From positions 1 through 64,000 of the forward strand of contig JAJFFQ010000051.1 in assembly GCA_021776565.1 (NCBI GenBank): a stretch of 64,000 bases of DNA. Reading direction: 5' to 3'. Shown here one piece after another: positions 1 to 64,000 of this stretch. The notes beneath the pieces were generated by a model. The model saw only the letters and a program-made list of their open reading frames with translations. It searched no databases and was not told where the DNA came from. Each line of letters starts with the position of its first letter. Position 1 is the stretch's first letter. The position numbers and the translations under genes are program-made. The stretch comes from Robiginitomaculum sp. Lineage in GTDB: Bacteria > Pseudomonadota > Alphaproteobacteria > Caulobacterales > Maricaulaceae.

Positions 1-81
1 GGAAAGTGGCTGGCCAGCCTGTAAGGATTGAAGAGCTTCATCAAAGTTAAAATCAGTGGTCTTGCTTGGTAATCTGGTCAT
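1..81 (-). CDS. IS256-like (mutator-type) transposase, N-terminal 27 residues only
   Basis: The minus-strand frame runs open from ATG at 81 to the window edge and contains FDEALQSLQAGQPLS. This resembles the start of IS256-family transposases, where a helix of this type precedes a GKDGxLTPLIK segment that would lie beyond the edge. Two further ATGs lie at 87 and 90. The start at 81 was chosen because an AGGA sits about nine bases upstream. Only 27 residues are visible, so no catalytic DDE residue can be seen, and the call rests on family resemblance and on the terminal-repeat-like sequence just upstream. Confidence 0.5.
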   Translation of the reverse strand, partial: MTRLPSKTTDFNFDEALQSLQAGQPLS

Positions 82-140
82 AATCATCATTCCTGTTTTT
101 ATCAAAGCTACTGGAATGACACAGAATTTTAAACAGTCCC
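1..140 (-). mobile_element. Edge of an IS256-like insertion sequence (partial)
   Basis: The window opens inside what looks like an IS256-family element. The minus-strand frame at 1-81 encodes a transposase-like N-terminus. The plus-strand stretch at 117-140 (tgacacagaattttaaac followed by agtccc) resembles the terminal repeats of that family, which often carry a TGTGTCA-type core. I therefore place the element's end near 140. Only this end is visible, so neither the partner repeat nor a target duplication can be checked. The family assignment is from memory of family patterns. Confidence 0.5.
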
Positions 141-403
141 AGTGAAAACACAATATGGGTTTCTATAATTTTAGCCCTAGCTGTTCTTGTTGCGATTATA
201 GTTGGCTATTTCAATCGAAAAGAGAGGAAAAAGGGGATGGTTGGCAATTCATCCGCTATACAGTTCTTAGCGTTTCCATACCGATCGTGGCTATTCTTGC
301 ATTGAATAATGCACTGACTGGTGAAGCAGCAACCCTTATTGCGGGCGCGATGGGTTATGCCTTTGGAAAGAATGATAAAGATAGAAAGAAAAATAGCGAT
401 TAA
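141..403 (+). pseudogene. Broken small two-helix membrane protein (IS-truncated, frameshifted)
   Basis: Two reading frames together give one sensible small protein. Frame one (from about 141) encodes a hydrophobic helix, WVSIILALAVLVAIIVGYF, followed by NRKERKKG. The next frame, open to a stop at 401-403, encodes a second helix (VSIPIVAILALNNALTG) and a lysine-rich tail, AFGKNDKDRKKNSD. The switch falls at the run gaaaaagggg (about 228-237) and corresponds to a -1 shift. Frame one has no start codon before the putative IS end near 140, so the true start was probably removed by the insertion. An ATG at 155 opens the second frame, but its first 25 residues are the out-of-frame shadow of the first helix. 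Alternatives are a sequencing indel in the homopolymer or slippage on G-AAA-AAG. Function is unknown. Confidence 0.45.
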
Positions 404-411
404 CCCATAGA

Positions 412-1680
412 CTAACCCTGCCCACCGGATTTACCGCCAGTGCCAAGATTGCCGATTTTGGCAAGTAATTCGGACGTAGATAGCGCAAAGCCGGAACTGA
501 TCCATTCATCCTCCAGATCCCAGAGTAAATCACCCAGCTCACGTCCCTGTTTGTGACCCTTGTCCATCAGATCTTTAGCGTGAACCGGAAATACCGGGCG
601 TTCCCATTCTTGCGCAAATTCCATCAAATCATTGACATTGCGCCGTTCATTATCGTGCAATGACCCCATGGCGATCCTGGCTGCATCCACATAACCAGCC
701 ACAATTTTGCGATAAAACCGCCGCGAGACATCCATATAATCCTCTTTGGGATCAACGTCGCCAGCATCATACCAGGCCTTGAGGCGATCTTTTTCCTTGT
801 TTGAAAGCTTTAACCGTGTTGCAATTTCTGACCAGCGACGGGCGCTGACCATGGCCATGAGCCGTAACATCGGGTCAGGTGCCCAGCCCATCTCGCGTTC
901 AAGTGCAATCAACGCACAGGCCCGATCCACATTTATACTTTCAGGCAGGATGGTTTGCAGCACTTCGGCGGTGCGCATCCAGCGTAAGGCTTTGGAGGGA
1001 TCCGGTGCGCCAAGAAGCTTTTTCAGCTCTTTCCATACCCGTTCGGCAGACAGATTTTCCATGCCAGCTTTCAGGCGGGCGCAGGCCTTGACGCTTTCAC
1101 GCTCCGGGCGGGCTTCGCCATACCAGGCAAAGAAGCGGAAAAACCGCAAAATGCGTAAATAATCTTCCCTGATCCGGGGTTCCGGATCACCGACAAAGGC
1201 CACATGACCTGATAACGCATCCCTGATCCCGTCTTGCGGATCAAAAAGAGCACCATCATCAGGGTCAGCATAAATGGCATTAAAGCGAAAATCACGCCTG
1301 GCCGAATCCTCTGCCCAGTCTGTGGTAAAGCTTACCTCCGCGTGGCGACCATCGGTTTTCACATCCTTGCGTAATGACGTGATTTCAAATGGCTTGCCGC
1401 CGACAATGGCCGTAACTGTGCCATGGGCCAGCCCTGTCGGCACCACATGAATATCCGCCGCTTTCAGAGCATCAATCACCGCCTGTGGCTCCAGTTGCGT
1501 GGCCAGATCAACATCATCAACCGGGCAATTCATAAGCGTATTGCGCACACAACCGCCGACAAAGCGCACTGAGCCGGGTTTTACCGCTTGTAAGGCCGCA
1601 ACTACTTTGCCCGTGGCCTCAGCGGTTATCCATTTAGTCGTTGTTTTGTTCAGATGGCTTGGCTGGCTCATTGTCTTCAT
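412..1680 (-). CDS. CCA tRNA nucleotidyltransferase / poly(A) polymerase family
   Basis: Class II nucleotidyltransferase that adds or repairs the 3' CCA of tRNAs in the cytoplasm. The head domain shows the GGCVRN motif (about residues 42-47) and the metal-binding DDVD of the catalytic strand (about 55-58). Next come RRDFRFNAIY and an RNA-binding segment, EDYLRILRFFRFFAWYG, which is typical of bacterial CCA/PcnB proteins. A tail of about 180 residues is the alphaproteobacterial C-terminal extension. Length (about 422 aa) fits alphaproteobacterial members. Candidate ATGs are 1698, 1680 and 1671; 1680 has GGGGA immediately upstream. The start lies inside the preceding DUF6111 gene (overlap about 47 bases), so the two are probably co-translated. 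It is the last gene of the minus-strand run DUF1285-NUDIX-DUF6111-CCA. Confidence 0.9.
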   Translation of the reverse strand: MKTMSQPSHLNKTTTKWITAEATGKVVAALQAVKPGSVRFVGGCVRNTLMNCPVDDVDLATQLEPQAVIDALKAADIHVVPTGLAHGTVTAIVGGKPFEITSLRKDVKTDGRHAEVSFTTDWAEDSARRDFRFNAIYADPDDGALFDPQDGIRDALSGHVAFVGDPEPRIREDYLRILRFFRFFAWYGEARPERESVKACARLKAGMENLSAERVWKELKKLLGAPDPSKALRWMRTAEVLQTILPESINVDRACALIALEREMGWAPDPMLRLMAMVSARRWSEIATRLKLSNKEKDRLKAWYDAGDVDPKEDYMDVSRRFYRKIVAGYVDAARIAMGSLHDNERRNVNDLMEFAQEWERPVFPVHAKDLMDKGHKQGRELGDLLWDLEDEWISSGFALSTSELLAKIGNLGTGGKSGGQG

Positions 1681-1978
1681 TATCCCCGGGTGATTCACTT
1701 GTTTTGGGCGTGGTAATGAATGTCCCCCGAATTACCTTGCCGTTTTCTAAATGCGCTGGAATATATTCACCTTCGCGGAAATTTTTATGATTAAGCGCCA
1801 AAAACAAAAATGCAGAGAACGCCAATACACCACCCAGTATGAAAAGCTGGTGATACGGGGCCGGATCAAACGCTTCGCCCTCGGCCCGCCGATGACGCAG
1901 GATGAAAGTGCGGTACAAAAAAAACAGGGAAAATGGTAAGCTGAAGAGAAATATCTCAAGCAAGGTCATACGCAACAT
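1634..1978 (-). CDS. DUF6111 family small membrane protein
   Basis: A 114-residue inner-membrane protein with two predicted helices: LLEIFLFSLPFSLFFLYRTFI near the N-terminus and LFILGGVLAFSAFLFLAL in the middle. A charged loop (HRRAEGEAFDPAPYH) lies between them, with an acidic, proline-rich tail. The family has no established function. In alphaproteobacteria it sits between the NUDIX hydrolase and the CCA transferase, as here. The start overlaps the end of the NUDIX gene by 13 bases, and the end overlaps the CCA gene start, so it is embedded in one tightly packed operon. A housekeeping link to RNA or envelope metabolism is only a guess from this position. Confidence 0.8.
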   Translation of the reverse strand: MLRMTLLEIFLFSLPFSLFFLYRTFILRHRRAEGEAFDPAPYHQLFILGGVLAFSAFLFLALNHKNFREGEYIPAHLENGKVIRGTFITTPKTSESPGDNEDNEPAKPSEQNND

Positions 1979-2607
1979 GGATCATCCTTCTCATCGTTTT
2001 GCCCGCCCACACGCAGGGCCAGTGCGTGCAGCATACCTGCTGTTGCCCCCCAGATGAAATACTCATTCCACGGCATTGCATAAAAATAGCGGCGCTGTCC
2101 CTGCCATTTCATCCATTTACGTTGATGATTACTGACATCCATCAAAAAATCAAACGGCACCTCGAACACCTCATCCACCTCTCGTGGATCGGGCCGGGGA
2201 GCAATGGGGGTTTGCAGAACGGCGACAAAGGGGGTGATGTCAAACCCGGTGGCGGTTTCATAACGCTCGAACCGGCCCAACATTGTCGCACAGCTCTGGT
2301 TGATCCCGGTTTCTTCTTCAAACTCACGCAATGCGGTACTAATCAGGCACTCGTCCTTACCCGCCTGCCCGCCCGGAAACGCAATTTGTCCGGCATGGCT
2401 GGGCATGTCCCGGGTGCGCCGGGTTAGAAGAACCTGCCAGCCGCTTGCTCGCTCGATCAAAGGCACCAGCACCGCGGCTCGCTTTACTGGTGCCATGCGC
2501 GGCACATCGGTATTCAAATCATAGTCAGAGCGTGCCGGAGTAAACGTCTTCGCGCCATCCTCATGAGGGTCAAGACAGGCAGCAAGGCGTGTCGGCCAGT
2601 TAGTCAT
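1966..2607 (-). CDS. NUDIX hydrolase, CoA pyrophosphatase type
   Basis: Predicted to hydrolyse coenzyme A and its derivatives to 4'-phosphopantetheine and 3',5'-ADP. It carries the UPF0035/CoA signature LLTRRTRDMPSHAGQ followed by IAFPGG, which precedes the Nudix box. The Nudix box itself (about residues 80-103) has GGQAGKDE and ALREFEEETGI, matching GX5EX7REUXEEXGU. Start ATG at 2607 (MTNWPTRLAA) overlaps the end of the DUF1285 gene by eight bases; an upstream in-frame ATG at 2658 would lie deep inside that gene and is less likely. At 213 residues it has the usual length. The specific substrate is inferred from the signature. Confidence 0.88.
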   Translation of the reverse strand: MTNWPTRLAACLDPHEDGAKTFTPARSDYDLNTDVPRMAPVKRAAVLVPLIERASGWQVLLTRRTRDMPSHAGQIAFPGGQAGKDECLISTALREFEEETGINQSCATMLGRFERYETATGFDITPFVAVLQTPIAPRPDPREVDEVFEVPFDFLMDVSNHQRKWMKWQGQRRYFYAMPWNEYFIWGATAGMLHALALRVGGQNDEKDDPCCV

Positions 2608-3190
2608 GATGCACACCGGGTGGCCCCAGAGGGAAAAATTCGCCGTCACTCCAGACACCTAATTGTTTGTCTGCACCTGACCGGCGCTCTACAGACAGAC
2701 CTACAAGTTGATAAAAGACAGAGCGGTTGATGAGCGCCTCCAAACCGTGTCTCACCATCACAAACGGGGTTGGCTCTTGTGTTACCACATCAGTTTCAAC
2801 CCGTATGGGGCGATCTCTGCCCGCCTTTATCACATCGCCAACATTGTTTGTGAAAAACAACACCTGTGTCTCGCCTTCTCCTTGAACATCCAGAATAATG
2901 GCCACAAACGGCGCGCAGGCCACCCGAACACGCACTTTTTCTACCGGCGTTACGAGGTAAATACTGCCATCGTCATCTTTTCGTAATATAGTAGAAAACA
3001 ACTTTACCAGAGACTGGCGTGTAATCAGTTGGCCATCGTGACGCCAGCGTCCATCACGAAGGATTTCTATGTCCATATCCGCACAACGTTCAGGATGCCA
3101 TAAATGCACCGGCGGCAAGCCGTCATTACCCGCATTTTTACTTGCCGCAGCAATCAGGGCATTGACATTTATGGTGCCACGCGTGCCCAT
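2600..3190 (-). CDS. DUF1285 family protein
   Basis: A 196-residue soluble protein of the DUF1285 family, conserved in proteobacteria and of unknown function (structures of family members are known but no activity is assigned). Visible family features are PPVHLWHPERCADMDIEI near the N-terminus, WRHDGQLITRQSLVKLFSTIL, and YLVTPVEKVRVRVACAPFVA in the middle. There is no signal peptide or membrane segment. It heads the minus-strand run that continues into the NUDIX, DUF6111 and CCA genes. It is divergent from the MoxR gene that starts at 3251, so the 60 bases between them must hold both promoters. Confidence 0.85.
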   Translation of the reverse strand: MGTRGTINVNALIAAASKNAGNDGLPPVHLWHPERCADMDIEILRDGRWRHDGQLITRQSLVKLFSTILRKDDDGSIYLVTPVEKVRVRVACAPFVAIILDVQGEGETQVLFFTNNVGDVIKAGRDRPIRVETDVVTQEPTPFVMVRHGLEALINRSVFYQLVGLSVERRSGADKQLGVWSDGEFFPLGPPGVHHD

Positions 3191-3250
3191 AGTATGAAGC
3201 CTTTGTATTGAACCTTTATCTACTCTAGTAACCGGAAGACGTTAAGCGCA

Positions 3251-4246
3251 ATGCCCGATACCAGTAACAACACCGACATCGTCAAACGCGCCGAGGCGGC
3301 CATAGACACTCTGGCCCGCACCCGTAATGCCATTGGCAAGGTTATTCTTGGCCAGGACGATGTCATTGATCTGGCGCTTAATGCCATTCTTTGTGGTGGC
3401 CACGCCCTTGTTGTCGGTGCGCCGGGACTGGCCAAAACCCGCCTTGTCGAAACCATTGCCAGCGTTACCGGTCTTGATGAAAAACGTATTCAGTTTACCC
3501 CGGATCTGATGCCGGCTGATATTCTGGGTGCAGAGGTTTTGGAAGAATCCGAAAGTGGAAAGCGCCATTTCCGGTTTTTGCCGGGGCCAGTGTTTTGCCA
3601 GCTATTAATGGCTGACGAGATCAACCGGGCCAGCCCGCGTACCCAGTCGGCATTATTGCAAGCCATGCAGGAGCATCAGGTCACCATTGCCGGTGTCGCC
3701 CATGATCTGCCAATGCCCTTTCACGTGCTGGCCACGCAAAATCCCATTGAACAGGAGGGCACCTATCCCTTACCCGAAGCCCAACTTGACCGTTTCCTGT
3801 TTCAGATTGACATTACCTATCCAGACGAGGCTCATGAACGCGAGATTTTGCTGGCCACCACCGGCATTGAGCAAAGTTCGCCAGATACGGTGCTAAATGC
3901 AGAGGAACTTCTGAATTTACAAGAGCTGGTGCGCCTGATGCCGGTCGGCGAGAAAACCCTGGACGCGATTGTGCATCTGGTGCGCCAGGCACGCCCGGAT
4001 CAAACCACACTTGATGATGTGCGCGGCGGCGTGTCCTGGGGGCCGGGGCCACGTGCCGGTCAGGCCTTGATGCTCGGTGTGCGGGCGCGGGCCTTGTTAC
4101 AGGGGCGTCTTGCCCCCAGCATTGAAGATGTCTGCGCACTTGCGGCACCCGCATTAAAACACCGCATGGCACTTTCCTTTGCCGCCCGGGCCGATGGCCT
4201 CGCCTTGCCCGATCTGATTGATCGGCTGGTGCGAGAGATAGAATAG
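3251..4246 (+). CDS. MoxR-type AAA+ ATPase
   Basis: Cytoplasmic AAA+ chaperone-like ATPase of the MoxR group, which assists maturation of partner vWA proteins or complexes. Walker A is GAPGLAKTR (residues 57-65). Walker B and adjacent residues are MADEINRASPRTQSALLQAM. Sensor 1 is VLATQNPIEQEGTYPLPEAQLDRF, and the C-terminal lid carries WGPGPRAGQALML. Length 331 residues is typical. It opens a four-gene plus-strand operon: the DUF58 gene follows after 11 bases, then the BatA/DUF4159 and vWA membrane genes with overlapping ends. MoxR with DUF58 and BatA-like genes is a classic arrangement. Confidence 0.92.
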   Translation: MPDTSNNTDIVKRAEAAIDTLARTRNAIGKVILGQDDVIDLALNAILCGGHALVVGAPGLAKTRLVETIASVTGLDEKRIQFTPDLMPADILGAEVLEESESGKRHFRFLPGPVFCQLLMADEINRASPRTQSALLQAMQEHQVTIAGVAHDLPMPFHVLATQNPIEQEGTYPLPEAQLDRFLFQIDITYPDEAHEREILLATTGIEQSSPDTVLNAEELLNLQELVRLMPVGEKTLDAIVHLVRQARPDQTTLDDVRGGVSWGPGPRAGQALMLGVRARALLQGRLAPSIEDVCALAAPALKHRMALSFAARADGLALPDLIDRLVREIE

Positions 4247-4257
4247 GGCCTGTGAAC

Positions 4258-5148
4258 ATGAGCAAGGCCAGCACCCGTTCATTATTGGCCGCCAACCGCC
4301 ATGATGCAGATGCTCTGGCGGCACGGTTTCCGGCATTGCTGGCCGAAGCCAGGAAGCTATCGACCAGCCTCGCCCATGGTCTGCATGGGCGACGAAAAAG
4401 CGGGCAGGGCGAAACATTCTGGCAATTTCGCCGGGCACGAAGTGAAGACCCCTACAGCGCCATAGACTGGCGTCGTTCGGCGCGATCGGACAATCTGTTT
4501 GTCCGCGAAACCGAATGGGAAGCGGCACAAACGGTTTGGCTTTGGCGTGATGGCCGGGCCGGGTTTTCCTGGGCCTCTGACAAGGCTTTTCCATTAAAAC
4601 GTGATCGGGCATCGGTACTGTTAACGGCATTGGCCATCAACCTTGTCAATGGCGGCGAACGTGTTGGTGTCATCGGACAAATGCAAAGACCTGTTCATGG
4701 GCGCGGCGGGCTGGAACGCGCCGGGCGCAAACTGATCCTGCACTCATCTGAGCCAGACGTTCTACGCACCCTGGCGCTTATCGGCCAACCTAAGGCAGTA
4801 ATTATTTCGGACTTTTATGAAGGGGTAAAAGCCTGGGAGGATCGATTACAAAATTTCAAATCTGCCGGTGTGATCGGTGCTTTGGTGCAGGTTTATGACC
4901 CTGCCGAAGAAGATTTTCCCTATAAAGGGCGCACTGAATTTATAGAACCCGGCGGCGGCGCACCAGAAATGTTCGGTCAGGCACAAGCCATCGCACCGCT
5001 TTATAATGCTCGTTTTGAGCAAAATACTGAAAGCATGGCCCAGCTTGCCCGGGCACTGGGCTGGACGTTTATCCGCCATCGCACAGATCGGGGGGCAGCA
5101 CCTGCCTTTTTATCGATCTATCAAAGCATTGCCGGAGATGTTCGCTAA
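4258..5148 (+). CDS. DUF58 domain-containing protein (MoxR partner)
   Basis: A soluble protein of about 296 residues with the DUF58 signature SEDPYSAIDWRRSARSDNLF (about 62-81), preceded by GRRKSGQGETFWQFR. DUF58 proteins have a vWA-like fold and are coupled to MoxR ATPases, but a molecular activity is not established. The ATG at 4258 was preferred because AGGG lies nine bases upstream; a GTG at 4252 is in frame but too close to it. The stop codon shares its last base with the ATG of the next gene (TAATG), a sign of translational coupling. Confidence 0.88.
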   Translation: MSKASTRSLLAANRHDADALAARFPALLAEARKLSTSLAHGLHGRRKSGQGETFWQFRRARSEDPYSAIDWRRSARSDNLFVRETEWEAAQTVWLWRDGRAGFSWASDKAFPLKRDRASVLLTALAINLVNGGERVGVIGQMQRPVHGRGGLERAGRKLILHSSEPDVLRTLALIGQPKAVIISDFYEGVKAWEDRLQNFKSAGVIGALVQVYDPAEEDFPYKGRTEFIEPGGGAPEMFGQAQAIAPLYNARFEQNTESMAQLARALGWTFIRHRTDRGAAPAFLSIYQSIAGDVR

Positions 5149-7883
5149 TGGGTTTGCTTTTTGGTACCCCCCTGGCGTTAGTCGCCCTGATAGCCTTGCC
5201 GTTATTATGGCTACTGCTGCGGGCCACCCCGCCCGCGCCCTTGCAAGCCGTGTTCCCGCCTTTGGCACTTTTACGTAATTTGCAGGACGACGAAGAAACA
5301 CCCGATAGCGCCCCTTTGTGGTTGCGGTTTTTGCGCCTGGCGATTGCCACGCTGATTATTCTGGCTCTTTCCTCTCCCACGTGGTCGCCAAAGGATGCGA
5401 ACACAGGTGATGGGCCGGTTTTGATGATTATTGATAATGGCTGGGCAAGCGCACCGGACTGGGCGCAAGTACAAAAAACCGCCCTTGGCCTGGCCAATGC
5501 TGGCGCACGAAACACGGCCCTTGTGTTCACGGCACCTGATGGCCTGGATAGGGAAGACATAAAGTTTACTTCTTTATCTGCTTTTCGACAAAGCCTTGGC
5601 GATCAGGGCGCGCAAGCCTGGCCTCCGGTGCGTATGGAAACCCTGGCGCAAATCATGGCCTTAAAAACTGCCGGTGGGTTGCCGACCAACACAAAATTTT
5701 TGTGGCTCAGTGATGGTCTGGATCATGGCCAGGCGCGTGCCTTTATGGGCGGGCTTGCCACACTTGGCCCGGTGCAGGTGTACACCCCCACTGCCCATGC
5801 CTTGCCGCTATTGATAAATCCACCCACGCCGGGCGCACGCGGGCTGGAGGTGTCTGTCCAATCACCCAATTCCGCCACAGCCCGCACAATTGCTGTTCAG
5901 GCCATGGATGAAGATGGTTCGGTTATGGCGCAAATAGATATTGACTTTGCCCCCGGCAACAATTTTGCCGAAGGTGAAATTATACTCCCCCTGCAATTGC
6001 GTAACCGCTTGCGGACGTTACAAGTGCCCAGCATGCCATCTGCCGGTACAAGCTGGGTTTTTGATGGTGGCTGGACGAGACCGTTGGTTGGCCTTGTTAC
6101 CCCAGGCGGTGATGTGGATCGCCAACCTTTGCTCTCCGGGTTTTATTATTTGACCAAGGCGCTGGAACCACATGCGGAACTAATGCGCGGAAAGCTTGAG
6201 GCTTTGTTGGCAGAAAACCCTGCGGTTCTGGTGCTAACCGACCCGGCGCAACCGACCCGGGCAGGGCTACAAAAACTGGATGCTTTTGTGCGCGCTGGCG
6301 GGTTACTGATCCGCTTTGCCGGGCCGCATATGGCCACCAGTGCCGATGAACTGGTGCCGGTGAACTTACGCACTGGCGGGCGATTGATGGGCGGTGCGTT
6401 TGGCTGGGAAAGCCCACAAGCTCTGGCACCTTTTGCCCGGACAAGTCCCTTTTTTGGTCTTGATAACGGTACAGATGCTGCTGTGCGCCGTCAGGTTCTG
6501 GCCTTGCCAGACAATACCCTGAACGAACGCGTTTGGGCGCGACTGCAAGATGGCACGCCCTTGGTCAGCGCGAATAGCCACGGCGCGGGCCGCATAGTCT
6601 TGTTTCATATCACCGCCGCTCCGAACTGGTCTGATTTGCCTTTGTCAGGGCTTTTTGCCGCCATGATGGAGCGCACTTTAGCGTATGCAAAGGGCCGATC
6701 CGGGGCGCAATCAACCGTGCCAAGCGGAAACTGGGTACTTAGTGAGGTGCTTTTGCCACAAGGCATTTTGAAACCACCACAAGGCGCAGCAGCTTTTTTA
6801 CCGGCCCAAACGGTTATTGCCAGCCTTGCCGCCAGCGCACAGCACCCCCCCGGCCTTTATCGCAATGGCGCCTTTTCGAGCGCCCTGAACCTTGGCAATA
6901 CCATTAAATCGCTAACTCCACTGCCTGCACCACCGGCGGGCGTTAGCGTTATTACTGGCGAGGCGGCGATCGTAATCGCGCTCAAAGCGCCCCTTTTGAT
7001 TGTCGTCCTTGTACTTTTGGGCGTGGATGTTATTGCCGGACTTTGGTTGGGTGGTCGCCTTCGCACTTTGCGTAAAATCATCCCGACCAGGGCCAGCAAT
7101 GGTGCACTGATCCTGATTATTCTGGTCTGGATACTGCCCGCACCAAAAATCCACGCACAGGAAAACCCGAAAGCCGCATTACTCTCTGCCCAGGCAACCC
7201 ATCTGGCCTATGTGCTCACTGGTGATAGTCGTGTGGATGAAATGAGCCGGGCGGGGCTTTTCGGGCTGTCTTTTACCTTAAAACAACGCACAACGGTTGA
7301 GCCAGCCGATCCTGTTGGCGTTGATCCATCAAGGGATGATTTGTCGGTTTTTTCATTGCTTTACTGGCCAGTTTTGCGCCCGCCTGCACTGACACAGCGC
7401 GCCGTAGAAGAACTGGATGCTTATTTGAAAAACGGCGGCATGCTGGTCATCGATACCCAGGATAATGGCTTGCGCGCCCGCGCATCAGGCGGCGTTGACC
7501 CGGCGCTTTCCGTCATATTTTCGCAAATCAGTGTGCCATCCTTGCGCCCCGCCAATGCCGACCATGTGCTAACCCGCACCTATTACCTTATCCATGATTT
7601 TGTCGGGCGCACCAATGGCGGCAGACTTTGGGTCGAGGCTGATGCCGCCGGATCATCACTGGACGGTGTTTCGGGAATTATTGCCGGATCAAATGATTGG
7701 GCTGCCGCCTGGGCGCTGGATCAAAATGGTCAACCGATAACGGCACTTTCGGATGAAATTCCGCGCCAGCGCGAAATGGCCCGCCGCTTTGGTATCAACC
7801 TTGTCATGTATTCACTGACCGGTAATTACAAGGCCGATCAGGTGCATATTCCGGCTCTTCTGCAACGGTTGGGTGAGCAATGA
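5148..7883 (+). CDS. BatA-like N-terminal plus DUF4159 membrane protein
   Basis: A large (911 aa) inner-membrane protein. The N-terminus is a BatA-type segment: LLFGTPLALVALIALPLLW is the first helix, then AVFPPLALLRNL, then a second helix, FLRLAIATLIILALSSPTW. A long extracytoplasmic region follows, and two helices near residues 605-665 (APLLIVVLVLLGVDVIAGLWL and GALILIILVWILPAP) return through the membrane. The last ~230 residues form a DUF4159 domain (VFSLLYWPVLRPP, AVEELDAYLKNGGMLVIDTQD), which is related to class I glutamine-amidotransferase-like folds. No substrate is known. It overlaps both neighbours by one and four bases, so stoichiometric expression with the MoxR, DUF58 and vWA proteins is likely. 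Confidence 0.85.
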   Translation: MGLLFGTPLALVALIALPLLWLLLRATPPAPLQAVFPPLALLRNLQDDEETPDSAPLWLRFLRLAIATLIILALSSPTWSPKDANTGDGPVLMIIDNGWASAPDWAQVQKTALGLANAGARNTALVFTAPDGLDREDIKFTSLSAFRQSLGDQGAQAWPPVRMETLAQIMALKTAGGLPTNTKFLWLSDGLDHGQARAFMGGLATLGPVQVYTPTAHALPLLINPPTPGARGLEVSVQSPNSATARTIAVQAMDEDGSVMAQIDIDFAPGNNFAEGEIILPLQLRNRLRTLQVPSMPSAGTSWVFDGGWTRPLVGLVTPGGDVDRQPLLSGFYYLTKALEPHAELMRGKLEALLAENPAVLVLTDPAQPTRAGLQKLDAFVRAGGLLIRFAGPHMATSADELVPVNLRTGGRLMGGAFGWESPQALAPFARTSPFFGLDNGTDAAVRRQVLALPDNTLNERVWARLQDGTPLVSANSHGAGRIVLFHITAAPNWSDLPLSGLFAAMMERTLAYAKGRSGAQSTVPSGNWVLSEVLLPQGILKPPQGAAAFLPAQTVIASLAASAQHPPGLYRNGAFSSALNLGNTIKSLTPLPAPPAGVSVITGEAAIVIALKAPLLIVVLVLLGVDVIAGLWLGGRLRTLRKIIPTRASNGALILIILVWILPAPKIHAQENPKAALLSAQATHLAYVLTGDSRVDEMSRAGLFGLSFTLKQRTTVEPADPVGVDPSRDDLSVFSLLYWPVLRPPALTQRAVEELDAYLKNGGMLVIDTQDNGLRARASGGVDPALSVIFSQISVPSLRPANADHVLTRTYYLIHDFVGRTNGGRLWVEADAAGSSLDGVSGIIAGSNDWAAAWALDQNGQPITALSDEIPRQREMARRFGINLVMYSLTGNYKADQVHIPALLQRLGEQ

Positions 7884-9919
7884 GCGGGCAAGTGATTTTT
7901 GACCCATTATTGGCACCAATGCTGATTGCCAGCATTTGCGCTGTGCTTTTTCTGCTTATCGGTCTGGCTTTTGGGTTGAAATTACGCGGCAGCTTCATGC
8001 GGGCACTGCTGGTGGTTGCCATAGGCATGGTTTTGGCAAACCCTATCTGGGTTGAGCAGGAAAAAGAGCCGTTAAGCGACGTTGCCGTACTTGTCCACGA
8101 CATGAGCGAAAGTATGACACTGGATGGTCGTGGTCAGCAATCCGAAGCACTGGCGCAAAGCATACGCGAACGCATTGCCACCGATGCCGGGCTTGACCTT
8201 GTAGAAGAAATCATACCGCCATCAGCCGATGGCAGTGCCATTTTTGCTGCCATTCAAAAAGGTATTGCCAAGGCCCCTCCCGGTCGCCTGGCTGGCGTTA
8301 TGCTGCTTAGTGACGGGCTTGCCCATGACCTGCCACTTGGCCGTATGCCCAGTGCGCCGGTTCATGCTATGGTCATCGGTGACCCGAACCACGGAGATCG
8401 AACGTTACGCATTATCAATGCGCCGCGTTATGGTCTGGTTGGCGAAATGGCCGAATTTGTTATCCACATTAAAGATGAAGGGCAAAGCCCGGCCAGTGAT
8501 GCTTTGGTGTCTTTACGCGTTGATGGCGGCACGCCATTTAGTGTGCGGGTTGTCGTTGGCAAGGATGTCAGGGTAACCCTGCCCATTGAAAAGCGCGGCG
8601 ATAATGTGGTCGAAATTGAAGTGGCCCCGGCGCTTGAAGAACTAACCCTGGTTAACAATCGCACGGCGGTCAATGTTAACGGCATACGCGACCGGCTGCG
8701 CGTGCTACTTGTCACTGGCGAGCCGTACGCAGGTGTGCGGGCGTGGCGCAATTTGCTCAAATCCGATCCGGCGGTGGATCTGGTGCATTTCACGATTTTA
8801 AGGCCACCCTTAAAAATAGACCCGACCCCGGTTAATGAAATGGCGCTGATTGCCTTTCCCACGCGCGAGTTGTTCGTTGAAAAACTGGATGGCTTTGATT
8901 TGATTGTTTTTGACCGCTATACTCGCCGTGGTGTATTGCCCATGCTGTATCTGGATAACGTGGCGCGCTATGTGGAAAAAGGCGGAGCACTACTGGTTGT
9001 TGCCGGGCCAGAGTTTGCCGGGCCGTTTTCTCTGGCGCGAACACCGCTGGCCTCGGTATTGCCGGCGCGCTCTTTAAGCACAATAAAGACCCACGCCTTT
9101 CGCCCGGAACTGACCGTGCAGGGCACCCGCCATCCGGTCACCGCCGCTCTGGCACCGTCTTCAAAGACCTGGGGACGTTGGGGGCGACATATCAGCTCAT
9201 CGCTTTTTTCCGGCACGTCGGTGCTTTCTGATGAAGCCGGTGAACCCCTGATGATACTTGATCGGGTGGGCAATGGCCGCGTCGCCATGTTTATGTCCGA
9301 CCACGCCTGGCTGTGGGCGCGTGGTTTTGATGGTGGTGGCCCCCACGCAGAACTGTATCGCCGCCTGTCTCACTGGCTTATGAAAGAACCGGAACTGGAA
9401 GAAGAGGCCTTGCGGGCGCAAATCAAGGACGGGCAATTGCTCATCCGTCAACACACCCTGGCCGATGGGGTTGAACCGGCCCAGGTTACCGGCCCGGATG
9501 GCAAGATCATGACCGTACCCTTGAGCATTGCTGGCCCCGGCCTGTTCACCGGATCCATGCCCGCCAATGCCAGCGGCCTTTATAGCGTACGCGCCGAAAA
9601 ACTGTTGGCGGTGGCCTCTGGCGGGGCCTTGAACCCCAAAGAATACGCCCATCTGATTCCCTCTATCGACGCCCTCAAACCCCTTGTTAGCCAAAGCCGG
9701 GGCGGGGTGTTTTCCATGCGCGCAAATACTGACTTACCCAACATTCGCCGCACCAGCACAAGGGATCGACAGGCCGGGCGTACCTGGATGGGGTTAATGC
9801 GCAATCATGCCTTTGTAGTCACCGGCGAAGAACGCCGCCCGTTATTACCGGCTTTGCTGATTGCATTTATTCTTGTTGCGCTTGCTGGCGGTGCCTGGTG
9901 GCGCGAAGGCCGTAGTTAG
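7880..9919 (+). CDS. vWA/GATase1-like membrane protein, last gene of the MoxR operon
   Basis: A 679-residue membrane protein with two N-terminal helices (LIASICAVLFLLIGLAFGL and ALLVVAIGMVLANPIW) and one C-terminal helix (ALLIAFILVALAGGAWW). After the second helix comes a vWA-like segment with HDMSESM (about residues 74-80), which fits the MIDAS consensus DxSxS. Next are an Ig-like stretch around 190-260 and a glutamine-amidotransferase-like region (LRVLLVTGEPYAGVRAWRN, later GGALLVVAGPEFAGPF). It starts in an ATGA overlap with the DUF4159 gene. By analogy to Bat proteins it may form a periplasm-facing complex energised by MoxR. The partner and physiological role cannot be read from the sequence. 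Confidence 0.8.
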   Translation: MSGQVIFDPLLAPMLIASICAVLFLLIGLAFGLKLRGSFMRALLVVAIGMVLANPIWVEQEKEPLSDVAVLVHDMSESMTLDGRGQQSEALAQSIRERIATDAGLDLVEEIIPPSADGSAIFAAIQKGIAKAPPGRLAGVMLLSDGLAHDLPLGRMPSAPVHAMVIGDPNHGDRTLRIINAPRYGLVGEMAEFVIHIKDEGQSPASDALVSLRVDGGTPFSVRVVVGKDVRVTLPIEKRGDNVVEIEVAPALEELTLVNNRTAVNVNGIRDRLRVLLVTGEPYAGVRAWRNLLKSDPAVDLVHFTILRPPLKIDPTPVNEMALIAFPTRELFVEKLDGFDLIVFDRYTRRGVLPMLYLDNVARYVEKGGALLVVAGPEFAGPFSLARTPLASVLPARSLSTIKTHAFRPELTVQGTRHPVTAALAPSSKTWGRWGRHISSSLFSGTSVLSDEAGEPLMILDRVGNGRVAMFMSDHAWLWARGFDGGGPHAELYRRLSHWLMKEPELEEEALRAQIKDGQLLIRQHTLADGVEPAQVTGPDGKIMTVPLSIAGPGLFTGSMPANASGLYSVRAEKLLAVASGGALNPKEYAHLIPSIDALKPLVSQSRGGVFSMRANTDLPNIRRTSTRDRQAGRTWMGLMRNHAFVVTGEERRPLLPALLIAFILVALAGGAWWREGRS

Positions 9920-9998
9920 TGTGTAACATGAGAAACCTTGAAGTGAAAATGCACTGACGAGCGCAATTTTTCTGAATCGGCGTAGCTAAACAAGCAAG

Positions 9999-10037
9999 CG
10001 TATGATATATTAATATATAGTGATAATTATTCATACG
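9999..10037. promoter_or_regulatory. Nested palindromes, candidate ParD operator
   Basis: Directly upstream of the parD start, CGTATGA (9999-10005) is mirrored by TCATACG (10031-10037). Between them is a perfect 14-base palindrome, ATATATTAATATAT (10005-10018). ParD antitoxins are ribbon-helix-helix proteins that repress their own operon by binding such repeats, so this is the likely autoregulatory site. The AT-rich core probably also contains the -10 region. Operator function is inferred from position and symmetry. Confidence 0.5.
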
Positions 10038-10055
10038 AACTTTGGAGGCAATTTT

Positions 10056-10316
10056 ATGATCAGGCAAAGTATCTCAATCACCGAACGCAACAAAAAATGG
10101 CTCGAAGCCCAGGTTGCCTCTGGCCATTTTGGAAATGAAAGCGAAGTAATCCGCGATATGATCCGCGAGCGTGAATTGCGCGAGCAAGAAACGCCAGATC
10201 CTATTGAATGGTTACGAGCAAAGTTAGCTAAATCCATTGAAAGCGGTATTTCCTACACAGACCCCGCCGATCTTCTTGCAATGTTCAAGGCTGAAATGAA
10301 GCAAGAAAAAGCATGA
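10056..10316 (+). CDS. parD: ParD-like type II antitoxin
   Basis: An antitoxin of 86 residues. The N-terminal ribbon-helix-helix carries the ParD pattern SISITERNKKWLEAQVASG, then FGNESEVIRDMIRERE, with an acidic toxin-binding tail (IEWLRAKLAKSIESGISYTD). The ATG at 10056 follows GGAGG with nine bases' spacing; an upstream in-frame GTG at 10020 lies inside the operator-like palindromes and is rejected. The stop overlaps the parE start (ATGA). The RHH protein both neutralises the toxin and is expected to repress the operon through the palindromes just upstream. Confidence 0.88.
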   Translation: MIRQSISITERNKKWLEAQVASGHFGNESEVIRDMIRERELREQETPDPIEWLRAKLAKSIESGISYTDPADLLAMFKAEMKQEKA

Positions 10317-10606
10317 ATGATTACAGGCTCACGCCAGATGCAGAACAAGACCTACAAAACATTTACGAATGGGGTTTTATGACATTTGGCGAAGATAGTG
10401 CCGACAAGTATCATTTGGGTTTGCTGGATCGCTTTGCAAAAATTGCTGAACACCCCCTGCTCTGTCAGACCGTCGATCATCTTTGTGAAGGCGCACGCCG
10501 TGCCGTTCATGGGAAAAACAGCATCTATTACCAGATTATCGATGATGATCTAAACATCCTGATTATCGGTATTGTAGGCCGACAGGATACAAACAAAAAA
10601 TTGTAA
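10313..10606 (+). CDS. parE: ParE/RelE-superfamily toxin
   Basis: A toxin of 97 residues. It shows the ParE-type beginning YRLTPDAEQDLQNIYEWG, FMTFGEDSADKYHLGLLDRF, the loop LCEGARRAVHGKNSIYYQI and the closing strand ILIIGIVGRQD. ParE toxins usually target DNA gyrase, whereas RelE relatives cleave mRNA. The pairing with a ParD-type RHH antitoxin favours the gyrase class, but the target cannot be proven here. The gene is intact and translationally coupled to parD. The pair sits in an AT-rich pocket between two conserved blocks, consistent with acquisition. Confidence 0.87.
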   Translation: MNDYRLTPDAEQDLQNIYEWGFMTFGEDSADKYHLGLLDRFAKIAEHPLLCQTVDHLCEGARRAVHGKNSIYYQIIDDDLNILIIGIVGRQDTNKKL

Positions 10607-10707
10607 ACTACCTTGTTCATGGCGCTTTTCCTGAATAGAGCACCCAACTTGCTAATAGCCAGAGAGCCGTCTAGTCTTACCCCTAACAATTTTTTGGTAC
10701 CTAATAG

Positions 10708-11061
10708 ATGCAAACAGAGCATACAGAGCAATGTCCCGCGTGCAATAAGTGGATATCTAAGAAAGCTACAGTTTGTCCAAATTGTGCCGAGCCTTTAAAA
10801 TTAGACTGGGTAAAGGTGAGGGAAGCCGAAACGAAAATATTACAAGAACAATTGGAAATAAGTTCAAAACAAGCCAAAAACGGGTGCTTATGGATACTAG
10901 GGATTATTATTGTACTGGCGATAATAGGTTCTATGATGCCGGAACAACGCATGACAGATAGAGAAGAATTTAATAACTCTATCAGAAATTTATGCCGTTC
11001 TACGGGCGGAAAAGATTGTAATAAGAAAATCCCAGATTCTTATTACGACAATGTAAAATAA
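10708..11061 (+). CDS. Zinc-ribbon single-pass membrane protein, unknown function
   Basis: A 117-residue protein with an N-terminal zinc ribbon, CPACNKWISKKATVCPNC (two CPxC knuckles about 12 residues apart). A short charged helix follows (KVREAETKILQEQLEISSKQ), then one transmembrane helix, LWILGIIIVLAIIGSMM, and a polar tail with two cysteines. Proteins with an N-terminal double-CxxC ribbon and a membrane helix are widespread and mostly uncharacterised. The gene is AT-rich and has no functional link to its neighbours (ParDE upstream, a palindromic repeat downstream). The start ATG at 10708 lacks a clear ribosome site. I do not recognise a specific family. Confidence 0.6.
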   Translation: MQTEHTEQCPACNKWISKKATVCPNCAEPLKLDWVKVREAETKILQEQLEISSKQAKNGCLWILGIIIVLAIIGSMMPEQRMTDREEFNNSIRNLCRSTGGKDCNKKIPDSYYDNVK

Positions 11062-11098
11062 GCATGAAAAATTGATTTTCAGCCCCGTATAGCCACTT

Positions 11099-11145
11099 CC
11101 TTCGTCCTTCGAGACGGCCCTGCGGGCCTCCTCAGGATGAGGAAC
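11099..11145. repeat. Dispersed palindromic repeat of the alphaproteobacterial type
   Basis: The stretch contains TCGAGACGGCCCTGCGGGCC, then TCCTCAGGATGAGGA. The inner part folds as GGCCC-TGC-GGGCC, flanked by GAG/CTC, and the outer arms (CCTTCGTCC and GGATGAGG) pair partly. This sequence is very close to a short intergenic palindrome found in many copies in alphaproteobacterial genomes. Only one copy was noticed in this window. It lies between the zinc-ribbon gene and the end of the DUF1178 gene, where it may act as a transcript end structure. Confidence 0.7.
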
Positions 11146-11194
11146 GGGGGAAGAGTAAGAAGCCGGAATTGCGTACAACTAATCGCTAAACACT

Positions 11195-11620
11195 CTAATT
11201 TAGTTTCTTTGGCGGTGTCGGGGCAAAGGCCGGTGGCAGCGGTGCGGCGGGTACGCCTTCTTCTTTCAGGGTTTTGGCTTCATCCCGTGTGGTTTCGCCA
11301 TAAATGGGCTTTTCATCTTTTTCGCCCCGGTGCATGGCTAAAGCCTCATCGGCAAACTTGTCGCCAACATAGTCATGGGTGGAGCGGATTTTTTCGCGCA
11401 CCTTGCCGGCAAAGGCGGCGAAGGCTTGTGCGTCGCTGGCGCTTTGCTTGCGCTTGGTGCCTTTTAATGCCGGCGCCATGATCTGTTTGGTAATGTCATT
11501 GTCTTCGCAAAGCGGGCAGCTGATAAGCGATTTTTTCTTCTGCATGTCAAAATCGTCCGCACTGGAAAACCAGGCCTCGAACTCATGACCAAATGAGCAA
11601 GATAACGCATAACGGATCAT
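11195..11620 (-). CDS. DUF1178 family protein
   Basis: A 141-residue soluble protein of the DUF1178 family. The signature is IRYALSCSFGHEFEAWFSS, followed by ISCPLCEDNDITKQIMAPAL. The N-terminal Cys and the CPLC pair suggest a small zinc-binding module, as in FmdB-like regulators. No function is established. It is translationally coupled to the upstream carbon-nitrogen hydrolase (ATGA overlap) in the run comF-grxC-hydrolase-DUF1178, a gene order conserved in alphaproteobacteria. Confidence 0.85.
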   Translation of the reverse strand: MIRYALSCSFGHEFEAWFSSADDFDMQKKKSLISCPLCEDNDITKQIMAPALKGTKRKQSASDAQAFAAFAGKVREKIRSTHDYVGDKFADEALAMHRGEKDEKPIYGETTRDEAKTLKEEGVPAAPLPPAFAPTPPKKLN

Positions 11621-12444
11621 GACAGGGTAAAGCCCCTGTCATGGGCAAGCGCCGGTATGCGTCGGCGCGCCGTTTCGCATTTTGCCAGATCAAGATCAGC
11701 CATCAACACCCCCGGTTCATCATCGTCCAGCTTGGCTATAACCTCCCCCCATGGATCAATAACCATTGAGTGGCCCCAGGTGCGCCGCCCATCTTCGTGC
11801 ACACCACCTTGCGCCGGGGCCAGCACAAAGGCACCACATTCAATGGCACGGGCGCGCAAAAGAACCTGCCAATGCTTGCGCCCGGTGATCCGGGTAAACG
11901 CGGCAGGAACAGCAAGGACGTTCGCACCGGCCTGGGCCAGCGCGCGGTAAAGTGCCGCAAAGCGCAGATCATAACAAATGCTCAGGCCCAGTGTTGCTGA
12001 TCCGATGCGCGCAGTAACGGCGCGATTGCCCGGCTGGATATGATCGGATTCGCACCAGCTTTCCCGGGTGTTTATATTCACATCAAACAAATGGATTTTA
12101 TCATAGCGCGCAATGATCTCTCCAGCCGGGTTAATCAGGAACGAGCGATTGGCCGCCTGTTGCGCCGATACCTTGATGGCCAGTGATCCCACAAGTAAAA
12201 ATACACCAGTATCACGGGCTGTCTCCATAAAGGCGTTCAAGGCTGGTTCGTTTTTTTCTTCGTTTATGGCCTGTAAATACAGATGGCGATCCGTCTGGAT
12301 CAAATGCGTGTTTTCCGGTGTGCACACAAGCTGCGCACCTTTTTGTGCGGCCTCGCGGATCATGGCGTTGGCATCTTTAATGTTTTGCGCCGGGTTAATG
12401 CCAGAGCGCATTTGCACCAGAGCCGTTCGCAGCCGGTTAGCCAT
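11617..12444 (-). CDS. Carbon-nitrogen hydrolase (nitrilase superfamily, Nit/omega-amidase like)
   Basis: A 275-residue nitrilase-fold amidohydrolase. The catalytic triad is visible: Glu in CTPENTHLI, Lys in ARYDKIHLFDV, Cys in LGLSICYDLRFAALYRALA. It is closest in pattern to Nit1/Nit2 enzymes, which repair deaminated glutathione or hydrolyse omega-amides of 2-oxoacids. Those roles are inferred from the family, and the neighbouring glutaredoxin would fit a glutathione-related task. Start ATG 12444 (MANRLRTALVQ) overlaps the end of grxC by eight bases; an upstream ATG at 12465 is less likely. Confidence 0.88.
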   Translation of the reverse strand: MANRLRTALVQMRSGINPAQNIKDANAMIREAAQKGAQLVCTPENTHLIQTDRHLYLQAINEEKNEPALNAFMETARDTGVFLLVGSLAIKVSAQQAANRSFLINPAGEIIARYDKIHLFDVNINTRESWCESDHIQPGNRAVTARIGSATLGLSICYDLRFAALYRALAQAGANVLAVPAAFTRITGRKHWQVLLRARAIECGAFVLAPAQGGVHEDGRRTWGHSMVIDPWGEVIAKLDDDEPGVLMADLDLAKCETARRRIPALAHDRGFTLS

Positions 12445-12703
12445 TACTGGCCAATATCGCATCAAATTTGCCAGCGCGCTCCAATGCCATCATCTCGTCA
12501 CAGCCGCCAATATGCGTGTTACCAACAAAGATTTGCGGGAAGGTATAGCCACCGCCCGAACGTTCAATCATTTCAGCGCGTTTTTTGGGGCTGAACCCGG
12601 CACTGATTTCCTCAAGTGTAATGTTGGCTTTTGTCCTGAGCAATGACAGCGCCCGAACACAATACGGGCACAGCATTCTTGTATAAATTGTAACTTTGGT
12701 CAT
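12437..12703 (-). CDS. grxC: Glutaredoxin 3
   Basis: A small (88 aa) cytoplasmic dithiol glutaredoxin with active site CPYC (Cys12, Cys15) in MTKVTIYTRMLCPYC, the cis-proline region GGYTFPQIFVG, and the glutathione-binding GGCDEMMAL. It reduces disulfides using glutathione. The ATG at 12703 follows GGAG with suitable spacing. An in-frame start at 12733 would extend into comF and is rejected. It lies 16 bases after comF and overlaps the nitrilase gene. Confidence 0.93.
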   Translation of the reverse strand: MTKVTIYTRMLCPYCVRALSLLRTKANITLEEISAGFSPKKRAEMIERSGGGYTFPQIFVGNTHIGGCDEMMALERAGKFDAILASNG

Positions 12704-12719
12704 GAAACACTCCTGCCTC

Positions 12720-13472
12720 CTATTTAGTGACATCTGTCAGTTTGACAATACGGGCCAGGGTCAGCGCGTTCACTTGTGCGGCACCTGCTGCTAAAAACGG
12801 GCGGGCGCAGGCATCAAGCGTGGCCCCGGTGGTTCGCACATCATCAACAAGAAGGATGTGCGCGCCTTTAATATTATTGCGGTATCGCTCTGGCACCATA
12901 AAGGCACCGGCGACATTGCGTTTACGCGCCCGGGCGTTACGCCCCGCCTGGGTAGGTGTGTTGCGTTTTCTATCCAGAAGCTGTGGGCAAAATTGCAAAT
13001 TTTTCTGTTTTGCCAATGCCCGGCCCAGCAATGCAGACTGGTTAAACCGGCGCTTTATCCGGCGACGCAAGTGCAAGGGTACCGGCACCACAAGCGTTTG
13101 TTCCGCGTATAACGCCTTGCCAGCCCGAGCCATCCATTGCGCCATACGTGCCACACCATCGGTATAACCGCCATGTTTTAGCGCCAGGATCAAGGCCCGG
13201 CTCACATCATTATAAACCAGTGCAGAACGTGTATAGGCAATCCTGGGCATTCTGGCTTCACAAACTCCACAAAGCTGATCTTCAAAACCTGCATATTCAA
13301 ACGGGTGGCCACAGGCGGCACACACCGGCTCGGCAATAAACTCCAGCCCGGCCCACGCTTTGGGTGTTAGGGCGCCCGGCGCATCAACAATTTCTTTTGT
13401 CACCGGGCAGATGGGTGGTAACAACGCATCCAGTACGCTCGTGCCGATGGCCTTGAGGGTATTGCCAACCAT
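12720..13472 (-). CDS. ComF family phosphoribosyltransferase-like protein
   Basis: A 250-residue ComF-family protein. It has the N-terminal zinc-binding segment (CPVTKEIV, then CAACGHPF, CGVCEARMP), a double-basic stretch RRRIKRRFNQSALLGRALA, and the PRPP-binding loop ILLVDDVRTTGATLDACA. ComF proteins take part in DNA uptake in naturally competent bacteria but are found widely in others, where their role is unclear. First gene of the comF-grxC-nitrilase-DUF1178 run and divergent from the methyltransferase gene at 13490; the gap is only 17 bases, so promoters must overlap the coding ends. Confidence 0.9.
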   Translation of the reverse strand: MVGNTLKAIGTSVLDALLPPICPVTKEIVDAPGALTPKAWAGLEFIAEPVCAACGHPFEYAGFEDQLCGVCEARMPRIAYTRSALVYNDVSRALILALKHGGYTDGVARMAQWMARAGKALYAEQTLVVPVPLHLRRRIKRRFNQSALLGRALAKQKNLQFCPQLLDRKRNTPTQAGRNARARKRNVAGAFMVPERYRNNIKGAHILLVDDVRTTGATLDACARPFLAAGAAQVNALTLARIVKLTDVTK

Positions 13473-13489
13473 TATGAGTTTTACTCCTC

Positions 13490-14311
13490 ATGTCCAAAAC
13501 GCAAACTCTGTTTGATTCTGCACGCATTGCCCGCTATCGCGCAAGAGCAAAAAAGTGCAGTGCAGACCATGCTTTTTTACGCGACCGTGTGTTTGGTGAT
13601 ATTCTCTTGCGGCTAGACAGCATCACCCGCACATTCGACCGGGGCGTATTGGTCAGCCCGTTTGCCCTAAATGCGGATACTGCTCCTGATTATCTTGAAC
13701 AAAAACCAGCCCTGCCCGTGCCAACAAAATCATCTTTGGATCTGATCCTTAGCCTGTTGCATTTGCATGTGGATAATTACCTGCCCGCAACTTTGCGCGC
13801 CACCCGCCAAAGCTTGCGCCCGGACGGGCTGTTTTTAGGAGCGATTTTTGGTGAACGCACCTTGCATGAGCTGCGCCATGCCTTGCTCAGTGCAGAAAGT
13901 GAACACGGTGGCGCTCAGGCACGAATCATCCCGTTTGCGGACATTCGGTCTTTGGGTGATCTGATGCAGCGCGCGGGATTTGCTTTGCCGGTTATAGATG
14001 TTGACCGGGTGACGGTGCGCTATTCTTCACTATCCGCCTTGATGCATGATTTGCGCGGCATGGGGGAGAGTAATCCTCTGAGCGGGCCGGTGCGCCCCTT
14101 GCGCCGCGATGTGTTGCTTCGTGCTGAAGAAATTTACCGCCAACACTATGGCGATAAAAAGGGACGCATAGCAGCCAGTTTCGAGATTGTGCACCTGTGC
14201 GGCTGGGCACCCCACGAAAGTCAGCAACAACCGCTAAAGCCCGGTAGTGCGCAAATATCGTTGAGCAACGTTTTAGGGCGTGGCCTGAAACACAAAACAC
14301 CTGAAAAATAA
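13490..14311 (+). CDS. NDUFAF5-like methyltransferase-fold protein with degenerate SAM site
   Basis: A 273-residue protein that matches the alphaproteobacterial relatives of the mitochondrial complex I factor NDUFAF5: N-terminal FDSARIARYRARAKKCSADHAFLRDRVFGDILLRL, SSLDLILSLLHLHVDNYLPATL in place of motif II/III, FLGAIFGERTLHELR, and C-terminal RYSSLSALMHDLRGMGESN. The expected glycine-rich motif I (usually LDLGxGxG) is replaced by FDRGVLVSPFALNAD, with no GxG. Either the cofactor site has diverged or catalysis is lost. It is divergently transcribed from comF and ends four bases before the pilin stop on the other strand. Confidence 0.72.
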   Translation: MSKTQTLFDSARIARYRARAKKCSADHAFLRDRVFGDILLRLDSITRTFDRGVLVSPFALNADTAPDYLEQKPALPVPTKSSLDLILSLLHLHVDNYLPATLRATRQSLRPDGLFLGAIFGERTLHELRHALLSAESEHGGAQARIIPFADIRSLGDLMQRAGFALPVIDVDRVTVRYSSLSALMHDLRGMGESNPLSGPVRPLRRDVLLRAEEIYRQHYGDKKGRIAASFEIVHLCGWAPHESQQQPLKPGSAQISLSNVLGRGLKHKTPEK

Positions 14312-14315
14312 GTGT

Positions 14316-14492
14316 TTAATTGCCCGTAATAGCCTCAGAAACCCTTTGGAACATCGCTTTAATGTTATCGGAAAAAAGCGTTAATGATGTTAGAATAACC
14401 AAAAATATCAAGGCAATGATAAGCGCATATTCAATGGCAGTGGCACCACGATCATCGGTTAAAAACCTGCGTAATAAAAAGCGAATATTCAT
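14316..14492 (-). CDS. Flp/Fap-type pilin, 58 residues
   Basis: A small gene with the full Flp pilin pattern. A basic leader (MNIRFLLRRFLTDDRG) is followed by the processing and packing motif GATAIEYALI, then a long hydrophobic helix, IALIFLVILTSLTLF, and a short tail (SDNIKAMFQRVSEAITGN). A prepilin peptidase of the TadV/CpaA type would cut after Gly16, leaving Glu at +5 of the mature subunit. The ATG overlaps the TGA of mutT (ATGA), so the pilin is translationally coupled to it. No tad/cpa assembly genes are in this window, so the subunit would depend on machinery elsewhere or be a stray paralogue. Confidence 0.88.
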   Translation of the reverse strand: MNIRFLLRRFLTDDRGATAIEYALIIALIFLVILTSLTLFSDNIKAMFQRVSEAITGN

Positions 14493-14893
14493 CGTTTCAA
14501 CCTGTCCCTTATCTCGCCGGCAAGAGGAATATCTGCCGGGGGCATATCAATGCCGTGCATATCCTGCGGGCGAACCCATTTAATCGCCTGCCCTTCGTGC
14601 GGCCTGGCAAACCCATCCCATTGGCGACAAACGAACAACGGCATAAGCAATTGCTGGTCGCCGTGCGTGTGGGTGGCAAAAGCAAAGGGTTGCAGGCACG
14701 TTTCACACGGCTCAATGCCCAGTTCCTCACGCAATTCCCTGACCAAGGCCTGTTCAATGGTTTCACCCTGTTCAACCTTTCCTCCCGGAAATTCCCATAA
14801 CCCCGCATGATCTTTGTCTTGCGGACGTCGGGCAAGAAGCACCCGGCCATCGCGGTCAACAAGCGCACATGCGGCTACCAGTAACAGTTTCAT
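14489..14893 (-). CDS. mutT: MutT-type 8-oxo-dGTP diphosphatase
   Basis: A 134-residue NUDIX hydrolase that removes oxidised 8-oxo-dGTP from the nucleotide pool. The Nudix box runs from GGKVEQGET to ALVRELREELGI (about residues 37-60), preceded by GLWEFPGG. The C-terminal half carries MPLFVCRQWDGFARPHEGQ and IKWVRPQDM, which are typical of MutT. Start ATG 14893 begins KLLLVAACALVDRDGR, as usual. In many alphaproteobacteria mutT lies next to argJ, ppiC and secA; here ppiC and secA are present and argJ is missing. The gene ends in the start codon of the Flp pilin gene. Confidence 0.92.
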   Translation of the reverse strand: MKLLLVAACALVDRDGRVLLARRPQDKDHAGLWEFPGGKVEQGETIEQALVRELREELGIEPCETCLQPFAFATHTHGDQQLLMPLFVCRQWDGFARPHEGQAIKWVRPQDMHGIDMPPADIPLAGEIRDRLKR

Positions 14894-14953
14894 CTGATGC
14901 TACCCAGTTTGAAGCGTTTTATCCCAAAGAGATTAACGCAGCGTTTTGATATG

Positions 14954-15913
14954 TTATTGCGCTGGATCGCCTGAAGGCGTGTCTTCGCTGGCCTCCCCGG
15001 ACAATATTTCGTTTTCCAGATTAATTTGCTCTGCGTCAGAGGCCGGTTTGTCATCACGTTCAACAATGGCAGAAAGCCGCAATTGACTAATCAGCTTTTG
15101 TATTTCGTCAAAAGTCATAAAGCGCACAATACGCGGGCGCATTTCATCAAACCCGGGCGGCGTTTGCGCACGGCGCCCCTCAACCTGAATGACATGCCAG
15201 CCAAATTCAGTTTGCACCGGTTCTGAGACAACCCCTTTGGCAAGGGCAAAGGCCGCATCGGCAAAAGGGGTAACCATGGCATCCTGAGAGAAATACCCAA
15301 GATCACCGCCTTCAAGGCGACTGCCCGGGTCTATGGATTTTTCCAACGCCAGCTTGGCAAAATCTGCACCGCCAGCAAGGGCAGAAACCACCGCATCGGC
15401 CTCTTCTCTGGTTTTTAGCAATATATGCCGTGCATGTACCTCATCGCCAGGCGGGGACAATTTAGCCTGTTCATCATACATGCGCCGGATGGCATCATCT
15501 GTGACCGCTTGTGCAACAGTGTTTTCTACCAGGATGTTGCCCAGTATCCGTTCCCGCACAGCCTGCAAACGGCGCTTCGCTTCACCATCGCGATCCAGCC
15601 CCTGACGCACGGCCTCCAATGCCAGCAAGCGTTGATCCACAAGGTCATCAAGCACCTGCCGGTATATGTTAGAGCCTTTGGGTAATGGATCACCGACCCG
15701 GATCAGTTTTTGCTCAGCGGCTTCACGGGCAATGTCAGAGGCATAAATGGTTGTGCCATTCACCCGGGCTACGGCCTCATCACCAGCACGTTCCAGCGTG
15801 CCGCCAAACCCGTCCCTGCCAGTAGAGCCGCCCGGGCCATTACAGGCACCCAGCCCGAGAACCAGTGCAAGAAGCAAACTCGTGCTTTTGGATAAAGAAG
15901 ATAAATCAGGCAT
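14954..15913 (-). CDS. Parvulin-type peptidyl-prolyl isomerase lipoprotein
   Basis: A 319-residue periplasmic foldase. The signal peptide ends in a lipobox (SLLLALVLGLGAC, cysteine about residue 24). A SurA-like N-terminal helical region contains VARVNGTTIYASDIAREAAEQK. The PpiC parvulin domain shows HARHILLKTREEADAV, DFAKLALEKSIDPGS, GGDLGYFSQDAMVTPFADAAF and FGWHVIQVEGRR. An acidic tail follows. ATG 15913 was chosen because GGAGGG lies six bases upstream. The gene is divergent from secA; ppiC next to secA recurs in alphaproteobacteria, and the combination suits folding of exported proteins. Confidence 0.88.
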   Translation of the reverse strand: MPDLSSLSKSTSLLLALVLGLGACNGPGGSTGRDGFGGTLERAGDEAVARVNGTTIYASDIAREAAEQKLIRVGDPLPKGSNIYRQVLDDLVDQRLLALEAVRQGLDRDGEAKRRLQAVRERILGNILVENTVAQAVTDDAIRRMYDEQAKLSPPGDEVHARHILLKTREEADAVVSALAGGADFAKLALEKSIDPGSRLEGGDLGYFSQDAMVTPFADAAFALAKGVVSEPVQTEFGWHVIQVEGRRAQTPPGFDEMRPRIVRFMTFDEIQKLISQLRLSAIVERDDKPASDAEQINLENEILSGEASEDTPSGDPAQ

Positions 15914-15988
15914 GAAACCCTCCTGCTTTTGATCTATCGTTTTGGTCAAAACATGATACCATAACAATACTGTGTTCAGGCCAGCGCG

Positions 15989-16017
15989 TTGACACTGCCC
16001 GTCCTCGTCATTAAGTC
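15989..16017 (+). promoter_or_regulatory. Possible sigma-70-like promoter of secA
   Basis: A perfect TTGACA at 15989-15994 is followed after 17 bases by TAAGTC, a weak -10. The site lies about 75 bases before the secA start in the secA-ppiC divergent gap. The -35 is good and the -10 is poor, so this is a tentative call. Confidence 0.3.
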
Positions 16018-16091
16018 AGCCGTGCGTATGCTGCAAGACATGCAGCCGTTATAGCACACCTTAAACCACCGATTTTGTTGAGTCCTTTGTC

Positions 16092-18827
16092 ATGTTGAAT
16101 ATCGTCCGTAAAATCTTTGGCTCGAGCAATGAACGTCTGGTGCGGCGTATGCAGCCTCATATTGATAAAATTAATGCGCTGGAAGCTGAGTTTGAAGCCC
16201 TGGACGACGAGGCGATCCGCGCAAAAACGGAAGAGTTTCGCACCCGTTTCGCCAACGGGGAAACCCTGGATAAACTGCTGCATGAAGCCTTTGCCTCTGT
16301 ACGCGAAGCGGCAAAACGAACCCTTGGCCAGCGTCATTATGATGTGCAGTTAATGGGCGGCATGGTTTTGCATGAAGGCGATATTGCAGAAATGCGAACC
16401 GGTGAGGGGAAAACCCTGGTGGCAACACTTGCGGTCTATTTGAACGCAATTCCCGCCAAGGGCGTGCATGTGGTCACTGTCAACGATTATCTGGCCAGCC
16501 GCGATGCGCAGTGGATGGGCCAGATTTACAGCTTTTTGGGCCTGACCACCGGGTGCATTGTTCATGGGCTGACCGACCCGGAGCGCAAACAAAATTACGC
16601 CTGTGATGTGACCTATGGCACCAATAATGAATTTGGCTTCGATTATTTGCGCGACAATATGAAATACTCGCTGGAAGAAATGTGCCAACGCGAACATCAT
16701 TACGCCATTGTTGACGAAGTTGACTCTATCCTGATTGATGAAGCCCGCACGCCTTTGATTATTTCCGGGCCTACCGAAGACCGCACAGAATTCTATCAGA
16801 CCATTGATGCGCTAATGGCGCTTTTGGACGATGAAGATTTTGAACTGGATGAAAAACAACGCTCGATTTCTTTGACCGAATACGGCAATGAAAAAATTGA
16901 AAAGGTTTTACTGGAAAAAGAACTGATCGAAGATGATCTCTATGACATTAACAATGTCTCGGTGGTGCATCACGTCAATCAGGCCTTGCGGGCGCACAAG
17001 CTGTATAAATGCGACAAGGATTATATCGTCAAGGATGGCAAGGTGATGCTGATTGACGAGTTTACCGGGCGTATGATGGATGGCCGCCGCCTGTCCGAAG
17101 GATTGCATCAGGCGATCGAGGCCAAGGAGCAGGTCGAAATTCAACCAGAAAACGTCACTCTTGCCTCTATCACCTTCCAGAATTATTTCCGTCTTTACGG
17201 AAAACTGGCCGGCATGACCGGTACGGCGATGACTGAAGCGGCAGAATTTGAAAACATTTACAAGTTGAATGTTATTGATATTCCAACCAACAAGCCGGTT
17301 TTGCGTATCGATGATGATGATGAACTGTACCGCACGGCCCGTGAAAAATACGGTGCCATTATCACCGATGTACGCGAATCCACAGCCCGTAAGCAACCTA
17401 TATTGGTCGGCACGGCCTCTATTGAAAAATCAGAAGTGCTCTCGGAAATTTTCAAAAAAGAAAAAATCAAACACAAAGTGCTGAACGCCCGTTACCACGA
17501 ACAGGAAGCACAAATTGTTGCCCAGGCTGGCGCGCCCGGTGCGATCACCATCGCCACCAACATGGCCGGACGTGGCACCGATATTCAACTGGGTGGTAAT
17601 GCCGAAATGCTGCTGACCGACTGGCAGGAGGCCGCAAAGGCCAAAGACAAGGAGCCAACCGAAAAACAGCTTGAAAAGAAACGCGATCAAATCAACGAAC
17701 AGGTCGCGGCCAGCAAGGAGATTGTCATCGAGGCTGGCGGGCTTTACGTGTTGGCCACGGAACGTCATGAAAGTCGACGTATCGACAATCAGTTGCGTGG
17801 CCGTACCGGGCGACAGGGCGATCCAGGCCGATCCAAGTTTTTTGTATCCGTTGAAGATGATTTAATGCGAATTTTTGCCCCCGAACGCATGGATGGTATC
17901 ATGCGCACTTTGGGATTGCAGGACGGCGAATCCATTGCTCACCCCTGGATGAACAAGGCACTGGAAACCTCACAGAAAAAGGTCGAGGCGCGCAATTTTG
18001 AGATCCGCAAAAATGTTCTCAAATACGATGATGTTGTTAATGACCAGCGCAAGGCCATCTTTGAGCAACGCCGCGATTTCATGAATTCTGACGATGTATC
18101 CGATGTGATCGCGGACATGCGTGCCGAAGCCATAGAAGATGCCATAGACCGCTATATGCCTGAAAAGGCCATGGCTGACCAATGGGATGTGCAAGGTCTC
18201 AAAGCAACCCTGCTGGAGCTATTGGGCATGACCCTGCCGGTCGATGTGTGGACAAAAGAGGAAGGCACCGCCAATGAGGAGGTGCAGGAACGCATCATCG
18301 CCATGGCCGACAAAATATATGCGCAAATCGCCGCCAATTTAACCTCCGAGCGTTTGCGGCACATCGAAAAACAGGTTCTGCTTAGTGTTGTGGATCAGAA
18401 CTGGCGCGAGCATTTGCAAAACCTTGACCATTTGCGCTCTGTCGTTCATTTGCGCAGTTATGCCCAGCGCGATCCTTTGAACGAGTTCAAAACCGAGGCT
18501 TTTTCGCTGTTTGAAACCCTGCTTTCGGAACTGCGCGAAACGGTGACCAAAATCACCATGAGTTATCAGAACTTGCGCCTGGAGCCTCAGGATTTACAAC
18601 TTCAAGTGCCTGAAATTTCACAAGAGTCACACGCTGGCTCAGATACTGACCCAGATACTGGCCTGAGCACGGGCGGGCTGGACGTGCGGGTAGAGCCATC
18701 CCGGGGTCGCCAGGCCGCCGCCGTGATTGATCCACAAAATCCCGACACCTGGGGCCGGGTGCCGCGCAATGCGTCCTGCCCGTGCGGCACAGGAAAAAAA
18801 TACAAACATTGTCATGGCAAGGTTTAG
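16092..18827 (+). CDS. secA: Preprotein translocase ATPase SecA
   Basis: The motor of the Sec export pathway, working at the cytoplasmic face of SecYEG. It has the usual DEAD-like motor: Walker A in [12 protein letters not shown] (about 100-111), [12 protein letters not shown], the [20 protein letters not shown] motif, GMTGTA, and motif [15 protein letters not shown]. The end carries the zinc site [16 protein letters not shown] (CxC...CH), which binds SecB and lipids. At 911 residues it has the normal full length. Upstream is the ppiC foldase gene on the other strand. Confidence 0.98.
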
Positions 18828-18922
18828 GAAATAACTGCCCTTAAACACCAAATGGTAAGATTCTCTTGGCAAACAATATCAATTAGAGTGTGATAAGTGA
18901 TTCGCTCACCATGGAGATGACC

Positions 18923-19738
18923 ATGCTTCGAATAATACCAGGCGCCCTGATCCTAACGTTGTTTGCAAACCACGCTCTGGCAGGTGGTGCTCCAGGACAA
19001 TTGCGGCGTAATGCCGACACCGCTCATCCACAATCAATGGCAGCATCCTATGGTGGGGCCAGCAGCGTTACCTCTTCTGCAACATCGCCCTTTGGCCTTC
19101 GGGATGTTGAATTCAAGACCAGTGTTTCGTTTAACTCGGAATATGTGTTTCGTGGAGGCCAAAATGCCAAGCACAATGTGCAGGGCAGCATAGAAATATC
19201 TTCAGGCGGGTTTTATGTCGGTGCCTGGGCCGTATTGCCCACCGAAGATGATTTTGATGCCTACCAGACGGAAATAAATGTTTATGGCGGCTTTGGTTTT
19301 GATCTGACAGACAGTGTCTATGCCGATATTGGCGTTACCGGCTATATTTATAATTCGCCGCAACTTTTGTTTGCTGCCGAAGATTCCATAGAAGCGTATG
19401 CCGGGCTTTCTCTTAATTTGCCACTTAGTCCCAGCCTGTACGGATTTTATGATTTTGAAACCAAGATCGCCACTGCAGAAGCTTCGCTGGAATACAGCCT
19501 GCCCTTTGGGCGCACAGACCTCAACCTTGGTGCCACCGGGGGTTATGCAGATGGCAATGGTGCTGACTATGCATATTTTCAGGCCGATGCCGAACTTGTC
19601 TACAATTTCAATCGTCAGGCTTCGTTTGGGATTGGCGGACACTGGGCGGTTTCAGAAGACAGTCGCTTCCTCGATGCTCTCAGCTTTACCGATAATAATT
19701 CAACCTGGTATGGCATCACCCTGAAGGCCCGCAACTAG
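18923..19738 (+). CDS. Outer-membrane beta-barrel protein, TIGR02001-like
   Basis: A secreted protein of about 271 residues. The signal peptide is LRIIPGALILTLFANHALA. A low-complexity linker precedes the barrel, which begins FKTSVSFNSEYVFRGGQN and continues with alternating strands such as GGFYVGAWAVLP, TDSVYADIGVTGYIYN and FGIGGHWAVSE, ending in WYGITLKARN. The SEYVFRG opening and repeated strands match the conserved gammaproteobacterial/alphaproteobacterial family TIGR02001 of presumed outer-membrane channels. ATG 18923 is preceded by GGAG; earlier in-frame starts at 18890 and 18911 lack this. Its stop overlaps the coq7 stop on the opposite strand in a CTAG. Confidence 0.8.
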   Translation: MLRIIPGALILTLFANHALAGGAPGQLRRNADTAHPQSMAASYGGASSVTSSATSPFGLRDVEFKTSVSFNSEYVFRGGQNAKHNVQGSIEISSGGFYVGAWAVLPTEDDFDAYQTEINVYGGFGFDLTDSVYADIGVTGYIYNSPQLLFAAEDSIEAYAGLSLNLPLSPSLYGFYDFETKIATAEASLEYSLPFGRTDLNLGATGGYADGNGADYAYFQADAELVYNFNRQASFGIGGHWAVSEDSRFLDALSFTDNNSTWYGITLKARN

Positions 19739-20319
19739 GCTTTCTCGGACAAACGAATGGCTGCGCGGCAGCCTGCCTTGATAAAACCGGTGAGCAGTGA
19801 ATAGGCCGGTGCCTGATGAGCACCCTCCTCAATGGCTTTATCACGATGCTCCAGCTCATCGGCACGAAATTTCGTGAACATGGCCTTTAGTTCCGGCTCG
19901 GCATTGGCTGCGTCCAGTTCGTCTATCTGGCCCTGATAATGTTCCTCTATCACATCTTCGACCGCTTCTGTGCAGGCGTGGGCGCAACGCTCACCCAACA
20001 AGGCCGTCCCTGCGCCTAGAACAAAGCTTAAAGGTTGCCAAAGGCCGATAAATGCGGTGGGCCGGGCGCGACGGTTTCTCAACTCCTCATTAAAGGCATT
20101 CAAATGAACGTGCTCTCCCTGTTCCATTTCAAACAGGGTTTGAGTGAGGGCGCGTTTGCCCGGCAATGCGCCGAACACACGCTGTTGTGCCCGATAAATG
20201 GCCACAGCCGCGGTCTCGCCCGCATGATCCACACGGATCATGTCGACTACTCGATTTGCAAGAGCATTGCCCGGAGAAGCGGGGCGTTTTGCCCGTTTGT
20301 GATCGGCTCGTTCAGGCAT
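19735..20319 (-). CDS. coq7: Ubiquinone hydroxylase Coq7 (demethoxyubiquinol hydroxylase)
   Basis: A di-iron hydroxylase that makes the last ring hydroxylation in ubiquinone synthesis. The ferritin-like four-helix bundle carries both metal half-sites: VDHAGETAAVAIYRAQ with MEQGEHVHLNAFNEEL, and CTEAVEDVIEEHYQGQIDEL with FRADELEHRDKAIEEGAH. The 194-residue length fits the single-domain proteobacterial enzyme. Presence of Coq7 rather than UbiF supports an alphaproteobacterial origin. The start overlaps the dsbB end by eight bases, so the two share a transcript. Confidence 0.95.
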   Translation of the reverse strand: MPERADHKRAKRPASPGNALANRVVDMIRVDHAGETAAVAIYRAQQRVFGALPGKRALTQTLFEMEQGEHVHLNAFNEELRNRRARPTAFIGLWQPLSFVLGAGTALLGERCAHACTEAVEDVIEEHYQGQIDELDAANAEPELKAMFTKFRADELEHRDKAIEEGAHQAPAYSLLTGFIKAGCRAAIRLSEKA

Positions 20320-20839
20320 TGTTACGCTCTTTATCCTGCATGAGACTGAGAAAACTGGCCGTAGCCAAAGCCAAAGAAAGAATCATGTTCCACCCAGCCA
20401 TGGAAATACCAGCAAAACTCCAGGGAATTTCATCGCAAGCAGGTGCCTTTGTTGCCGTTCCCAGTGCCGCGTTCAGGTCAGCGGCGCTTAACCCGTCCAG
20501 ACCGCCACCACCGCCGGTACAGGTCGCAGGGCCTGGCCAAAAATGCCATTCAACCCCAGCATGATAACCCGCCACAAAAGCACCGGTAAGAAATGTTAAC
20601 CCCAACAGCGCCACAACACCGCGCCCGGTCATCCGGTTTGGCTTTAATTGCATTAACGACATGCCAATTATGGCAATAACAAGCGCAACCCAATATACTT
20701 CCCTTTGCCGAAGACATAAAGCACAGGGGCGCAGCCCGCCAAAGTTTTCAAAGGCATGGGCAATCCCAAGTGAGGCCAGAGAAGCAATAATCGCCATAAG
20801 CGGCCAGCGCGATGAGTTAAAAATAATTCTTGCGGTCAT
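20312..20839 (-). CDS. dsbB: DsbB family disulfide bond formation protein
   Basis: A 175-residue inner-membrane protein of four helices that passes electrons from periplasmic DsbA to quinones. The first catalytic pair is CALC in LRPCALCLRQREVYW, in the first periplasmic loop. A second pair sits in the second loop, around PATCTGGGGGLDGLSAA and KAPACDEIPWSFAGISMAGWN; a WSFxGxSMAxWN ending is typical. Coupling to coq7 (a quinone synthesis gene) is in keeping with its use of ubiquinone. Confidence 0.9.
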   Translation of the reverse strand: MTARIIFNSSRWPLMAIIASLASLGIAHAFENFGGLRPCALCLRQREVYWVALVIAIIGMSLMQLKPNRMTGRGVVALLGLTFLTGAFVAGYHAGVEWHFWPGPATCTGGGGGLDGLSAADLNAALGTATKAPACDEIPWSFAGISMAGWNMILSLALATASFLSLMQDKERNNA

Positions 20840-20882
20840 GAGTGCAGTCTAGCGCGTTCACATTTCCTGCCAAGTGGTTTTG

Positions 20883-20901
20883 GCGCGGCGTCTCGCCGCG
20901 C
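20883..20901. terminator. GC-rich hairpin between yqaA-like and dsbB genes
   Basis: GCGCGGCG-TCT-CGCCGCGC is a perfect 8-bp stem with a 3-base loop. It lies downstream of the YqaA-like gene and upstream of dsbB on the minus strand. There is no U-tract after the stem in that direction, so it may be an attenuating or processing hairpin as easily as a terminator. Confidence 0.35.
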
Positions 20902-20916
20902 TTAGGTCTGTGGAAA

Positions 20917-21486
20917 TTAGTGTATCAGTTTCAAGACCAGAAAACTGATCATGACGGCGGCAAATATGCCCATGACCAGCAAGGCAAAGTGCCGCTCAAT
21001 CAATTCTTGAGCACGATCACCTAAAAGCCGCAACAGGGCAGCCTCTAAAAAGAACCGCCCCCCTCGGGCCACAACACTGGCGGTCATGAAAACTGCCAGA
21101 TTGATGTGTGAAAATCCTGAGGCAATGGTAATGACTTTATAGGGAAATGGCGTCAAGCCAGCGCCAAATACCGCCAAAAATCCATAGTCCTCAAACCAGG
21201 CGCGAAACGCCTCAAAGCTGTCTTGTTTGCCATATAAATCCAGCAATGGTTGGCCAATGGTATCCCAGGCAAGGGCACCAATGGCATAGCCCAGCAGACC
21301 ACCCGCCACCGAAGCAATCGTGCAGATACCGGCGATAAGCCAGGCCTTGCTCCTGTCTGCCAAAACCATGGGGATGACCATCACATCAGGAGGGATAGGA
21401 AACACCGAACTTTCAATAAAAGATATAAACGCCAGCGCCGGATACGCATATTTGCCGCGAGCAAGCTCAAGTAGTCTGGATTTCAT
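20917..21486 (-). CDS. YqaA/DedA (VTT) family membrane protein
   Basis: A 189-residue inner-membrane protein of the SNARE-associated/DedA type. It shows ALAFISFIESSVFPIPPDVMVIPMVLA, GLLGYAIGALAWDTIGQPLLDLYG, and GLTPFPYKVITIASGFSHINLAVF; the FPIPPD and GLTPFPYK loops are the re-entrant signature of the family. Family members act in lipid (undecaprenyl phosphate or phospholipid) movement; which lipid this one handles is unknown. The start codon at 21486 (MKSRLLELARGKYAYP) is typical. Confidence 0.88.
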   Translation of the reverse strand: MKSRLLELARGKYAYPALAFISFIESSVFPIPPDVMVIPMVLADRSKAWLIAGICTIASVAGGLLGYAIGALAWDTIGQPLLDLYGKQDSFEAFRAWFEDYGFLAVFGAGLTPFPYKVITIASGFSHINLAVFMTASVVARGGRFFLEAALLRLLGDRAQELIERHFALLVMGIFAAVMISFLVLKLIH

Positions 21487-21572
21487 CGTTTATCTGTCCT
21501 GATGGTTTATTGCACAGGCTGGTGCCACATTTTGTTTGCTGTGGCTATAGCAGTGAAGAGCAGACAGGGTTG

Positions 21573-21600
21573 TTGACGCTCTGACGAGTGTGGGTATGCT
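21573..21600 (+). promoter_or_regulatory. Promoter of tRNA-Leu
   Basis: TTGACG (21573-21578) and TATGCT (21595-21600) are separated by 16 bases. The expected start of transcription is about 15 bases before the tRNA. Both hexamers deviate from consensus at few positions and the distance suits a stable-RNA gene. Confidence 0.6.
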
Positions 21601-21622
21601 TTGCGCTGCTACGCACATATAT

Positions 21623-21709
21623 GCCGGTGTGGCGGAATTGGTAGACGCGCGGGATTCAAAATCCCGTTTTCTTATGAAAGTGTCGGTTCGATTCCGACCA
21701 CCGGCACCA
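21623..21709 (+). tRNA. tRNA-Leu (anticodon CAA)
   Basis: An 87-base class II tRNA with encoded CCA. Acceptor GCCGGTG pairs with CACCGGC. The D arm is GCGGAATTGGTAGACGC, the anticodon stem-loop CGGGA-TTCAAAA-TCCCG gives CAA, and a short variable arm (TTTTCTTATGAAAGT) is followed by the T arm GTCGGTTCGATTCCGAC. Discriminator A fits leucine. The gene is single and intact; no integrase or flanking repeat was seen. Confidence 0.97.
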
Positions 21710-21858
21710 TTTTATTTGTGCATCGCGGTGATGGTGCCCGTGGATTGTGCCACTTGTAATAATGTCTCGAAATTAAAACAATATAAGCACCTTTGCCCTA
21801 TGTATTGGTTCAAGGCTTGCCTTCGTATAAGGCAAAGTCATTTTTGGGGCGGGAAAGG

Positions 21859-24366
21859 GTGTTGGGTTTGCGATCTGTTTTTCTTTGTGTTTTTTGCGTG
21901 TTTGTCCTGACGCAAGCCAGTGCAGGGTTTGGGCAAGCCAGCCAGCCAATTGCCCACAATGGTGTAATTGATCTGCGTGCCTGGGATTTTTCTGATAAAA
22001 ACGGCGTTATTCCCCTACAGGGCGAATGGCGCTTTGCCTGGCGGCAATTCATCAACCCGGAAATACCAAAAGGTGAAAATGCCTTTTCATTTGTAGATGT
22101 CCCGCATCGGTGGCGCGGTGCCCGTTTTAATGACGGTGTATCTGATGGTCGGGGGTATGGAACCTATTATTTACGTGTTTTATTGCCAGATAATGCACCG
22201 CGCCTGGCCTTGAAATCGCCTGGTCTGACCTACGCGACAGCAACATATATCAATGGTGAATTGATCCGCATGGCCGGAAAGCCCGGCGCGGACAAGGCAA
22301 GGGAGCAGCCCTATTATATTGTCGATGCGTTTCAATTGCCTTCATCCGCGTCGCGCGGTGAGGTGCTGGATATTGTTATTCACATTTCCAATCATATTCA
22401 CGCGCGCGGCGGCATGATTGCAAAAATTGAACTTGGTTCAGTCAGAGACGTTATGACAGCACATAAACGCTATCAGGCATTTGTTATCGCCATGGTCAGT
22501 GCGATGCTGGCGATAACGGGGTATTGCCTGGTGATTTATTGTACCCGGCGCGCGTTCAAGGCACCGCTTTATTTTGCTCTGTTTTTGTTTTCATTGGCCG
22601 CTCACATAGGGGTGAGCAAGGGCGTTTTTGTTGAGATACTGCCCTTTATTTCCGGGTTGACCTTGTTACGGGTCGAGTATCTGGCGATCATTTTTGGGCC
22701 ATTCGCGGGCTATTTATTCATTGCCAGTCTGTATCCGCATATATTCCATAAACTGGTGACCCGGGCCATCACAACTTATACATTTATTACAGCTTTTTCT
22801 GTGTTTGCCATGAATGCCTACCAGTATTCCTCTCTGGTTACGCTCTATCAGGCGGGGCTGTTGCTGACCCTGCTGACAACGATTATCGGGTTGGCGCTTG
22901 CCGCTCACAGACGTCTGGATGATGCGATTCTTCTGTTTGGCGGATTATGTATTTCTTTTGTGGCCCTGGCCGTAGGTATCTATGCGCAGCACCTGACGGG
23001 CGCACCAAGCTGGTTGATTGTATATGTCTCGCTGCTCACCAATATACTGGCGCAGGCCATTACATTAGGACGTCAATTAACCCGAACCATGCAGCGCACA
23101 GAACGCCTGGGTGTCAAACTGAAAGAGGCGAACGAGCGGCTTGAAGCCCGTGTGACCGAACGCACCAGACAATTGGACAAGGCGCTGGAAAAGGCAAATC
23201 TGGCAAGCCATGCAAAATCAGAATTTCTGGCCGCCATGAGCCATGAAATACGAACACCCATGAACGGTGTCATTGGCATGACCGAAGCGGTGCTGGATGG
23301 TAATTTACCGGTGAAGCAACGCGAAAACATTCAGGTCATCCGGCAATCGGCAAAATCGCTGATGGTGATTTTGAACGATATACTTGATATTTCCAAAATC
23401 GAAGCGGGGAAGATGACCCTGGAGACCCGGCCATTTAATTTACAAACTGTTATTGATAGCACCCTTGCCTTGTGGAAAGAGCCAATTTCTCAAAAGGGGT
23501 TGGCGTTAAAAACGCAAATAGACGGAGACATCTCAGGCTATGTATTGGGTGATGAAATTCGTCTTGGTCAGGTGCTCTCCAACATTATTTCAAATGCCTG
23601 TAAATTTACACAAAAGGGCCATATTAACGTGTTGGTCAAGGCCAGAGATATTGACGCCAAAAAACAATTGGAGTTTCGTATTGAAGATACCGGCACCGGG
23701 ATAAAGCGCGAAAGCGTAGAGCAGGTTTTCAAAGCGTTTGCACAAGAAGATCAGTCAATTTCTCGGCGTCATGGCGGCACCGGCCTGGGTCTGCCCATCT
23801 GTGTGCAGCTGACCGGGTTAATGGGTGGTGAGCTTAATTATGATAGTGGTTACGAAGATGGGGCTGCCTTTGTCCTGAGCCTGACGCTGGAAACTGCGGC
23901 GAAACCCAAAGCGATAACGCAAACAGAAGACAAGACGATCAGGCAAGAACCCCGGCGGCTGAAGCTTCTTATCGCCGAAGACAATACCATCAATCGAAAA
24001 GTGCTGCGAGCACTGCTGGCAAAAATGCCCTTTGATCTCAGCTTTGTCCATGATGGGTTTGATGCCGTCAATTTGGCGCAAACAGCGGCTTTTGATATCA
24101 TTTTGATGGACATACAAATGCCAAACATGGGCGGCGTTGAGGCAACCCAGGCCATACGTGCCGGTACTGGCCCCAACGTGTCCACCCCGGTCATTGCCGT
24201 TACCGCCAACGCCATGACCGGCGATAAAGAGGCGTATATGCACGCGGGCATGAATGGTTTTGTATCAAAACCGATCAATCCCAAAGACCTGATTGAAGCC
24301 ATCAGTCAGGCCTCCAAAAGCTGTGCAAAAGACAATAACGCCAACCATATCGCCAAAACCGGCTAG
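21859..24366 (+). CDS. Hybrid sensor histidine kinase with 7TMR-DISM input
   Basis: A membrane hybrid kinase of about 835 residues. After a signal peptide (SVFLCVFCVFVLTQASA) comes a periplasmic DISM-type carbohydrate-binding-like domain (PLQGEWRFAWRQF, YGTYYLRVLLPDNAPRLAL). Seven hydrophobic segments follow, then a coiled coil (KLKEANERLEARVTERTRQL). The HisKA H-box is FLAAMSHEIRTPMNGVIGM, with the phosphorylated His near residue 462. The ATP-binding domain has NIISNACKFTQKG, DTGTGI and GGTGLGL. A receiver domain has ILMDIQMPNMGG, with Asp near 751. GTG 21859 was chosen for its upstream GGGG; a TTG at 21793 is possible. The signal is unknown, and no separate output regulator lies next to it. 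Confidence 0.9.
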   Translation: MLGLRSVFLCVFCVFVLTQASAGFGQASQPIAHNGVIDLRAWDFSDKNGVIPLQGEWRFAWRQFINPEIPKGENAFSFVDVPHRWRGARFNDGVSDGRGYGTYYLRVLLPDNAPRLALKSPGLTYATATYINGELIRMAGKPGADKAREQPYYIVDAFQLPSSASRGEVLDIVIHISNHIHARGGMIAKIELGSVRDVMTAHKRYQAFVIAMVSAMLAITGYCLVIYCTRRAFKAPLYFALFLFSLAAHIGVSKGVFVEILPFISGLTLLRVEYLAIIFGPFAGYLFIASLYPHIFHKLVTRAITTYTFITAFSVFAMNAYQYSSLVTLYQAGLLLTLLTTIIGLALAAHRRLDDAILLFGGLCISFVALAVGIYAQHLTGAPSWLIVYVSLLTNILAQAITLGRQLTRTMQRTERLGVKLKEANERLEARVTERTRQLDKALEKANLASHAKSEFLAAMSHEIRTPMNGVIGMTEAVLDGNLPVKQRENIQVIRQSAKSLMVILNDILDISKIEAGKMTLETRPFNLQTVIDSTLALWKEPISQKGLALKTQIDGDISGYVLGDEIRLGQVLSNIISNACKFTQKGHINVLVKARDIDAKKQLEFRIEDTGTGIKRESVEQVFKAFAQEDQSISRRHGGTGLGLPICVQLTGLMGGELNYDSGYEDGAAFVLSLTLETAAKPKAITQTEDKTIRQEPRRLKLLIAEDNTINRKVLRALLAKMPFDLSFVHDGFDAVNLAQTAAFDIILMDIQMPNMGGVEATQAIRAGTGPNVSTPVIAVTANAMTGDKEAYMHAGMNGFVSKPINPKDLIEAISQASKSCAKDNNANHIAKTG

Positions 24367-24455
24367 TGCACAAAAGATGACATCCAGAGTGGAGAGCCAT
24401 AAGCTTGCCTGATTCGTTTTCGACCGCTTTAGCCCGGTCTGATAAAGGGTTGCAC

Positions 24456-25076
24456 ATGGCAAAAGAAACCGTACAGGAACAGTTTTGGCGCGGTGATTTT
24501 GGCGATGATTATGTTGATCGCTGCCGGGGCGACGCCCTGCTGGCCGCACGATTATCTTTATGGACAACAATACTACGCACCTGTGGCCCGATAAGCAGCA
24601 TTACCGAATTTGGGGCCAATATCGGTTTGAACATGCATGCCCTGCACCACCTGCTCCCCGAAGCAAAACTGCATGGTGTCGAGATCAATACCAAGGCGGC
24701 AGCAGAATTGCAAACCCTGGGGTTTGTCGATGTGCACGAAGGCTCTTTGCTGGATACCGCGCCAGCACAACAAAGCGACCTGGCCTTTACCTGCACAGTG
24801 CTAATCCACATTAACCCGGCCGAGCTGCCCCGTGCCTATGCGCAGATTGCCAGTGCCGCCGGACGTTATGTCGTCATCTGCGAGTATTATAACCCGGTAC
24901 CGGTTCAGATACGCTATCGTGGCCATAACGAGCGATTATTCAAACGCGACTTTGCCGGTGAATTCATGGATGCACACCCGGAATTTCAATTGCGCGATTA
25001 CGGTTTTGTCTATCATCGTGACCCAAATTTCCCAGCCGATGATTTTTCCTGGTTTTTGATGGAGAGAAATCATTGA
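24456..25076 (+). CDS. PseMT-like methyltransferase (pseudaminic-acid-associated family)
   Basis: A class I SAM-dependent methyltransferase of about 206 residues. It starts TVQEQFWRGDFGDDYVDRC, which matches the family annotated as pseudaminic acid biosynthesis-associated methylases (TIGR03587). Motif I is ITEFGANIGLNMHAL and the following acidic strand is LHGVEINTKAA. VLIHINPAELPRAYAQI and a C-terminal FPADDFSWFLMER also fit. ATG 24456 places the conserved QEQFWRG near the N-terminus; a TTG at 24405 with upstream GGAG is an alternative. No nonulosonate synthesis genes are nearby, so the substrate is uncertain. The stop overlaps the TTG start of the copper chaperone gene. Confidence 0.7.
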   Translation: MAKETVQEQFWRGDFGDDYVDRCRGDALLAARLSLWTTILRTCGPISSITEFGANIGLNMHALHHLLPEAKLHGVEINTKAAAELQTLGFVDVHEGSLLDTAPAQQSDLAFTCTVLIHINPAELPRAYAQIASAAGRYVVICEYYNPVPVQIRYRGHNERLFKRDFAGEFMDAHPEFQLRDYGFVYHRDPNFPADDFSWFLMERNH

Positions 25077-25525
25077 ATAGATTGTCGCGACGGGGCGTTT
25101 TAATGACGCTAAGCACCAGTTTGGCTCTTGCTGGCTGCGGCCAAAGCGCCGATGAACCGGCATCAAAAATTGTGATCTTTAACGCTTGGATGCGCCTACC
25201 TCCTGGCGGACGAGACATTAGTGCGGCCTATCTTGTTATCCATAATAATGGCGGCGCAGATACGCTATTGTCTGCATCGTCACCAATGGCTGATGATGTA
25301 CAAATGCACATTCATGAGGTTGATGGTGAGGTGATGCGCATGCGTCATGAAGACAGCGTCGCCATTCCGGCAAACAGTTCTGTGGATTACAAGCCCGGCG
25401 GACGGCACTTGATGATGTTTGGAGTGCCAGATGACTTGCGGGCGGGTGATGAAATACTCCTGACGTTGGTCTTTGAGCGCGGCGGCGAAATAAGCACGTA
25501 CTTCAGGGTGAAAACCGGACTTTAA
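25073..25525 (+). CDS. PCu(A)C-type copper chaperone lipoprotein
   Basis: A 150-residue periplasmic protein of the DUF461/PCuAC family, which delivers Cu(I) to cytochrome oxidase. Metal ligands are visible: MHIHE, then VMRMRH, and RHLMMFG (Met/His pattern). The N-terminus has SRRGVLMTLSTSLALAGC, combining a twin-arginine-like start with a lipobox cysteine. The start is TTG 25073, overlapping the stop of the methyltransferase gene, with GGAGAG six bases upstream. The stop overlaps the M48 protease stop on the other strand. Confidence 0.87.
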   Translation: MNRLSRRGVLMTLSTSLALAGCGQSADEPASKIVIFNAWMRLPPGGRDISAAYLVIHNNGGADTLLSASSPMADDVQMHIHEVDGEVMRMRHEDSVAIPANSSVDYKPGGRHLMMFGVPDDLRAGDEILLTLVFERGGEISTYFRVKTGL

Positions 25526-26649
25526 AATAGCGCCGGATCACCCTTTTCGGGCGAGCGTTGGGTTATCGGCTCACGGCCCGGTTTTACATCGGGTACTAAC
25601 AGCGCCCCTTTATCTTGCTTGATGGCAATTTCCTCAAAGGCTTTATCCATAGCGACAAACCGCGTCGCTGTTGGCGGGTGGGTTGACTTTTTGGTAATGC
25701 TGCCGGGGTTTTGTGCGCCCATACGCCGCCAGAAATCTTCAGCAATATCAACGTTATAACCGGCGCGGACAAAATAATAGGCACCGACATAATCCGCTTC
25801 TTGCTCAAACTCTGCCGAATACGTCAGATAGGCGGCTCCTGCAGCACTTTGTGAAAATATAGCCGGGGTGAAAACCCCAAAAGCAATCAACGCCACATCA
25901 AGCACCAAACCGCCTGCCAAACCCAGACCAATGTTAATACTCTGGGCTCGGACATGCCCCATGGTGTTGTGAGCAAACTCATGAGCAATAACCAGTGCCA
26001 GTTCCTCGTCCGTCTGGGCAAAACGCAACATGCCATCATTGATGGTAACATAGCGGCCATTGGCTTTGGCATTTATGGCCGCGCTGCGTGATACACCAAT
26101 GGGAATATCGCAAACGCGAACCGGGGTCATGGCAATATCGATAATTTCACCATCACGACGAACACGGAATGATATGGCCTCTGCCTTTTTGGCATCCATC
26201 ATTTTTGCAAACCCTGCAAATACCTTGTCACCCGGTGTTATATTGTCTTCATCCAGGGCGATAAACTCATCACCAACGGCAAGACCTGCCTTTGCCGCTG
26301 GTGAGCCGTTAATGACATAAAGAACCTTGGGTAGACCATCAAACTGATAAAGTGCCTCGCCCGCTTTGGCATAATCGCCCTTGTATTGCGCGGCGCTATG
26401 GTAGCCAAAACCAAACATGGTTCGCCCGCGCGGACACAGGGGCGCATTGGCCTTTGACAGGGCAAAACTGATCCGATTTACGCGTTCTTGTTTTTTAAGA
26501 AGAGTTTGCAAAACCAGCGTGCGTTGCTGAAAAATTTCTTCTTCGCGCTCTGCCTTGGTTGTTTTTGGGGGTGCGCTGAGTGGGGTTACACAGGCATTCA
26601 GGCCAAATGCCGCCGTGATTACAAATGTTGTGGCCCTAGTCCCGCGCAT
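25522..26649 (-). CDS. M48 family metallopeptidase lipoprotein with PDZ-like domain
   Basis: A lipoprotein of about 375 residues. The signal ends [16 protein letters not shown]-like domain (about residues 100-180) contains [21 protein letters not shown]. The zinc protease motif HEFAH sits near 223-227 and the third ligand is in [17 protein letters not shown]. It resembles periplasmic BepA/LoiP-type quality-control proteases of the outer membrane, but places the PDZ domain before the protease. ATG 26649 overlaps the gshB stop; starts at 26694 or 26670 would lie further inside gshB. An envelope quality-control role fits its DolP- and LpoA-like neighbours. Confidence 0.88.
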
Positions 26650-27595
26650 GCAGGTGTTTTTCAATGGCATTCCAAAACGCCGCACAGGCATCAATGCCGG
26701 TAAAGCGTTTTAGTTCCTGCACACCTGTAGGCGAGGTCACGTTAATCTCGGTCATATAGCCATCTATGACATCAATACCGACAAAAACAAGACCGCGCCT
26801 TTTAAGTTCAGGGCCAATGGCGGCGCAAATCGCGCGATCCCGATCAGTCAGATCAACCGGTTGCGCCTGGCCGCCCACGTGCATGTTTGATCGGGTTTCG
26901 CCCTTTTGTGGCACCCGGTTAAAACCACCGGTCAGCTCGCCATCAACCAGTAAAATGCGTTTATCGCCATCTTTCACCGCAGGTAAAAAGGCCTGCGCCA
27001 TGACCGGCTCCCGGCTTAGGGCAAAAAACGTCTCCAGTAATGAGCCGTAATTGCTATCACCCTCTTTGAGGCGAAAAATCCCGGCCCCGCCATTACCATA
27101 AAGCGGCTTGATAATAATATCCTTGTGGCGTGCCCGAAAGGCACTGATTGCATTGACATCACGGCTAATCAGGGTTGGCGGCATTAGTTCTTTGAACAAT
27201 AGAGGAAACAGTTTTTCCGGCGACGAACGCACCCATGCCGGATCATTGACCACCAGCGTATCCTCGCCAACCAGTTCCAGCAAATGTGTCGCCGTGATAT
27301 AAGCCATGTCAAAAGGCGGATCCTGACGCATCAACACCACATCAACATCTTTACGCAGGTCAAGCTCCATGGCTTCACCCTCTTTGGCGTGATCGCCCTG
27401 CACACGTTTGACAACAACCGGACGAGCGCGGGCAAACACTCTGCCTTCATCATAGGTCAGGTCTTGTGGCCCATATGTCCAGATTCGAAACCCTCGTTCC
27501 TGCGCCGCCTCGATCATGGCAAAACTGGTATCACCATCAATATCAACGCTATTGATGGGATCCATCTGCACCGCAATTCGCAAAATACCGGCCAT
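26636..27595 (-). CDS. gshB: Glutathione synthetase
   Basis: A 319-residue ATP-grasp ligase that joins gamma-glutamylcysteine and glycine. Visible features: [22 protein letters not shown] at the start, [20 protein letters not shown], the ATP-binding [16 protein letters not shown], and [20 protein letters not shown] near the end, which contains the Mg-binding residues. Length is normal. The gene sits between a DolP-like lipoprotein and an M48 protease, an order also common in other proteobacteria. Confidence 0.95.
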
Positions 27596-27683
27596 GATGT
27601 TTTCCCTGGATTTGAATAAAGTGAAAGCCAGATTTAAGGATTAGACTCTTACCCCGCAAGGTCGGGACATACTGATTGGTAAC

Positions 27684-28301
27684 CTATGATCCGTCGTCCG
27701 GCCCACCGGCAAGTTCATTTTTCGACTGCTCTGCACCAGCATTTGCGCGTCTGGCCACGGTCAGATAGCTCACCACTTTTTGCACACCAGGAACCAGACG
27801 GGCATGACCGGTAATGCGGCCGATCTCGCCCTCGGTGCGCACAAGGCCCAAAAGGTAAACCACCTTGTTGCGGGTTTCGATATTCACATTAACGCTGCGC
27901 GCCGACTTGTCGGTAAAAATGCGCGAGCGCACCTGTGTGGTAATCCAGCGATCTTTCATATTGCCGAAAAACCCGCGTTTACCCGTAACCTCAATTTCAT
28001 TGGCAACCTTGATAACCTTGGGTGCGCCCCAGGCCAGTCTTTCTGCTTCCAGGCGCAATTGCGGCTCTGACACATTGCCCGAAAGCAAAACAAGTCCATC
28101 CTCTACGGCAACGCGCACACCCGAAAGATCACCATCGGGGTAACGGCGCAAGCGTGCACCAATGGCCATGCCGGCACTGGTGTCATCAATACTGCGCCCG
28201 ACAGAGCGTTCCTTGCTGGTTGCCCCGCTTATGGTGCTGACCGCGCACCCCGACAAGGCCAATGCCAGAACAGCAAAAACCGTATTACGCAGCAAAGTCA
28301 T
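27684..28301 (-). CDS. DolP-like outer-membrane lipoprotein with two BON domains
   Basis: A 205-residue lipoprotein: signal LRNTVFAVLALALSGCAV with lipobox LSGC, then two BON domains. The first contains VRVAVEDGLVLLSGNVSEPQLR and the second VNVNIETRNKVVYLLGLVRTEGE with ARLVPGVQKVVSYLTV. In E. coli, DolP (YraP) has the same length and domain order and lies near rsmI, lpoA and yraN, as here. DolP supports outer-membrane integrity and BAM function. ATG 28301 was preferred to 28313 as it begins the basic n-region directly. Confidence 0.87.
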   Translation of the reverse strand: MTLLRNTVFAVLALALSGCAVSTISGATSKERSVGRSIDDTSAGMAIGARLRRYPDGDLSGVRVAVEDGLVLLSGNVSEPQLRLEAERLAWGAPKVIKVANEIEVTGKRGFFGNMKDRWITTQVRSRIFTDKSARSVNVNIETRNKVVYLLGLVRTEGEIGRITGHARLVPGVQKVVSYLTVARRANAGAEQSKNELAGGPDDGS

Positions 28302-28339
28302 GGAAGCCTCCAATGATCCGAATCATATCTGTCCACGAT

Positions 28340-28726
28340 CTAGAATACCGCAGTTTTAGCCTCGCTGTCTGCCTGCCAGGCCGATTTGATATGGCGCGGC
28401 CAGCGAAACCCGCCTGTCAGGATAACATCAAAGCGCACATCACAGGCATAGAGCGCCGGGTTTTTTGCCAAATAAGCATTGCCGGCCCGCACCAGACGGG
28501 CCGCCTGTGCCGGATGAACAGCCTCTAGTGTGGCACCGCCCTTGCGGCTTTTCACCTCCACAAATGCCAGCACATTGCCGCGCCTGGCAACAATATCTAT
28601 CTCACCGGCACCGGTGGTATGGCGAAAATGTAATAGCCGATAACCCTTGAGCACCAGCACCAGGGCGGCAAGACGCTCGCCCCATATCCCGCGTCGATAG
28701 GCCCGCACTCGTCCTTTGCGGGTCAT
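28340..28726 (-). CDS. yraN: YraN family (UPF0102) endonuclease-fold protein
   Basis: A 128-residue protein with the UPF0102 nuclease-like core: GERLAALVLVLKGYRLLHFRHTTGAGEIDIVARRGNVLAFVEVKSRKG, where E, D and ExK form the restriction-endonuclease-like motif. The physiological role is unsettled. ATG 28726 overlaps the rsmI TGA (ATGA), so it is translationally coupled. In many proteobacteria yraN follows rsmI or lpoA. Confidence 0.9.
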   Translation of the reverse strand: MTRKGRVRAYRRGIWGERLAALVLVLKGYRLLHFRHTTGAGEIDIVARRGNVLAFVEVKSRKGGATLEAVHPAQAARLVRAGNAYLAKNPALYACDVRFDVILTGGFRWPRHIKSAWQADSEAKTAVF

Positions 28727-29631
28727 GATGGTTTTTGTAAATCCAGCGCCCGGCGATAAACATCGCGGCGGGCAAGCCCGCATAGCCCGGTTATCTCATC
28801 AACCGCACTTTTCAGGCTTTGGTGTGTTAACGCCTCGGTTAGCGCCCTGTCCACCTGCTCTGCATCCCAGTGCGCGTCCTTGTCCGGTGGGCCGACAATA
28901 ACAACCATTTCGCCGCGCCTTTCATTATCGGGGATCAATGTGCCCAACTGATCCAGCGGTGCACGATAAATCGTCTCGAACCTTTTGGTCAGCTCCCGGG
29001 CCAGTGCCGCAGGGCGGGGGCCAAACACGGCAGTCATATCGGTCAGGCTGGCCTCTATACGTGTTGGTGATTCATAAAATACAAGGCTTGCCGGGATGGT
29101 TTTTAACCCCTCCAGTGCCCGCTTTCGTGCAACACTTTTGGGGGGCAAAAACCCGGCAAAGAAAAACCTGTCCGTCGGCAAGCCAGAAACCGTTAGCGCC
29201 GCCAGCGTCGCGCTTGGCCCGGGAATAGCAAAAATATCAATGCCGCGCCCAGCTGCTTCACGCACCAATTTATAGCCCGGATCAGAGATCAGCGGCGTTC
29301 CGGCATCACTGACAAGGGCTATGCGGGCGCCTTCCTCCAGGGATCGCAACACACCTTCGCGGCGTTTGTCGGCATTGTGCTCATGATAGGCGGTGCATTT
29401 TGGCCGCAAGCCGTGGGCATCAAACAATCGACGGCTCATGCGTGTGTCTTCGGCCAGCACCAGATCGGCAACCCCAAGCACATCAAGAGCGCGCAATGTG
29501 ATGTCACGCAAATTGCCGATAGGCGTGGCCACCAGATAAAGCCCGGGCGCAAGAGTATCAGACGTAATACCGCCTTGCGGCAAAGCGGCGCTCTCTTTAT
29601 TATCGCCGGGTATGTTAGGGACAGATGTCAT
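28723..29631 (-). CDS. rsmI: 16S rRNA 2'-O-methyltransferase RsmI
   Basis: A 302-residue SAM-dependent enzyme that methylates the 2'-O of C1402 of 16S rRNA. Key segments: GLYLVATPIGNLRDITLRALDVL, LAEDTRMSRRLFDAHGL, ALVSDAGTPLISDPGYKLV, AIPGPSATLAALTVSGLPTDRFFFAGFLP. This is a tetrapyrrole-methylase fold. The ATG at 29631 abuts the divergent ATG of the LpoA-like gene within a CATG, so the two genes share their start site region. Confidence 0.95.
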   Translation of the reverse strand: MTSVPNIPGDNKESAALPQGGITSDTLAPGLYLVATPIGNLRDITLRALDVLGVADLVLAEDTRMSRRLFDAHGLRPKCTAYHEHNADKRREGVLRSLEEGARIALVSDAGTPLISDPGYKLVREAAGRGIDIFAIPGPSATLAALTVSGLPTDRFFFAGFLPPKSVARKRALEGLKTIPASLVFYESPTRIEASLTDMTAVFGPRPAALARELTKRFETIYRAPLDQLGTLIPDNERRGEMVVIVGPPDKDAHWDAEQVDRALTEALTHQSLKSAVDEITGLCGLARRDVYRRALDLQKPS

Positions 29632-31069
29632 GCACTTTGGATTGTGGACTGATTTTTACAAAGGTGGAAGAGGGGTTGCCGTTCTTGTCATGGGCATAAT
29701 GGCACTGGCCGCTTGTCAAACCCCGACACCACCTCCAACCCAACGCCCCATTCCCCAGCCTGGCCCTAACCAAACCCCGATAGCCAGGCCGACACCTATA
29801 AAACCTGAACCACAACCCACTGGCCCCATCGGGGTAATCCTGCCGCATATGGAGGGTCGGGATCTGGTGCGTATTGGCTTGCTTTTACCATTCAGTGCCA
29901 ATAGTTCCACTTTGCGCGATGAAGCGCGCTCTATGCTAAATGCCGCACAAATGGCGCTAATAAAGAGCGGCGACCCTCGCCTTGTCTTGTTGCCAAAAGA
30001 CACCGGCGGCACGGCTTCTGGCGCACGAAGTGCCGCCAATGCGGTTATCAGGGACGGAGCCACTATAATCCTCGGGCCAGTTTTGGGCAGTGCGGTTTCT
30101 GCTGCAGCAAGACCTGCCCGGCGCGCCCAAATTCCCATGATCGCCTTTTCAACCGATAACAGCGTTGCCGGAAACGGTGTGTATCTGCTCAGCTTTTTGC
30201 CCGAGGCCGACATGAAGCACATGATCGGGTTTATCAAACAGCAAAATATCATCGCCTTTGAAAAATTTGCTGTCTTGCGTCCTGATGCGAAAATGCTGGT
30301 GGCAGATGACAGTATTGCTGGATTGGCGCTGTTGCGCCCCGATAATGCTTATGGTGATCGAATTGAAAGTGCGTTGTTTGCACAAACACCGGAAGCTGGC
30401 CTTTTTATAACCGACATTGCCCGCTATAGCCGCAATGCCGAAAGCATGAGCGCACCGGCAAAACAAATCGCCCACGTAACCGAGCGCAACGAGGCTATTT
30501 CTACATGGAAAGACGAAGGCGGCATTGGCGATCCTGGCCTTGATCCTTCTTTTGTTTTTTCCTTGCCTTATCAAGCTATTTTTATCCCTGAAAGCGGGGT
30601 GCAATTACGCTCTTTGGCGCCGTTATTGCCATTTTATGACGTTGACCCAAAGATTACCCGTTTTATCGGCACAAGTCTCTGGAATGATGAAGACCTGCTG
30701 CGCGAACCAGCCCTGTTCGGCGGCTGGTTTCCCGCTCCCAACGCCCGGGCCAGAGCCGTTTTTACCGATAGCTATGAACGCGCATTTAACGAAAAACCAG
30801 GTCGACTGGCCAGCCTTGCCCATGATGGGGTTTTGATCGTGCCACAAAGTCTTGTGGATGCCCGAAACGGGTTGAAAATTGACCCCGGCCTTATCAAACA
30901 CCCCGAAGGGTTTCGCGGAGCCGATGGCCTCTTTCGCTTTGGCGAGGATGGGCTGGTAGAGCGGGTGCTCAGTATTTTTGAGATTCGCCAAGGTTCGTTT
31001 CGTGAGATTAAACCCGCAGCAGAGCATTTTGAATTACCAGAAGACGACGATGATACGGCAGTGTTCTAG
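29630..31069 (+). CDS. LpoA-like penicillin-binding protein activator lipoprotein
   Basis: A lipoprotein of about 479 residues. Signal GVAVLVMGIMALAAC, then a proline-rich linker (PTPPPTQRPIPQPGPNQTP). The periplasmic-binding-protein-like domain begins RIGLLLPFSANSSTLRDEAR and includes AARPARRAQIPMIAFSTDNSVAG. It matches the LpoA C-terminal family, which in E. coli activates PBP1A; the N-terminal TPR domain of enterobacterial LpoA is absent, as in alphaproteobacteria. ATG 29630 has AGGGA eight bases upstream. It faces rsmI. Confidence 0.83.
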   Translation: MHFGLWTDFYKGGRGVAVLVMGIMALAACQTPTPPPTQRPIPQPGPNQTPIARPTPIKPEPQPTGPIGVILPHMEGRDLVRIGLLLPFSANSSTLRDEARSMLNAAQMALIKSGDPRLVLLPKDTGGTASGARSAANAVIRDGATIILGPVLGSAVSAAARPARRAQIPMIAFSTDNSVAGNGVYLLSFLPEADMKHMIGFIKQQNIIAFEKFAVLRPDAKMLVADDSIAGLALLRPDNAYGDRIESALFAQTPEAGLFITDIARYSRNAESMSAPAKQIAHVTERNEAISTWKDEGGIGDPGLDPSFVFSLPYQAIFIPESGVQLRSLAPLLPFYDVDPKITRFIGTSLWNDEDLLREPALFGGWFPAPNARARAVFTDSYERAFNEKPGRLASLAHDGVLIVPQSLVDARNGLKIDPGLIKHPEGFRGADGLFRFGEDGLVERVLSIFEIRQGSFREIKPAAEHFELPEDDDDTAVF

Positions 31070-31111
31070 ACTTGGGTTCACCCAAATTAAATTCACCGAA
31101 AATGCTCCCGT

Positions 31112-31145
31112 ATGCTCTGGCACAAAACGTTATGCGCCAGAGCAT
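31112..31145. terminator. Hairpin between two convergent genes
   Basis: ATGCTCTGGC (31112-31121) pairs perfectly with GCCAGAGCAT (31136-31145) around a 14-base loop. It lies between the ends of the LpoA-like and PD40 genes, which converge. No clear U-tract follows on either strand, so it is a weak terminator candidate. Confidence 0.45.
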
Positions 31146-31152
31146 GATGGTG

Positions 31153-32145
31153 TTATTGCGTGGCGACAGATTGACGCCATAACTCCGAAACTTTGCCAGA
31201 AGCTATATCCTGTACAAAAAGCCCCCATGGGCCAGATGGCCCTTCGCCGATAGAAGAAACAAAGGCAAGGGTTTTGCCATCGGGAGACATTGCCGGATAA
31301 TCCATAAATCGTCCTTTCACGGGTTTGGGCAAATGTCTGGATTGGCCGGTATCACGATCAATCAGCATGTGGGTAACATTACCCCACGGCTCCGGTGCGC
31401 TCTGGTCAGTCCAAACAACAAGATAACGACCATCCGCCGATATACTTGGCGCAGAAAACCCAAGCCAGCCTTCAGCGGCGGTTTTCCTGGAATTTACCGT
31501 CAGTTGCTCAACATTATCTCCATTTAAGGATGAAGAATACACATCATGATGGCCGTTGCGTTTGCTGCTGAAAAACAGGGTATCACCAGCCTGTGCGATC
31601 GTCGCCTTGATTTCAAAAAACCCCAACTCCACCCGTGGCTCATCAATGAGATACGTGATTTTACCGGTTTTTTTATTCCAAATTCTAAAATCTGCATCAT
31701 GGACATCAGAATTCCGGCGTTGTGAAAATGCAATGTTACCATCGGGCAATTCAAAGGGGTGGTAATCGTCCATCCCGCGTTCGCCAAACAATCTTGCTGG
31801 TTTGCCACCAGCTATATCTATTGACGCAACGTCCCACTCTTTGCTGTTATTGCCTTCATCATCCAGAAGAGAAGAATAGATAATCTGTTTTCCATCTCGC
31901 GAAAACGATGGCTGTAAATCCAGAAAATCATTATTGGTAAGTTGCTTTAACCCACCTCCTTCTTTTTGAATAACAAATAGTTCAAAATCGGTTCCGCCTT
32001 CTTTTGCAGCAAAGGCTATTGATTTTCCATCCGGTGACCACGTGGCCCCTTGCGCACCCTGCTGGGCGTGTGCGCTTGTCATAATCCCTGACAGCAACAT
32101 TGCGCTCAATTGGGCGGTTATCGAAAATAGCGTTCGTTTTTGCAT
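31153..32145 (-). CDS. Secreted PD40/TolB-like beta-propeller protein
   Basis: A protein of about 330 residues. Signal peptide LFSITAQLSAMLLSGIMTSAHA, then repeated PD40 blades: WSPDGKSIAFAAKEGG, FSRDGKQIIYSSLLDD, ISADGRYLVVWTD, MSPDGKTLAFVSSIG. There is no N-terminal TolB domain, so it is not TolB itself. ATG 32145 starts the signal peptide; ATG 32163 is six residues earlier. It diverges from the membrane-anchored regulator at 32312. Propellers of this kind are often fused to such regulators, so this may be its sensory partner (inference). Confidence 0.83.
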   Translation of the reverse strand: MQKRTLFSITAQLSAMLLSGIMTSAHAQQGAQGATWSPDGKSIAFAAKEGGTDFELFVIQKEGGGLKQLTNNDFLDLQPSFSRDGKQIIYSSLLDDEGNNSKEWDVASIDIAGGKPARLFGERGMDDYHPFELPDGNIAFSQRRNSDVHDADFRIWNKKTGKITYLIDEPRVELGFFEIKATIAQAGDTLFFSSKRNGHHDVYSSSLNGDNVEQLTVNSRKTAAEGWLGFSAPSISADGRYLVVWTDQSAPEPWGNVTHMLIDRDTGQSRHLPKPVKGRFMDYPAMSPDGKTLAFVSSIGEGPSGPWGLFVQDIASGKVSELWRQSVATQ

Positions 32146-32311
32146 CTGATTCTCCTCGTGCAATTGCTAATGATAATTGCAAGCATGGAGCGCCTGTTGC
32201 CCTGATACAGTTTGCTAAACCTGCTTTTTTTCTACTTTATTTATACGTTTTGGTGAAAAAACTGCATTCCCTACACGAAGGCGTGCATACCTATCTGAAT
32301 TTTGATATGGG

Positions 32312-34198
32312 ATGGTTATGAATAAATTTGTCTCGACCGGGTTTGCATTTTATGACTTTGAGTTTGATGCCAAATCTGAAGAATTATTCAAAATTGCAAA
32401 ACGCAAACGTATAGATTTGCAGCCAAAGCCTGCGGCTATTCTGGCGCTTCTGCTCAAACATAACGGCGTTCTGGTAACCCGTAAAGAAATTCAAAAGCAT
32501 ATATGGCCTGATACGGTCATAGATTATAATCAACGTATCAGCTCATCCATTCAACAAATAAGAAACGCCCTTGGCGATGATCGTGCATCACCAAAATATA
32601 TTGAAACCATTCCCCGCAAGGGTTATCGGTTCATCGCCCCTATAAAGGCGTTGCCAAAACAAAACTTTATGGGGTTTTCTGTCATTGAAGCAAACAACAG
32701 GTTTGTTACGGTTTTCAGAAAAAACATATTGGCCGCGCTCCTGATTGTTGCACTTGTAAGCTCTAGTGTCCTTATTTGGTCTACACAAATTAAACCTGCA
32801 CTGGAGCCCAAAGCCTACATCAGGCCATTATTGCTTATTCTGCCCGGTGTAGTAGAGGCTAACAGTGCGCCAGATGATGCGTTGTTTCATAAACTTGCCC
32901 GTGGATTAAGTGATGAAATCATATCCCGGCTATCACGGGCGCAACCCCAAATTCTTGGCGTCATCGCTCGCATAACTGCAAAAGAATTTACCCGTGACAG
33001 ACAATCTGTTGAGCGCGCTAAAAACCAGCTGGATGCAACTCATCTGTTGGAAACCTCGATCCGCAAAAACAACGGTAAAATCTATGTTGCCACAGCACTG
33101 GTGCGCTTGTCAGATCTGACACAAGTATGGACACAAACTTATGAAACACAGATCGGCGACCTTGGTGTCATTAAAAACGATGTCGCCAACAGAATTTCAA
33201 CAGCATTAAACCTGCGTTTGCGCCATGGGGTTTGGGGAACTGAAACCCAGGGCACGTTTGATCGTGTGGCCTACCAGAATTATCTAACGGGTCTTGCTTT
33301 TCTCAACCGGTCACAACCTGATAGCATCAAAATTGCGGTTTCATATTTTCAGGCGTCTATTGACGCCGATATAAATTATGCCCCGGCCTATGCCGCTCTG
33401 GCCCGCGCTTACCTTATGTCCAGCAATCAACCACAGGCACGCGAAGCTGTCAGGCATGCACTCATTCTGGACTCAGAGTTAAGCGAAGCGTTGATGATTG
33501 ATGCACATTTCAAATTCAAAGTTGATTATGATTTTGAAGACGCAGCAAAGTCTTTTGAAAAAGCCATTACACGTACGCCAGGAAGGGCCGAATTCAGACT
33601 GCGTTACGCGGACTATTTAACCGCTATTGGCGCGTTTGACAAAGCCATTGAGCAAGCCTCAATCGCCCGTGAACTTGATCCTCTTTCGGCCTCTCTTTAT
33701 GGCGAATTGGGCTGGTTTTATTTACGCGCTCACAAACCCGAAAATGCAATATCGGAATGTAAACGCGGCCTGGAACTGCAAAAGGGTAATATTTATTACG
33801 CGCTAATTGCCAATGATTGTCTGGTATTGGCCACGTCCATGCTTGGTTATACTGACGAAGCCCTCATTGCGGCACAGGAAATCATGATTTTATTTGGTTC
33901 AGGCGATCAAAAAATAAATGCCCCACAGTCAATACAGATGCCTGATGAACAACTGCGTATATATTGGCTATGGCGCATAGAAACCATGAAAAAATTTCCG
34001 GGCACACAAATTGATATTGCAAAAAGTTATGTGGCACTTGGTGAATACGAAAAGGCCATTCAGGCCGTAGAGCTGGCCCGCAAGCAAAGCCCGAAAAATA
34101 TGGTATATCTGAAAACAGACCCATCATGGGATCCAATACGGGAAATGCCCGCATTTCAAAAAATTATCGCTGACGTTTTTCCCAACACCCCCTCATGA
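32312..34198 (+). CDS. CadC-like winged-helix membrane regulator with TolB-N-like and TPR domains
   Basis: A 628-residue membrane-anchored transcription factor. The OmpR/CadC-type winged helix (about 25-110) has RIDLQPKPAAILALLLKHNG, VTRKEIQKHIWPDT and YIETIPRKGYRFIAP. One transmembrane helix follows (ILAALLIVALVSSSVLIW, about 138-155). Next is a periplasmic domain with LARGLSDEIISRLSRAQPQI and THLLETSIRKNNGKIYVATALV, typical of the TolB_N-like domain seen in such regulators. The remainder is TPR repeats (YAPAYAALARAYL, LDPLSASLYGELGWFYLRA). Signals are probably sensed outside the cell membrane and passed to DNA without phosphorylation. It is divergent from the propeller gene. Confidence 0.85.
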   Translation: MVMNKFVSTGFAFYDFEFDAKSEELFKIAKRKRIDLQPKPAAILALLLKHNGVLVTRKEIQKHIWPDTVIDYNQRISSSIQQIRNALGDDRASPKYIETIPRKGYRFIAPIKALPKQNFMGFSVIEANNRFVTVFRKNILAALLIVALVSSSVLIWSTQIKPALEPKAYIRPLLLILPGVVEANSAPDDALFHKLARGLSDEIISRLSRAQPQILGVIARITAKEFTRDRQSVERAKNQLDATHLLETSIRKNNGKIYVATALVRLSDLTQVWTQTYETQIGDLGVIKNDVANRISTALNLRLRHGVWGTETQGTFDRVAYQNYLTGLAFLNRSQPDSIKIAVSYFQASIDADINYAPAYAALARAYLMSSNQPQAREAVRHALILDSELSEALMIDAHFKFKVDYDFEDAAKSFEKAITRTPGRAEFRLRYADYLTAIGAFDKAIEQASIARELDPLSASLYGELGWFYLRAHKPENAISECKRGLELQKGNIYYALIANDCLVLATSMLGYTDEALIAAQEIMILFGSGDQKINAPQSIQMPDEQLRIYWLWRIETMKKFPGTQIDIAKSYVALGEYEKAIQAVELARKQSPKNMVYLKTDPSWDPIREMPAFQKIIADVFPNTPS

Positions 34199-34226
34199 TG
34201 GACTTGTTTAGGTTCCACGGCCAAGG

Positions 34227-35384
34227 TCAGGTCAGCAATTCCAACACCAGCCGATCAATCAGCACCCGGCCTTTTGGCAACACCCGCAAGATTGTGTCTT
34301 TGGTTTCCACATAGCCCTGATCGATCAGAGCGTGCAGGTTTTTTTCGGGGACAACAAAACCTGTGACCTTTTTCAGCGTCGCCAGATCAAGCCCGGCACT
34401 TAGGCGCAAACCCATGCTTAGTGCCTCCATGGCCATTTCATCAGGCTCAAGCACCGTTTGTTCGACTACGCCCCAGCCTTGCGCTGCTACCGTCGCGCCG
34501 TACACCTCTGGCCGCAGCGCCGTGACCAGGGCTGTACGGGCACCCTCAAGACTGGCCCGGCCATGCGCCCCCGGCCCCACGCCAACCCAGTCACCATTTT
34601 GCCAGTAAATCATATTGTGACGCGATTGCTCTGCCGGGCTGCTCGCATGATTGGATACCTCATAGGCCGGTAATTGAGCACGGGCAGTATGTTCATGGGT
34701 GAACTCAAACAATGCCGCAGAATGATCCTCCAGTGGTGGTTTCAGTCGGCCCTTTTTGAGCTGATGACCAAAAGCTGTTCCGGGCGCAATGGTTAGCGCA
34801 TAAAACGAATAGTGCGACAAACCCAAAGCCAGTGCCTCATCCAGCCTGTGTGACCAGTCTGACAGCACCTGATTTGGCAGATCATAAATAAAATCCGCAC
34901 TGACCCGCATACCAGCCATCTGCGCTGCATTGACGGCGTGGCGGGCCTCATCGGCATTATGGTCACGACCCAAAAACCGTAAGTCCTCGTCATCCAGCGA
35001 TTGAACACCGATGGACATACGGTTGATCCCGGCCTTGGCAAACTCCTCACATTTCACCTTGTTCAACGCATCCGGGTTGGCCTCAATTGATATTTCAGGG
35101 TCGGTCACAAAGCCAAACACTTGCTCTGCGGTTTCAACTACCTGGGTGATCTGCGCCGGTGTCATTAACGACGGGGTGCCGCCGCCAAACGACAGGCTGT
35201 GCAATGGGCCTGGCGCATCAATGCGACACCCATGCCCCTTTATATCAGCAAGAATTGCAGATAATAAATCCTCGTGCTCACCGCCGCGATGACGATAAAT
35301 ATTAAAATCACAATAGGGACACAGGCGGCGGCAATACGGCCAATGCACATAAAGCCCAAAGGGTGTCGAGGTGCTTATTCCCAT
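34227..35384 (-). CDS. hemW: HemW, radical SAM family heme chaperone
   Basis: A 385-residue radical SAM protein. The cluster motif [10 protein letters not shown] gives Cys18, Cys22 and Cys25, and YCDFNIY is as in HemW rather than HemN. Further features are [44 protein letters not shown] and DFIYDLPNQ. HemW binds heme and delivers it to respiratory proteins; it is often misannotated as coproporphyrinogen oxidase. The start overlaps rdgB by ten bases. Confidence 0.93.
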
Positions 35385-35977
35385 GGCTTTTCCTTAAGAA
35401 GCTTTTCAAAGGCATCGGCACGGTGGCTCATGGCATGTTTGACCCCTTGATCCATTTGCCCGAAGGTTTCATCAAACCCCAAAGGTTGAAATACAGGATC
35501 ATAACCAAATCCTGCCCCTCCCCGTGGTGGCCAGACGAATGAGCCATCCACCCGGCCTTCAAAAACCCTGGTTTTCTCACCTGGTAGGGCCAATGCCAAA
35601 GCACAGATAAATCGTGCGCTGCGGTCTTGTGGTGTTTTAGCGCCTTTGGCCGTCAGTTCTTGCTCAATGCGGGCCATGGCAAGGTTGAAATCCTGATCCG
35701 GGCCTGCCCAGCGCGCCGAATAAATACCTGGTGCGCCCCCAAGTGCCGATACTGCCAAACCGGAATCATCTGCCAAAGCGGCAAACCCGCAAGCTTCACG
35801 GCAATGCTCGGCCTTGAGCACTGCATTTTGCGCAAACGTCACGCCGGTTTCCTCTGGCTCGATAATGCCAAGCTCACTGGCGCTTTGCACTTTAAAACCA
35901 AATGGCGCCAGTAACGCAGCAATTTCTTTAACCTTGCCGGCATTATGACTGGCAATTACCAGGTTTTGAATATTCAT
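35375..35977 (-). CDS. rdgB: RdgB/HAM1 non-canonical purine NTP pyrophosphatase
   Basis: A 200-residue enzyme that hydrolyses ITP, dITP and XTP to monophosphates. Signature segments: [84 protein letters not shown], and [13 protein letters not shown]. Length normal. The rdgB-hemW order is common in alphaproteobacteria. Confidence 0.95.
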
Positions 35978-36156
35978 GACATTTCCTCACTTTTTAATTT
36001 ATCGCTTTACCGGGCAGTTTCCAAAGTGAATACAGCCAAATTTTCAGCTTTTTCTTGATTGAAACTCGATATGTGTTTATCGTTTAACAGGTAATTATTA
36101 TGATGTGCGCACAGGATCAGCTTCTGTCGCCTTGATAACAAAAGAAAGAGCACAAA

Positions 36157-36687
36157 ATGAAGACATTGGGACAAAAATCTTTTGCAAGTTTTTTGTGTGC
36201 CAGTCTTGATGTTGCGCGCTGGGTTCTGATGGTTTTGTTGGCGATCATGATTCTGGTTGGCATCCCGGCCTATATCATTGATGCCTATGTCGACCTGTCC
36301 TGGGTGACAACACCGCCGCCAGGTGTTGTGCTCTGGCCCGGAATGCTGGTTTTTATTATCAGTCTGCTTGTGGCACTGGTCATTGTCTCACGACTGCGCC
36401 GTATTTTTGCAACCTTGACCGATGGCGATCCGTTTGTGCCGGAAAATGCGGTACATTTACGGGTGATCTGGATGACACTGGCCGCCTATGAAATCTTGCG
36501 GATGGTGGTCACCTCTGGCGCGGTACTAACCCTGAATTTGGCGGGCAGCACTCCGGAAACCTCTGGTCTTCAGGGTGGCCTTAGTATCAATGGTGGTTTG
36601 TGGCTGGCCGTGGCTGTATTGGTTGTTCTGGCTGAAATTTTCCGCGAAGGCGCACGGCTGCGCGATGAACAAAAACTGACAATTTAA
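36157..36687 (+). CDS. DUF2975 family membrane protein
   Basis: A 176-residue protein with four hydrophobic segments: VLMVLLAIMILVGIPAYII, GMLVFIISLLVALVIVSRL, a third around residues 108-128 and GGLWLAVAVLVVLAEIF. The LRRIFATLTDGDPFVPENAVHLRVI loop is the DUF2975 signature. These proteins are almost always encoded beside a small XRE regulator, as here (gap of eight bases). The pair resembles other membrane-protein/HTH couples in which the membrane partner may control the regulator, but this is unproven. Confidence 0.83.
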   Translation: MKTLGQKSFASFLCASLDVARWVLMVLLAIMILVGIPAYIIDAYVDLSWVTTPPPGVVLWPGMLVFIISLLVALVIVSRLRRIFATLTDGDPFVPENAVHLRVIWMTLAAYEILRMVVTSGAVLTLNLAGSTPETSGLQGGLSINGGLWLAVAVLVVLAEIFREGARLRDEQKLTI

Positions 36688-36695
36688 GAGAACGC

Positions 36696-36941
36696 ATGGC
36701 TATACGAGTAACATTGGATCGGGTTTTGCTGGATCGGCGCATGTCGCTTACCGAGCTATGTGACAGAGTGGGTGTTACCATGGCTAATTTATCAATCCTG
36801 AAAACCGGCAAAGCCAAAGCAGTACGGTTTTCCACCCTTGAAGCCCTGTGCCGGGAATTACAATGTCAGCCCGGCGAAATCCTTACCTATGAAGATGAAG
36901 CCGACGACGCCGGTGACCCGGAGAAGAAAGCAGCACAATAA
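36696..36941 (+). CDS. YozG-like Cro/CI-type HTH regulator
   Basis: An 81-residue one-domain DNA-binding protein: VTLDRVLLDRRMSLTELCDRVGVTMANLSILKTGKAKAVRFSTLEALCRELQCQPGEIL. This is the short Cro/CI type (YozG) paired with DUF2975. The acidic tail EDEADDAGDPEKK may contact its partner. It ends ten bases from the purH stop on the opposite strand. Confidence 0.87.
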   Translation: MAIRVTLDRVLLDRRMSLTELCDRVGVTMANLSILKTGKAKAVRFSTLEALCRELQCQPGEILTYEDEADDAGDPEKKAAQ

Positions 36942-36950
36942 AGGCTCGCT

Positions 36951-38558
36951 TTAATGACGAAAATGGCGCATGCCGGTGAAAACCATGGCCAGTCCGGCCT
37001 CATTGGCGGCAGCGATAACCTCGTCATCACGCATAGAACCTCCTGGTTGAATAATGGCTGTTGCCCCTGCTGATGCGGCTTGTAGCAACCCGTCTGCGAA
37101 GGGAAAAAACGCATCTGATGCGGCAACGCACCCCTTTATATCCGGTGCAGATAGACCCGCATTCCGGGCTGCATCGTCAGCCTTTATTGCGGCAATGCGG
37201 GCCGCATCCACACGGCTCATCTGCCCGGCCCCGATGCCCAGCGTGGCACCATCTTTGGCATAAACAATGGTGTTGGATTTTACGTGCTTGGCCACCCGCC
37301 AGGCAAACAGAAGGTCATCCATCTGCGCATCACTTGGCGTCAGTTTTGTCACCGTGCGCAGATCATTCTTCTCAATGCGGCCATTATCACGATCCTGCAT
37401 CAAAAATCCGCCTGCCACGGTCTTGATTGTGCGCCCAGGCGCGTTCGGATCAGCTAAAGTGCCGGTTAAAAGCAAACGCAAATTGGGTTTGGTGGCAAAG
37501 ACCGCCAGCGCCTCAGCATCAGCATTCGGGGCAATCACCACTTCGGTAAAAATACTGGTGATGCGTTTGGCCAGCGCCGCATCAATTCGCCGGTTTGTGG
37601 CAACAACACCACCAAAGGCGGAGGTCGTATCGCAAGCCAGCGCCTTGTCATAAGCATCAATTGCGTTGCTGGCGATCGCCATTCCGCAGGGGTTTGCATG
37701 TTTGATGATGGCCATTGCCGCATGAGTTTGCGGATCAAATTCGCAAACCAGCTCAAACGCCGCATCGGTGTCATTGAGATTATTATAACTTAGCTCTTTG
37801 CCCTGTACCTGGCGGGCGCTGGCAATGCCGGGCCGGTTCTCACCTGTTGTATAAAACCCGGCGCGTTGATGGGGGTTTTCGCCGTAACGCAAGGATTGTT
37901 GCAAGCCCCCGGACAGAGTAATTTGCGCCGGAGGTTCATTGCCGGTTTGTGTGCTATACCAGTGCGCAATGGCCGCATCATAGCGAGCCGTGCGCGCATA
38001 AGCTGCGGCGCTTAGGTTTTTGCGCATAGATAGCGGCACCTGACCGTTGTTTTTTGCCATAGCGACAAGCACCTTGCGGACATTTTCTGCGCTGGTGCAA
38101 CACGCAACCCAGCCATAATTTTTTGCCGCCGCACGAAGCATGGCCGGGCCACCAATGTCGATATTTTCAACGCAAGTTTCAAAGTCTGCGCCGGAGGCAA
38201 TTGTCGCTTCAAACGGGTAGAGATTGATATAAACAAGATCAATCATGGCAATGCCGTGATCGGCGGCGGCGCTCATATGCTCATCATTGTCACGCAGCGC
38301 CAACAGGCCACCATGTACAGCCGGATGCAGGGTTTTTACCCGCCCGTCCATCATTGGCGCAAATCCGGTTAATTCAGACACGTCACGTACAGACAAACCG
38401 TGCGCCTGCAATGCAGTGCGCGTACCGCCGGTAGAAACAAGCTCAACCCCGGCGTCATGTAGCCCTTGCCCGATTGTCACAAGATCAGTTTTGTCTGAAA
38501 CAGACAGCAAGGCCCGACGCACAGGGATCAAATCATGGGTCTGATTAGACGTGGTCAT
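36951..38558 (-). CDS. purH: Bifunctional AICAR formyltransferase / IMP cyclohydrolase
   Basis: A 535-residue enzyme for the last two steps of IMP synthesis. The N-terminal MGS-like cyclohydrolase domain has [51 protein letters not shown]. The C-terminal AICARFT domain has [43 protein letters not shown], and [20 protein letters not shown] 38558 begins [19 protein letters not shown]; the longer frame to 38645 is Cys-rich and unlikely. In several alphaproteobacteria purH lies beside the heparinase-family gene, which here is 13.7 kb away. Confidence 0.96.
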
Positions 38559-38705
38559 AACAGTTCCGATTCGTTTTCTGGAATTGGCCCGCTTACACCA
38601 AATGCACCATTGGCAATAGCACTTGACGGGAATGTTATCTGACACAGGGACTAATTTATGCTATGTTCCGCTCCGTTGGCTGGAAAACACGAAGGAAATA
38701 AACCC

Positions 38706-39257
38706 ATGCGTTTTTTGAAACCATTGATAACCGCCCTCTCTTTGGGTGCTCTTGCTACCGGGGCCGCACAGGCCTCGGATTATGAGTTTAGCACCAGTAT
38801 TGAGGCACAAAATGTAAAAATTTCTACCATTACGGTCACTGCCAGCGACGCCATAAAAGGTGAGAATGTGCGCTGGGGATCTCGCGATATTGAGATTTTG
38901 AACAAGGGTCTCGTCAAAAAAGTTTCCAACCGCCTTCAGAGTCATAATTTGATGAATGATGATGGAGCACGGCTGGAACTGACCCTGATTGAAATAACCC
39001 CGAACCGACCAACTTTGCGTGAAATGTCCAAACGTCATGGATTAAACTATGCCTCTTTTGGGCTTGGCGGTGCCGAGGTAGAGGCGCATTTAATCGCGGC
39101 TGACGGAACTGATCTGGGTACAATGCGCTATCGCTATTATGCCAGCCAGCTTTATGATTACAGTTCCGGGGCAACAACCTGGTATGATGCCCGGCGCAGT
39201 TTTGACAGGTTCGCACGGCGTCTGGCCAAAGAACTGACGGCCTCGCCAGCCAGCTAA
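38706..39257 (+). CDS. Secreted protein of unknown function
   Basis: A 183-residue protein with a signal peptide (FLKPLITALSLGALATGAAQA). The mature part has beta strands and a helical end: VRWGSRDIEILNKGLVKKVSNRL, ARLELTLIEITPNRPTLREMS, FGLGGAEVEAHLIAADGTDLG, ARRSFDRFARRLAKEL. This layout resembles small periplasmic proteins that assemble on the outer membrane, but I cannot name a family. ATG 38706 follows AAGGA with spacing about 9. The gene is convergent with the secreted 39328-39777 gene across a strong bidirectional terminator. Confidence 0.7.
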   Translation: MRFLKPLITALSLGALATGAAQASDYEFSTSIEAQNVKISTITVTASDAIKGENVRWGSRDIEILNKGLVKKVSNRLQSHNLMNDDGARLELTLIEITPNRPTLREMSKRHGLNYASFGLGGAEVEAHLIAADGTDLGTMRYRYYASQLYDYSSGATTWYDARRSFDRFARRLAKELTASPAS

Positions 39258-39272
39258 ACGCCATTCTTTTAC

Positions 39273-39313
39273 AAAAATGCCCTGTGTCATTTTCATGACA
39301 CAGGGCATTTTTT
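39273..39313. terminator. Strong bidirectional terminator
   Basis: A perfect 14-bp stem, ATGCCCTGTGTCAT, four-base loop TTTC, ATGACACAGGGCAT. It is preceded by AAAA and followed by TTTTT, so it ends transcription from both sides. It serves the two convergent secreted-protein genes. Confidence 0.93.
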
Positions 39314-39327
39314 ATTATACCCCCGGG

Positions 39328-39777
39328 TTAGTAACGCGGCATTGGGGTATCGTACTTATATCCGCGGGCCGGTTGGTAATAGCCCGTATAGCGCACCAGA
39401 CGCTTTGTGCCTCTGACTATCTGGGCATTACCATAATGATCCATGCAATAACGCACGGTTATAATGGCTGCCTCTCTTTGATACCGGCCCGTGCGCTTGA
39501 CCCGAAAGCAGTTGCGAAGATAGCCGCGGCCCCGGTTTACGATCTTGCCACGCACACCATATCGGTTGATGCGGTTGAGCCAGGCATATTGATTGCGCGG
39601 GCGTGTCCGATAGCCATTATTGGCATTGCCGTTATTGTATTCATACATACGGTTAGAGCGCGAGCCGTTTGAATAGTCAGCAAACGCCGGTGTAGCCAGG
39701 GCCGTGCCAACCAGGCCAAGAGCAGCAAGCAATAAAAGAGGCTTGCCAGGGTTTAATCGTTGTGTCTGCGTCTTCAT
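39328..39777 (-). CDS. Small secreted basic protein, unknown function
   Basis: A 149-residue protein with signal peptide (GKPLLLLAALGLVGTALATPAFA). The mature part is rich in Tyr, Arg and Asn: NGSRSNRMYEYNNGNANNGYRTRPRN, then GKIVNRGRGYLRNCFRVKRTGRY and ITVRYCMDHYGNAQIVRGTKRLVRYTGYY. Two cysteines could form one disulfide. ATG 39777 (MKTQTQRLNPG) was chosen as the first start that gives a typical n-region and because AGGAGAAA lies just upstream. No family was recognised. Confidence 0.7.
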   Translation of the reverse strand: MKTQTQRLNPGKPLLLLAALGLVGTALATPAFADYSNGSRSNRMYEYNNGNANNGYRTRPRNQYAWLNRINRYGVRGKIVNRGRGYLRNCFRVKRTGRYQREAAIITVRYCMDHYGNAQIVRGTKRLVRYTGYYQPARGYKYDTPMPRY

Positions 39778-39926
39778 CGTTTTTCTCCTAGATGACCAGC
39801 CTGTGGACATAATGAAGAAGGTCATCTGAAACTGACCTGAAGAGCGCGTTCATATTGGATTGGGGTCTGGACTTGGGTAATCAACCCATAAGCAGGATCA
39901 ATATGGTATAAGGCTATAGATGAAGA

Positions 39927-39961
39927 AAAGCCCGCGCTGAAATAATCCAGCGCGGGCTTTG
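39927..39961 (-). terminator. Rho-independent terminator of the M13 peptidase gene
   Basis: AAAGCCCGCGCTG pairs with CAGCGCGGGCTTT around an eight-base loop; on the minus strand it is followed by TCTTC. The stem (13 bp including the A-T ends) lies just past the peptidase stop. Confidence 0.85.
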
Positions 39962-39981
39962 TAACCTGGAAAATAAAAGAC

Positions 39982-42054
39982 TTACCAGATTTTGACGCGC
40001 TCTTCTGGTGACAAATACATGGCGTCATCTTCGGAAACATCAAAGGCCGCATACCAGGCATCGATATTACGCACTATGCCGTTAGCGCGGTATTGCCCCG
40101 GTGAGTGCGGATCGGTAGTCAAGCGGTTGATGAGGGCTTCATCGCGCATTTTACGGCGCCATATCTGGCCCCATGAAAGGAACAGGCGCTGATCGCCGCT
40201 ATAACCATCAATCATCGGGGCATCCTTGCCTTTCAGTGACAGCTTATAGGCGGTGTAGGCGAAATTAATGCCACCCAGATCGCCAATATTTTCGCCCATG
40301 GTCAGATCACCTTTAACGTGATGGCCTTCAATGGGTTCAAACTGGTCATATTGCGCACCAAGCTTGGCGGCGCGGGCGTCAAACGCTTTGGCGTCTTCTT
40401 CCGTCCACCAGTCACGCAACATGCCGGTGCCATCAGATTTGCGACCCTGATCGTCAAAACCGTGGCCCATTTCATGGCCGATCACCGCACCAATGCCGCC
40501 ATAATTCACGGCGTCATCAGCATTGGGGTCAAAGAACGGCGCTTGCAAAATAGCCGCCGGAAACACAATTTCATTGCGTGTGGGCGAGTAATAGGCATTG
40601 ACCGTTTGCGGACTCATAAACCATTCGGTTTTGTCAATCGGCCCGCCAAGTTTGGAAATGTTGTCGTTATAGGCCCACAAATTACCGGCACGGACATTGC
40701 CAACCAGGTCATCACGCTTGATCTGCATGGAAGAATAATCTTTCCACACATCAGGATAGCCAATTTTAGGGGTAAACGCGGCAAGTTTTGCGTGGGCTTC
40801 AACCTTGGTGCCTTCCGACATCCATTCCAGATTATCGATATGCTGACCCAGTGCGGTACGCAGGTTTTCAACCAGAGCCACCATTTTGGTTTTGGATTCT
40901 GGCGGGAAGTGTTTTTTCACATAAACCTGACCGATAGCCTCGCCCAGCGTGCCACTAACCATACTGACACCACGTTTCCAGCGATCCCGTTGCTGGGGCT
41001 GGCCACGAAGTGTGGTGCCGTAAAAGGCAAAATTTTCATCATCAAAGGCTTTGGGCAATTGCCCGGCAAAATTGGACAGGGTTTTGAAGGTTAAAAAAGC
41101 CTGCCAGTCGGCAATTGAAGTCTCAGAAAAAATGTTAGCAATTTTGGGAAATGCGCTTTTTTCACGTACAACAAGTGAACTGACATCGCCCAGGCCACCG
41201 GCCTCGGCGGCGTGGTGCCAGGGAAAACCAGGGGCAAAACTTTCCAGCTCATCCAGGGTCATTTTGTTATAGGTCAGATCGCGGTTACGCCGATCTTTAC
41301 GCTCCCAATGAACCTCGGCGAGTTTTGTTTCCAGCGCCATAATGGCATCTGCTTTTTCACCAGCTCCTTCAATCCCGGCCAGATCAAACATATTGGCGAT
41401 GAATTTGACATAGGCAACGCGGATGTCCTTGAACCGCTGGTCATCTTTGAGGTAGTAATCCCGATCCGGAAGACCCAGCCCGGCATGACCCATATAAAGC
41501 GCGTATTGATCGGGTTGCTTGGAATCGATATTGACGCCGCCGCCAAATACGGCACCGGCCTGCATATCAGGTGACATCATCAGGGCCGCAACATCCATGT
41601 GTGAGCTGGCGGCACTGATCTTGTCCAGATCGCCCTGAATGGGGGTGATACCATTGGCCTCAATGGTCTCGGTATCCATGTAACTGGCAAACAGGTCGCC
41701 AATTTTTTGCTCGGAGGAACCGGGTGCGCCTGAGTTGGCGGCAGCTTCCTCGATAATGGCCCTGACCTGTTTTTCAGAGCGTTCGGCCAGAACCGTAAAC
41801 GAGCCATAATTTGTCCGGTCAGCAGGGATTTCAAATGTATCCATCCAGGTGCCATTGACATAACGGAAGAAATCATCCCCCGGCTTTACCGCCTCGTTCA
41901 TGGCTGTTGTATCAATGCCAAAATTGCCAAGTTCTGGCGGAACCGCAACAGCGACTTTGGCTTCCGGCTCTTTGGTGCTTTGCGTTTCATTAGCTGGTGC
42001 GCATGAGGCCAACAAAGCGATCACGGCACCGGTTGAGAGTAGATATTTTTTCAT
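39982..42054 (-). CDS. M13 (neprilysin-like) metallopeptidase lipoprotein
   Basis: A 690-residue zinc endopeptidase on the periplasmic or outer side of the envelope. Signal and lipobox: MKKYLLSTGAVIALLASC. The N-terminal M13 domain shows KPGDDFFRYVNGTWMD. The active site VIGHEMGHGFDDQGRKSDG has His527, Glu528 and His531, and the third ligand is in GENIGDLGG. The C-terminus is APEERVKIW-like (LSPEERVKIW), as in the family, so the protein is complete. ATG 42054 is the first residue of the signal. Substrates are peptides of unknown origin. Confidence 0.93.
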   Translation of the reverse strand: MKKYLLSTGAVIALLASCAPANETQSTKEPEAKVAVAVPPELGNFGIDTTAMNEAVKPGDDFFRYVNGTWMDTFEIPADRTNYGSFTVLAERSEKQVRAIIEEAAANSGAPGSSEQKIGDLFASYMDTETIEANGITPIQGDLDKISAASSHMDVAALMMSPDMQAGAVFGGGVNIDSKQPDQYALYMGHAGLGLPDRDYYLKDDQRFKDIRVAYVKFIANMFDLAGIEGAGEKADAIMALETKLAEVHWERKDRRNRDLTYNKMTLDELESFAPGFPWHHAAEAGGLGDVSSLVVREKSAFPKIANIFSETSIADWQAFLTFKTLSNFAGQLPKAFDDENFAFYGTTLRGQPQQRDRWKRGVSMVSGTLGEAIGQVYVKKHFPPESKTKMVALVENLRTALGQHIDNLEWMSEGTKVEAHAKLAAFTPKIGYPDVWKDYSSMQIKRDDLVGNVRAGNLWAYNDNISKLGGPIDKTEWFMSPQTVNAYYSPTRNEIVFPAAILQAPFFDPNADDAVNYGGIGAVIGHEMGHGFDDQGRKSDGTGMLRDWWTEEDAKAFDARAAKLGAQYDQFEPIEGHHVKGDLTMGENIGDLGGINFAYTAYKLSLKGKDAPMIDGYSGDQRLFLSWGQIWRRKMRDEALINRLTTDPHSPGQYRANGIVRNIDAWYAAFDVSEDDAMYLSPEERVKIW

Positions 42055-42178
42055 TGATAGGGTTTCCTTTATTTTCCAGTCAAACTTAACGGCAAAGCCC
42101 CAAGCCGCAAGGGCTGGAGGCTTTAACCACATTAATAATTGTTAAGCTTGGGCCAAGACCTTAAATCCCGGCCAAAAC

Positions 42179-45100
42179 TTATTCGGCTGGTAGAACCTCA
42201 AGGTGATCGACATCTTCACCATCCAGTTCTTCCAGACTGCTGCCAAAGCGCGGCTGCTTCTTTCCCCAGATCAACCAGACAAAGAATCGGCGAATATCGG
42301 CACCGATGGCATAAAGCGCGGGTACGAAGAACAGTGTCACAAACAGGGCGAACAGCACGCCGTAGGATAGGCCAATACCAACCGGGATCAGGAATTTTGC
42401 CTGTATGGATTTTTCCATCAACAGCGGCAGAAGTCCGACAAAGGTGGTCAGCGAGGTCAGGATGATCGGGCGGAAACGCTCGGTTCCGGCCTCGACCAGG
42501 GCGCGGGCTGCGCCGATTCCCTTGGCTCGTAATCGGTTGACATAATCAACCAGAACGAGATTATCATTAACCGCCACCCCGGCCGCTGCCATAAAGCCCA
42601 ATAGCGAGAACAAGTTCATCGACTCTCCCAGTATTAGATGGCCGATCACTGCGCCCATAAAGCAGAACGGTATGGCCGCCAGCAGGATAAGCAAAGGCTG
42701 GGCATAGGAGCGAAAGGCAATGGCAACCAGAATATAGGCCACGCCAAAGGCAATCAGTGACAGGGTTAAAAGTTCGGCCATAAACTCGGCCTGACCTTGC
42801 GCCCGACCAATATCACCCCGGCGAACCTCAGGGTTGTTGGCATCAAAATCATCAAAGAAGTTTTCTTTCATATCTTTTTGAATCTCGTTGATGCGCTCTG
42901 TAACAACTTCGGCGCTAACAATAATGGCGCGTTGGCGTTCCCGGCGCAGTATCTGACTGATCCCGGGCGCATAATGCATTTCAGCAACTGAATAGAGCGG
43001 AACCTCACGGCCATCAGAGGTGCGAATGCGCATGTTTTTCAGAAAATCAAGCGATTCGCGATCAGCACGGGGATAACGCACATAAACCCGGACATCCTTG
43101 CCATCACGGGGCAGGCGTTGCACGGCCTCGCCAAAGAACCCCTGACGCACCTGACGGGCGACATCGGTAATGGTGATACCAAGGGATTCCGCCCCGGGTT
43201 TCAGGTTGAACTGAATTTCATCAGTGGCTGACTGGCTGTCATTGACCACATTATGAACGCCGTCATAGCTGCGCAGACGCGCCATCAGTTCATCAGCCGC
43301 TTTGGTCAAAACATCCATATCCGTGGCGTTCAGGACATATTGCAAGGGTGGCCCGTTATTGTTGTTGAGATAATCCACCGTAATTTTTTCGGCGTCAGGC
43401 ACCTCACCAATTAACTCGCGCAAACGTTCTGCGGTTTCTTTTGCGCTCATCGCACGGGTTTCGGGCGGCACCAGTTTGACCAGGGCCAGCACATTGTTTT
43501 CGCGGGAACGGGTGTACCAGTTTTCGATCAGCGAATTACCACCTTCGCTAACCTCTTTTTCCAGCGCTTCTTCAGCAATTTGTATCTGTGCCAGCACTTC
43601 CAGAGTGCGTGAATACGGCGTGCCTTGCGGCAGGGTGACGTCAATGTTGATCTGATCGGATTCGGTCTCCGGCATGAAGGTGAACTTCACAATACCGGTG
43701 GTCATAAGGCCAACAGACAGGATTGCCGAAGCAATAAAGCCTGCCGCCGTCAGATAACGCTGGCGCACGGCAAATTTCATCACTGGCCGATACACATGAT
43801 GGGCAAACCACAAAATACTGTCAGCGATGCGCGCCTGAAAGCGGGCGAGACGGCTCTGTGGGTTATAGGGTTTCAGGTGTGAAAGGTGTGAGGGCAGGAT
43901 CAGCAGTGATTCCACCAGGGAAAATGACAATGCCATAATCACGACCAGCGAAATGGCGCGGGTAAACTCCTTGGTATTGCCAGATAGATACATCCACGGG
44001 GCAAAGAAAATCATTGTTGTCAAAACGGCAAAAATCACCGGTTTGATGACCATTTTTGTGCCTTCGACCGAGGCCTCAATACCCCTCATGCCTTCTTCGG
44101 TTTTTCGGTGAATGGCCTCGCCAACTATGATGGCATCATCGACGATAACGCCAATGACCAGTAAAAAGGCGAAAGTCGAAATCATGTTGAACGACACACC
44201 AACAAGCGGCAACATGGCCAGCCCGCCGGCAAAGGCGACGGCAATCCCTACGGCCACCCACAGCGCGATAGCCGGACGCAGGAACAGCATCAGGGTGAGC
44301 ATCACCAGGGCAAGGCCGGATATGAAGTTTGAGCCAATGGTGTTGATTCGGGCGCTATAGGCTTCGGATGCGTCATTCCACAAGGTCAGGGAAACGCCCT
44401 GGGGCAGCTCGGTACGCTTCTTTTCCAGATAGGCCTTCACGCCCCTGGAAATTTTAACCACGTCCATTTTGGGGCCAGACATGATCTGAACCAGTATGGT
44501 GCGCTCCCCGTTCATGGTGGCCATCAGATTAACCTCGGTAAAACCATCTTTCACAATGGCCACATCACCAACGCGAATGATCGCGCCTTCAGGGGTTTGG
44601 CGAACAATTATGTCTTCAAAATCGCCCTGGCTATCAGCAAGCTGGCGGGTTCGTAATTGCATATCACCAAGCTCGGTTCGTATATTGCCCGATGATATAT
44701 TTACAGATGTGCCGCGAATTGCCTGGGCAACGTCGGAAAAACTCAAACCATACCGGCGAAGGGATTCTTCGGATACCTCAATAGAAACTTCCTCATTACG
44801 CATCCCGAACAGGTTTACCTCTGGCACATGGGGCAGAAGGGCTATGTCGCGGCGAACCTCTTCGGCCAGGCGTGACAAAATCCGTTCATCCACATCGCCC
44901 GAGATTGCGACACGCATCAATTCGCCATTGCTGGCGAAAAGACTTAATTGTGGTTCTTCTGCGGCGGCAGGAAAGGTTGTAATGGCATCTATTTCGCGTT
45001 TTATGTCTTGCAGAAAATCAGAGCTGTTCAGATCCTGATCGCCAATCACAAACAGTGTGCCGACATTTTCCGAGGCAACAGAATATAATTGGTCTATACC

Positions 45101-45328
45101 CTTGACGCGGCTGACAGCTTCCTCCATGCGCATGACAATCTGGTCTTCAATATCCGACGGTGAAGCCCCCAGCCACAACACACTGACCTGCGCGCCCGGA
45201 AACTTAACATAGGGATTAAGTTCACGCTCAATGCGCGAATAGCCGATCAGTCCCGCGATAATAATCGCGATCATCAGCAAGTTGGCGGCGACCTTGTTCT
45301 GCGCCCACCAGTGTATAATGCCGTTCAT
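42179..45328 (-). CDS. RND multidrug efflux permease (AcrB/HAE1-like)
   Basis: A 1049-residue inner-membrane pump. The start is MNGIIHWWAQNKVAANLLMIA. The first porter region has ELNPYVKFPGAQVSVLWLGASPSDIEDQI. TM4 carries the proton-relay acidic pair in LLVIGVIVDDAIIVGEAI, and the second half repeats it as GVAVNDNLVLVDYVNRLRA. Drug/proton antiport is the known activity; no substrate can be assigned. It is the third gene of a tripartite operon, following the adaptor with a 13-base gap. Confidence 0.94.
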   Translation of the reverse strand: MNGIIHWWAQNKVAANLLMIAIIIAGLIGYSRIERELNPYVKFPGAQVSVLWLGASPSDIEDQIVMRMEEAVSRVKGIDQLYSVASENVGTLFVIGDQDLNSSDFLQDIKREIDAITTFPAAAEEPQLSLFASNGELMRVAISGDVDERILSRLAEEVRRDIALLPHVPEVNLFGMRNEEVSIEVSEESLRRYGLSFSDVAQAIRGTSVNISSGNIRTELGDMQLRTRQLADSQGDFEDIIVRQTPEGAIIRVGDVAIVKDGFTEVNLMATMNGERTILVQIMSGPKMDVVKISRGVKAYLEKKRTELPQGVSLTLWNDASEAYSARINTIGSNFISGLALVMLTLMLFLRPAIALWVAVGIAVAFAGGLAMLPLVGVSFNMISTFAFLLVIGVIVDDAIIVGEAIHRKTEEGMRGIEASVEGTKMVIKPVIFAVLTTMIFFAPWMYLSGNTKEFTRAISLVVIMALSFSLVESLLILPSHLSHLKPYNPQSRLARFQARIADSILWFAHHVYRPVMKFAVRQRYLTAAGFIASAILSVGLMTTGIVKFTFMPETESDQINIDVTLPQGTPYSRTLEVLAQIQIAEEALEKEVSEGGNSLIENWYTRSRENNVLALVKLVPPETRAMSAKETAERLRELIGEVPDAEKITVDYLNNNNGPPLQYVLNATDMDVLTKAADELMARLRSYDGVHNVVNDSQSATDEIQFNLKPGAESLGITITDVARQVRQGFFGEAVQRLPRDGKDVRVYVRYPRADRESLDFLKNMRIRTSDGREVPLYSVAEMHYAPGISQILRRERQRAIIVSAEVVTERINEIQKDMKENFFDDFDANNPEVRRGDIGRAQGQAEFMAELLTLSLIAFGVAYILVAIAFRSYAQPLLILLAAIPFCFMGAVIGHLILGESMNLFSLLGFMAAAGVAVNDNLVLVDYVNRLRAKGIGAARALVEAGTERFRPIILTSLTTFVGLLPLLMEKSIQAKFLIPVGIGLSYGVLFALFVTLFFVPALYAIGADIRRFFVWLIWGKKQPRFGSSLEELDGEDVDHLEVLPAE

Positions 45329-45341
45329 AACACCCTCTCCT

Positions 45342-46607
45342 TTAGTTTGCTTCGCTTGCGTCGACGGTTTTGGTTTCTGCCAATGCTGTGCGTTCAACAG
45401 TTTCTATTTTCATGCCTTCAGATACCGCGCGCACCGGTGAGGTAATGACCCTGTCATCGGGGCTGATCCCGGCAATCAGAACCGCCGTATTACGATTTGA
45501 TGAAACCACTGTGACCGTTTGCATGGTCAGTGTGCCATCATCCTTGGCCACATACACCGTATCATCACCGCGCAGCGCCGTGCGTGGCACCACAAGGGCA
45601 TCAGAAATGGCACGGCCTTCAACCTTTGCATCCACAAAAAGGCCAACCGCCAGAGGCATGCCATTATCGGCACCGGCACCATAGGGGTCTGTGACCTCAA
45701 CAAAGGCAAAAAGTACACGAGTGCGCGGATCAATGGCCGCATCGGTGCGGGCAATATGGCCCGACCAATGACGCTGCTGCCCGGCGACTATGGCTGATAA
45801 CTCCACTTTGGGGCCGGGACGTTCATTGCTTTCCATAAAGGCAAGCGGCAGGTCAAGCTGGCTAAGTTCGCTATCGGTGAGCGGCAGGGGAACCTCAACG
45901 ATATTCGTTGCAAAAATCCGCCCCAAACGGGTTCCCGGTGTAACATATTGCCCTAAATCTGCACCTTTGGAGCGTACGCGCCCGGAAAACGGCGCCCGAA
46001 TTATGGTGCGGGATAATTGTAGATTGGCATCGGCAAGGCTGGCCTTGGCGCTGTCCAGTTTTGCCTGCGCCTCGGCCATTTGTGGAAGACGCAGCGTCAG
46101 GGGAGAAGCATCACCATCGCCAAGTTCAGCCCAGTCTTTTTTGGCAATTTCAGATTCGGCTCTTTCCCGGATTAGCACCTGTTCAGCCTGGGCAACCGTC
46201 GCTTCTGCCTGAATCACTTTCAGGCTATAATCATCAGGCTCAATGCGTATCAGGACATCGCCCTTGTTAAAAAAGCCACCTTCGATAAAGCTGTTGGAAA
46301 CACGCAGTATCTTGCCAGAAATTTGCGGCACCACATCAATCTCGGTTCTGGGGCGCACCTCACCCTGGGTATTCACCGCAAGATGCACCGTTTCCCGGCT
46401 TGGGTTGGTAACCAGTACCGGCGCCGGTTTAAGCTCTTCGGCTTTTTTATCCGGCTCGGGTTTCAGGGCATTCATCACCATCACTCCGGCAACCCCGCCA
46501 ACAATGACCACCACCGGCAGGGCAAATACGATCAAGCGCCACAGCAACAGCGCCGGGTTGCGGGTTTTACGCTTTTTTGTAACTTGAGTTGGTTCATGTA
46601 TACTCAT
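45342..46607 (-). CDS. RND periplasmic adaptor (membrane fusion protein)
   Basis: A 421-residue adaptor. The N-terminal membrane anchor is LLWRLIVFALPVVVIVGGVAGVMVM. The lipoyl-like domain starts VNTQGEVRPRTEIDVVPQISGKILRVS, a helical hairpin with VIQAEATVAQAEQVLIRERA and QMAEAQAKLDSAKASLADANLQLSRT follows, then RAPFSGRVRSKGADLGQYVTPG. It links pump and outer-membrane channel. The start overlaps the channel gene stop (ATGA). Confidence 0.93.
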   Translation of the reverse strand: MSIHEPTQVTKKRKTRNPALLLWRLIVFALPVVVIVGGVAGVMVMNALKPEPDKKAEELKPAPVLVTNPSRETVHLAVNTQGEVRPRTEIDVVPQISGKILRVSNSFIEGGFFNKGDVLIRIEPDDYSLKVIQAEATVAQAEQVLIRERAESEIAKKDWAELGDGDASPLTLRLPQMAEAQAKLDSAKASLADANLQLSRTIIRAPFSGRVRSKGADLGQYVTPGTRLGRIFATNIVEVPLPLTDSELSQLDLPLAFMESNERPGPKVELSAIVAGQQRHWSGHIARTDAAIDPRTRVLFAFVEVTDPYGAGADNGMPLAVGLFVDAKVEGRAISDALVVPRTALRGDDTVYVAKDDGTLTMQTVTVVSSNRNTAVLIAGISPDDRVITSPVRAVSEGMKIETVERTALAETKTVDASEAN

Positions 46608-48037
46608 AGCGAAGTGTCCTCATCGACAAGTGCGGCGGTTTTGACCGCCTGCGTATTAAAATCTCCGGCGATAGCCAAATGAAGGCGCACGCGATTGGAT
46701 GCACGCTCCTTACTGGCCGCAATAAACTGGCTCTCGGCATTAATTCTGCGGCGCTGGGCATCCAATAGTTCAAAAATTGTGCCCACACCCCGGCCAAATT
46801 CTCGCACAGCCAGCTTCTCTGCCTCGCGGGCTTCGGTTGCAGAAACATTCAAAGAGGCCTCACGTCTGGCCAGATAGGTTTCACCATCAAGGGCATCCTC
46901 GGCTTCGCGCCAGGCAGTCAGAACAAGAGCGGCGTATGTTTCCAGCTGTATGCGCTGGGCAGCGCGGGTGCGTTTAATGTCTGCCTTTAAGGCACCACCA
47001 CGAAAGATTGGCTGGGTAAGATTGCCCAAAAGTCGCCCGGCAAGAGTGTCCAGATCAAAAATATCGGAAAAATCACTGCCACCGGTTGATGCTGATGGTG
47101 AAAATGACAAACGCGGCAGCAAGGCCTTGCGTGCCTCTGATGCCCGGAGGCCAGCAGAGGTCAGCCGGGCTTCAGCTGCCAGTATATCAGGGCGGCGGGC
47201 CAGCACATCGACAGGGGTGCCCACACCGGAAACCGCGCCCAGGACAGGCAGATTTTGTGCAGCCTTTATAGCCTTGGCAGGATAGCGTCCGAGCAGCAAT
47301 TCCAGACGCCGTGTGGCGTCGGCTTGCTGTTGTTCGCGCAAGGCCAGAGTGGCTTCTGAACCGGCCAGTGCCGAGCGGGCAAGACGCAGATCGAGTGAGC
47401 TGGATACGCCGCGTGCATAGCGCCGCTGAACCAGACGCGATGAACGGTTACGTGATTGCAGATCGTCGTTGGCAAGAGCAACCTGCTGACCACCCTCGAT
47501 CAAATCAAACCAGGCCTGGGCGGTTTGTCCGGCAATGGACAGACGCGCAGCAGCATAATCAGCCTCCGCAGCACGGGCATTGGCATAACCAGCATTGGCA
47601 CCATCCTTGATGCGACCCCACAGATCAGCCTCCCAGCTTACCGAGAGGGACGCTCCGTATGATGATATGTCAGGTGAGTTTTGCACCAGATTACGTGTGG
47701 CAGACGATGAAAAATCAACGCTGGGCAGACGCGCCGAAGCGCCGGAAACAGCCAAAGCACGTGCCTGATCTATCCGTCCGGCACTGGCCAGAAGATCATG
47801 ATTGTTGGTCAGCGCCTCATTGACCAATGCGGTCAAGTTGGCATCTGCAAACCCGGCCAGCCAATCGGCAGCCAATGCACCAACGTTTTCATTCTGACTT
47901 TGCCATTGCCCAGGAGCCTGCACGCGCATCATTTGCGCTTGCTCTGGCCCGGCATTTACGCTGGCGCAAGCACTTAGCCCAATGAGGGCGGCTGTCATCA
48001 ACCATTTGTTAGACATTTTTCGTCCCCGGAATTTCAT
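46604..48037 (-). CDS. Outer-membrane efflux channel lipoprotein (TolC/NodT family)
   Basis: A protein of about 477 residues. The lipobox lies in WLMTAALIGLSAC. The TolC-fold repeats show LNLxxS-type helices: LTALVNEALTNNHDLLASAGRIDQARAL, SASLSVSWEADLWGRIKDGANAGYANARA, LPVLGAVSGVGTPVDVLARRPDILAAEARLTSA, LTQPIFRGG. These are NodT signatures. GGAGG five bases before ATG 48037 selects this start; ATG 48016 is an alternative that suits the very short leader implied by the promoter upstream. First gene of the efflux operon. Confidence 0.9.
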   Translation of the reverse strand: MKFRGRKMSNKWLMTAALIGLSACASVNAGPEQAQMMRVQAPGQWQSQNENVGALAADWLAGFADANLTALVNEALTNNHDLLASAGRIDQARALAVSGASARLPSVDFSSSATRNLVQNSPDISSYGASLSVSWEADLWGRIKDGANAGYANARAAEADYAAARLSIAGQTAQAWFDLIEGGQQVALANDDLQSRNRSSRLVQRRYARGVSSSLDLRLARSALAGSEATLALREQQQADATRRLELLLGRYPAKAIKAAQNLPVLGAVSGVGTPVDVLARRPDILAAEARLTSAGLRASEARKALLPRLSFSPSASTGGSDFSDIFDLDTLAGRLLGNLTQPIFRGGALKADIKRTRAAQRIQLETYAALVLTAWREAEDALDGETYLARREASLNVSATEAREAEKLAVREFGRGVGTIFELLDAQRRRINAESQFIAASKERASNRVRLHLAIAGDFNTQAVKTAALVDEDTSL

Positions 48038-48054
48038 TTGGGCCTCCAAACGGG

Positions 48055-48082
48055 AAAATAACTGTTACATCGCGAATGTCAA
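48055..48082 (-). promoter_or_regulatory. Promoter of the efflux operon
   Basis: On the minus strand TTGACA (48082-48077) and TATTTT (48060-48055) are spaced by 16 bases. Transcription would start near 48048, only about 11 bases before the ATG at 48037 or 32 before the one at 48016. Good match to both hexamers. Confidence 0.6.
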
Positions 48083-48383
48083 TGAAACTTTATTGATAAA
48101 CGGCAAATATTACACGAATTTCACAATCAAACCTGACTTTCATATTTTCAGCTCCATCGGAATGGTGATATTGTTAAGATGCCCAAAACCTGGTTTTGGA
48201 TGCATATTTTCACATAACACGACAGCATGAGCGTCATTTCATTTTCCAGACGGTGAGTGATTCAAGCGTTAGAGTAATAGTGTGTTGGTTATGTAACACA
48301 CCAAACATTGTTTGACAAGATAATTCCTGCTGCGCTCAACCACAACACAGGACATGAGGGACAATGTGGGTGATTTATGGTGA
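48083..48383. other. Intergenic stretch between efflux operon and HxlR-like regulator
   Basis: About 300 AT-rich bases without a credible gene. It contains a hairpin CCAAAAC-CTG-GTTTTGG (about 48182-48198) and a GTGTGTT...AACACAC inverted repeat (about 48280-48302). The latter lies past the stop of the regulator gene and may end its transcript, although it lacks a U-run. Otherwise nothing was recognised. Confidence 0.5.
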
Positions 48384-48926
48384 TTAGTGGCTATTGAGAA
48401 ATTCACCAAGAGGCTTTCTAATCTCAACCAGTTGAGGGGTTGGCACATAAAGTGATGTTGGTGGCAAGTGATGGCCAAGCACCTTGCGACGTACCAGCCT
48501 GGTGTTGGTCAAACCTTTAAGAGAAAGAGACAGTGCGCGATCAGTGATCGGCGTTAACGAGCGACGCAATTCCCCGAACGACCTGGCATTATCCAGAACG
48601 CTGATAATCGGTAATGTCCAGCGTTTGCGCATTAACGGCAATACGCTCCGCTCTGCACCGTATCGTAAAACGCTCTTTGCTTTTGGGGCCAGTATTTCGC
48701 CAAAAGAAGTCAGCATAAATTCCGGGCGCAGGGGATGACCGTGACCGGGGTTTTCCACAACAAGCCGCAATACCATCAAATGATCCACTGCCGCCTTGAT
48801 CGATAGCGGGCTGGTCTGCAAGGCTTTGGCCAGCGGATGAATTCTGGCTGCATGGCCCTGCATCAGGGCACCAAGCACCGGCAGCGCCCAGCCTTTTTGC
48901 GTAAGGTTTATCAATATATTTGACAT
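48384..48926 (-). CDS. Two-domain HxlR-like winged-helix regulator
   Basis: A 180-residue protein that appears to contain two winged helices of the HxlR kind in one chain. The first (about 9-80) has KGWALPVLGALMQGHAARIHPLAKALQTSPLSIKAAVDHLMVLRLVVEN. The second (about 95-178) has RKRWTLPIISVLDNARSFGELRRSLTPITDRALSLSLKGLTNTRLVRRK. HxlR proteins usually are ~110-residue homodimers, so this would be a covalent pseudo-dimer. It is divergent from a VOC-family gene 48 bases away, its likely target. A perfect 12-base palindrome covers its start codon. Confidence 0.72.
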   Translation of the reverse strand: MSNILINLTQKGWALPVLGALMQGHAARIHPLAKALQTSPLSIKAAVDHLMVLRLVVENPGHGHPLRPEFMLTSFGEILAPKAKSVLRYGAERSVLPLMRKRWTLPIISVLDNARSFGELRRSLTPITDRALSLSLKGLTNTRLVRRKVLGHHLPPTSLYVPTPQLVEIRKPLGEFLNSH

Positions 48927-48936
48927 AATATATTAT
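48925..48936. promoter_or_regulatory. Palindrome over the regulator start, candidate operator
   Basis: ATAATATATTAT is a perfect 12-base palindrome that includes part of the regulator's start codon and lies in the 48-base divergent gap to the VOC gene. Symmetry and location suit an autoregulatory operator. AT-rich palindromes are common by chance, so confidence is limited. Confidence 0.4.
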
Positions 48937-48974
48937 TGTTACTATAAAAAATTATACCCAACAAGGAGATTTTC

Positions 48975-49349
48975 ATGTCACAGCTGAATTATACAGGCAA
49001 ACTCGTATTGACGTTCCCATCAACAGACTTGCAGCGCACCCGCGACTGGTATGAGCACCATCTTGGCTTTTCCCACTGCTTCACCGCCGATCAGGTGGGA
49101 TGGATGGAACTGGCCTCTCATATGAAAGACGTTAACCTTGGATTTGGTAAAAATGCACAGCCTAAACCGGGCAATTCTATTCCGGTTTTTGATGTAACTG
49201 ATCTGGATAACGCCCGCCAGACGCTGGAAGCCGGTGGAGTATCGTTTGATGGCGACACCATCGTCATTGACGGCATGGTCAAGCTGGCAACATTTTATGA
49301 CCCGGATCAAAACGCGCTGATGTTATCGCAAAACCTGATGGTTGGATAA
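48975..49349 (+). CDS. VOC (glyoxalase/bleomycin resistance) family protein
   Basis: A 124-residue vicinal-oxygen-chelate protein: KLVLTFPSTDLQRTRDWYEHHLGFSHCFTADQVGWMEL, then IPVFDVTDLDNARQTLEAGGVSFDG and VKLATFYDPDQNALMLSQNL. Two beta-alpha-beta-beta-beta units make one domain; dimers form the metal site. The Glu near the C-terminal strand of many glyoxalases is not obvious (YDPDQNALML), so it could be a binding protein or a dioxygenase-like enzyme. AAGGAG lies eight bases before the ATG. Likely controlled by the divergent HxlR-like protein. Confidence 0.85.
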   Translation: MSQLNYTGKLVLTFPSTDLQRTRDWYEHHLGFSHCFTADQVGWMELASHMKDVNLGFGKNAQPKPGNSIPVFDVTDLDNARQTLEAGGVSFDGDTIVIDGMVKLATFYDPDQNALMLSQNLMVG

Positions 49350-49436
49350 GAGAGGGCTTTTAATTCCCATTATTCCACTATGAGGCGCTATGCGGCTTTA
49401 CCTGCCTGAATTAAGTGCATTTAGTAAACTGTCGTC

Positions 49437-49513
49437 TATGGACGCCTCCTCTAATGGTTATGTCTTGCGACGCTTACCATTATGGCTCATCAAAAGCCGA
49501 AAGGGGCGTCCAT
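49437..49513. repeat. Nested inverted repeat, 77 bases
   Basis: TATGGACGCC (49437-49446) pairs with GGCGTCCATA (49504-49513). Inside, AATGGT (about 49454) pairs with ACCATT (about 49479). The nested arms could fold as one branched hairpin. It may be a remnant of a small mobile element or a structured RNA. No copy was noticed elsewhere in the window. Confidence 0.5.
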
Positions 49514-49632
49514 ACCATTACCGTAATTCGTAATTGGCGCCGTAATTGCCAGGGGTCAGGCATTGACCCTCAACTGACCCTTGGGAGGGTGAGTGGGGAT
49601 AAGCTGATGGTTATCCCCGGTTTTCCCTCTTT

Positions 49633-49815
49633 GGTGTCACCCCGGAAAGGCGTTAGCCCTAAAACAGCGAAGCGATAGGGCAAACAAAAAGCCTTATCCG
49701 GGAACCATAGTGCAGATGCCATGCCCCATAGACCCCGAATAATTTCTGATGAAATTTCCGGGGTGACACCTTTGGCGTAGTGGTGTGATGGAAATCCCGG
49801 GCTTATCCAACCGGG
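49633..49815. repeat. Cluster of palindromic intergenic elements
   Basis: GGTGTCACCCCGGAAA (49633-49648) is repeated in inverse at 49755-49770 (TTTCCGGGGTGACACC), a perfect 16-bp pair around 106 bases. Inside are GCCCTA...TAGGGC, and TATCCGGGAACC. Further on, CCCGG...CCGGG (about 49797-49815) forms another hairpin. The TGTCACCCCGG / TTATCCGGG wording is characteristic of palindromic elements scattered in alphaproteobacterial intergenic DNA. They sit just after the stop of the secreted WxxW protein gene. Confidence 0.65.
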
Positions 49816-49912
49816 GGCGCTGTTGAGGTATGATTGTGGCTGGTTGAGTAATTCAGGGTTCCCTGGCGGAGCCTGTGCTCGCTTGGGGTAATACGTACTG
49901 TTACGTGAGAAA

Positions 49913-51502
49913 TTACTGAACCGGACACAGAAAACGAACTTCATAGTCCTTGCATTTTCCATTCTTCTGTTCTGCATTTCGACAAACGCCGCCATTTTCG
50001 CTGGTGCAATGATAGATTTGGCCTGTTTGCTTCCATATGGTTTTATCCGTATCACTGGTTCGGCACTCGACAGCTTTAGGCTTTTCACAACCATTCCCGT
50101 CTTCCAGATGCCCGGCAATGGATTCTCCGTCGCCTGTACCGCTTGGGCGATCACGGTTTAGCCAAGCTGTCCATTGAAACTTGTTGTCATAGATAACCGT
50201 GCCGACTTGATTGCCCAGCATACCCGCTGCCTGCAACTGGGAAATTGTGGGTGTTCCCAAAATCGCAGTTGAAGAGGCGATAGCTTGTTTGCGGCTATTG
50301 TTTTTGGCCGCTATCGCCGCATCCTTTTCCGCCTGCAAAGCCAGTATTTCGGCAGCGACACGATCAATCCATTCATTAACCTGTCCCAAAAATTGCTGGT
50401 CATTTGTCATGTTGATATATGATGGCTTGCAAATCAAACTTACGTTCACATGCCCGTTATACCATGCGCGTTTGTTGGAATGTCGACCTTGCCCGTAGAC
50501 TTGTGAAACATGGGTGAGTTTACTGGAACTAGTTGATATAGCTGAAAGAAATTCTGAATTCGCCAATTTGAGATATTGCCTTAGAAATCTATACAGGTGC
50601 GTCGCATATGGTTTTGATAAATTTGAATTATCTATGCGGCTAATGGAAATGTTTGTTGGATGAAAACCGACTATTGATCCAGATTTTTCGCTGCTCGCGT
50701 ATTCTTTGTGTTTACCATTTCCGCCTGTTAGTATGACCGAGTATGCTCCAATGACCCAATGTGTCGGAGCATAAACAGCCTTGACCTCCTTGAAATCATC
50801 CTTGCGGGTTTTTTTAACGGTATGGTCGATATGCGCCACGTTTTGTGCGCTACGATCACCGAGTTTGCAGACAGCGCCTTCACCAGCCTTCAAATTGATG
50901 AAAGTTTTTCCATTTGTTGTTCTTGTGTGCCGACCAATCACCCGTTGAAAAATTTCTACCGCACTTGTGTCTGCTGTAATTGCTCCACTTTCAGATACAT
51001 TCATCCGAACCAGCCTGAACCGATTGGGAGAATTACACGTCGCAGTTACACTTTGTGGAGATACATAAGGATGCTTGGTAACACACCAGTCATCACGGCC
51101 TTCATGATCTATTGCATACTCACCGTAATCAAACTTGTTTGGCCAGTTTCCTTTACATTTCAGGCCGACGGTATCCTTGAAAAAAACGTCTTTTGTATAA
51201 GCATCACGCCCGCCACGCGCTCTATAGAAATACTTGCTTGTGTTATGATGCGGCTTCCAGTCACCTTTTGGACGGCTGTTTTTTGTAAAGCTTACGGGTA
51301 CAGACGGTTTATGACACAGGTTTTGATCGTCGTTCAAACTGAATCCCGCAGGGCACACTGGTTTTTTTGCATTGCCAGTCGTTGCGTTCAGGCATTGGTA
51401 TGCTGGACTGGCAGCATAAGCAATTGATGAAAATAAAATTGTAAATAAAAAAATAAACACACTGATTTGACAGTTAAAAGTAAATTTATGGAAACCCAAC
51501 AT
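49913..51502 (-). CDS. Orphan secreted protein with C-terminal mucin-type WxxW module
   Basis: A 529-residue secreted protein. Signal peptide FNCQISVFIFLFTILFSSIAYA. The mature start is Cys-rich (YQCLNATTG, PVCPAGFSLNDDQNLC). The middle ~330 residues match nothing I know. A coiled-coil stretch (VAAEILALQAEKDAAIAAKN) precedes the last ~85 residues, which contain WTAW (from residue 444), DRPSGTGDGES, CEKPKAVECRT, TGQIYHCTSENGGVCRNAEQ and CKDYEVRFLCP. This order equals the Cys-rich WxxW (CysD) module of mucins and CILP (PF13330). ATG 51502 has AAAGGA upstream. AT-rich relative to neighbours. Function unknown; surface adhesion or matrix is a guess. Confidence 0.75.
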   Translation of the reverse strand: MLGFHKFTFNCQISVFIFLFTILFSSIAYAASPAYQCLNATTGNAKKPVCPAGFSLNDDQNLCHKPSVPVSFTKNSRPKGDWKPHHNTSKYFYRARGGRDAYTKDVFFKDTVGLKCKGNWPNKFDYGEYAIDHEGRDDWCVTKHPYVSPQSVTATCNSPNRFRLVRMNVSESGAITADTSAVEIFQRVIGRHTRTTNGKTFINLKAGEGAVCKLGDRSAQNVAHIDHTVKKTRKDDFKEVKAVYAPTHWVIGAYSVILTGGNGKHKEYASSEKSGSIVGFHPTNISISRIDNSNLSKPYATHLYRFLRQYLKLANSEFLSAISTSSSKLTHVSQVYGQGRHSNKRAWYNGHVNVSLICKPSYINMTNDQQFLGQVNEWIDRVAAEILALQAEKDAAIAAKNNSRKQAIASSTAILGTPTISQLQAAGMLGNQVGTVIYDNKFQWTAWLNRDRPSGTGDGESIAGHLEDGNGCEKPKAVECRTSDTDKTIWKQTGQIYHCTSENGGVCRNAEQKNGKCKDYEVRFLCPVQ

Positions 51503-51628
51503 TGTTAGTTCCTTTGCCGTCTTTTTTATTATTCTATCAGATAGCTTGCAGATGCTCAAATTTACCGTTTTACCAGTTGGATGGACATCCCGGGCAGGGA
51601 TATAGATTGCAGCATCCGGAAAACGCCC

Positions 51629-52264
51629 TCACCCCTTCTCATAAAGCACACACAGATTATTTGCCGGCATGGCGACGGTACGGCGTAATTTCAAACTATT
51701 CTCTTTTGCGCACGCGGTCACATCATCAAGGTCGCGCACGCCCCAATCGGGATTGCGCCCGTGCAGGTTTTCATCAAAGTCTGCATTGCTGGGCGCGCTA
51801 TGAACACCGCCTTGCTTGAACGGGCCATAAAAGAATAAAATGCCGCCGGGGCGTAATAATCTTGCCACGCCGCGCATCAATCCCAACGTGGCCTCCCAAG
51901 GAGCAATATGGATCATGTTTATGTTGACAATCGCGTCAAAAAAAGCCGGCCAGTTTTTGCTCTTTGGGGTAGTTTCCCATTGCGGCGCGCAGACATTGAC
52001 CAATGATGGTGGCTGAATTCGGCCATGGCTGTTGGCATGGTCTCGCCATGCCTTGATGCTGTCAATATGGGCCGGATCCAGATCGCTGGGCCAATAGTTA
52101 AGCTGCGCCATTGCGGCGCAAAAATGCACTGCATGTTGACCCGACCCCGAAGCAATTTCCAATACGGTACACGGGCCAGGCGGCAATTCTTTTTTCAGTA
52201 CCTGTAAAATAGGCTCTGCATTGCGCCCCGTTGAGGGAAAATTCAGACGTTTGGCGTTTGACAT
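51629..52264 (-). CDS. DUF938 family SAM-dependent methyltransferase
   Basis: A 211-residue DUF938 protein. It opens FPSTGRNAEPILQVLKKELP, has motif I TVLEIASGSGQHAVHFCAAM, LNYWPSDLDPAHIDSI, the catalytic-region FDAIVNINMIHIAPWEATLGLM and ILFFYGPFKQGGVHSAPSN. Relatives are widespread in proteobacteria and mitochondria-bearing eukaryotes, with no proven substrate. The gene follows the heparinase-family gene after nine bases on the same strand. Confidence 0.9.
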   Translation of the reverse strand: MSNAKRLNFPSTGRNAEPILQVLKKELPPGPCTVLEIASGSGQHAVHFCAAMAQLNYWPSDLDPAHIDSIKAWRDHANSHGRIQPPSLVNVCAPQWETTPKSKNWPAFFDAIVNINMIHIAPWEATLGLMRGVARLLRPGGILFFYGPFKQGGVHSAPSNADFDENLHGRNPDWGVRDLDDVTACAKENSLKLRRTVAMPANNLCVLYEKG

Positions 52265-52273
52265 TTTTCCCTG

Positions 52274-53998
52274 CTACCCCTGCACCCGCTCAAAAGACCA
52301 GTTAATGACGTTTTGCGGATCGGTAATGTTGCCTTGCGAGTTCAAGGTATGCTGAACCAGTAATTGTGAAGTGCGTTGCGGCGGCGCGCCGCCAGCAAGA
52401 TAAACCGAGGGCCGCAGCTCTACCTTGCCATCAGCACAATGAAACCGCCAGCCAGACCCATCGGGAAGAACCAGAAGTACCTGGGTATCATCACGGGCCA
52501 AGCTGGCCCGCACCTTTGGATGTAAATGAAACCGCAAGGCACAGTCCAGTATAGCAGGGGTTGTAACCTTGGGCGCATCGACCGGGCGAAATACCCGATC
52601 TTCTCCAAACACCTTGTCTCCGGTCTCATTGACCAGAACCTGCCTTTGATGGATCAGACCAAAGGCATGCAAATACCCGCCATGGCTGGCCTCCATCCTT
52701 GTGCCTACGCCCGGCTCCAGCTTACGCCGTGACGGGTTTGCCTGTCCGCGCTGGCGAAGCCTTGGCCCCAAAAGCGTAGCGCGCCAGCCCTTTGCGCTGA
52801 TCTGTGCCGAGGAGTTGTCATTGATAATCAGGGTCGAGTGCGCCGCACTGGTACGTACCGCCATATGCCACCGATCCGGCTGATCCTCTGACCAGCCACA
52901 ATTGACGATCAATCGTCCGCCCGGCGTGCTTAGCTCCATCGCCAGCGCCCCGGCATGTGCCTGTTGGCTATAGCGTTCTGGCGGCGCCCGCCCGGTATCC
53001 ATAATCACAACCGAGGCGTTTGTCTTGACCCGTTGATAACCAGAGTGCGGCGCGTAATTAAATGCACTTTCCGGGATGGAAAGAGCGCGTAATATGCGCG
53101 GTGTTGTCAAAGCTCGCCCTTCACCTCCGCCGTTAAAAACGCAAAGGTGGCCATCAGCAGCGCATAAAAACCGTACCATAGGTGCCAGACGAGCCAGCGC
53201 GCGTTCAATGTCTTCGGGAACCGGAGCATTTTGACTTTCCAGCAAAAGTTTGAGCGATACCAGATCACAAAGTGTGGAGGTGGCAATTTCAGGGTTACGC
53301 GAAATATGCCCGCCATCGGGCAATATCTGCTTGGCAAGCTGAACGCTTAATAACGCCAACCCAGGTTCGACAAATCTTCTGGCCCCGGGAATAATAAGGC
53401 CGGTTACGACCAGCACCAAAGCAATTTGTAATCGATCATGCGGATCAATGGCTATGTGGCCAAGGCTAAGTAAATAGGCAACCTGTCTAATCAGGCTTTT
53501 ACGACGCAACCCGGCTTGAGCGCCTGGGCCAAGAAGAATTTCATCAGCAGACAACCAGTTCAGACACCGTTTTGCGGTAAGACCCGGTGCCCAGGAAAAC
53601 GGGTTCCACCCCCCGTAAACCTGCACCCACCGATCCATATGTTTACCGGCAACAACCACCGCTTCGGGTGTGCCAATGGCAAGCACATCATGGATCCAGC
53701 CAAATTCATGCAAACGTGTGGCAAAGCGCCGTGTCGGTGCCGGCTTCGCCCAGGGTTCGTGAATATCTTCAAATTGTAAAATTGCGCCGGCCAGATAAAA
53801 TGTTCCCTGAACCATTGCCATGCCTTTTTGTGGATCAGCCTTGCTTAGCCGAGGCAGGATTGTATTGGGTGGTTCAGTTTCGGGAGGGCGTAAAAACAAG
53901 GCGCGAAACAACGACAGGCTGAACAGTTCGCCAACCAGGCGGCGACGGCCCATTTTCAAACTTGCGCTTATGAGTTCTATAAACTGATTGACGGCCAC
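52274..53998 (-). CDS. Heparinase II/III family protein
   Basis: A 574-residue protein with the alphaproteobacterial heparinase II/III layout. An alpha-helical toroid N-terminus has WGGWNPFSWAPGLTAKRCLNWL-like text (YGGWNPFSWAPGLTAKRC) and GGHISRNPEIATSTLCDLVSL. The beta-sandwich part has VIMDTGRAPPERYSQQAHAGALAMEL, GRLIVNCGWSE, STLIINDNSSAQ. The family contains polysaccharide lyases, but this conserved chromosomal group lacks an assigned substrate. It stands in the usual position near rsmB, though purH, its frequent neighbour, is 13.7 kb away. Confidence 0.88.
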   Translation of the reverse strand: MAVNQFIELISASLKMGRRRLVGELFSLSLFRALFLRPPETEPPNTILPRLSKADPQKGMAMVQGTFYLAGAILQFEDIHEPWAKPAPTRRFATRLHEFGWIHDVLAIGTPEAVVVAGKHMDRWVQVYGGWNPFSWAPGLTAKRCLNWLSADEILLGPGAQAGLRRKSLIRQVAYLLSLGHIAIDPHDRLQIALVLVVTGLIIPGARRFVEPGLALLSVQLAKQILPDGGHISRNPEIATSTLCDLVSLKLLLESQNAPVPEDIERALARLAPMVRFLCAADGHLCVFNGGGEGRALTTPRILRALSIPESAFNYAPHSGYQRVKTNASVVIMDTGRAPPERYSQQAHAGALAMELSTPGGRLIVNCGWSEDQPDRWHMAVRTSAAHSTLIINDNSSAQISAKGWRATLLGPRLRQRGQANPSRRKLEPGVGTRMEASHGGYLHAFGLIHQRQVLVNETGDKVFGEDRVFRPVDAPKVTTPAILDCALRFHLHPKVRASLARDDTQVLLVLPDGSGWRFHCADGKVELRPSVYLAGGAPPQRTSQLLVQHTLNSQGNITDPQNVINWSFERVQG

Positions 53999-54063
53999 TG
54001 TTTGCTCACCTGAAGGTCTGACACACTCGTGTCCTATTAATGAGCGAGGATGTCCCGAAAATC

Positions 54064-54102
54064 AAATGTGCCCGCAGCGGAAAATCCGTTACGGGCACAT
54101 TT
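54064..54102 (-). terminator. Rho-independent terminator after the glycine-zipper gene
   Basis: AAATGTGCCCG (54064-54074) pairs perfectly with CGGGCACATTT (54092-54102). The inner part continues with a nearly paired GTAACGGATTTTCCGCTGC. It lies past the stop of the glycine-zipper lipoprotein gene; on the minus strand it is followed by GATTTTC. Confidence 0.75.
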
Positions 54103-54146
54103 AACCGTAAAGCTTGCCATAGGACAGATAAGTCAGGAACGCACGA

Positions 54147-54647
54147 TCAGTTATACGCGGCCTGTGCATTTTGCTTTGGCAGAACGCGGGCGCGCTCACC
54201 GTATTCGATCCAGACGGGCGTTCCGTTGGCAATCGCCACATCACCGCCCTGGGTAATGGTGATAATTTCACCGTCGCGGTCAAGCTCTATCGTATAGGCA
54301 AAGCCGGTGCGCTCAGTTGCACTGTTTTCAATGGCTGCACCCAGAAGGCCGCCAAGAATAGCTCCGCCAACTGCGCCAATGGCACTATTGCGGCCATGGC
54401 TTCCGGCTTCCTTGCCAATGACCGCACCAAGCCCGGCACCACCAATGGCACCAGCGCCAGAATTACTGCCTTCGATTTTGATGATCCGGCTGGCGATCAC
54501 CACACCTGAATCAGCATGACTGACCTCACCAATAGTGCCGCGCGAATAATCATTGGCACCAAGATCAGAAACGCAACCACCCAAAATCAATACACCTGCA
54601 ACGCTCAGAGCGCCGAAAGTTCGGGTTATTGTTCGTGAAATAATCAT
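54147..54647 (-). CDS. 17-kDa-antigen/SlyB-like glycine-zipper lipoprotein
   Basis: A 166-residue outer-membrane lipoprotein. Signal and lipobox: TFGALSVAGVLILGGC. A glycine zipper follows: GAIGGAGLGAVIGKEAGSHGRNSAIGAVGGAILGGLLGAAIE. The C-terminal domain is YTIELDRDGEIITITQGGDVAIANGTPVWIEYGERARVLP, typical of the rickettsial 17-kDa antigen and SlyB family. Likely role: outer-membrane stability. Its own transcript seems framed by the terminator at 54064-54102. Confidence 0.88.
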   Translation of the reverse strand: MIISRTITRTFGALSVAGVLILGGCVSDLGANDYSRGTIGEVSHADSGVVIASRIIKIEGSNSGAGAIGGAGLGAVIGKEAGSHGRNSAIGAVGGAILGGLLGAAIENSATERTGFAYTIELDRDGEIITITQGGDVAIANGTPVWIEYGERARVLPKQNAQAAYN

Positions 54648-54766
54648 AATAAAAATCCTTGCCTGTTTATGAGGTTACGACCTAGCCATACCCCAGAACC
54701 TAACCTATAACGTGCCAAAACTGAACAGCGCCTGAACACAGGCTGAACAAATGGTTTTGCTATGGT

Positions 54767-56092
54767 TTAGGTCTGATTCTGGTTTCGCGTAAAAGCGGCA
54801 ATGTAGAACGCGTCAAGGCCATCGCCTGTGGCCCAGGCCCCCGGCGGAATACGAAGGGCATTGCCTTGCACAAATTCCTGCCCATAGGGAAGTATGTTTG
54901 TGTCTATCTCAAATCTTTGCAAAGGCAGTTCGTCCAAGACCCGTCTGGCAATATCCTCGCCTTCTTGCACTTGCGCCGAACACACACAATAGACCAGTCG
55001 GCCACCGGGGCGCAGCATCGCGCTGGCCGCTTTGACAATGGCAAACTGCTGCTCGGCAAGTGCTGTGACCTGCGCCGGGGTTTTCAGTGCCAGAACATCA
55101 GGGTGTCGGCGAAATACACCCGTTGCTGTGCACGGCGCATCAACCAGAACCGCATCCACCGGATTGTCTGGTTTCCAAAGAAGGGCATCCGCGCAAACAG
55201 TGTGCGGTTTCAGGCCCAGTCTTTGCATATTTTCTTCCAGCCGTTTCAGGCGTGTACGTGAGCGATCCAGCGCCCACACATGCGCACCTGTGTCGGCAAG
55301 TTGCGCGGTTTTGCCGCCGGGCGCCGCACAAAGATCAATAATGCTCTCACCTGGCTTGGCCGCCAGTATTATAGCTGGAAGCGCGGCGGCGGCGTCCTGC
55401 ACCTGCCATGCGCCGTCGGCAAACCCTGGCCACTTCGTGATGTCGCCTTGTGGGCGACTGCCCGCCTCTATGCGCAAAACCTGTGGCCCCAAGGGTTTGC
55501 CCTTCAAGGTTTCACGCCAATGCGCCATATCGTCAAATATTGTCAGATCAGTTGGTTGATCCTGAACCAAAACTTGTGTCGCATTACTTATCGCCTCCTC
55601 GCCATAAGCTTGCCGCCAGCTTTCGCGAAGCCATTGAGGAAGATTTTCCTCTGCTGAAATTGTCGCAAGACGCTCTTGTCCCTCATTGGCAACTTTGCGC
55701 AAGACCGCATTGGCAAGATGACGAAAGGCGCGGGTTTTCCCCTTACTCGCCGCCAGGGATACCGCCTCATTAACGATGGCAAAGGCCGGGCTACGCAAAA
55801 ACAGAATTTCAGCAGTTGCACAGCGCAAAATGGCGCGCATCAGACCCATCTTGGCCGGCAGGGGTTTGGCTAGATAATGGCCCAGCACAGCATCGATCTG
55901 GCCCTTTCGGCGCAATACTGTACCAGCAATGGCCCGCGCCAGCGCCCGGTCACGCTGGCTCATGGCGGTAAATCCGTTGGATGCACCAAGGAACTCATCC
56001 ATGCTCTGACCTTGATCGAGAATGGCGGTTATGGCATTGGCTGCCCAAAGGCGAGCGGGTGATAATTCGGTATGCATAGGCGCGCTTACCAT
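54767..56092 (-). CDS. rsmB: RsmB family 16S rRNA cytosine-5 methyltransferase
   Basis: A protein of about 441 residues. The N-terminal NusB-like domain has ARLWAANAITAILDQGQSMDEFL, ALARAIAGTVLRRKGQIDAVLGHYL, SPAFAIVNEAVSLA. The methyltransferase domain has IIDLCAAPGGKTAQLA, DAVLVDAPCTATGVFRRHPDVL (catalytic PCxxxG), and GGRLVYCVCSAQVQEGE with the second cysteine. It methylates C967 of 16S rRNA. ATG 56092 or 56077 starts the NusB-like domain; the frame extends to 56185 but that part is Cys-rich and unlike the family. Confidence 0.93.
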   Translation of the reverse strand: MVSAPMHTELSPARLWAANAITAILDQGQSMDEFLGASNGFTAMSQRDRALARAIAGTVLRRKGQIDAVLGHYLAKPLPAKMGLMRAILRCATAEILFLRSPAFAIVNEAVSLAASKGKTRAFRHLANAVLRKVANEGQERLATISAEENLPQWLRESWRQAYGEEAISNATQVLVQDQPTDLTIFDDMAHWRETLKGKPLGPQVLRIEAGSRPQGDITKWPGFADGAWQVQDAAAALPAIILAAKPGESIIDLCAAPGGKTAQLADTGAHVWALDRSRTRLKRLEENMQRLGLKPHTVCADALLWKPDNPVDAVLVDAPCTATGVFRRHPDVLALKTPAQVTALAEQQFAIVKAASAMLRPGGRLVYCVCSAQVQEGEDIARRVLDELPLQRFEIDTNILPYGQEFVQGNALRIPPGAWATGDGLDAFYIAAFTRNQNQT

Positions 56093-56177
56093 GCAATGCA
56101 CCGTACCGACAGGTTTATTGCAGCACGTGTGCGTGTTAGAGATTAGACTCATTCTTGATTCACATTCTGGCATCCCT

Positions 56178-56363
56178 ATGAGCAAGCATCATGATGAACC
56201 ATCTAACCAATCCTGCGCCGCAAAACGCGCCCTTGCGGAGGCAGGGGCACGGCGCAAGAAAGAGAACAAAAACCCGGCACAAAAAGAGTTTGGCGGCCCC
56301 AGAGGAGCTGAACCAACCCGTTATAACGATTGGGAACGCAAAGGTATTGCCTCGGATTTTTAA
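56178..56363 (+). CDS. DUF1674 protein, succinate dehydrogenase assembly factor 4 homologue
   Basis: A 61-residue protein ending KEFGGPRGAEPTRYNDWERKGIASDF. This is the DUF1674/SDHAF4 consensus (GGPxGPEPTRYGDWExxGxxxDF). In mitochondria SDHAF4 (Sdh8) binds the flavinated SdhA subunit and protects it before assembly. The N-terminal half (AKRALAEAGARRKKENK) is a basic helix. The ATG at 56178 gives the standard length. Here it sits between rsmB (divergent) and a GST gene, far from any sdh genes in view. Confidence 0.87.
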   Translation: MSKHHDEPSNQSCAAKRALAEAGARRKKENKNPAQKEFGGPRGAEPTRYNDWERKGIASDF

Positions 56364-56422
56364 CAATCCAGGGTTCAGACTTATTCAGATTATTGATTTC
56401 ACGACCTAGGGTTCTTGCAGAA

Positions 56423-57100
56423 ATGCGTATTCTTTATCATTGGCCACTGGATCCGTTTTCGCGTATGACGCGCCTGGCTTTGGCGGAAAAACGTCTGACG
56501 TTCAAACTCTCGCGGGTAGAGCACACTGACGATCCGGCGAAGCTGTTGGCACTAAACCCTGCCGGGACGCCGCCGGTATTACAAGATGATAGCGGGGCAA
56601 TTTCTATTGTCGTCGCAGGCGCGCGCCCGATACTGGAATATCTTGACGAAGCCCGCGAAGCCGCTCCCTTGTTGCCCACAGATATTGTGGGCCGCGCCGA
56701 GGTGCGCCGCCTGGTTGACTGGTTCTGTGTAAAGTTTCACGCCGAAGTCAATGCCTATATCTTGCATGAACGGCTGGAAAAACCGCTTATTGGTGGTGGC
56801 TCGCCGGATGCCAGTGTCATGCGTGAAGGCCGCACGCATTTACGCTGGCATATGGCCCATATCAACCATCTCATTGCCTCCCGTGACTGGTTGGCCGGAA
56901 CCGCACTGACGCAAGCCGATATAGTGGCCGCCGCACAATTATCCTGTCTGGATTATCTGGGTGAGGTGCCTTGGGACGAGTTTACCCTGACCAAGTCCTG
57001 GTATGGACGCTTCAAATCCAGACCGTCTTTTCGCGCCCTTCTGGCCGATATTTTGCCCGGCATGACCCCTGCATCACACTATGCCGACCTCGATTTTTGA
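56423..57100 (+). CDS. Glutathione S-transferase family protein
   Basis: A 225-residue protein. The thioredoxin-like N-terminal domain opens RILYHWPLDPFSRMTRLALAEKRLTFKLSRVEHTDDPAKLLALNPAGTPPVLQDDSG (cis-Pro in TPPVL). The helical C-terminal domain has ASRDWLAGTALTQADIVAAAQLSCLDYLGEVPWDEF. Ser13-type or Arg-type activity cannot be read. ATG 56423 fits the domain start. The end overlaps the queG start by 20 bases; GST next to queG is a common alphaproteobacterial order. Confidence 0.88.
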   Translation: MRILYHWPLDPFSRMTRLALAEKRLTFKLSRVEHTDDPAKLLALNPAGTPPVLQDDSGAISIVVAGARPILEYLDEAREAAPLLPTDIVGRAEVRRLVDWFCVKFHAEVNAYILHERLEKPLIGGGSPDASVMREGRTHLRWHMAHINHLIASRDWLAGTALTQADIVAAAQLSCLDYLGEVPWDEFTLTKSWYGRFKSRPSFRALLADILPGMTPASHYADLDF

Positions 57101-58205
57101 TGATCTGACAAATGCCCTGCGCGACCAGGCGCAGGCGTGCGGTTTTGCTATTTGCCGGATCGCCAGTGCTCGTGCGCCATGGCAATTTGGTGATGACCTG
57201 CAAGGGTATGTGGATGAGGGTTATCATGGCAGCATGGACTGGATGCGCACCACATTGGCCCGGCGCAGCCACCCCACGAAGATGTGGGCCGAGGCCCGTA
57301 GCGCCGTTGTGCTGGGGGTAAATTACGGCCCGGCCGCTGACCCGCTGGAGGCGCTGGATCATAAAACCAAAGGCACCATATCTGTTTATGCCCAGGGCGG
57401 TGATTATCACAAACTGGTCAAGAAACGCCTGAAACAACTGGCGCACTGGCTAGCGCGCCAAACAAGTGAGGACGTAAAAGTATTTGTCGATACGGCTCCG
57501 TTGATGGAAAAACCTCTGGCCGCACGCTCCGGTCTGGGCTGGCAGGGCAAACACACCAATCTTGTCTCGCGTGAGTTTGGTTCCTGGTTGTTTTTGGGTG
57601 TGATATTAACGGCAAGTGACTTAACCACCGATGCGGTTGGCAAGGATCATTGTGGCTCCTGCACATCTTGTCTTGATATTTGCCCGACCAGGGCTTTTCC
57701 AGAACCGTACAGGATTGATGCGCGGCGCTGTATTTCCTATCTGACGATCGAGCATGACGGCCCCATCGCCAATGAATTGCGGCCGCTGATGGGAAACCGT
57801 ATATATGGTTGTGATGACTGTCTGGCCGTGTGTCCGTGGAACAAATATGCGGTGCGCGGGAAAGAGGCACTTTTGTGGCCTCGCGCAGAAAACATTCTCC
57901 CGGACTTGGCTGATCTCAGCGGCTTGTCAGATGCAGGGTTTCGCGATCATTTTGCCGGATCGCCGATAAAACGTGCCGGGCGAGATCGCTTTGTGCGCAA
58001 TGTGCTGATAGCCATCGGCAACAGCGGCGATCAAATGCTCACTTCTGCCGCGCTTGATTGCCTGAAGGATGAAAGCCTGCAAGTGCGTGACGCCGCCGTA
58101 TGGGCGCTCAAAACCCTGCTTCCAGGCGAAGAATTTGAGACACTAAGAACCGAGCATGCTCCCGATGAACCAGAGGCAGATGTGTTGGCACAATGGCGGG
58201 GTTAA
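57081..58205 (+). CDS. queG: Epoxyqueuosine reductase QueG
   Basis: A 374-residue cobalamin and iron-sulfur enzyme that reduces epoxyqueuosine to queuosine in tRNA. Features: MDWMRTTLARRSHPTKMW, VFVDTAPLMEKPLAARSGLGWQGKHTNLV, first cluster motif CGSCTSCLDICPTRAF, second GCDDCLAVCPWNKYA. The C-terminal HEAT-like region (ALDCLKDESLQVRDAAVWALKTL) binds tRNA. Start overlaps the GST gene end. Confidence 0.95.
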   Translation: MPTSIFDDLTNALRDQAQACGFAICRIASARAPWQFGDDLQGYVDEGYHGSMDWMRTTLARRSHPTKMWAEARSAVVLGVNYGPAADPLEALDHKTKGTISVYAQGGDYHKLVKKRLKQLAHWLARQTSEDVKVFVDTAPLMEKPLAARSGLGWQGKHTNLVSREFGSWLFLGVILTASDLTTDAVGKDHCGSCTSCLDICPTRAFPEPYRIDARRCISYLTIEHDGPIANELRPLMGNRIYGCDDCLAVCPWNKYAVRGKEALLWPRAENILPDLADLSGLSDAGFRDHFAGSPIKRAGRDRFVRNVLIAIGNSGDQMLTSAALDCLKDESLQVRDAAVWALKTLLPGEEFETLRTEHAPDEPEADVLAQWRG

Positions 58206-58209
58206 AGGG

Positions 58210-58860
58210 TTATTGTTGTCGCATGGCTTCGCGGATTTGCCCGCGCACCAGCAGAGAATCGACATTGGCTGGCTCAAACGCCAGGGCCGCATTGATGTCA
58301 TCCTGTGCGCGTATCAGGTCATTTTCAAACAAAAGAACAGCCGCCCGCAAGCGCAAGGAAAGGGCATTGTCGGGGTGCAATTTAATCGCTGCATCAAGGT
58401 CGGCATGGGCCGCGACAGGCTGATCCAGCGCCATTAAGGCACGGGCGCGATTGGTAAGAAAATCCGCATTATTGATTTCAATATCCAGAGCACGGCTCAG
58501 AACACGCAAAGCCTCCTCAGGTCTATTGGCTTGCAGCCAGGCTTCCCCGGACTGCCCCAGCGCGGAGGCCCGCAAGGCATCATCACCGGCATCGGGGGCA
58601 TAGGCCAGTGCCTCCAGCTTTTCGGCGGCATGGATATAATCACGCAATCCCAGCAAAGCCATGGCCACGCAATGGCGCGCTGGCGCAGCGCCGCCCTCAT
58701 TTTGCCAGATCAGGGCATCTTCATAGGCTTTTGAAGGTGTACTGTGGGCTAATGCGAGGCAGGTGCGATATCGCAAGCCTTCATCCGGGCTATTATTGGC
58801 ACTCATGGCAGGAAATGGTGATCCAGACAATAATAATACTAAGGCCAATAGACGCGGCAT
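58210..58860 (-). CDS. Periplasmic TPR protein
   Basis: A 216-residue protein with a signal peptide (PRLLALVLLLSGSPFPAMSA) and TPR-like helices: GDDALRASALGQSGEAWLQANRPEEALRVLSRALDIEI, ADFLTNRARALMALDQPVAAHADLDAAIKLHPDNALSLRLRAAVL, ARDDINAAL-type (AQDDINAALAFEPANVDSLLVRG). TPRs bind peptides or proteins; the partner is unknown. It converges on queG with a gap of four bases. Confidence 0.8.
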   Translation of the reverse strand: MPRLLALVLLLSGSPFPAMSANNSPDEGLRYRTCLALAHSTPSKAYEDALIWQNEGGAAPARHCVAMALLGLRDYIHAAEKLEALAYAPDAGDDALRASALGQSGEAWLQANRPEEALRVLSRALDIEINNADFLTNRARALMALDQPVAAHADLDAAIKLHPDNALSLRLRAAVLLFENDLIRAQDDINAALAFEPANVDSLLVRGQIREAMRQQ

Positions 58861-58954
58861 TACCAACTCTCCTCGTAATCATCCTTTGTGGACGTTCTGA
58901 AGACCATGGGCAAGTCACAATTCGTTGTTTGCATGGTGTGGATGAGGGAAAATC

Positions 58955-59431
58955 CTAGGGCTGTATAAGCTGATACAGATGTAATGTGTTCATATACTCT
59001 TTTATCTCCACCATTTTTCCTGCCTCGATTGTTATCAAAAAGTGATATTTGTTTGTATAGGTTTTTCCATTCAGATGCTGACCATACGACTGCACTTCTG
59101 CGGCAATTTTATCGCCTTCACCAATCATTGACATCACCGTTAGTTGCAAACCATCGGGAAACCCCTGTTTGATGCTGCCGGCAATTTGCAAATACTCGGC
59201 TTTGTTTTTTGTGCCGGAAAACGGCAAATGTTCAGGCACCCACCAGCGCACATCGTCACTGACCATTGCAAAGGCATTGTCGACGTCTCCGGCACTAAAC
59301 TGTTCAAAAAACTCTGTTACCAGCGCCTTGTTTTTTAACAAATCATCACCGGCATGGCGAAATACTGTTGCGTATAGTGCGAGACCAATGAGCATGGATG
59401 TTACCAGCGCCAGTATGATTATATTTTTCAT
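58955..59431 (-). CDS. SnoaL/NTF2-like protein with N-terminal membrane anchor
   Basis: A 158-residue protein. The first 20 residues are a signal or anchor (IIILALVTSMLIGLALYAT). The rest is an NTF2-like cone: LVTEFFEQFSAGDVDNAFAMVSDDVRWWVPEHLPFSGTKNKAEYL, then GEGDKIAAEVQSYGQHLNGKTYTNKYHFLITIEAGKMVEIKEYMNTLH. This matches SnoaL-type ketosteroid-isomerase-like proteins. Exported members of this fold are mostly binding proteins or isomerases; which one here is unknown. Confidence 0.8.
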   Translation of the reverse strand: MKNIIILALVTSMLIGLALYATVFRHAGDDLLKNKALVTEFFEQFSAGDVDNAFAMVSDDVRWWVPEHLPFSGTKNKAEYLQIAGSIKQGFPDGLQLTVMSMIGEGDKIAAEVQSYGQHLNGKTYTNKYHFLITIEAGKMVEIKEYMNTLHLYQLIQP

Positions 59432-59667
59432 GTTGTTTTCCTTATTAGGGTTTAGGGGCAGGCCTCATTAATATCATCCATTCTGCCCTGCCGTTCCGGT
59501 TTGTCATGTCAACACAATTTGCATCGCAAAGTCTCCTCGAATAGGGATAAACTTGTCCATCGTCCACTTTGCGCGCATCTTATACTGACATGACAAATAG
59601 AATTGCATTAAATTAACGAGGCCTGACCCTAGTTGATAATTATCCATCCGGCCCGATTACAAACAGA

Positions 59668-60426
59668 CTATACACCCGGTATTGTGCATAGTTCATCCAG
59701 TGTCGCGGTCAGGCGGGCAAGGTCACCCGGCGTGGATAAACCATGATCGCCGTTTTTGGAGAGGCTGAATACCACATCCTGGCTTTGCAGTCGTGCGACC
59801 AGTTCCAGCGCATGGGGCCACGGCACGCTCTCGTCCATCAAGCCTTGCAGTATCCGCACCGGGCCAGCAAATGCAATCGGCCCACCCATGAGCAAATGCA
59901 ATCGGCCATCCTCGATCAGTGCATGAGTAATGGGTGTAGGTTCATCATAATCCGATGGTTGATGATACACACCGCGCTCAACAATCAGGCGGCGGGTATC
60001 ATTGTCAAAATTTTTCCACATCAGTTTTTCAGTAAAATCAACTGCCGGGGCAATCAGGGCTAGCGCCTTGATTTTTTCCGGACGCTTCAAGGCCAGCAAA
60101 AGTGCAATCCAGGCACCCATGGATGAGCCAAGGGCAATAGTGTCACCTGTGCAAAGCTCGTCCAGCACCAATACCGCATCATCGCGCCAGCGGGTTATGG
60201 TGCCGTCTTCAAATTTTCCTGATGAAAGCCCGTGACCGAAATAATCAAAACGAACAAAAGCGCGATCATGATTTGTGGCCCAGGTCTCAACGGCCTTGGC
60301 CTTGGTGCCATCCATATCCGAACGAAACCCGCCTAGCCAGAGAATTATCGGGCCGTTGCCCGAAGATACACGACAAGCAATTTTCTCGCCCATGCCGGTT
60401 TTCAATACTGTATGTTCGTTTACCAT
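59668..60426 (-). CDS. ABHD10-like alpha/beta hydrolase
   Basis: A 252-residue alpha/beta hydrolase. The nucleophile elbow is ALGSSMGAWIAL. The oxyanion strand is ILWLGGFRSDMDGTKA, and FVRFDYFGHGLSSGKFEDGTITRW is highly like ABHD10-type palmitoyl thioesterases. The acid is in QGLMDESVPW and the base in NGDHGLS. Possible role: thioesterase or carboxylesterase; human ABHD10 removes S-acyl groups from peroxiredoxin-5. Substrate not inferable. It is divergent from the GT4 gene. Confidence 0.87.
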   Translation of the reverse strand: MVNEHTVLKTGMGEKIACRVSSGNGPIILWLGGFRSDMDGTKAKAVETWATNHDRAFVRFDYFGHGLSSGKFEDGTITRWRDDAVLVLDELCTGDTIALGSSMGAWIALLLALKRPEKIKALALIAPAVDFTEKLMWKNFDNDTRRLIVERGVYHQPSDYDEPTPITHALIEDGRLHLLMGGPIAFAGPVRILQGLMDESVPWPHALELVARLQSQDVVFSLSKNGDHGLSTPGDLARLTATLDELCTIPGV

Positions 60427-60480
60427 GTGCGTTCAAGAATAGCACATTATGTATGGGTCTTGTGAAGCCGGGAAGTGTCA

Positions 60481-61584
60481 TTGAAAATCATACAAATCAT
60501 TCCTGCATTAAACGCTGGTGGCGCAGAGCGCACAGTTGTGGATATTACCCGCGCTGTGGTCCATGCGGGTGGTCAGGCCCTGACCATCACGACAGGCGGA
60601 CGGCTTGAAGCCGATGTTATTGCCGCTGGCGGGCAGATCGTGTATTTGCCTGTCGGTTCTAAAAACCCGGGGGTTATGTGGCGTAATATTGGCCGCATCT
60701 CTCAATGCGCCCAGGACTTTGGCGCGCAGATTGTCCATGCCCGTTCTCGTGCGCCGGCATGGAGTGCTAGGTCGGCGTGCTCAAAACTGGGCATTCCCTT
60801 TGTTACCACCTATCACGGCACCTATAATGCACAGAACCCATTGAAGCGGTGCTATAATGCCATCATGGCCCGCGGGGATGCGGTGATTGCCAATTCGTAC
60901 TTTATTGCCCGGCATATCAAAAACGAGCATGGACTGGGCGAAGAGCACATAACGGTGATTGCGCGCGGCATCGATCCGGCATTTTTTGAGGTATCCAAGA
61001 AAACACTAAAAACAGATATGCCCCTGATCGTCATGCCCGCCCGGTTTACCCGATTAAAAGGCCATGTACTGGCGCTGGATGCCTTGGTGAATTTGCGTCG
61101 TAAAGGCATACAGGTGCAGCTTGTTTTTGCCGGTGGCAAAGCAGGGCGCGAAACATATGTGCAGCAATTGCAGGGCCAGATCACCAGTTCTGGTCTGGAT
61201 GCTGTTGTCAGTTTTACCGGTCATGTGTCCGATATGGCGGCGCTGTATGGCCGTGCAGATATTGTGTTGTGCGCGTCCATCCAGTCAGAAAGTTTTGGCC
61301 GGGTTAGCGTTGAGGGGCAAGCCAGCGCCCGGCTGTGTGTGGCCCCGGCGCATGGTGGTTCACTGGAAACAATTACAGACGGTAAAACCGGATTTCATTT
61401 TACACCCGGTGATGCCAATGATCTGGCTAATGTGTTGCGCAAGGCATTATTGTTACCATCGACACAGGCAAACAAAATTTGTTCTGAGGCCCGCGAACAC
61501 GCACGTTCGCTCTATTCTCGCGAAGTAATGTGTGCAAAAACCCTTGAGCTTTACCGCGACCTGTTAAGGCGTAAATACGCTTAA
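60481..61584 (+). CDS. Glycosyltransferase family 4
   Basis: A GT-B glycosyltransferase of about 367 residues. The N-terminal acceptor domain starts KIIQIIPALNAGGAERTVVDI, with IVHARSRAPAWSARSACSK and TYHGTYN. The donor domain has VMPARFTRLKGHVLALDAL, VSFTGHVSDMAALYGRADIVLCAS and the EX7E motif region SIQSESFGRVSVEGQAS. TTG 60481 has GGGA seven bases upstream; a GTG at 60475 is too close. Such GT4 genes often precede a GT9 gene in alphaproteobacteria, and the GT9 gene here follows after a Fic gene. A lipopolysaccharide core role is likely. Confidence 0.88.
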   Translation: MKIIQIIPALNAGGAERTVVDITRAVVHAGGQALTITTGGRLEADVIAAGGQIVYLPVGSKNPGVMWRNIGRISQCAQDFGAQIVHARSRAPAWSARSACSKLGIPFVTTYHGTYNAQNPLKRCYNAIMARGDAVIANSYFIARHIKNEHGLGEEHITVIARGIDPAFFEVSKKTLKTDMPLIVMPARFTRLKGHVLALDALVNLRRKGIQVQLVFAGGKAGRETYVQQLQGQITSSGLDAVVSFTGHVSDMAALYGRADIVLCASIQSESFGRVSVEGQASARLCVAPAHGGSLETITDGKTGFHFTPGDANDLANVLRKALLLPSTQANKICSEAREHARSLYSREVMCAKTLELYRDLLRRKYA

Positions 61585-61643
61585 ACCTCAGAGAAATTAA
61601 CCAACAAGATACTTAGGGTTCTTGCCTCTTCAAATCATTGATT

Positions 61644-61700
61644 TCTCGAGAGATATCGAGAGAAAAGAGCATACCAAGCACGCTTTTATCAATCTCTCGA
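61644..61700. promoter_or_regulatory. TCTCGA-type repeats upstream of fic, candidate operator
   Basis: TCTCGA (61644-61649) and TCGAGA (61656-61661) form an inverted pair, and TCTCTCGA (61693-61700) repeats the half-site. They lie 70-130 bases before the Fic start. As this Fic protein has a C-terminal winged helix, autoregulation through such sites is possible. Confidence 0.35.
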
Positions 61701-61772
61701 AATAACCCTTGTTTTAACATATGGAGCAAATGTGTTGCAAAAAATGAAAAATTATAACATGTTTGGCGCATT

Positions 61773-62882
61773 ATGTTAAACCCCAGCTATATTATACCTT
61801 TATTGCCGCCAAAAGTAGAATTGGAAACTAGGGTGGTTTTGAAGGCCTTGTCAAAAGCCCACCGACCTTTGGCAGAATTGAAAGGGCGTGCGGTTGCAAT
61901 TCCCAATCAAGCTATATTGATAAATACACTAACTCTACAAGAAGCAAAAGCTAGCTCTGAAATTGAAAATATTGTGACGACTCAGGATGAGTTATTTCAA
62001 GTTGACTTGTTTCCTGGAAACTCAGGACCATCAAATGCCAAAGAAGTTGCCCTTTACCGCGACGCTATCTGGCAAGGGATGGAAGATATGAAAAAGCATA
62101 ACGGGATTCTTAGAAATAGTGCGATGGTACGGATATTCCAGCTTCTAAAAAATCGTAATGATGGTTTTCGAGTTCTACCAGGAACAGCCTTGTTAAATGA
62201 CCAGACTGGAGAAACTGTTTATGTGCCGCCGCAAAACGCAACAGAGATAGCCAATCATATGGCGCAACTGGAGGTTTTCATCAATGATGACAGCTTGTCT
62301 GACCTTGATCCACTAATCAAAATGGCAATCGTTCACCACCAGTTTGAAAGTATTCATCCGTTTCCTGACGGGAATGGACGTATTGGGCGTATCCTCAACG
62401 TGCTTTACCTGACTAAAACAGAGCTTTTGGATATTCCAATCCTCTATCTCAGCCGTTACATCACTCAAACCAAAAATGAGTACTACCGGTTACTCCAAGA
62501 CGTGCGGGATACGAATGGTTCCGTTGACGCTTGGGAAGCGTGGGTACTCTACATTCTGGAAGCCGTTGCTGTGACGGCTAGGCTTACACTAGATATAATC
62601 GAGGGCTTACGCACACTCATGGCTGATTACAAACACCGCATGCGTAAAAACCTACCAAAACTCTATTCTCAAGACCTGCTCAACAATTTATTTCGCCATC
62701 CGTATACCCGAATTGATTATGTCATGAAGGATTTGGGCGTGGCACGGCAAACTGCTGCAAAATATTTGGATCAACTAGCGGTGGAAAATTTTGTCGAAAA
62801 GCACCAGTCTGGCCGAAATAATTATTATATCAACATGCCGTTGCTTAATCTTTTTTTGACGGCATCAAGTGGAGAATTATAG
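61773..62882 (+). CDS. Class II Fic AMP-transferase with C-terminal winged helix
   Basis: A 369-residue Fic protein that would transfer AMP from ATP to hydroxyl side chains of target proteins. The full active motif HPFPDGNGRIGR is present (catalytic His195). The N-terminal inhibitory helix motif (S/T)xxxE(G/N) appears as SSEIEN (Ser61, Glu65, Asn66), so the protein is self-inhibited, class II. The C-terminus is a winged helix (YTRIDYVMKDLGVARQTAAKYLDQLAVENFVEKH). Layout and length match SoFic of Shewanella. The gene is AT-rich and has AT-rich flanks, unlike its GT neighbours, suggesting acquisition. Confidence 0.92.
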   Translation: MLNPSYIIPLLPPKVELETRVVLKALSKAHRPLAELKGRAVAIPNQAILINTLTLQEAKASSEIENIVTTQDELFQVDLFPGNSGPSNAKEVALYRDAIWQGMEDMKKHNGILRNSAMVRIFQLLKNRNDGFRVLPGTALLNDQTGETVYVPPQNATEIANHMAQLEVFINDDSLSDLDPLIKMAIVHHQFESIHPFPDGNGRIGRILNVLYLTKTELLDIPILYLSRYITQTKNEYYRLLQDVRDTNGSVDAWEAWVLYILEAVAVTARLTLDIIEGLRTLMADYKHRMRKNLPKLYSQDLLNNLFRHPYTRIDYVMKDLGVARQTAAKYLDQLAVENFVEKHQSGRNNYYINMPLLNLFLTASSGEL

Positions 62883-62956
62883 GGTTGGTCTTGATTGAAT
62901 ATTTGCCAGAATTTGTGCTAGTCCATGCGAATATGGCCCGAGAAAGGATATAGTTT

Positions 62957-63928
62957 ATGAGTGCTGGCGCTCTCGTTATCTGTTTTGGGCCTTTGGGCAG
63001 ACTGATCGACGCCATGGCGGCCGTGCAGCGTCTGCGTGCACAAAACACCCATGAGCGTCTGACCTTGTTGACCGTGCCCAAGTTTGCCGATCTGGCCAAG
63101 TCGTCATCCTTGTTTGACGATGTCAGTACCGTTGATTTATGGCAAAATCCCAATGCGCTGCGCTCTCTGGTTCAGGCACTGAAAAAACGACGCTTTGAAC
63201 GCATTTATGATCTGGAAAGATCAACACGCACCCGGCAGTTACAAAACGCCTTTGGCGCTTTCAGCCCGCCTTTTGCCGGCGCGGCAAAGCGATCAAAATG
63301 GAAGCTTGCAACGCTCCCGCCACACCCGCTGGATGGCGATGCGGCACTGCTTGATCTTGTTGGCGTTGGGGGGACTACGCCTGGCCCCGCCCCTGGCCCC
63401 GATGGGGCATGGCTACTGCGTCGCCATGCCGGTGCGCCCAGTTTGGAGCCAGCATTTTTCGGGCTGGAGCAACATTATGTGCTACTTAATTTATCACGTG
63501 AAAATGAGGGGCCGTGCTGGCCTGTCTCGCAATTCACCGCCCTGGCACGCGGTGTTGTCGAGACGGGTATGGGCTGCGCACTCATCGGCACCATTGATGA
63601 TCGGGCCTGCGCCCGCGAAGTGGTGCAGGTTGATACCCGGATCAAGGATTTGTGCGCTCGTGCCGATTATTACCAGTTTGCAGCCCTGGGTGCGCGGGCC
63701 AAAGCTGTGGTTGGTCATGCTGATGGGGCGGCCCGGCTAAGCTGCGCGGTGGGCGCACGCACCATCACCCTGCATGAAGGCCATGAGGATGCCAATGCCA
63801 ATGCGCCAAGAGGGCGCGGTGCCGTTGCCCTGGTCAGTCCTAGCCTGGATGCGCTTCCGGCACGTTCAGTTCTTGAGGTGTTGGGCATGTTTGGCGCAAT
63901 GGAACGCACTCAGAATCGCAAAAAGTGA
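62957..63928 (+). CDS. Glycosyltransferase family 9
   Basis: A 323-residue GT-B enzyme of the heptosyltransferase family. N-terminal ALVICFGPLGRLIDAMAAVQRLRA replaces the usual GxxGD start. Further: FERIYDLERSTRTRQLQNAFGAF, HYVLLNLSRENEGPCWPVSQFTALARGV and AVVGHADGAARLSCAVGARTITLHEGHEDAN, which is the donor-site end of the family. Likely works on lipopolysaccharide core. Its expected partner, the GT4 gene, lies upstream beyond the Fic gene. The last 72 bases of the window hold no recognisable gene. Confidence 0.83.
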   Translation: MSAGALVICFGPLGRLIDAMAAVQRLRAQNTHERLTLLTVPKFADLAKSSSLFDDVSTVDLWQNPNALRSLVQALKKRRFERIYDLERSTRTRQLQNAFGAFSPPFAGAAKRSKWKLATLPPHPLDGDAALLDLVGVGGTTPGPAPGPDGAWLLRRHAGAPSLEPAFFGLEQHYVLLNLSRENEGPCWPVSQFTALARGVVETGMGCALIGTIDDRACAREVVQVDTRIKDLCARADYYQFAALGARAKAVVGHADGAARLSCAVGARTITLHEGHEDANANAPRGRGAVALVSPSLDALPARSVLEVLGMFGAMERTQNRKK

Positions 63929-64000
63929 TTTGCGTGCTTGATCCCCCGCCCACCTTTCTTCATAAAGCCGGTTCTACAGACTGCATTGTCGAGAATCGTG

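Follow-up and report, generated by a model that had tools for sequence, protein, structure and literature searches.

The last 83 residues of a 529-amino-acid protein of Robiginitomaculum sp., encoded on the reverse strand of the window (here, the whole stretch of 64 000 nucleotides that was analysed), almost certainly belong to the WxxW (CysD) family, the family of the CysD domains of the human mucins MUC2, MUC5AC and MUC5B. This identity is drawn from a profile match and a predicted fold, not from a solved structure. The gene and its immediate surroundings contain the following features.

49913–51502, reverse strand: coding sequence, 529 amino acids, ATG at 51502; the whole protein matches PF13330
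51531–51559, reverse strand: weak promoter-like site (TTGAGC-17-TAGAAT) upstream of the ATG
51510–51514, reverse strand: probable ribosome-binding site AAGGA, from sequence and position
51413–51502, reverse strand: putative signal peptide, residues 1–30, read by eye from a hydrophobic stretch and A-Y-A before Ala31 (AXA)
51035–51394, reverse strand: N-terminal cysteine-bearing region, residues 37–156, from the cysteine list and alignment; absent from the relative L017
50414–50950, reverse strand: middle domain, residues 185–363, from BLASTP against L017 (E = 7e-12); no known family
50273–50401, reverse strand: predicted long helix, residues 368–410, linking middle domain and module in the full-length model
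49925–50173, reverse strand: WxxW (CysD-type) module, residues 444–526, with six cysteines, from PF13330, PDB sequence matches and predicted fold
49400–49912, no strand: intergenic stretch of dispersed repeat pieces, from genome-wide matches and an inverted pair

The mechanical start of the open reading frame (ORF; 49913–51559, reverse strand) is a TTG 19 codons upstream of the ATG at 51502, but this ATG is most likely the translation start, because AAGGA stands a few bases upstream of it. Promoter-like sites in the region are fewer than the shuffled mean, and the site at 51531–51559 is thus no evidence of function. The borders of the domains are approximate, because confidence in the full-length model is low (mean pLDDT 48.2); within it, helix residues 371–410 have pLDDT values of 70–84.

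Module, fold and protein architecture

A sequence-only reading had recognized by eye a mucin WxxW (CysD) module in a secreted bacterial protein, and had proposed a PF13330 search and a structure prediction as checks. The motifs on which it relied (WTAW, DRPSGTGDGES, CEKP, VECR, TGQIYHC, GGVCRNAEQ and CKDYEVRFLCP) are present in that order, in an ORF that ends at 49913, and secretion agrees with the signal peptide, itself read by eye. The PF13330 (Mucin2_WxxW) profile scores 75.6 bits in the whole protein (E = 5.2e-21) and 79.5 bits against the module alone (E = 3.2e-22, profile positions 1–88 of 88), far above the curated cut-off of 22.4 bits; the WxxW motif itself is the WTAW at module residues 4–7. 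With these E values the match is not due to chance; the 14 control genomes included in each spread search gave no PF13330 match (0/14).

The predicted structure led to the same family. Searched against the PDB, the module sequence found the CysD domains of human MUC5AC, MUC5B and MUC2 (best E 5.2e-10), and a profile of 19 modules again found mucin CysD (best E 1.7e-23). An AlphaFold2 model of the module, made from these 19 aligned modules (pLDDT 88.7), gave seven Foldseek matches at E ≤ 0.001, all of them mucin CysD (E 9e-6 to 1.1e-4), so that mucin CysD alone is strongly matched. In VIA-align the model reached Z values of 12.0 for MUC5B CysD over 89 residues, 11.8 and 11.6 for MUC2 CysD1, 11.7 for MUC5AC CysD7 and 8.2 for MUC2 CysD2 (NMR), and the next unrelated fold, PCSK9, scored 3.9. 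This gap, together with 29–35% identity over nearly the whole domain, argues for a relation to mucin CysD and not for a look-alike. The window module has the predicted fold, the WxxW motif, the GDxE stretch and the late Asn and Tyr in common with the mucin domains. However, it is bacterial and is not set between Thr/Ser/Pro tracts: the highest T+S+P fraction in any 40-residue stretch of the protein is 0.35, and a Pfam scan at E up to 10 found neither a VWD nor a cystine-knot domain in it.

The rest of the protein has few known relatives. The N-terminal region contains Cys 37, 50, 63, 116, 140 and 156, and a cEGF match of the protein stays below threshold (12.3 bits against a Pfam cut-off of 26.6). 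No match of the protein was found in NCBIfam or PHROGs. The sequence-only reading had called the protein an orphan, which was too strong, since L017 (a Parvularculaceae bin, CAJXLJ010000072.1) encodes a relative over the whole architecture. Like the window protein, L017 joins the middle domain to the module, but it has no N-terminal cysteine region; its module is 61% identical to that of the window, its middle region is 26% identical over 199 residues (BLASTP, E 7e-12), and Cys212 and Cys358 of the middle domain are common to both proteins in the alignment. The neighbours of L017 differ from those in the window, with a tRNA-guanine transglycosylase-like ORF (by eye) upstream. In a draw of 385 genomes of the class, the middle domain was found only in the window's own genome, and it has no significant PDB sequence match. 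The full-length model is too poor for a fold search, and the fold of the middle domain is therefore not to be called new. Two candidates for this domain were rejected, namely a PDB sequence matched by its profile at E = 0.32, and a PADLOC restriction enzyme model (15 bits over 57 residues) that we take for a chance match. A kinship of the front of L018 with that of L017 was likewise not supported (E 0.38).

Spread, cysteines and history of the modules

PF13330 matches are sparse around the window. The window's own genome has one and is the only carrier among 61 near relatives, and none was found in 17 congeners. In genome draws that overlap one another, matches occurred in 2/398 genomes of the order, in 4/385 of the class and, across the phylum, in 1/398, which was again the window's own. 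The second carrier in the order draw agrees with L017 in contig number, coordinates and score and would thus be its genome, which probably places L017 in the same order but in another family. Family searches gave 6/43 genomes in the family of G427 (hereafter f94, Alphaproteobacteria with small genomes of 0.7–1.8 Mb), 1/2 in the family of G182 and 7/120 in the family of Teredinibacter sp. ISS155.

When named genomes were scanned with four modules, 15 loci emerged, and 14 of these were accepted; the fifteenth, L031 (E 3e-4), shows merely a DYEVR-like stretch in an ORF that has nothing of the rest, and is left out of all counts. The accepted loci come from a Parvularculaceae bin and two alphaproteobacterial bins, from an Archangium bin, Pyxidicoccus caerfyrddinensis and a Holophagales bin, from two Proteobacteria bins and one bin each of Pacearchaeota, Neisseriales and Bermanella, and from Teredinibacter (two loci) and Cellvibrio mixtus. 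Many module-bearing genomes are metagenome bins, in which a stray contig is possible; this is less likely for Pyxidicoccus, Cellvibrio and Teredinibacter, which are not titled as bins. A Neisseriales bin contains four modules in a row (L059, L067, L070 and L072 on contig C56 of G839), two of them with internal stop codons, and this array is partly decayed or read in pieces. In G852, of the Teredinibacter family, there are 12 WxxW matches, several in proteins with CxxCH-like motifs (by eye), PKD and ricin-type domains.

Cysteines were tabulated, and a midpoint-rooted tree was built, from 46 rows (43 prokaryotic and three human) over 94 columns. Rows were left out where the module was partial (L011), had internal stops (L070 and L072) or was interrupted (L030/L078), where it was a re-fetched duplicate (L018, L021, L026, L028, L065 and others) or a near-duplicate (L025 and L080), and, for the already well covered family Cellvibrionaceae, in six further matches (L083, L085, L088, L092, L094 and L095).

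The six cysteines of the window module lie at module residues 32, 40, 59, 67, 77 and 86; in the order 32/86, 40/59 and 67/77 these are Cys472/526, Cys480/499 and Cys507/517 of the protein. They are six of the eight in the MUC5AC CysD7 row, the two missing being the cysteine that precedes WxxW and the second one of the final CC. The earlier claim that the whole cysteine pattern agrees with that of mucins thus stands for the six shared positions and fails at these two. A passage of PMC11912381 gives five disulfides for the full set in animal gel-mucin CysD; the window module, with six cysteines and at most three disulfides, does not carry this set. Both animal-type extra cysteines occur in all 11 f94 rows, whereas among the other 32 prokaryotic rows the first was seen in none and the CC end in only two (Neisseriales); two of the human rows are trimmed, and their cysteine-end flags are not meaningful.

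Among the 43 prokaryotic rows, Cys67 and Cys77 are both present in all. For Cys40 and Cys59, 16 rows have both, 20 have neither and seven are discordant; 19 of the 20 joint losses are in Cellvibrionaceae-family rows, so that the co-losses count as few events. For Cys32 and Cys86, 35 rows have both, one (L023) has neither and seven are discordant, six of these being f94 rows with a cysteine a few places off. In MUC2, C1365–C1379 is a known disulfide according to a passage of PMC11912381, and it falls at module residues 67/77, as read from structure-alignment ranges. From the position of this pair and the co-occurrence of cysteines, the disulfides are most likely Cys507–Cys517, Cys480–Cys499 and, by remainder, Cys472–Cys526, although presence/absence counts cannot tell pairs apart among nearly invariant cysteines. 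The loop between Cys67 and Cys77 has nine residues and is shorter than that of MUC2.

Animal gel-mucin CysD binds a calcium ion; acidic residues are conserved in the prokaryotic modules, with D18 present in 42/43 rows. The C-mannose site of the mucin CYS domain is the WxxW tryptophan. The second Trp of this motif is kept in 43/43 prokaryotic rows and, as we know of no bacterium that makes the C-mannose modification, this suggests a structural role for it in the prokaryotic modules. The presence of C-mannose on the mucin domain is described in a passage of PMC6861317.

In the tree, the window module groups with L004, L017 and two modules of G296 (96/84). One branch (98/98) holds the 11 f94 rows together with the three human rows, and inside it the two kinds interleave, with weak to moderate support. 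The fork that joins 30 of the remaining prokaryotic rows has weak support (74/92), with the two Neisseriales rows beyond it, next to the animal-like set; as a single group the remaining prokaryotic rows thus have no firm support in the tree. The closest prokaryote–human pair of three modules compared was that of L007:211-477 (f94) and human MUC5AC CysD7, at 108 bits over the full length, and the best human match of the window module scored 44.5 bits. The separate f94/human branch and these scores point to two or more module histories, that of an animal-like set in f94 and that of free-living rows, which include the window. With three human rows, 94 columns and a midpoint root, the direction of transfer is not readable from the tree.

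Some f94 proteins resemble mucins in layout as well. The six modules of G813 lie in five long ORFs with Thr/Ser/Pro-rich tracts (L096, L097, L010, L012 and L015), one or two modules to an ORF. That at L096:2143-7017 (reverse strand, 1624 amino acids) has a pseudopilin-like N-terminus (by eye), followed by a tract at residues 236–424 (73% T+S+P), a cysteine-rich part, a tract at 1031–1251 (76%), a CysD from 1254, a tract at 1343–1456 (62%) and a CysD from 1486. The ORF at L097:1302-4844 (forward strand, 1180 amino acids) has two tracts, one CysD and a pseudopilin-like N-terminus in view. The CysD reading frames of G813 are continuous, with no introns; the neighbour of the L096 ORF carries an autotransporter beta-domain and the L097 ORF adjoins an EF-Tu-like ORF (by eye), and these neighbours indicate that the mucin-like ORFs are bacterial DNA. 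Their alternation of Thr/Ser/Pro tracts and CysD matches the layout of gel mucins, and we rate it as more surprising than the window protein. At four f94 loci, namely L002:1477-3174 (reverse strand), L005:751-2133, L008:847-1818 and L009:841-1773 (all three forward strand), type IV pseudopilin-like N-termini (by eye, GRSMVEML...) are joined to CysD modules that have the extra cysteines of the animal type.

Bacterial members of PF13330 very probably exist in protein databases. We found no description of a prokaryotic CysD in the open-licence PMC literature, by titles and abstract openings among the matches listed. A passage of a 2022 paper (PMC9169620) places the first appearance of CysD in Bilateria. 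Conversely, CysD may be an old, mobile prokaryotic extracellular contact module that animals took up for their mucins. In this view f94 carries an animal-type version, from which it builds pseudopilin-anchored, Thr/Ser/Pro-rich bacterial mucin look-alikes, and the window protein belongs to the free-living branch; we regard this as possible, though on the doubtful side.

Genomic setting of the gene

The gene was earlier described as AT-rich, and its GC3 of about 0.41 is indeed the lowest among 41 long ORFs, chosen mechanically within the window (mean 0.525, sd 0.049). Three other window ORFs (31153–32163, 32312–34198 and 61761–62882) are nearly as low, at 0.41–0.43, and are possible further foreign genes. 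Palindromic repeats had also been said to flank the gene. Downstream this is correct: the stretch 49400–49912 has at least 45 matches in its own genome, itself included (a lower bound, with 40 of 76 first-look candidates scored), and contains a perfect 16-nt inverted pair (49633–49648 and 49755–49770). On the upstream side, however, there is only one short repeat copy (51580–51595) before the next gene. No Rfam family was found over 48000–52500.

A block of RsmB, glycine-zipper lipoprotein, heparinase-like and DUF938 genes is kept in all five congeners fetched, out of 15 with a DUF938 match, and in the stretches fetched (that of L052 reaches about 1.4 kb beyond the block) none has the module gene beside it. 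The window gene therefore sits in a lineage-specific stretch. Between 42179 and 49349 the window also carries an RND efflux set (a pump by likeness, an HlyD-type adaptor and an outer membrane efflux protein), followed by an HxlR-type regulator divergent from a glyoxalase-family gene; this set was not found in the stretches around DUF938 of the five congeners, and in three of them a distant RND gene stands in its place.

The L017 gene is GC-poor as well (49.5%, against 61–65% upstream and 54–60% downstream). Taken with the two carriers among 398 genomes of the order, the absence from all 17 congeners, the conserved block without the gene and the low GC3, this makes horizontal gain of the window gene the simplest reading, although repeated loss in relatives could explain the absences. 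The whole protein had no match in genome contigs, plasmids, phages or viral contigs, nor did module alignment A1 in viral contigs, and thus no phage or plasmid carrier was found.

Domain partners and possible role

Carbohydrate-active or lectin domains exceed the Pfam cut-off in seven of the 24 module-bearing relatives scanned, all seven from two genomes of the Teredinibacter family (Cellvibrionaceae), G837 and G852. These proteins are L026 (GDSL esterase, CBM6 and three modules in a row), L030 (GH16, CBM56, PA14, di-haem peroxidase and a module), L064 and L069 (GH43, ricin-type lectin and module, with three modules in a row in L069), and L086, L092 and L094 (ricin-type, PKD and module). The other 17, L017 included, have no carbohydrate partner over the cut-off, except for a marginal 'heparin-binding' APP_N match in the archaeal protein L024 (23.0 against 22.1 bits); lectin and PI-PLC matches of the Bermanella protein are below it. 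In Teredinibacter, the WxxW module of the GH16 protein is interrupted by a stretch that resembles, by eye, a chitin/cellulose-binding module (L030:6001-6477); L026, L064 and L069 have a similar stretch after their modules.

In nine of the 14 accepted scan loci, as in the window, the protein stops no more than about 10 residues after the module. The archaeal and Cellvibrio proteins have the module at the N-terminus, and those of Teredinibacter and Bermanella have it internally or in tandem. Two adjacent genes of G296 share a module (62/82 residues identical, 76%), and their fronts gave no blastp match with each other at E ≤ 10. Like the window module, those of the Teredinibacter family are non-catalytic, repeated or terminal, and on exported proteins, but they lack Cys40 and Cys59, and the GH43, GH16, GDSL, CBM and ricin-type domains that accompany some of them have no counterpart in the window protein. 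WxxW modules resemble the carbohydrate-binding modules of bacterial enzymes in being small, portable, non-catalytic and terminal or tandem. The likeness is in way of working, with no sequence or fold relation shown, and sugar binding would be by analogy.

The modules are thus small and portable, stand at an end or in tandem and, to judge by their partners, are non-catalytic. Binding modules in secreted proteins have these properties, which suggest an extracellular contact role; both role and ligand are read from the domain company. Judging by its signal peptide, the protein would be exported through Sec, and its C-terminal 83 residues would adopt a WxxW (CysD-type) fold with three disulfides. 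Without catalysis, the module would bind a polysaccharide or a matrix protein outside the cell through contacts that are weak and repeatable, and would anchor the rest of the protein (the rare, disulfide-bearing middle domain and the long helix) to a surface, to a particle or within a biofilm. Horizontal transfer would have brought the gene in recently. We offer the full statement (export, three disulfides, a non-catalytic contact role outside the cell and horizontal gain of the gene) tentatively, as one with a substantial but not quite even chance of being right; a putative matrix or adhesion role of the window protein is plausible.

Four other readings were weighed. The module could be a cross-linker that self-associates, as mucin CysD is thought to, and stiffens a gel or extracellular matrix. 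The common predicted fold and the tandem copies in Teredinibacter agree with this, as does a passage of PMC6861317 in which mucus becomes stiffer with recombinant tandem CYS domains, which are believed to self-associate. However, the window protein has a single module and no Thr/Ser/Pro tract (maximum 0.35), and the loop that makes the contact in MUC2 (C1365–C1379) is short in it; according to passages of PMC11912381, MUC5AC CysD1, which also has a short loop, is not seen docked in its filament. We consider cross-linking unlikely.

A C-terminal sorting or stability signal, recognized by an export or surface-attachment machine and needing no outside ligand, would account for the terminal position in nine of 14 loci and the window, and for the two G296 genes with unrelated fronts and a shared end module. 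It accords poorly with the N-terminal, internal and tandem modules of the other lineages, and none of seven neighbouring genes scanned resembles a dedicated sorting system, which leaves it quite unlikely. The chance is low, too, that the gene is selfish or decaying cargo, recently acquired and of little use to its present host: it has the lowest GC3 of the 41 ORFs, adjoins dispersed repeats and is absent from 17/17 congeners, but its 529 codons, signal peptide, ribosome-binding site and all six module cysteines are intact, and the two-domain architecture is kept in another family of the order (L017). Mimicry of a host, through a gene taken from an animal by which the bacterium blends into or binds animal mucus, is already disfavoured and very improbable for the window module, for although human mucins are its closest matches among solved structures and clearly animal-like modules (108 bits to MUC5AC CysD7) occur in another alphaproteobacterial family, the window module falls in the alphaproteobacterial five-row set (96/84) and outside the set with the human rows (98/98), has Parvularculaceae, Myxococcota and an alphaproteobacterial bin as its nearest rows by path, reaches only 44.5 bits with any human match and lacks the extra cysteines.

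The presence of WxxW modules in Alphaproteobacteria, Cellvibrionaceae, Myxococcota, Holophagales, Neisseriales and one archaeal bin reopens the question of where this part of the mucins originated. The six-cysteine modules, moreover, are small versions in which the basic job of CysD may be measured without the glycan-rich mucin around it.
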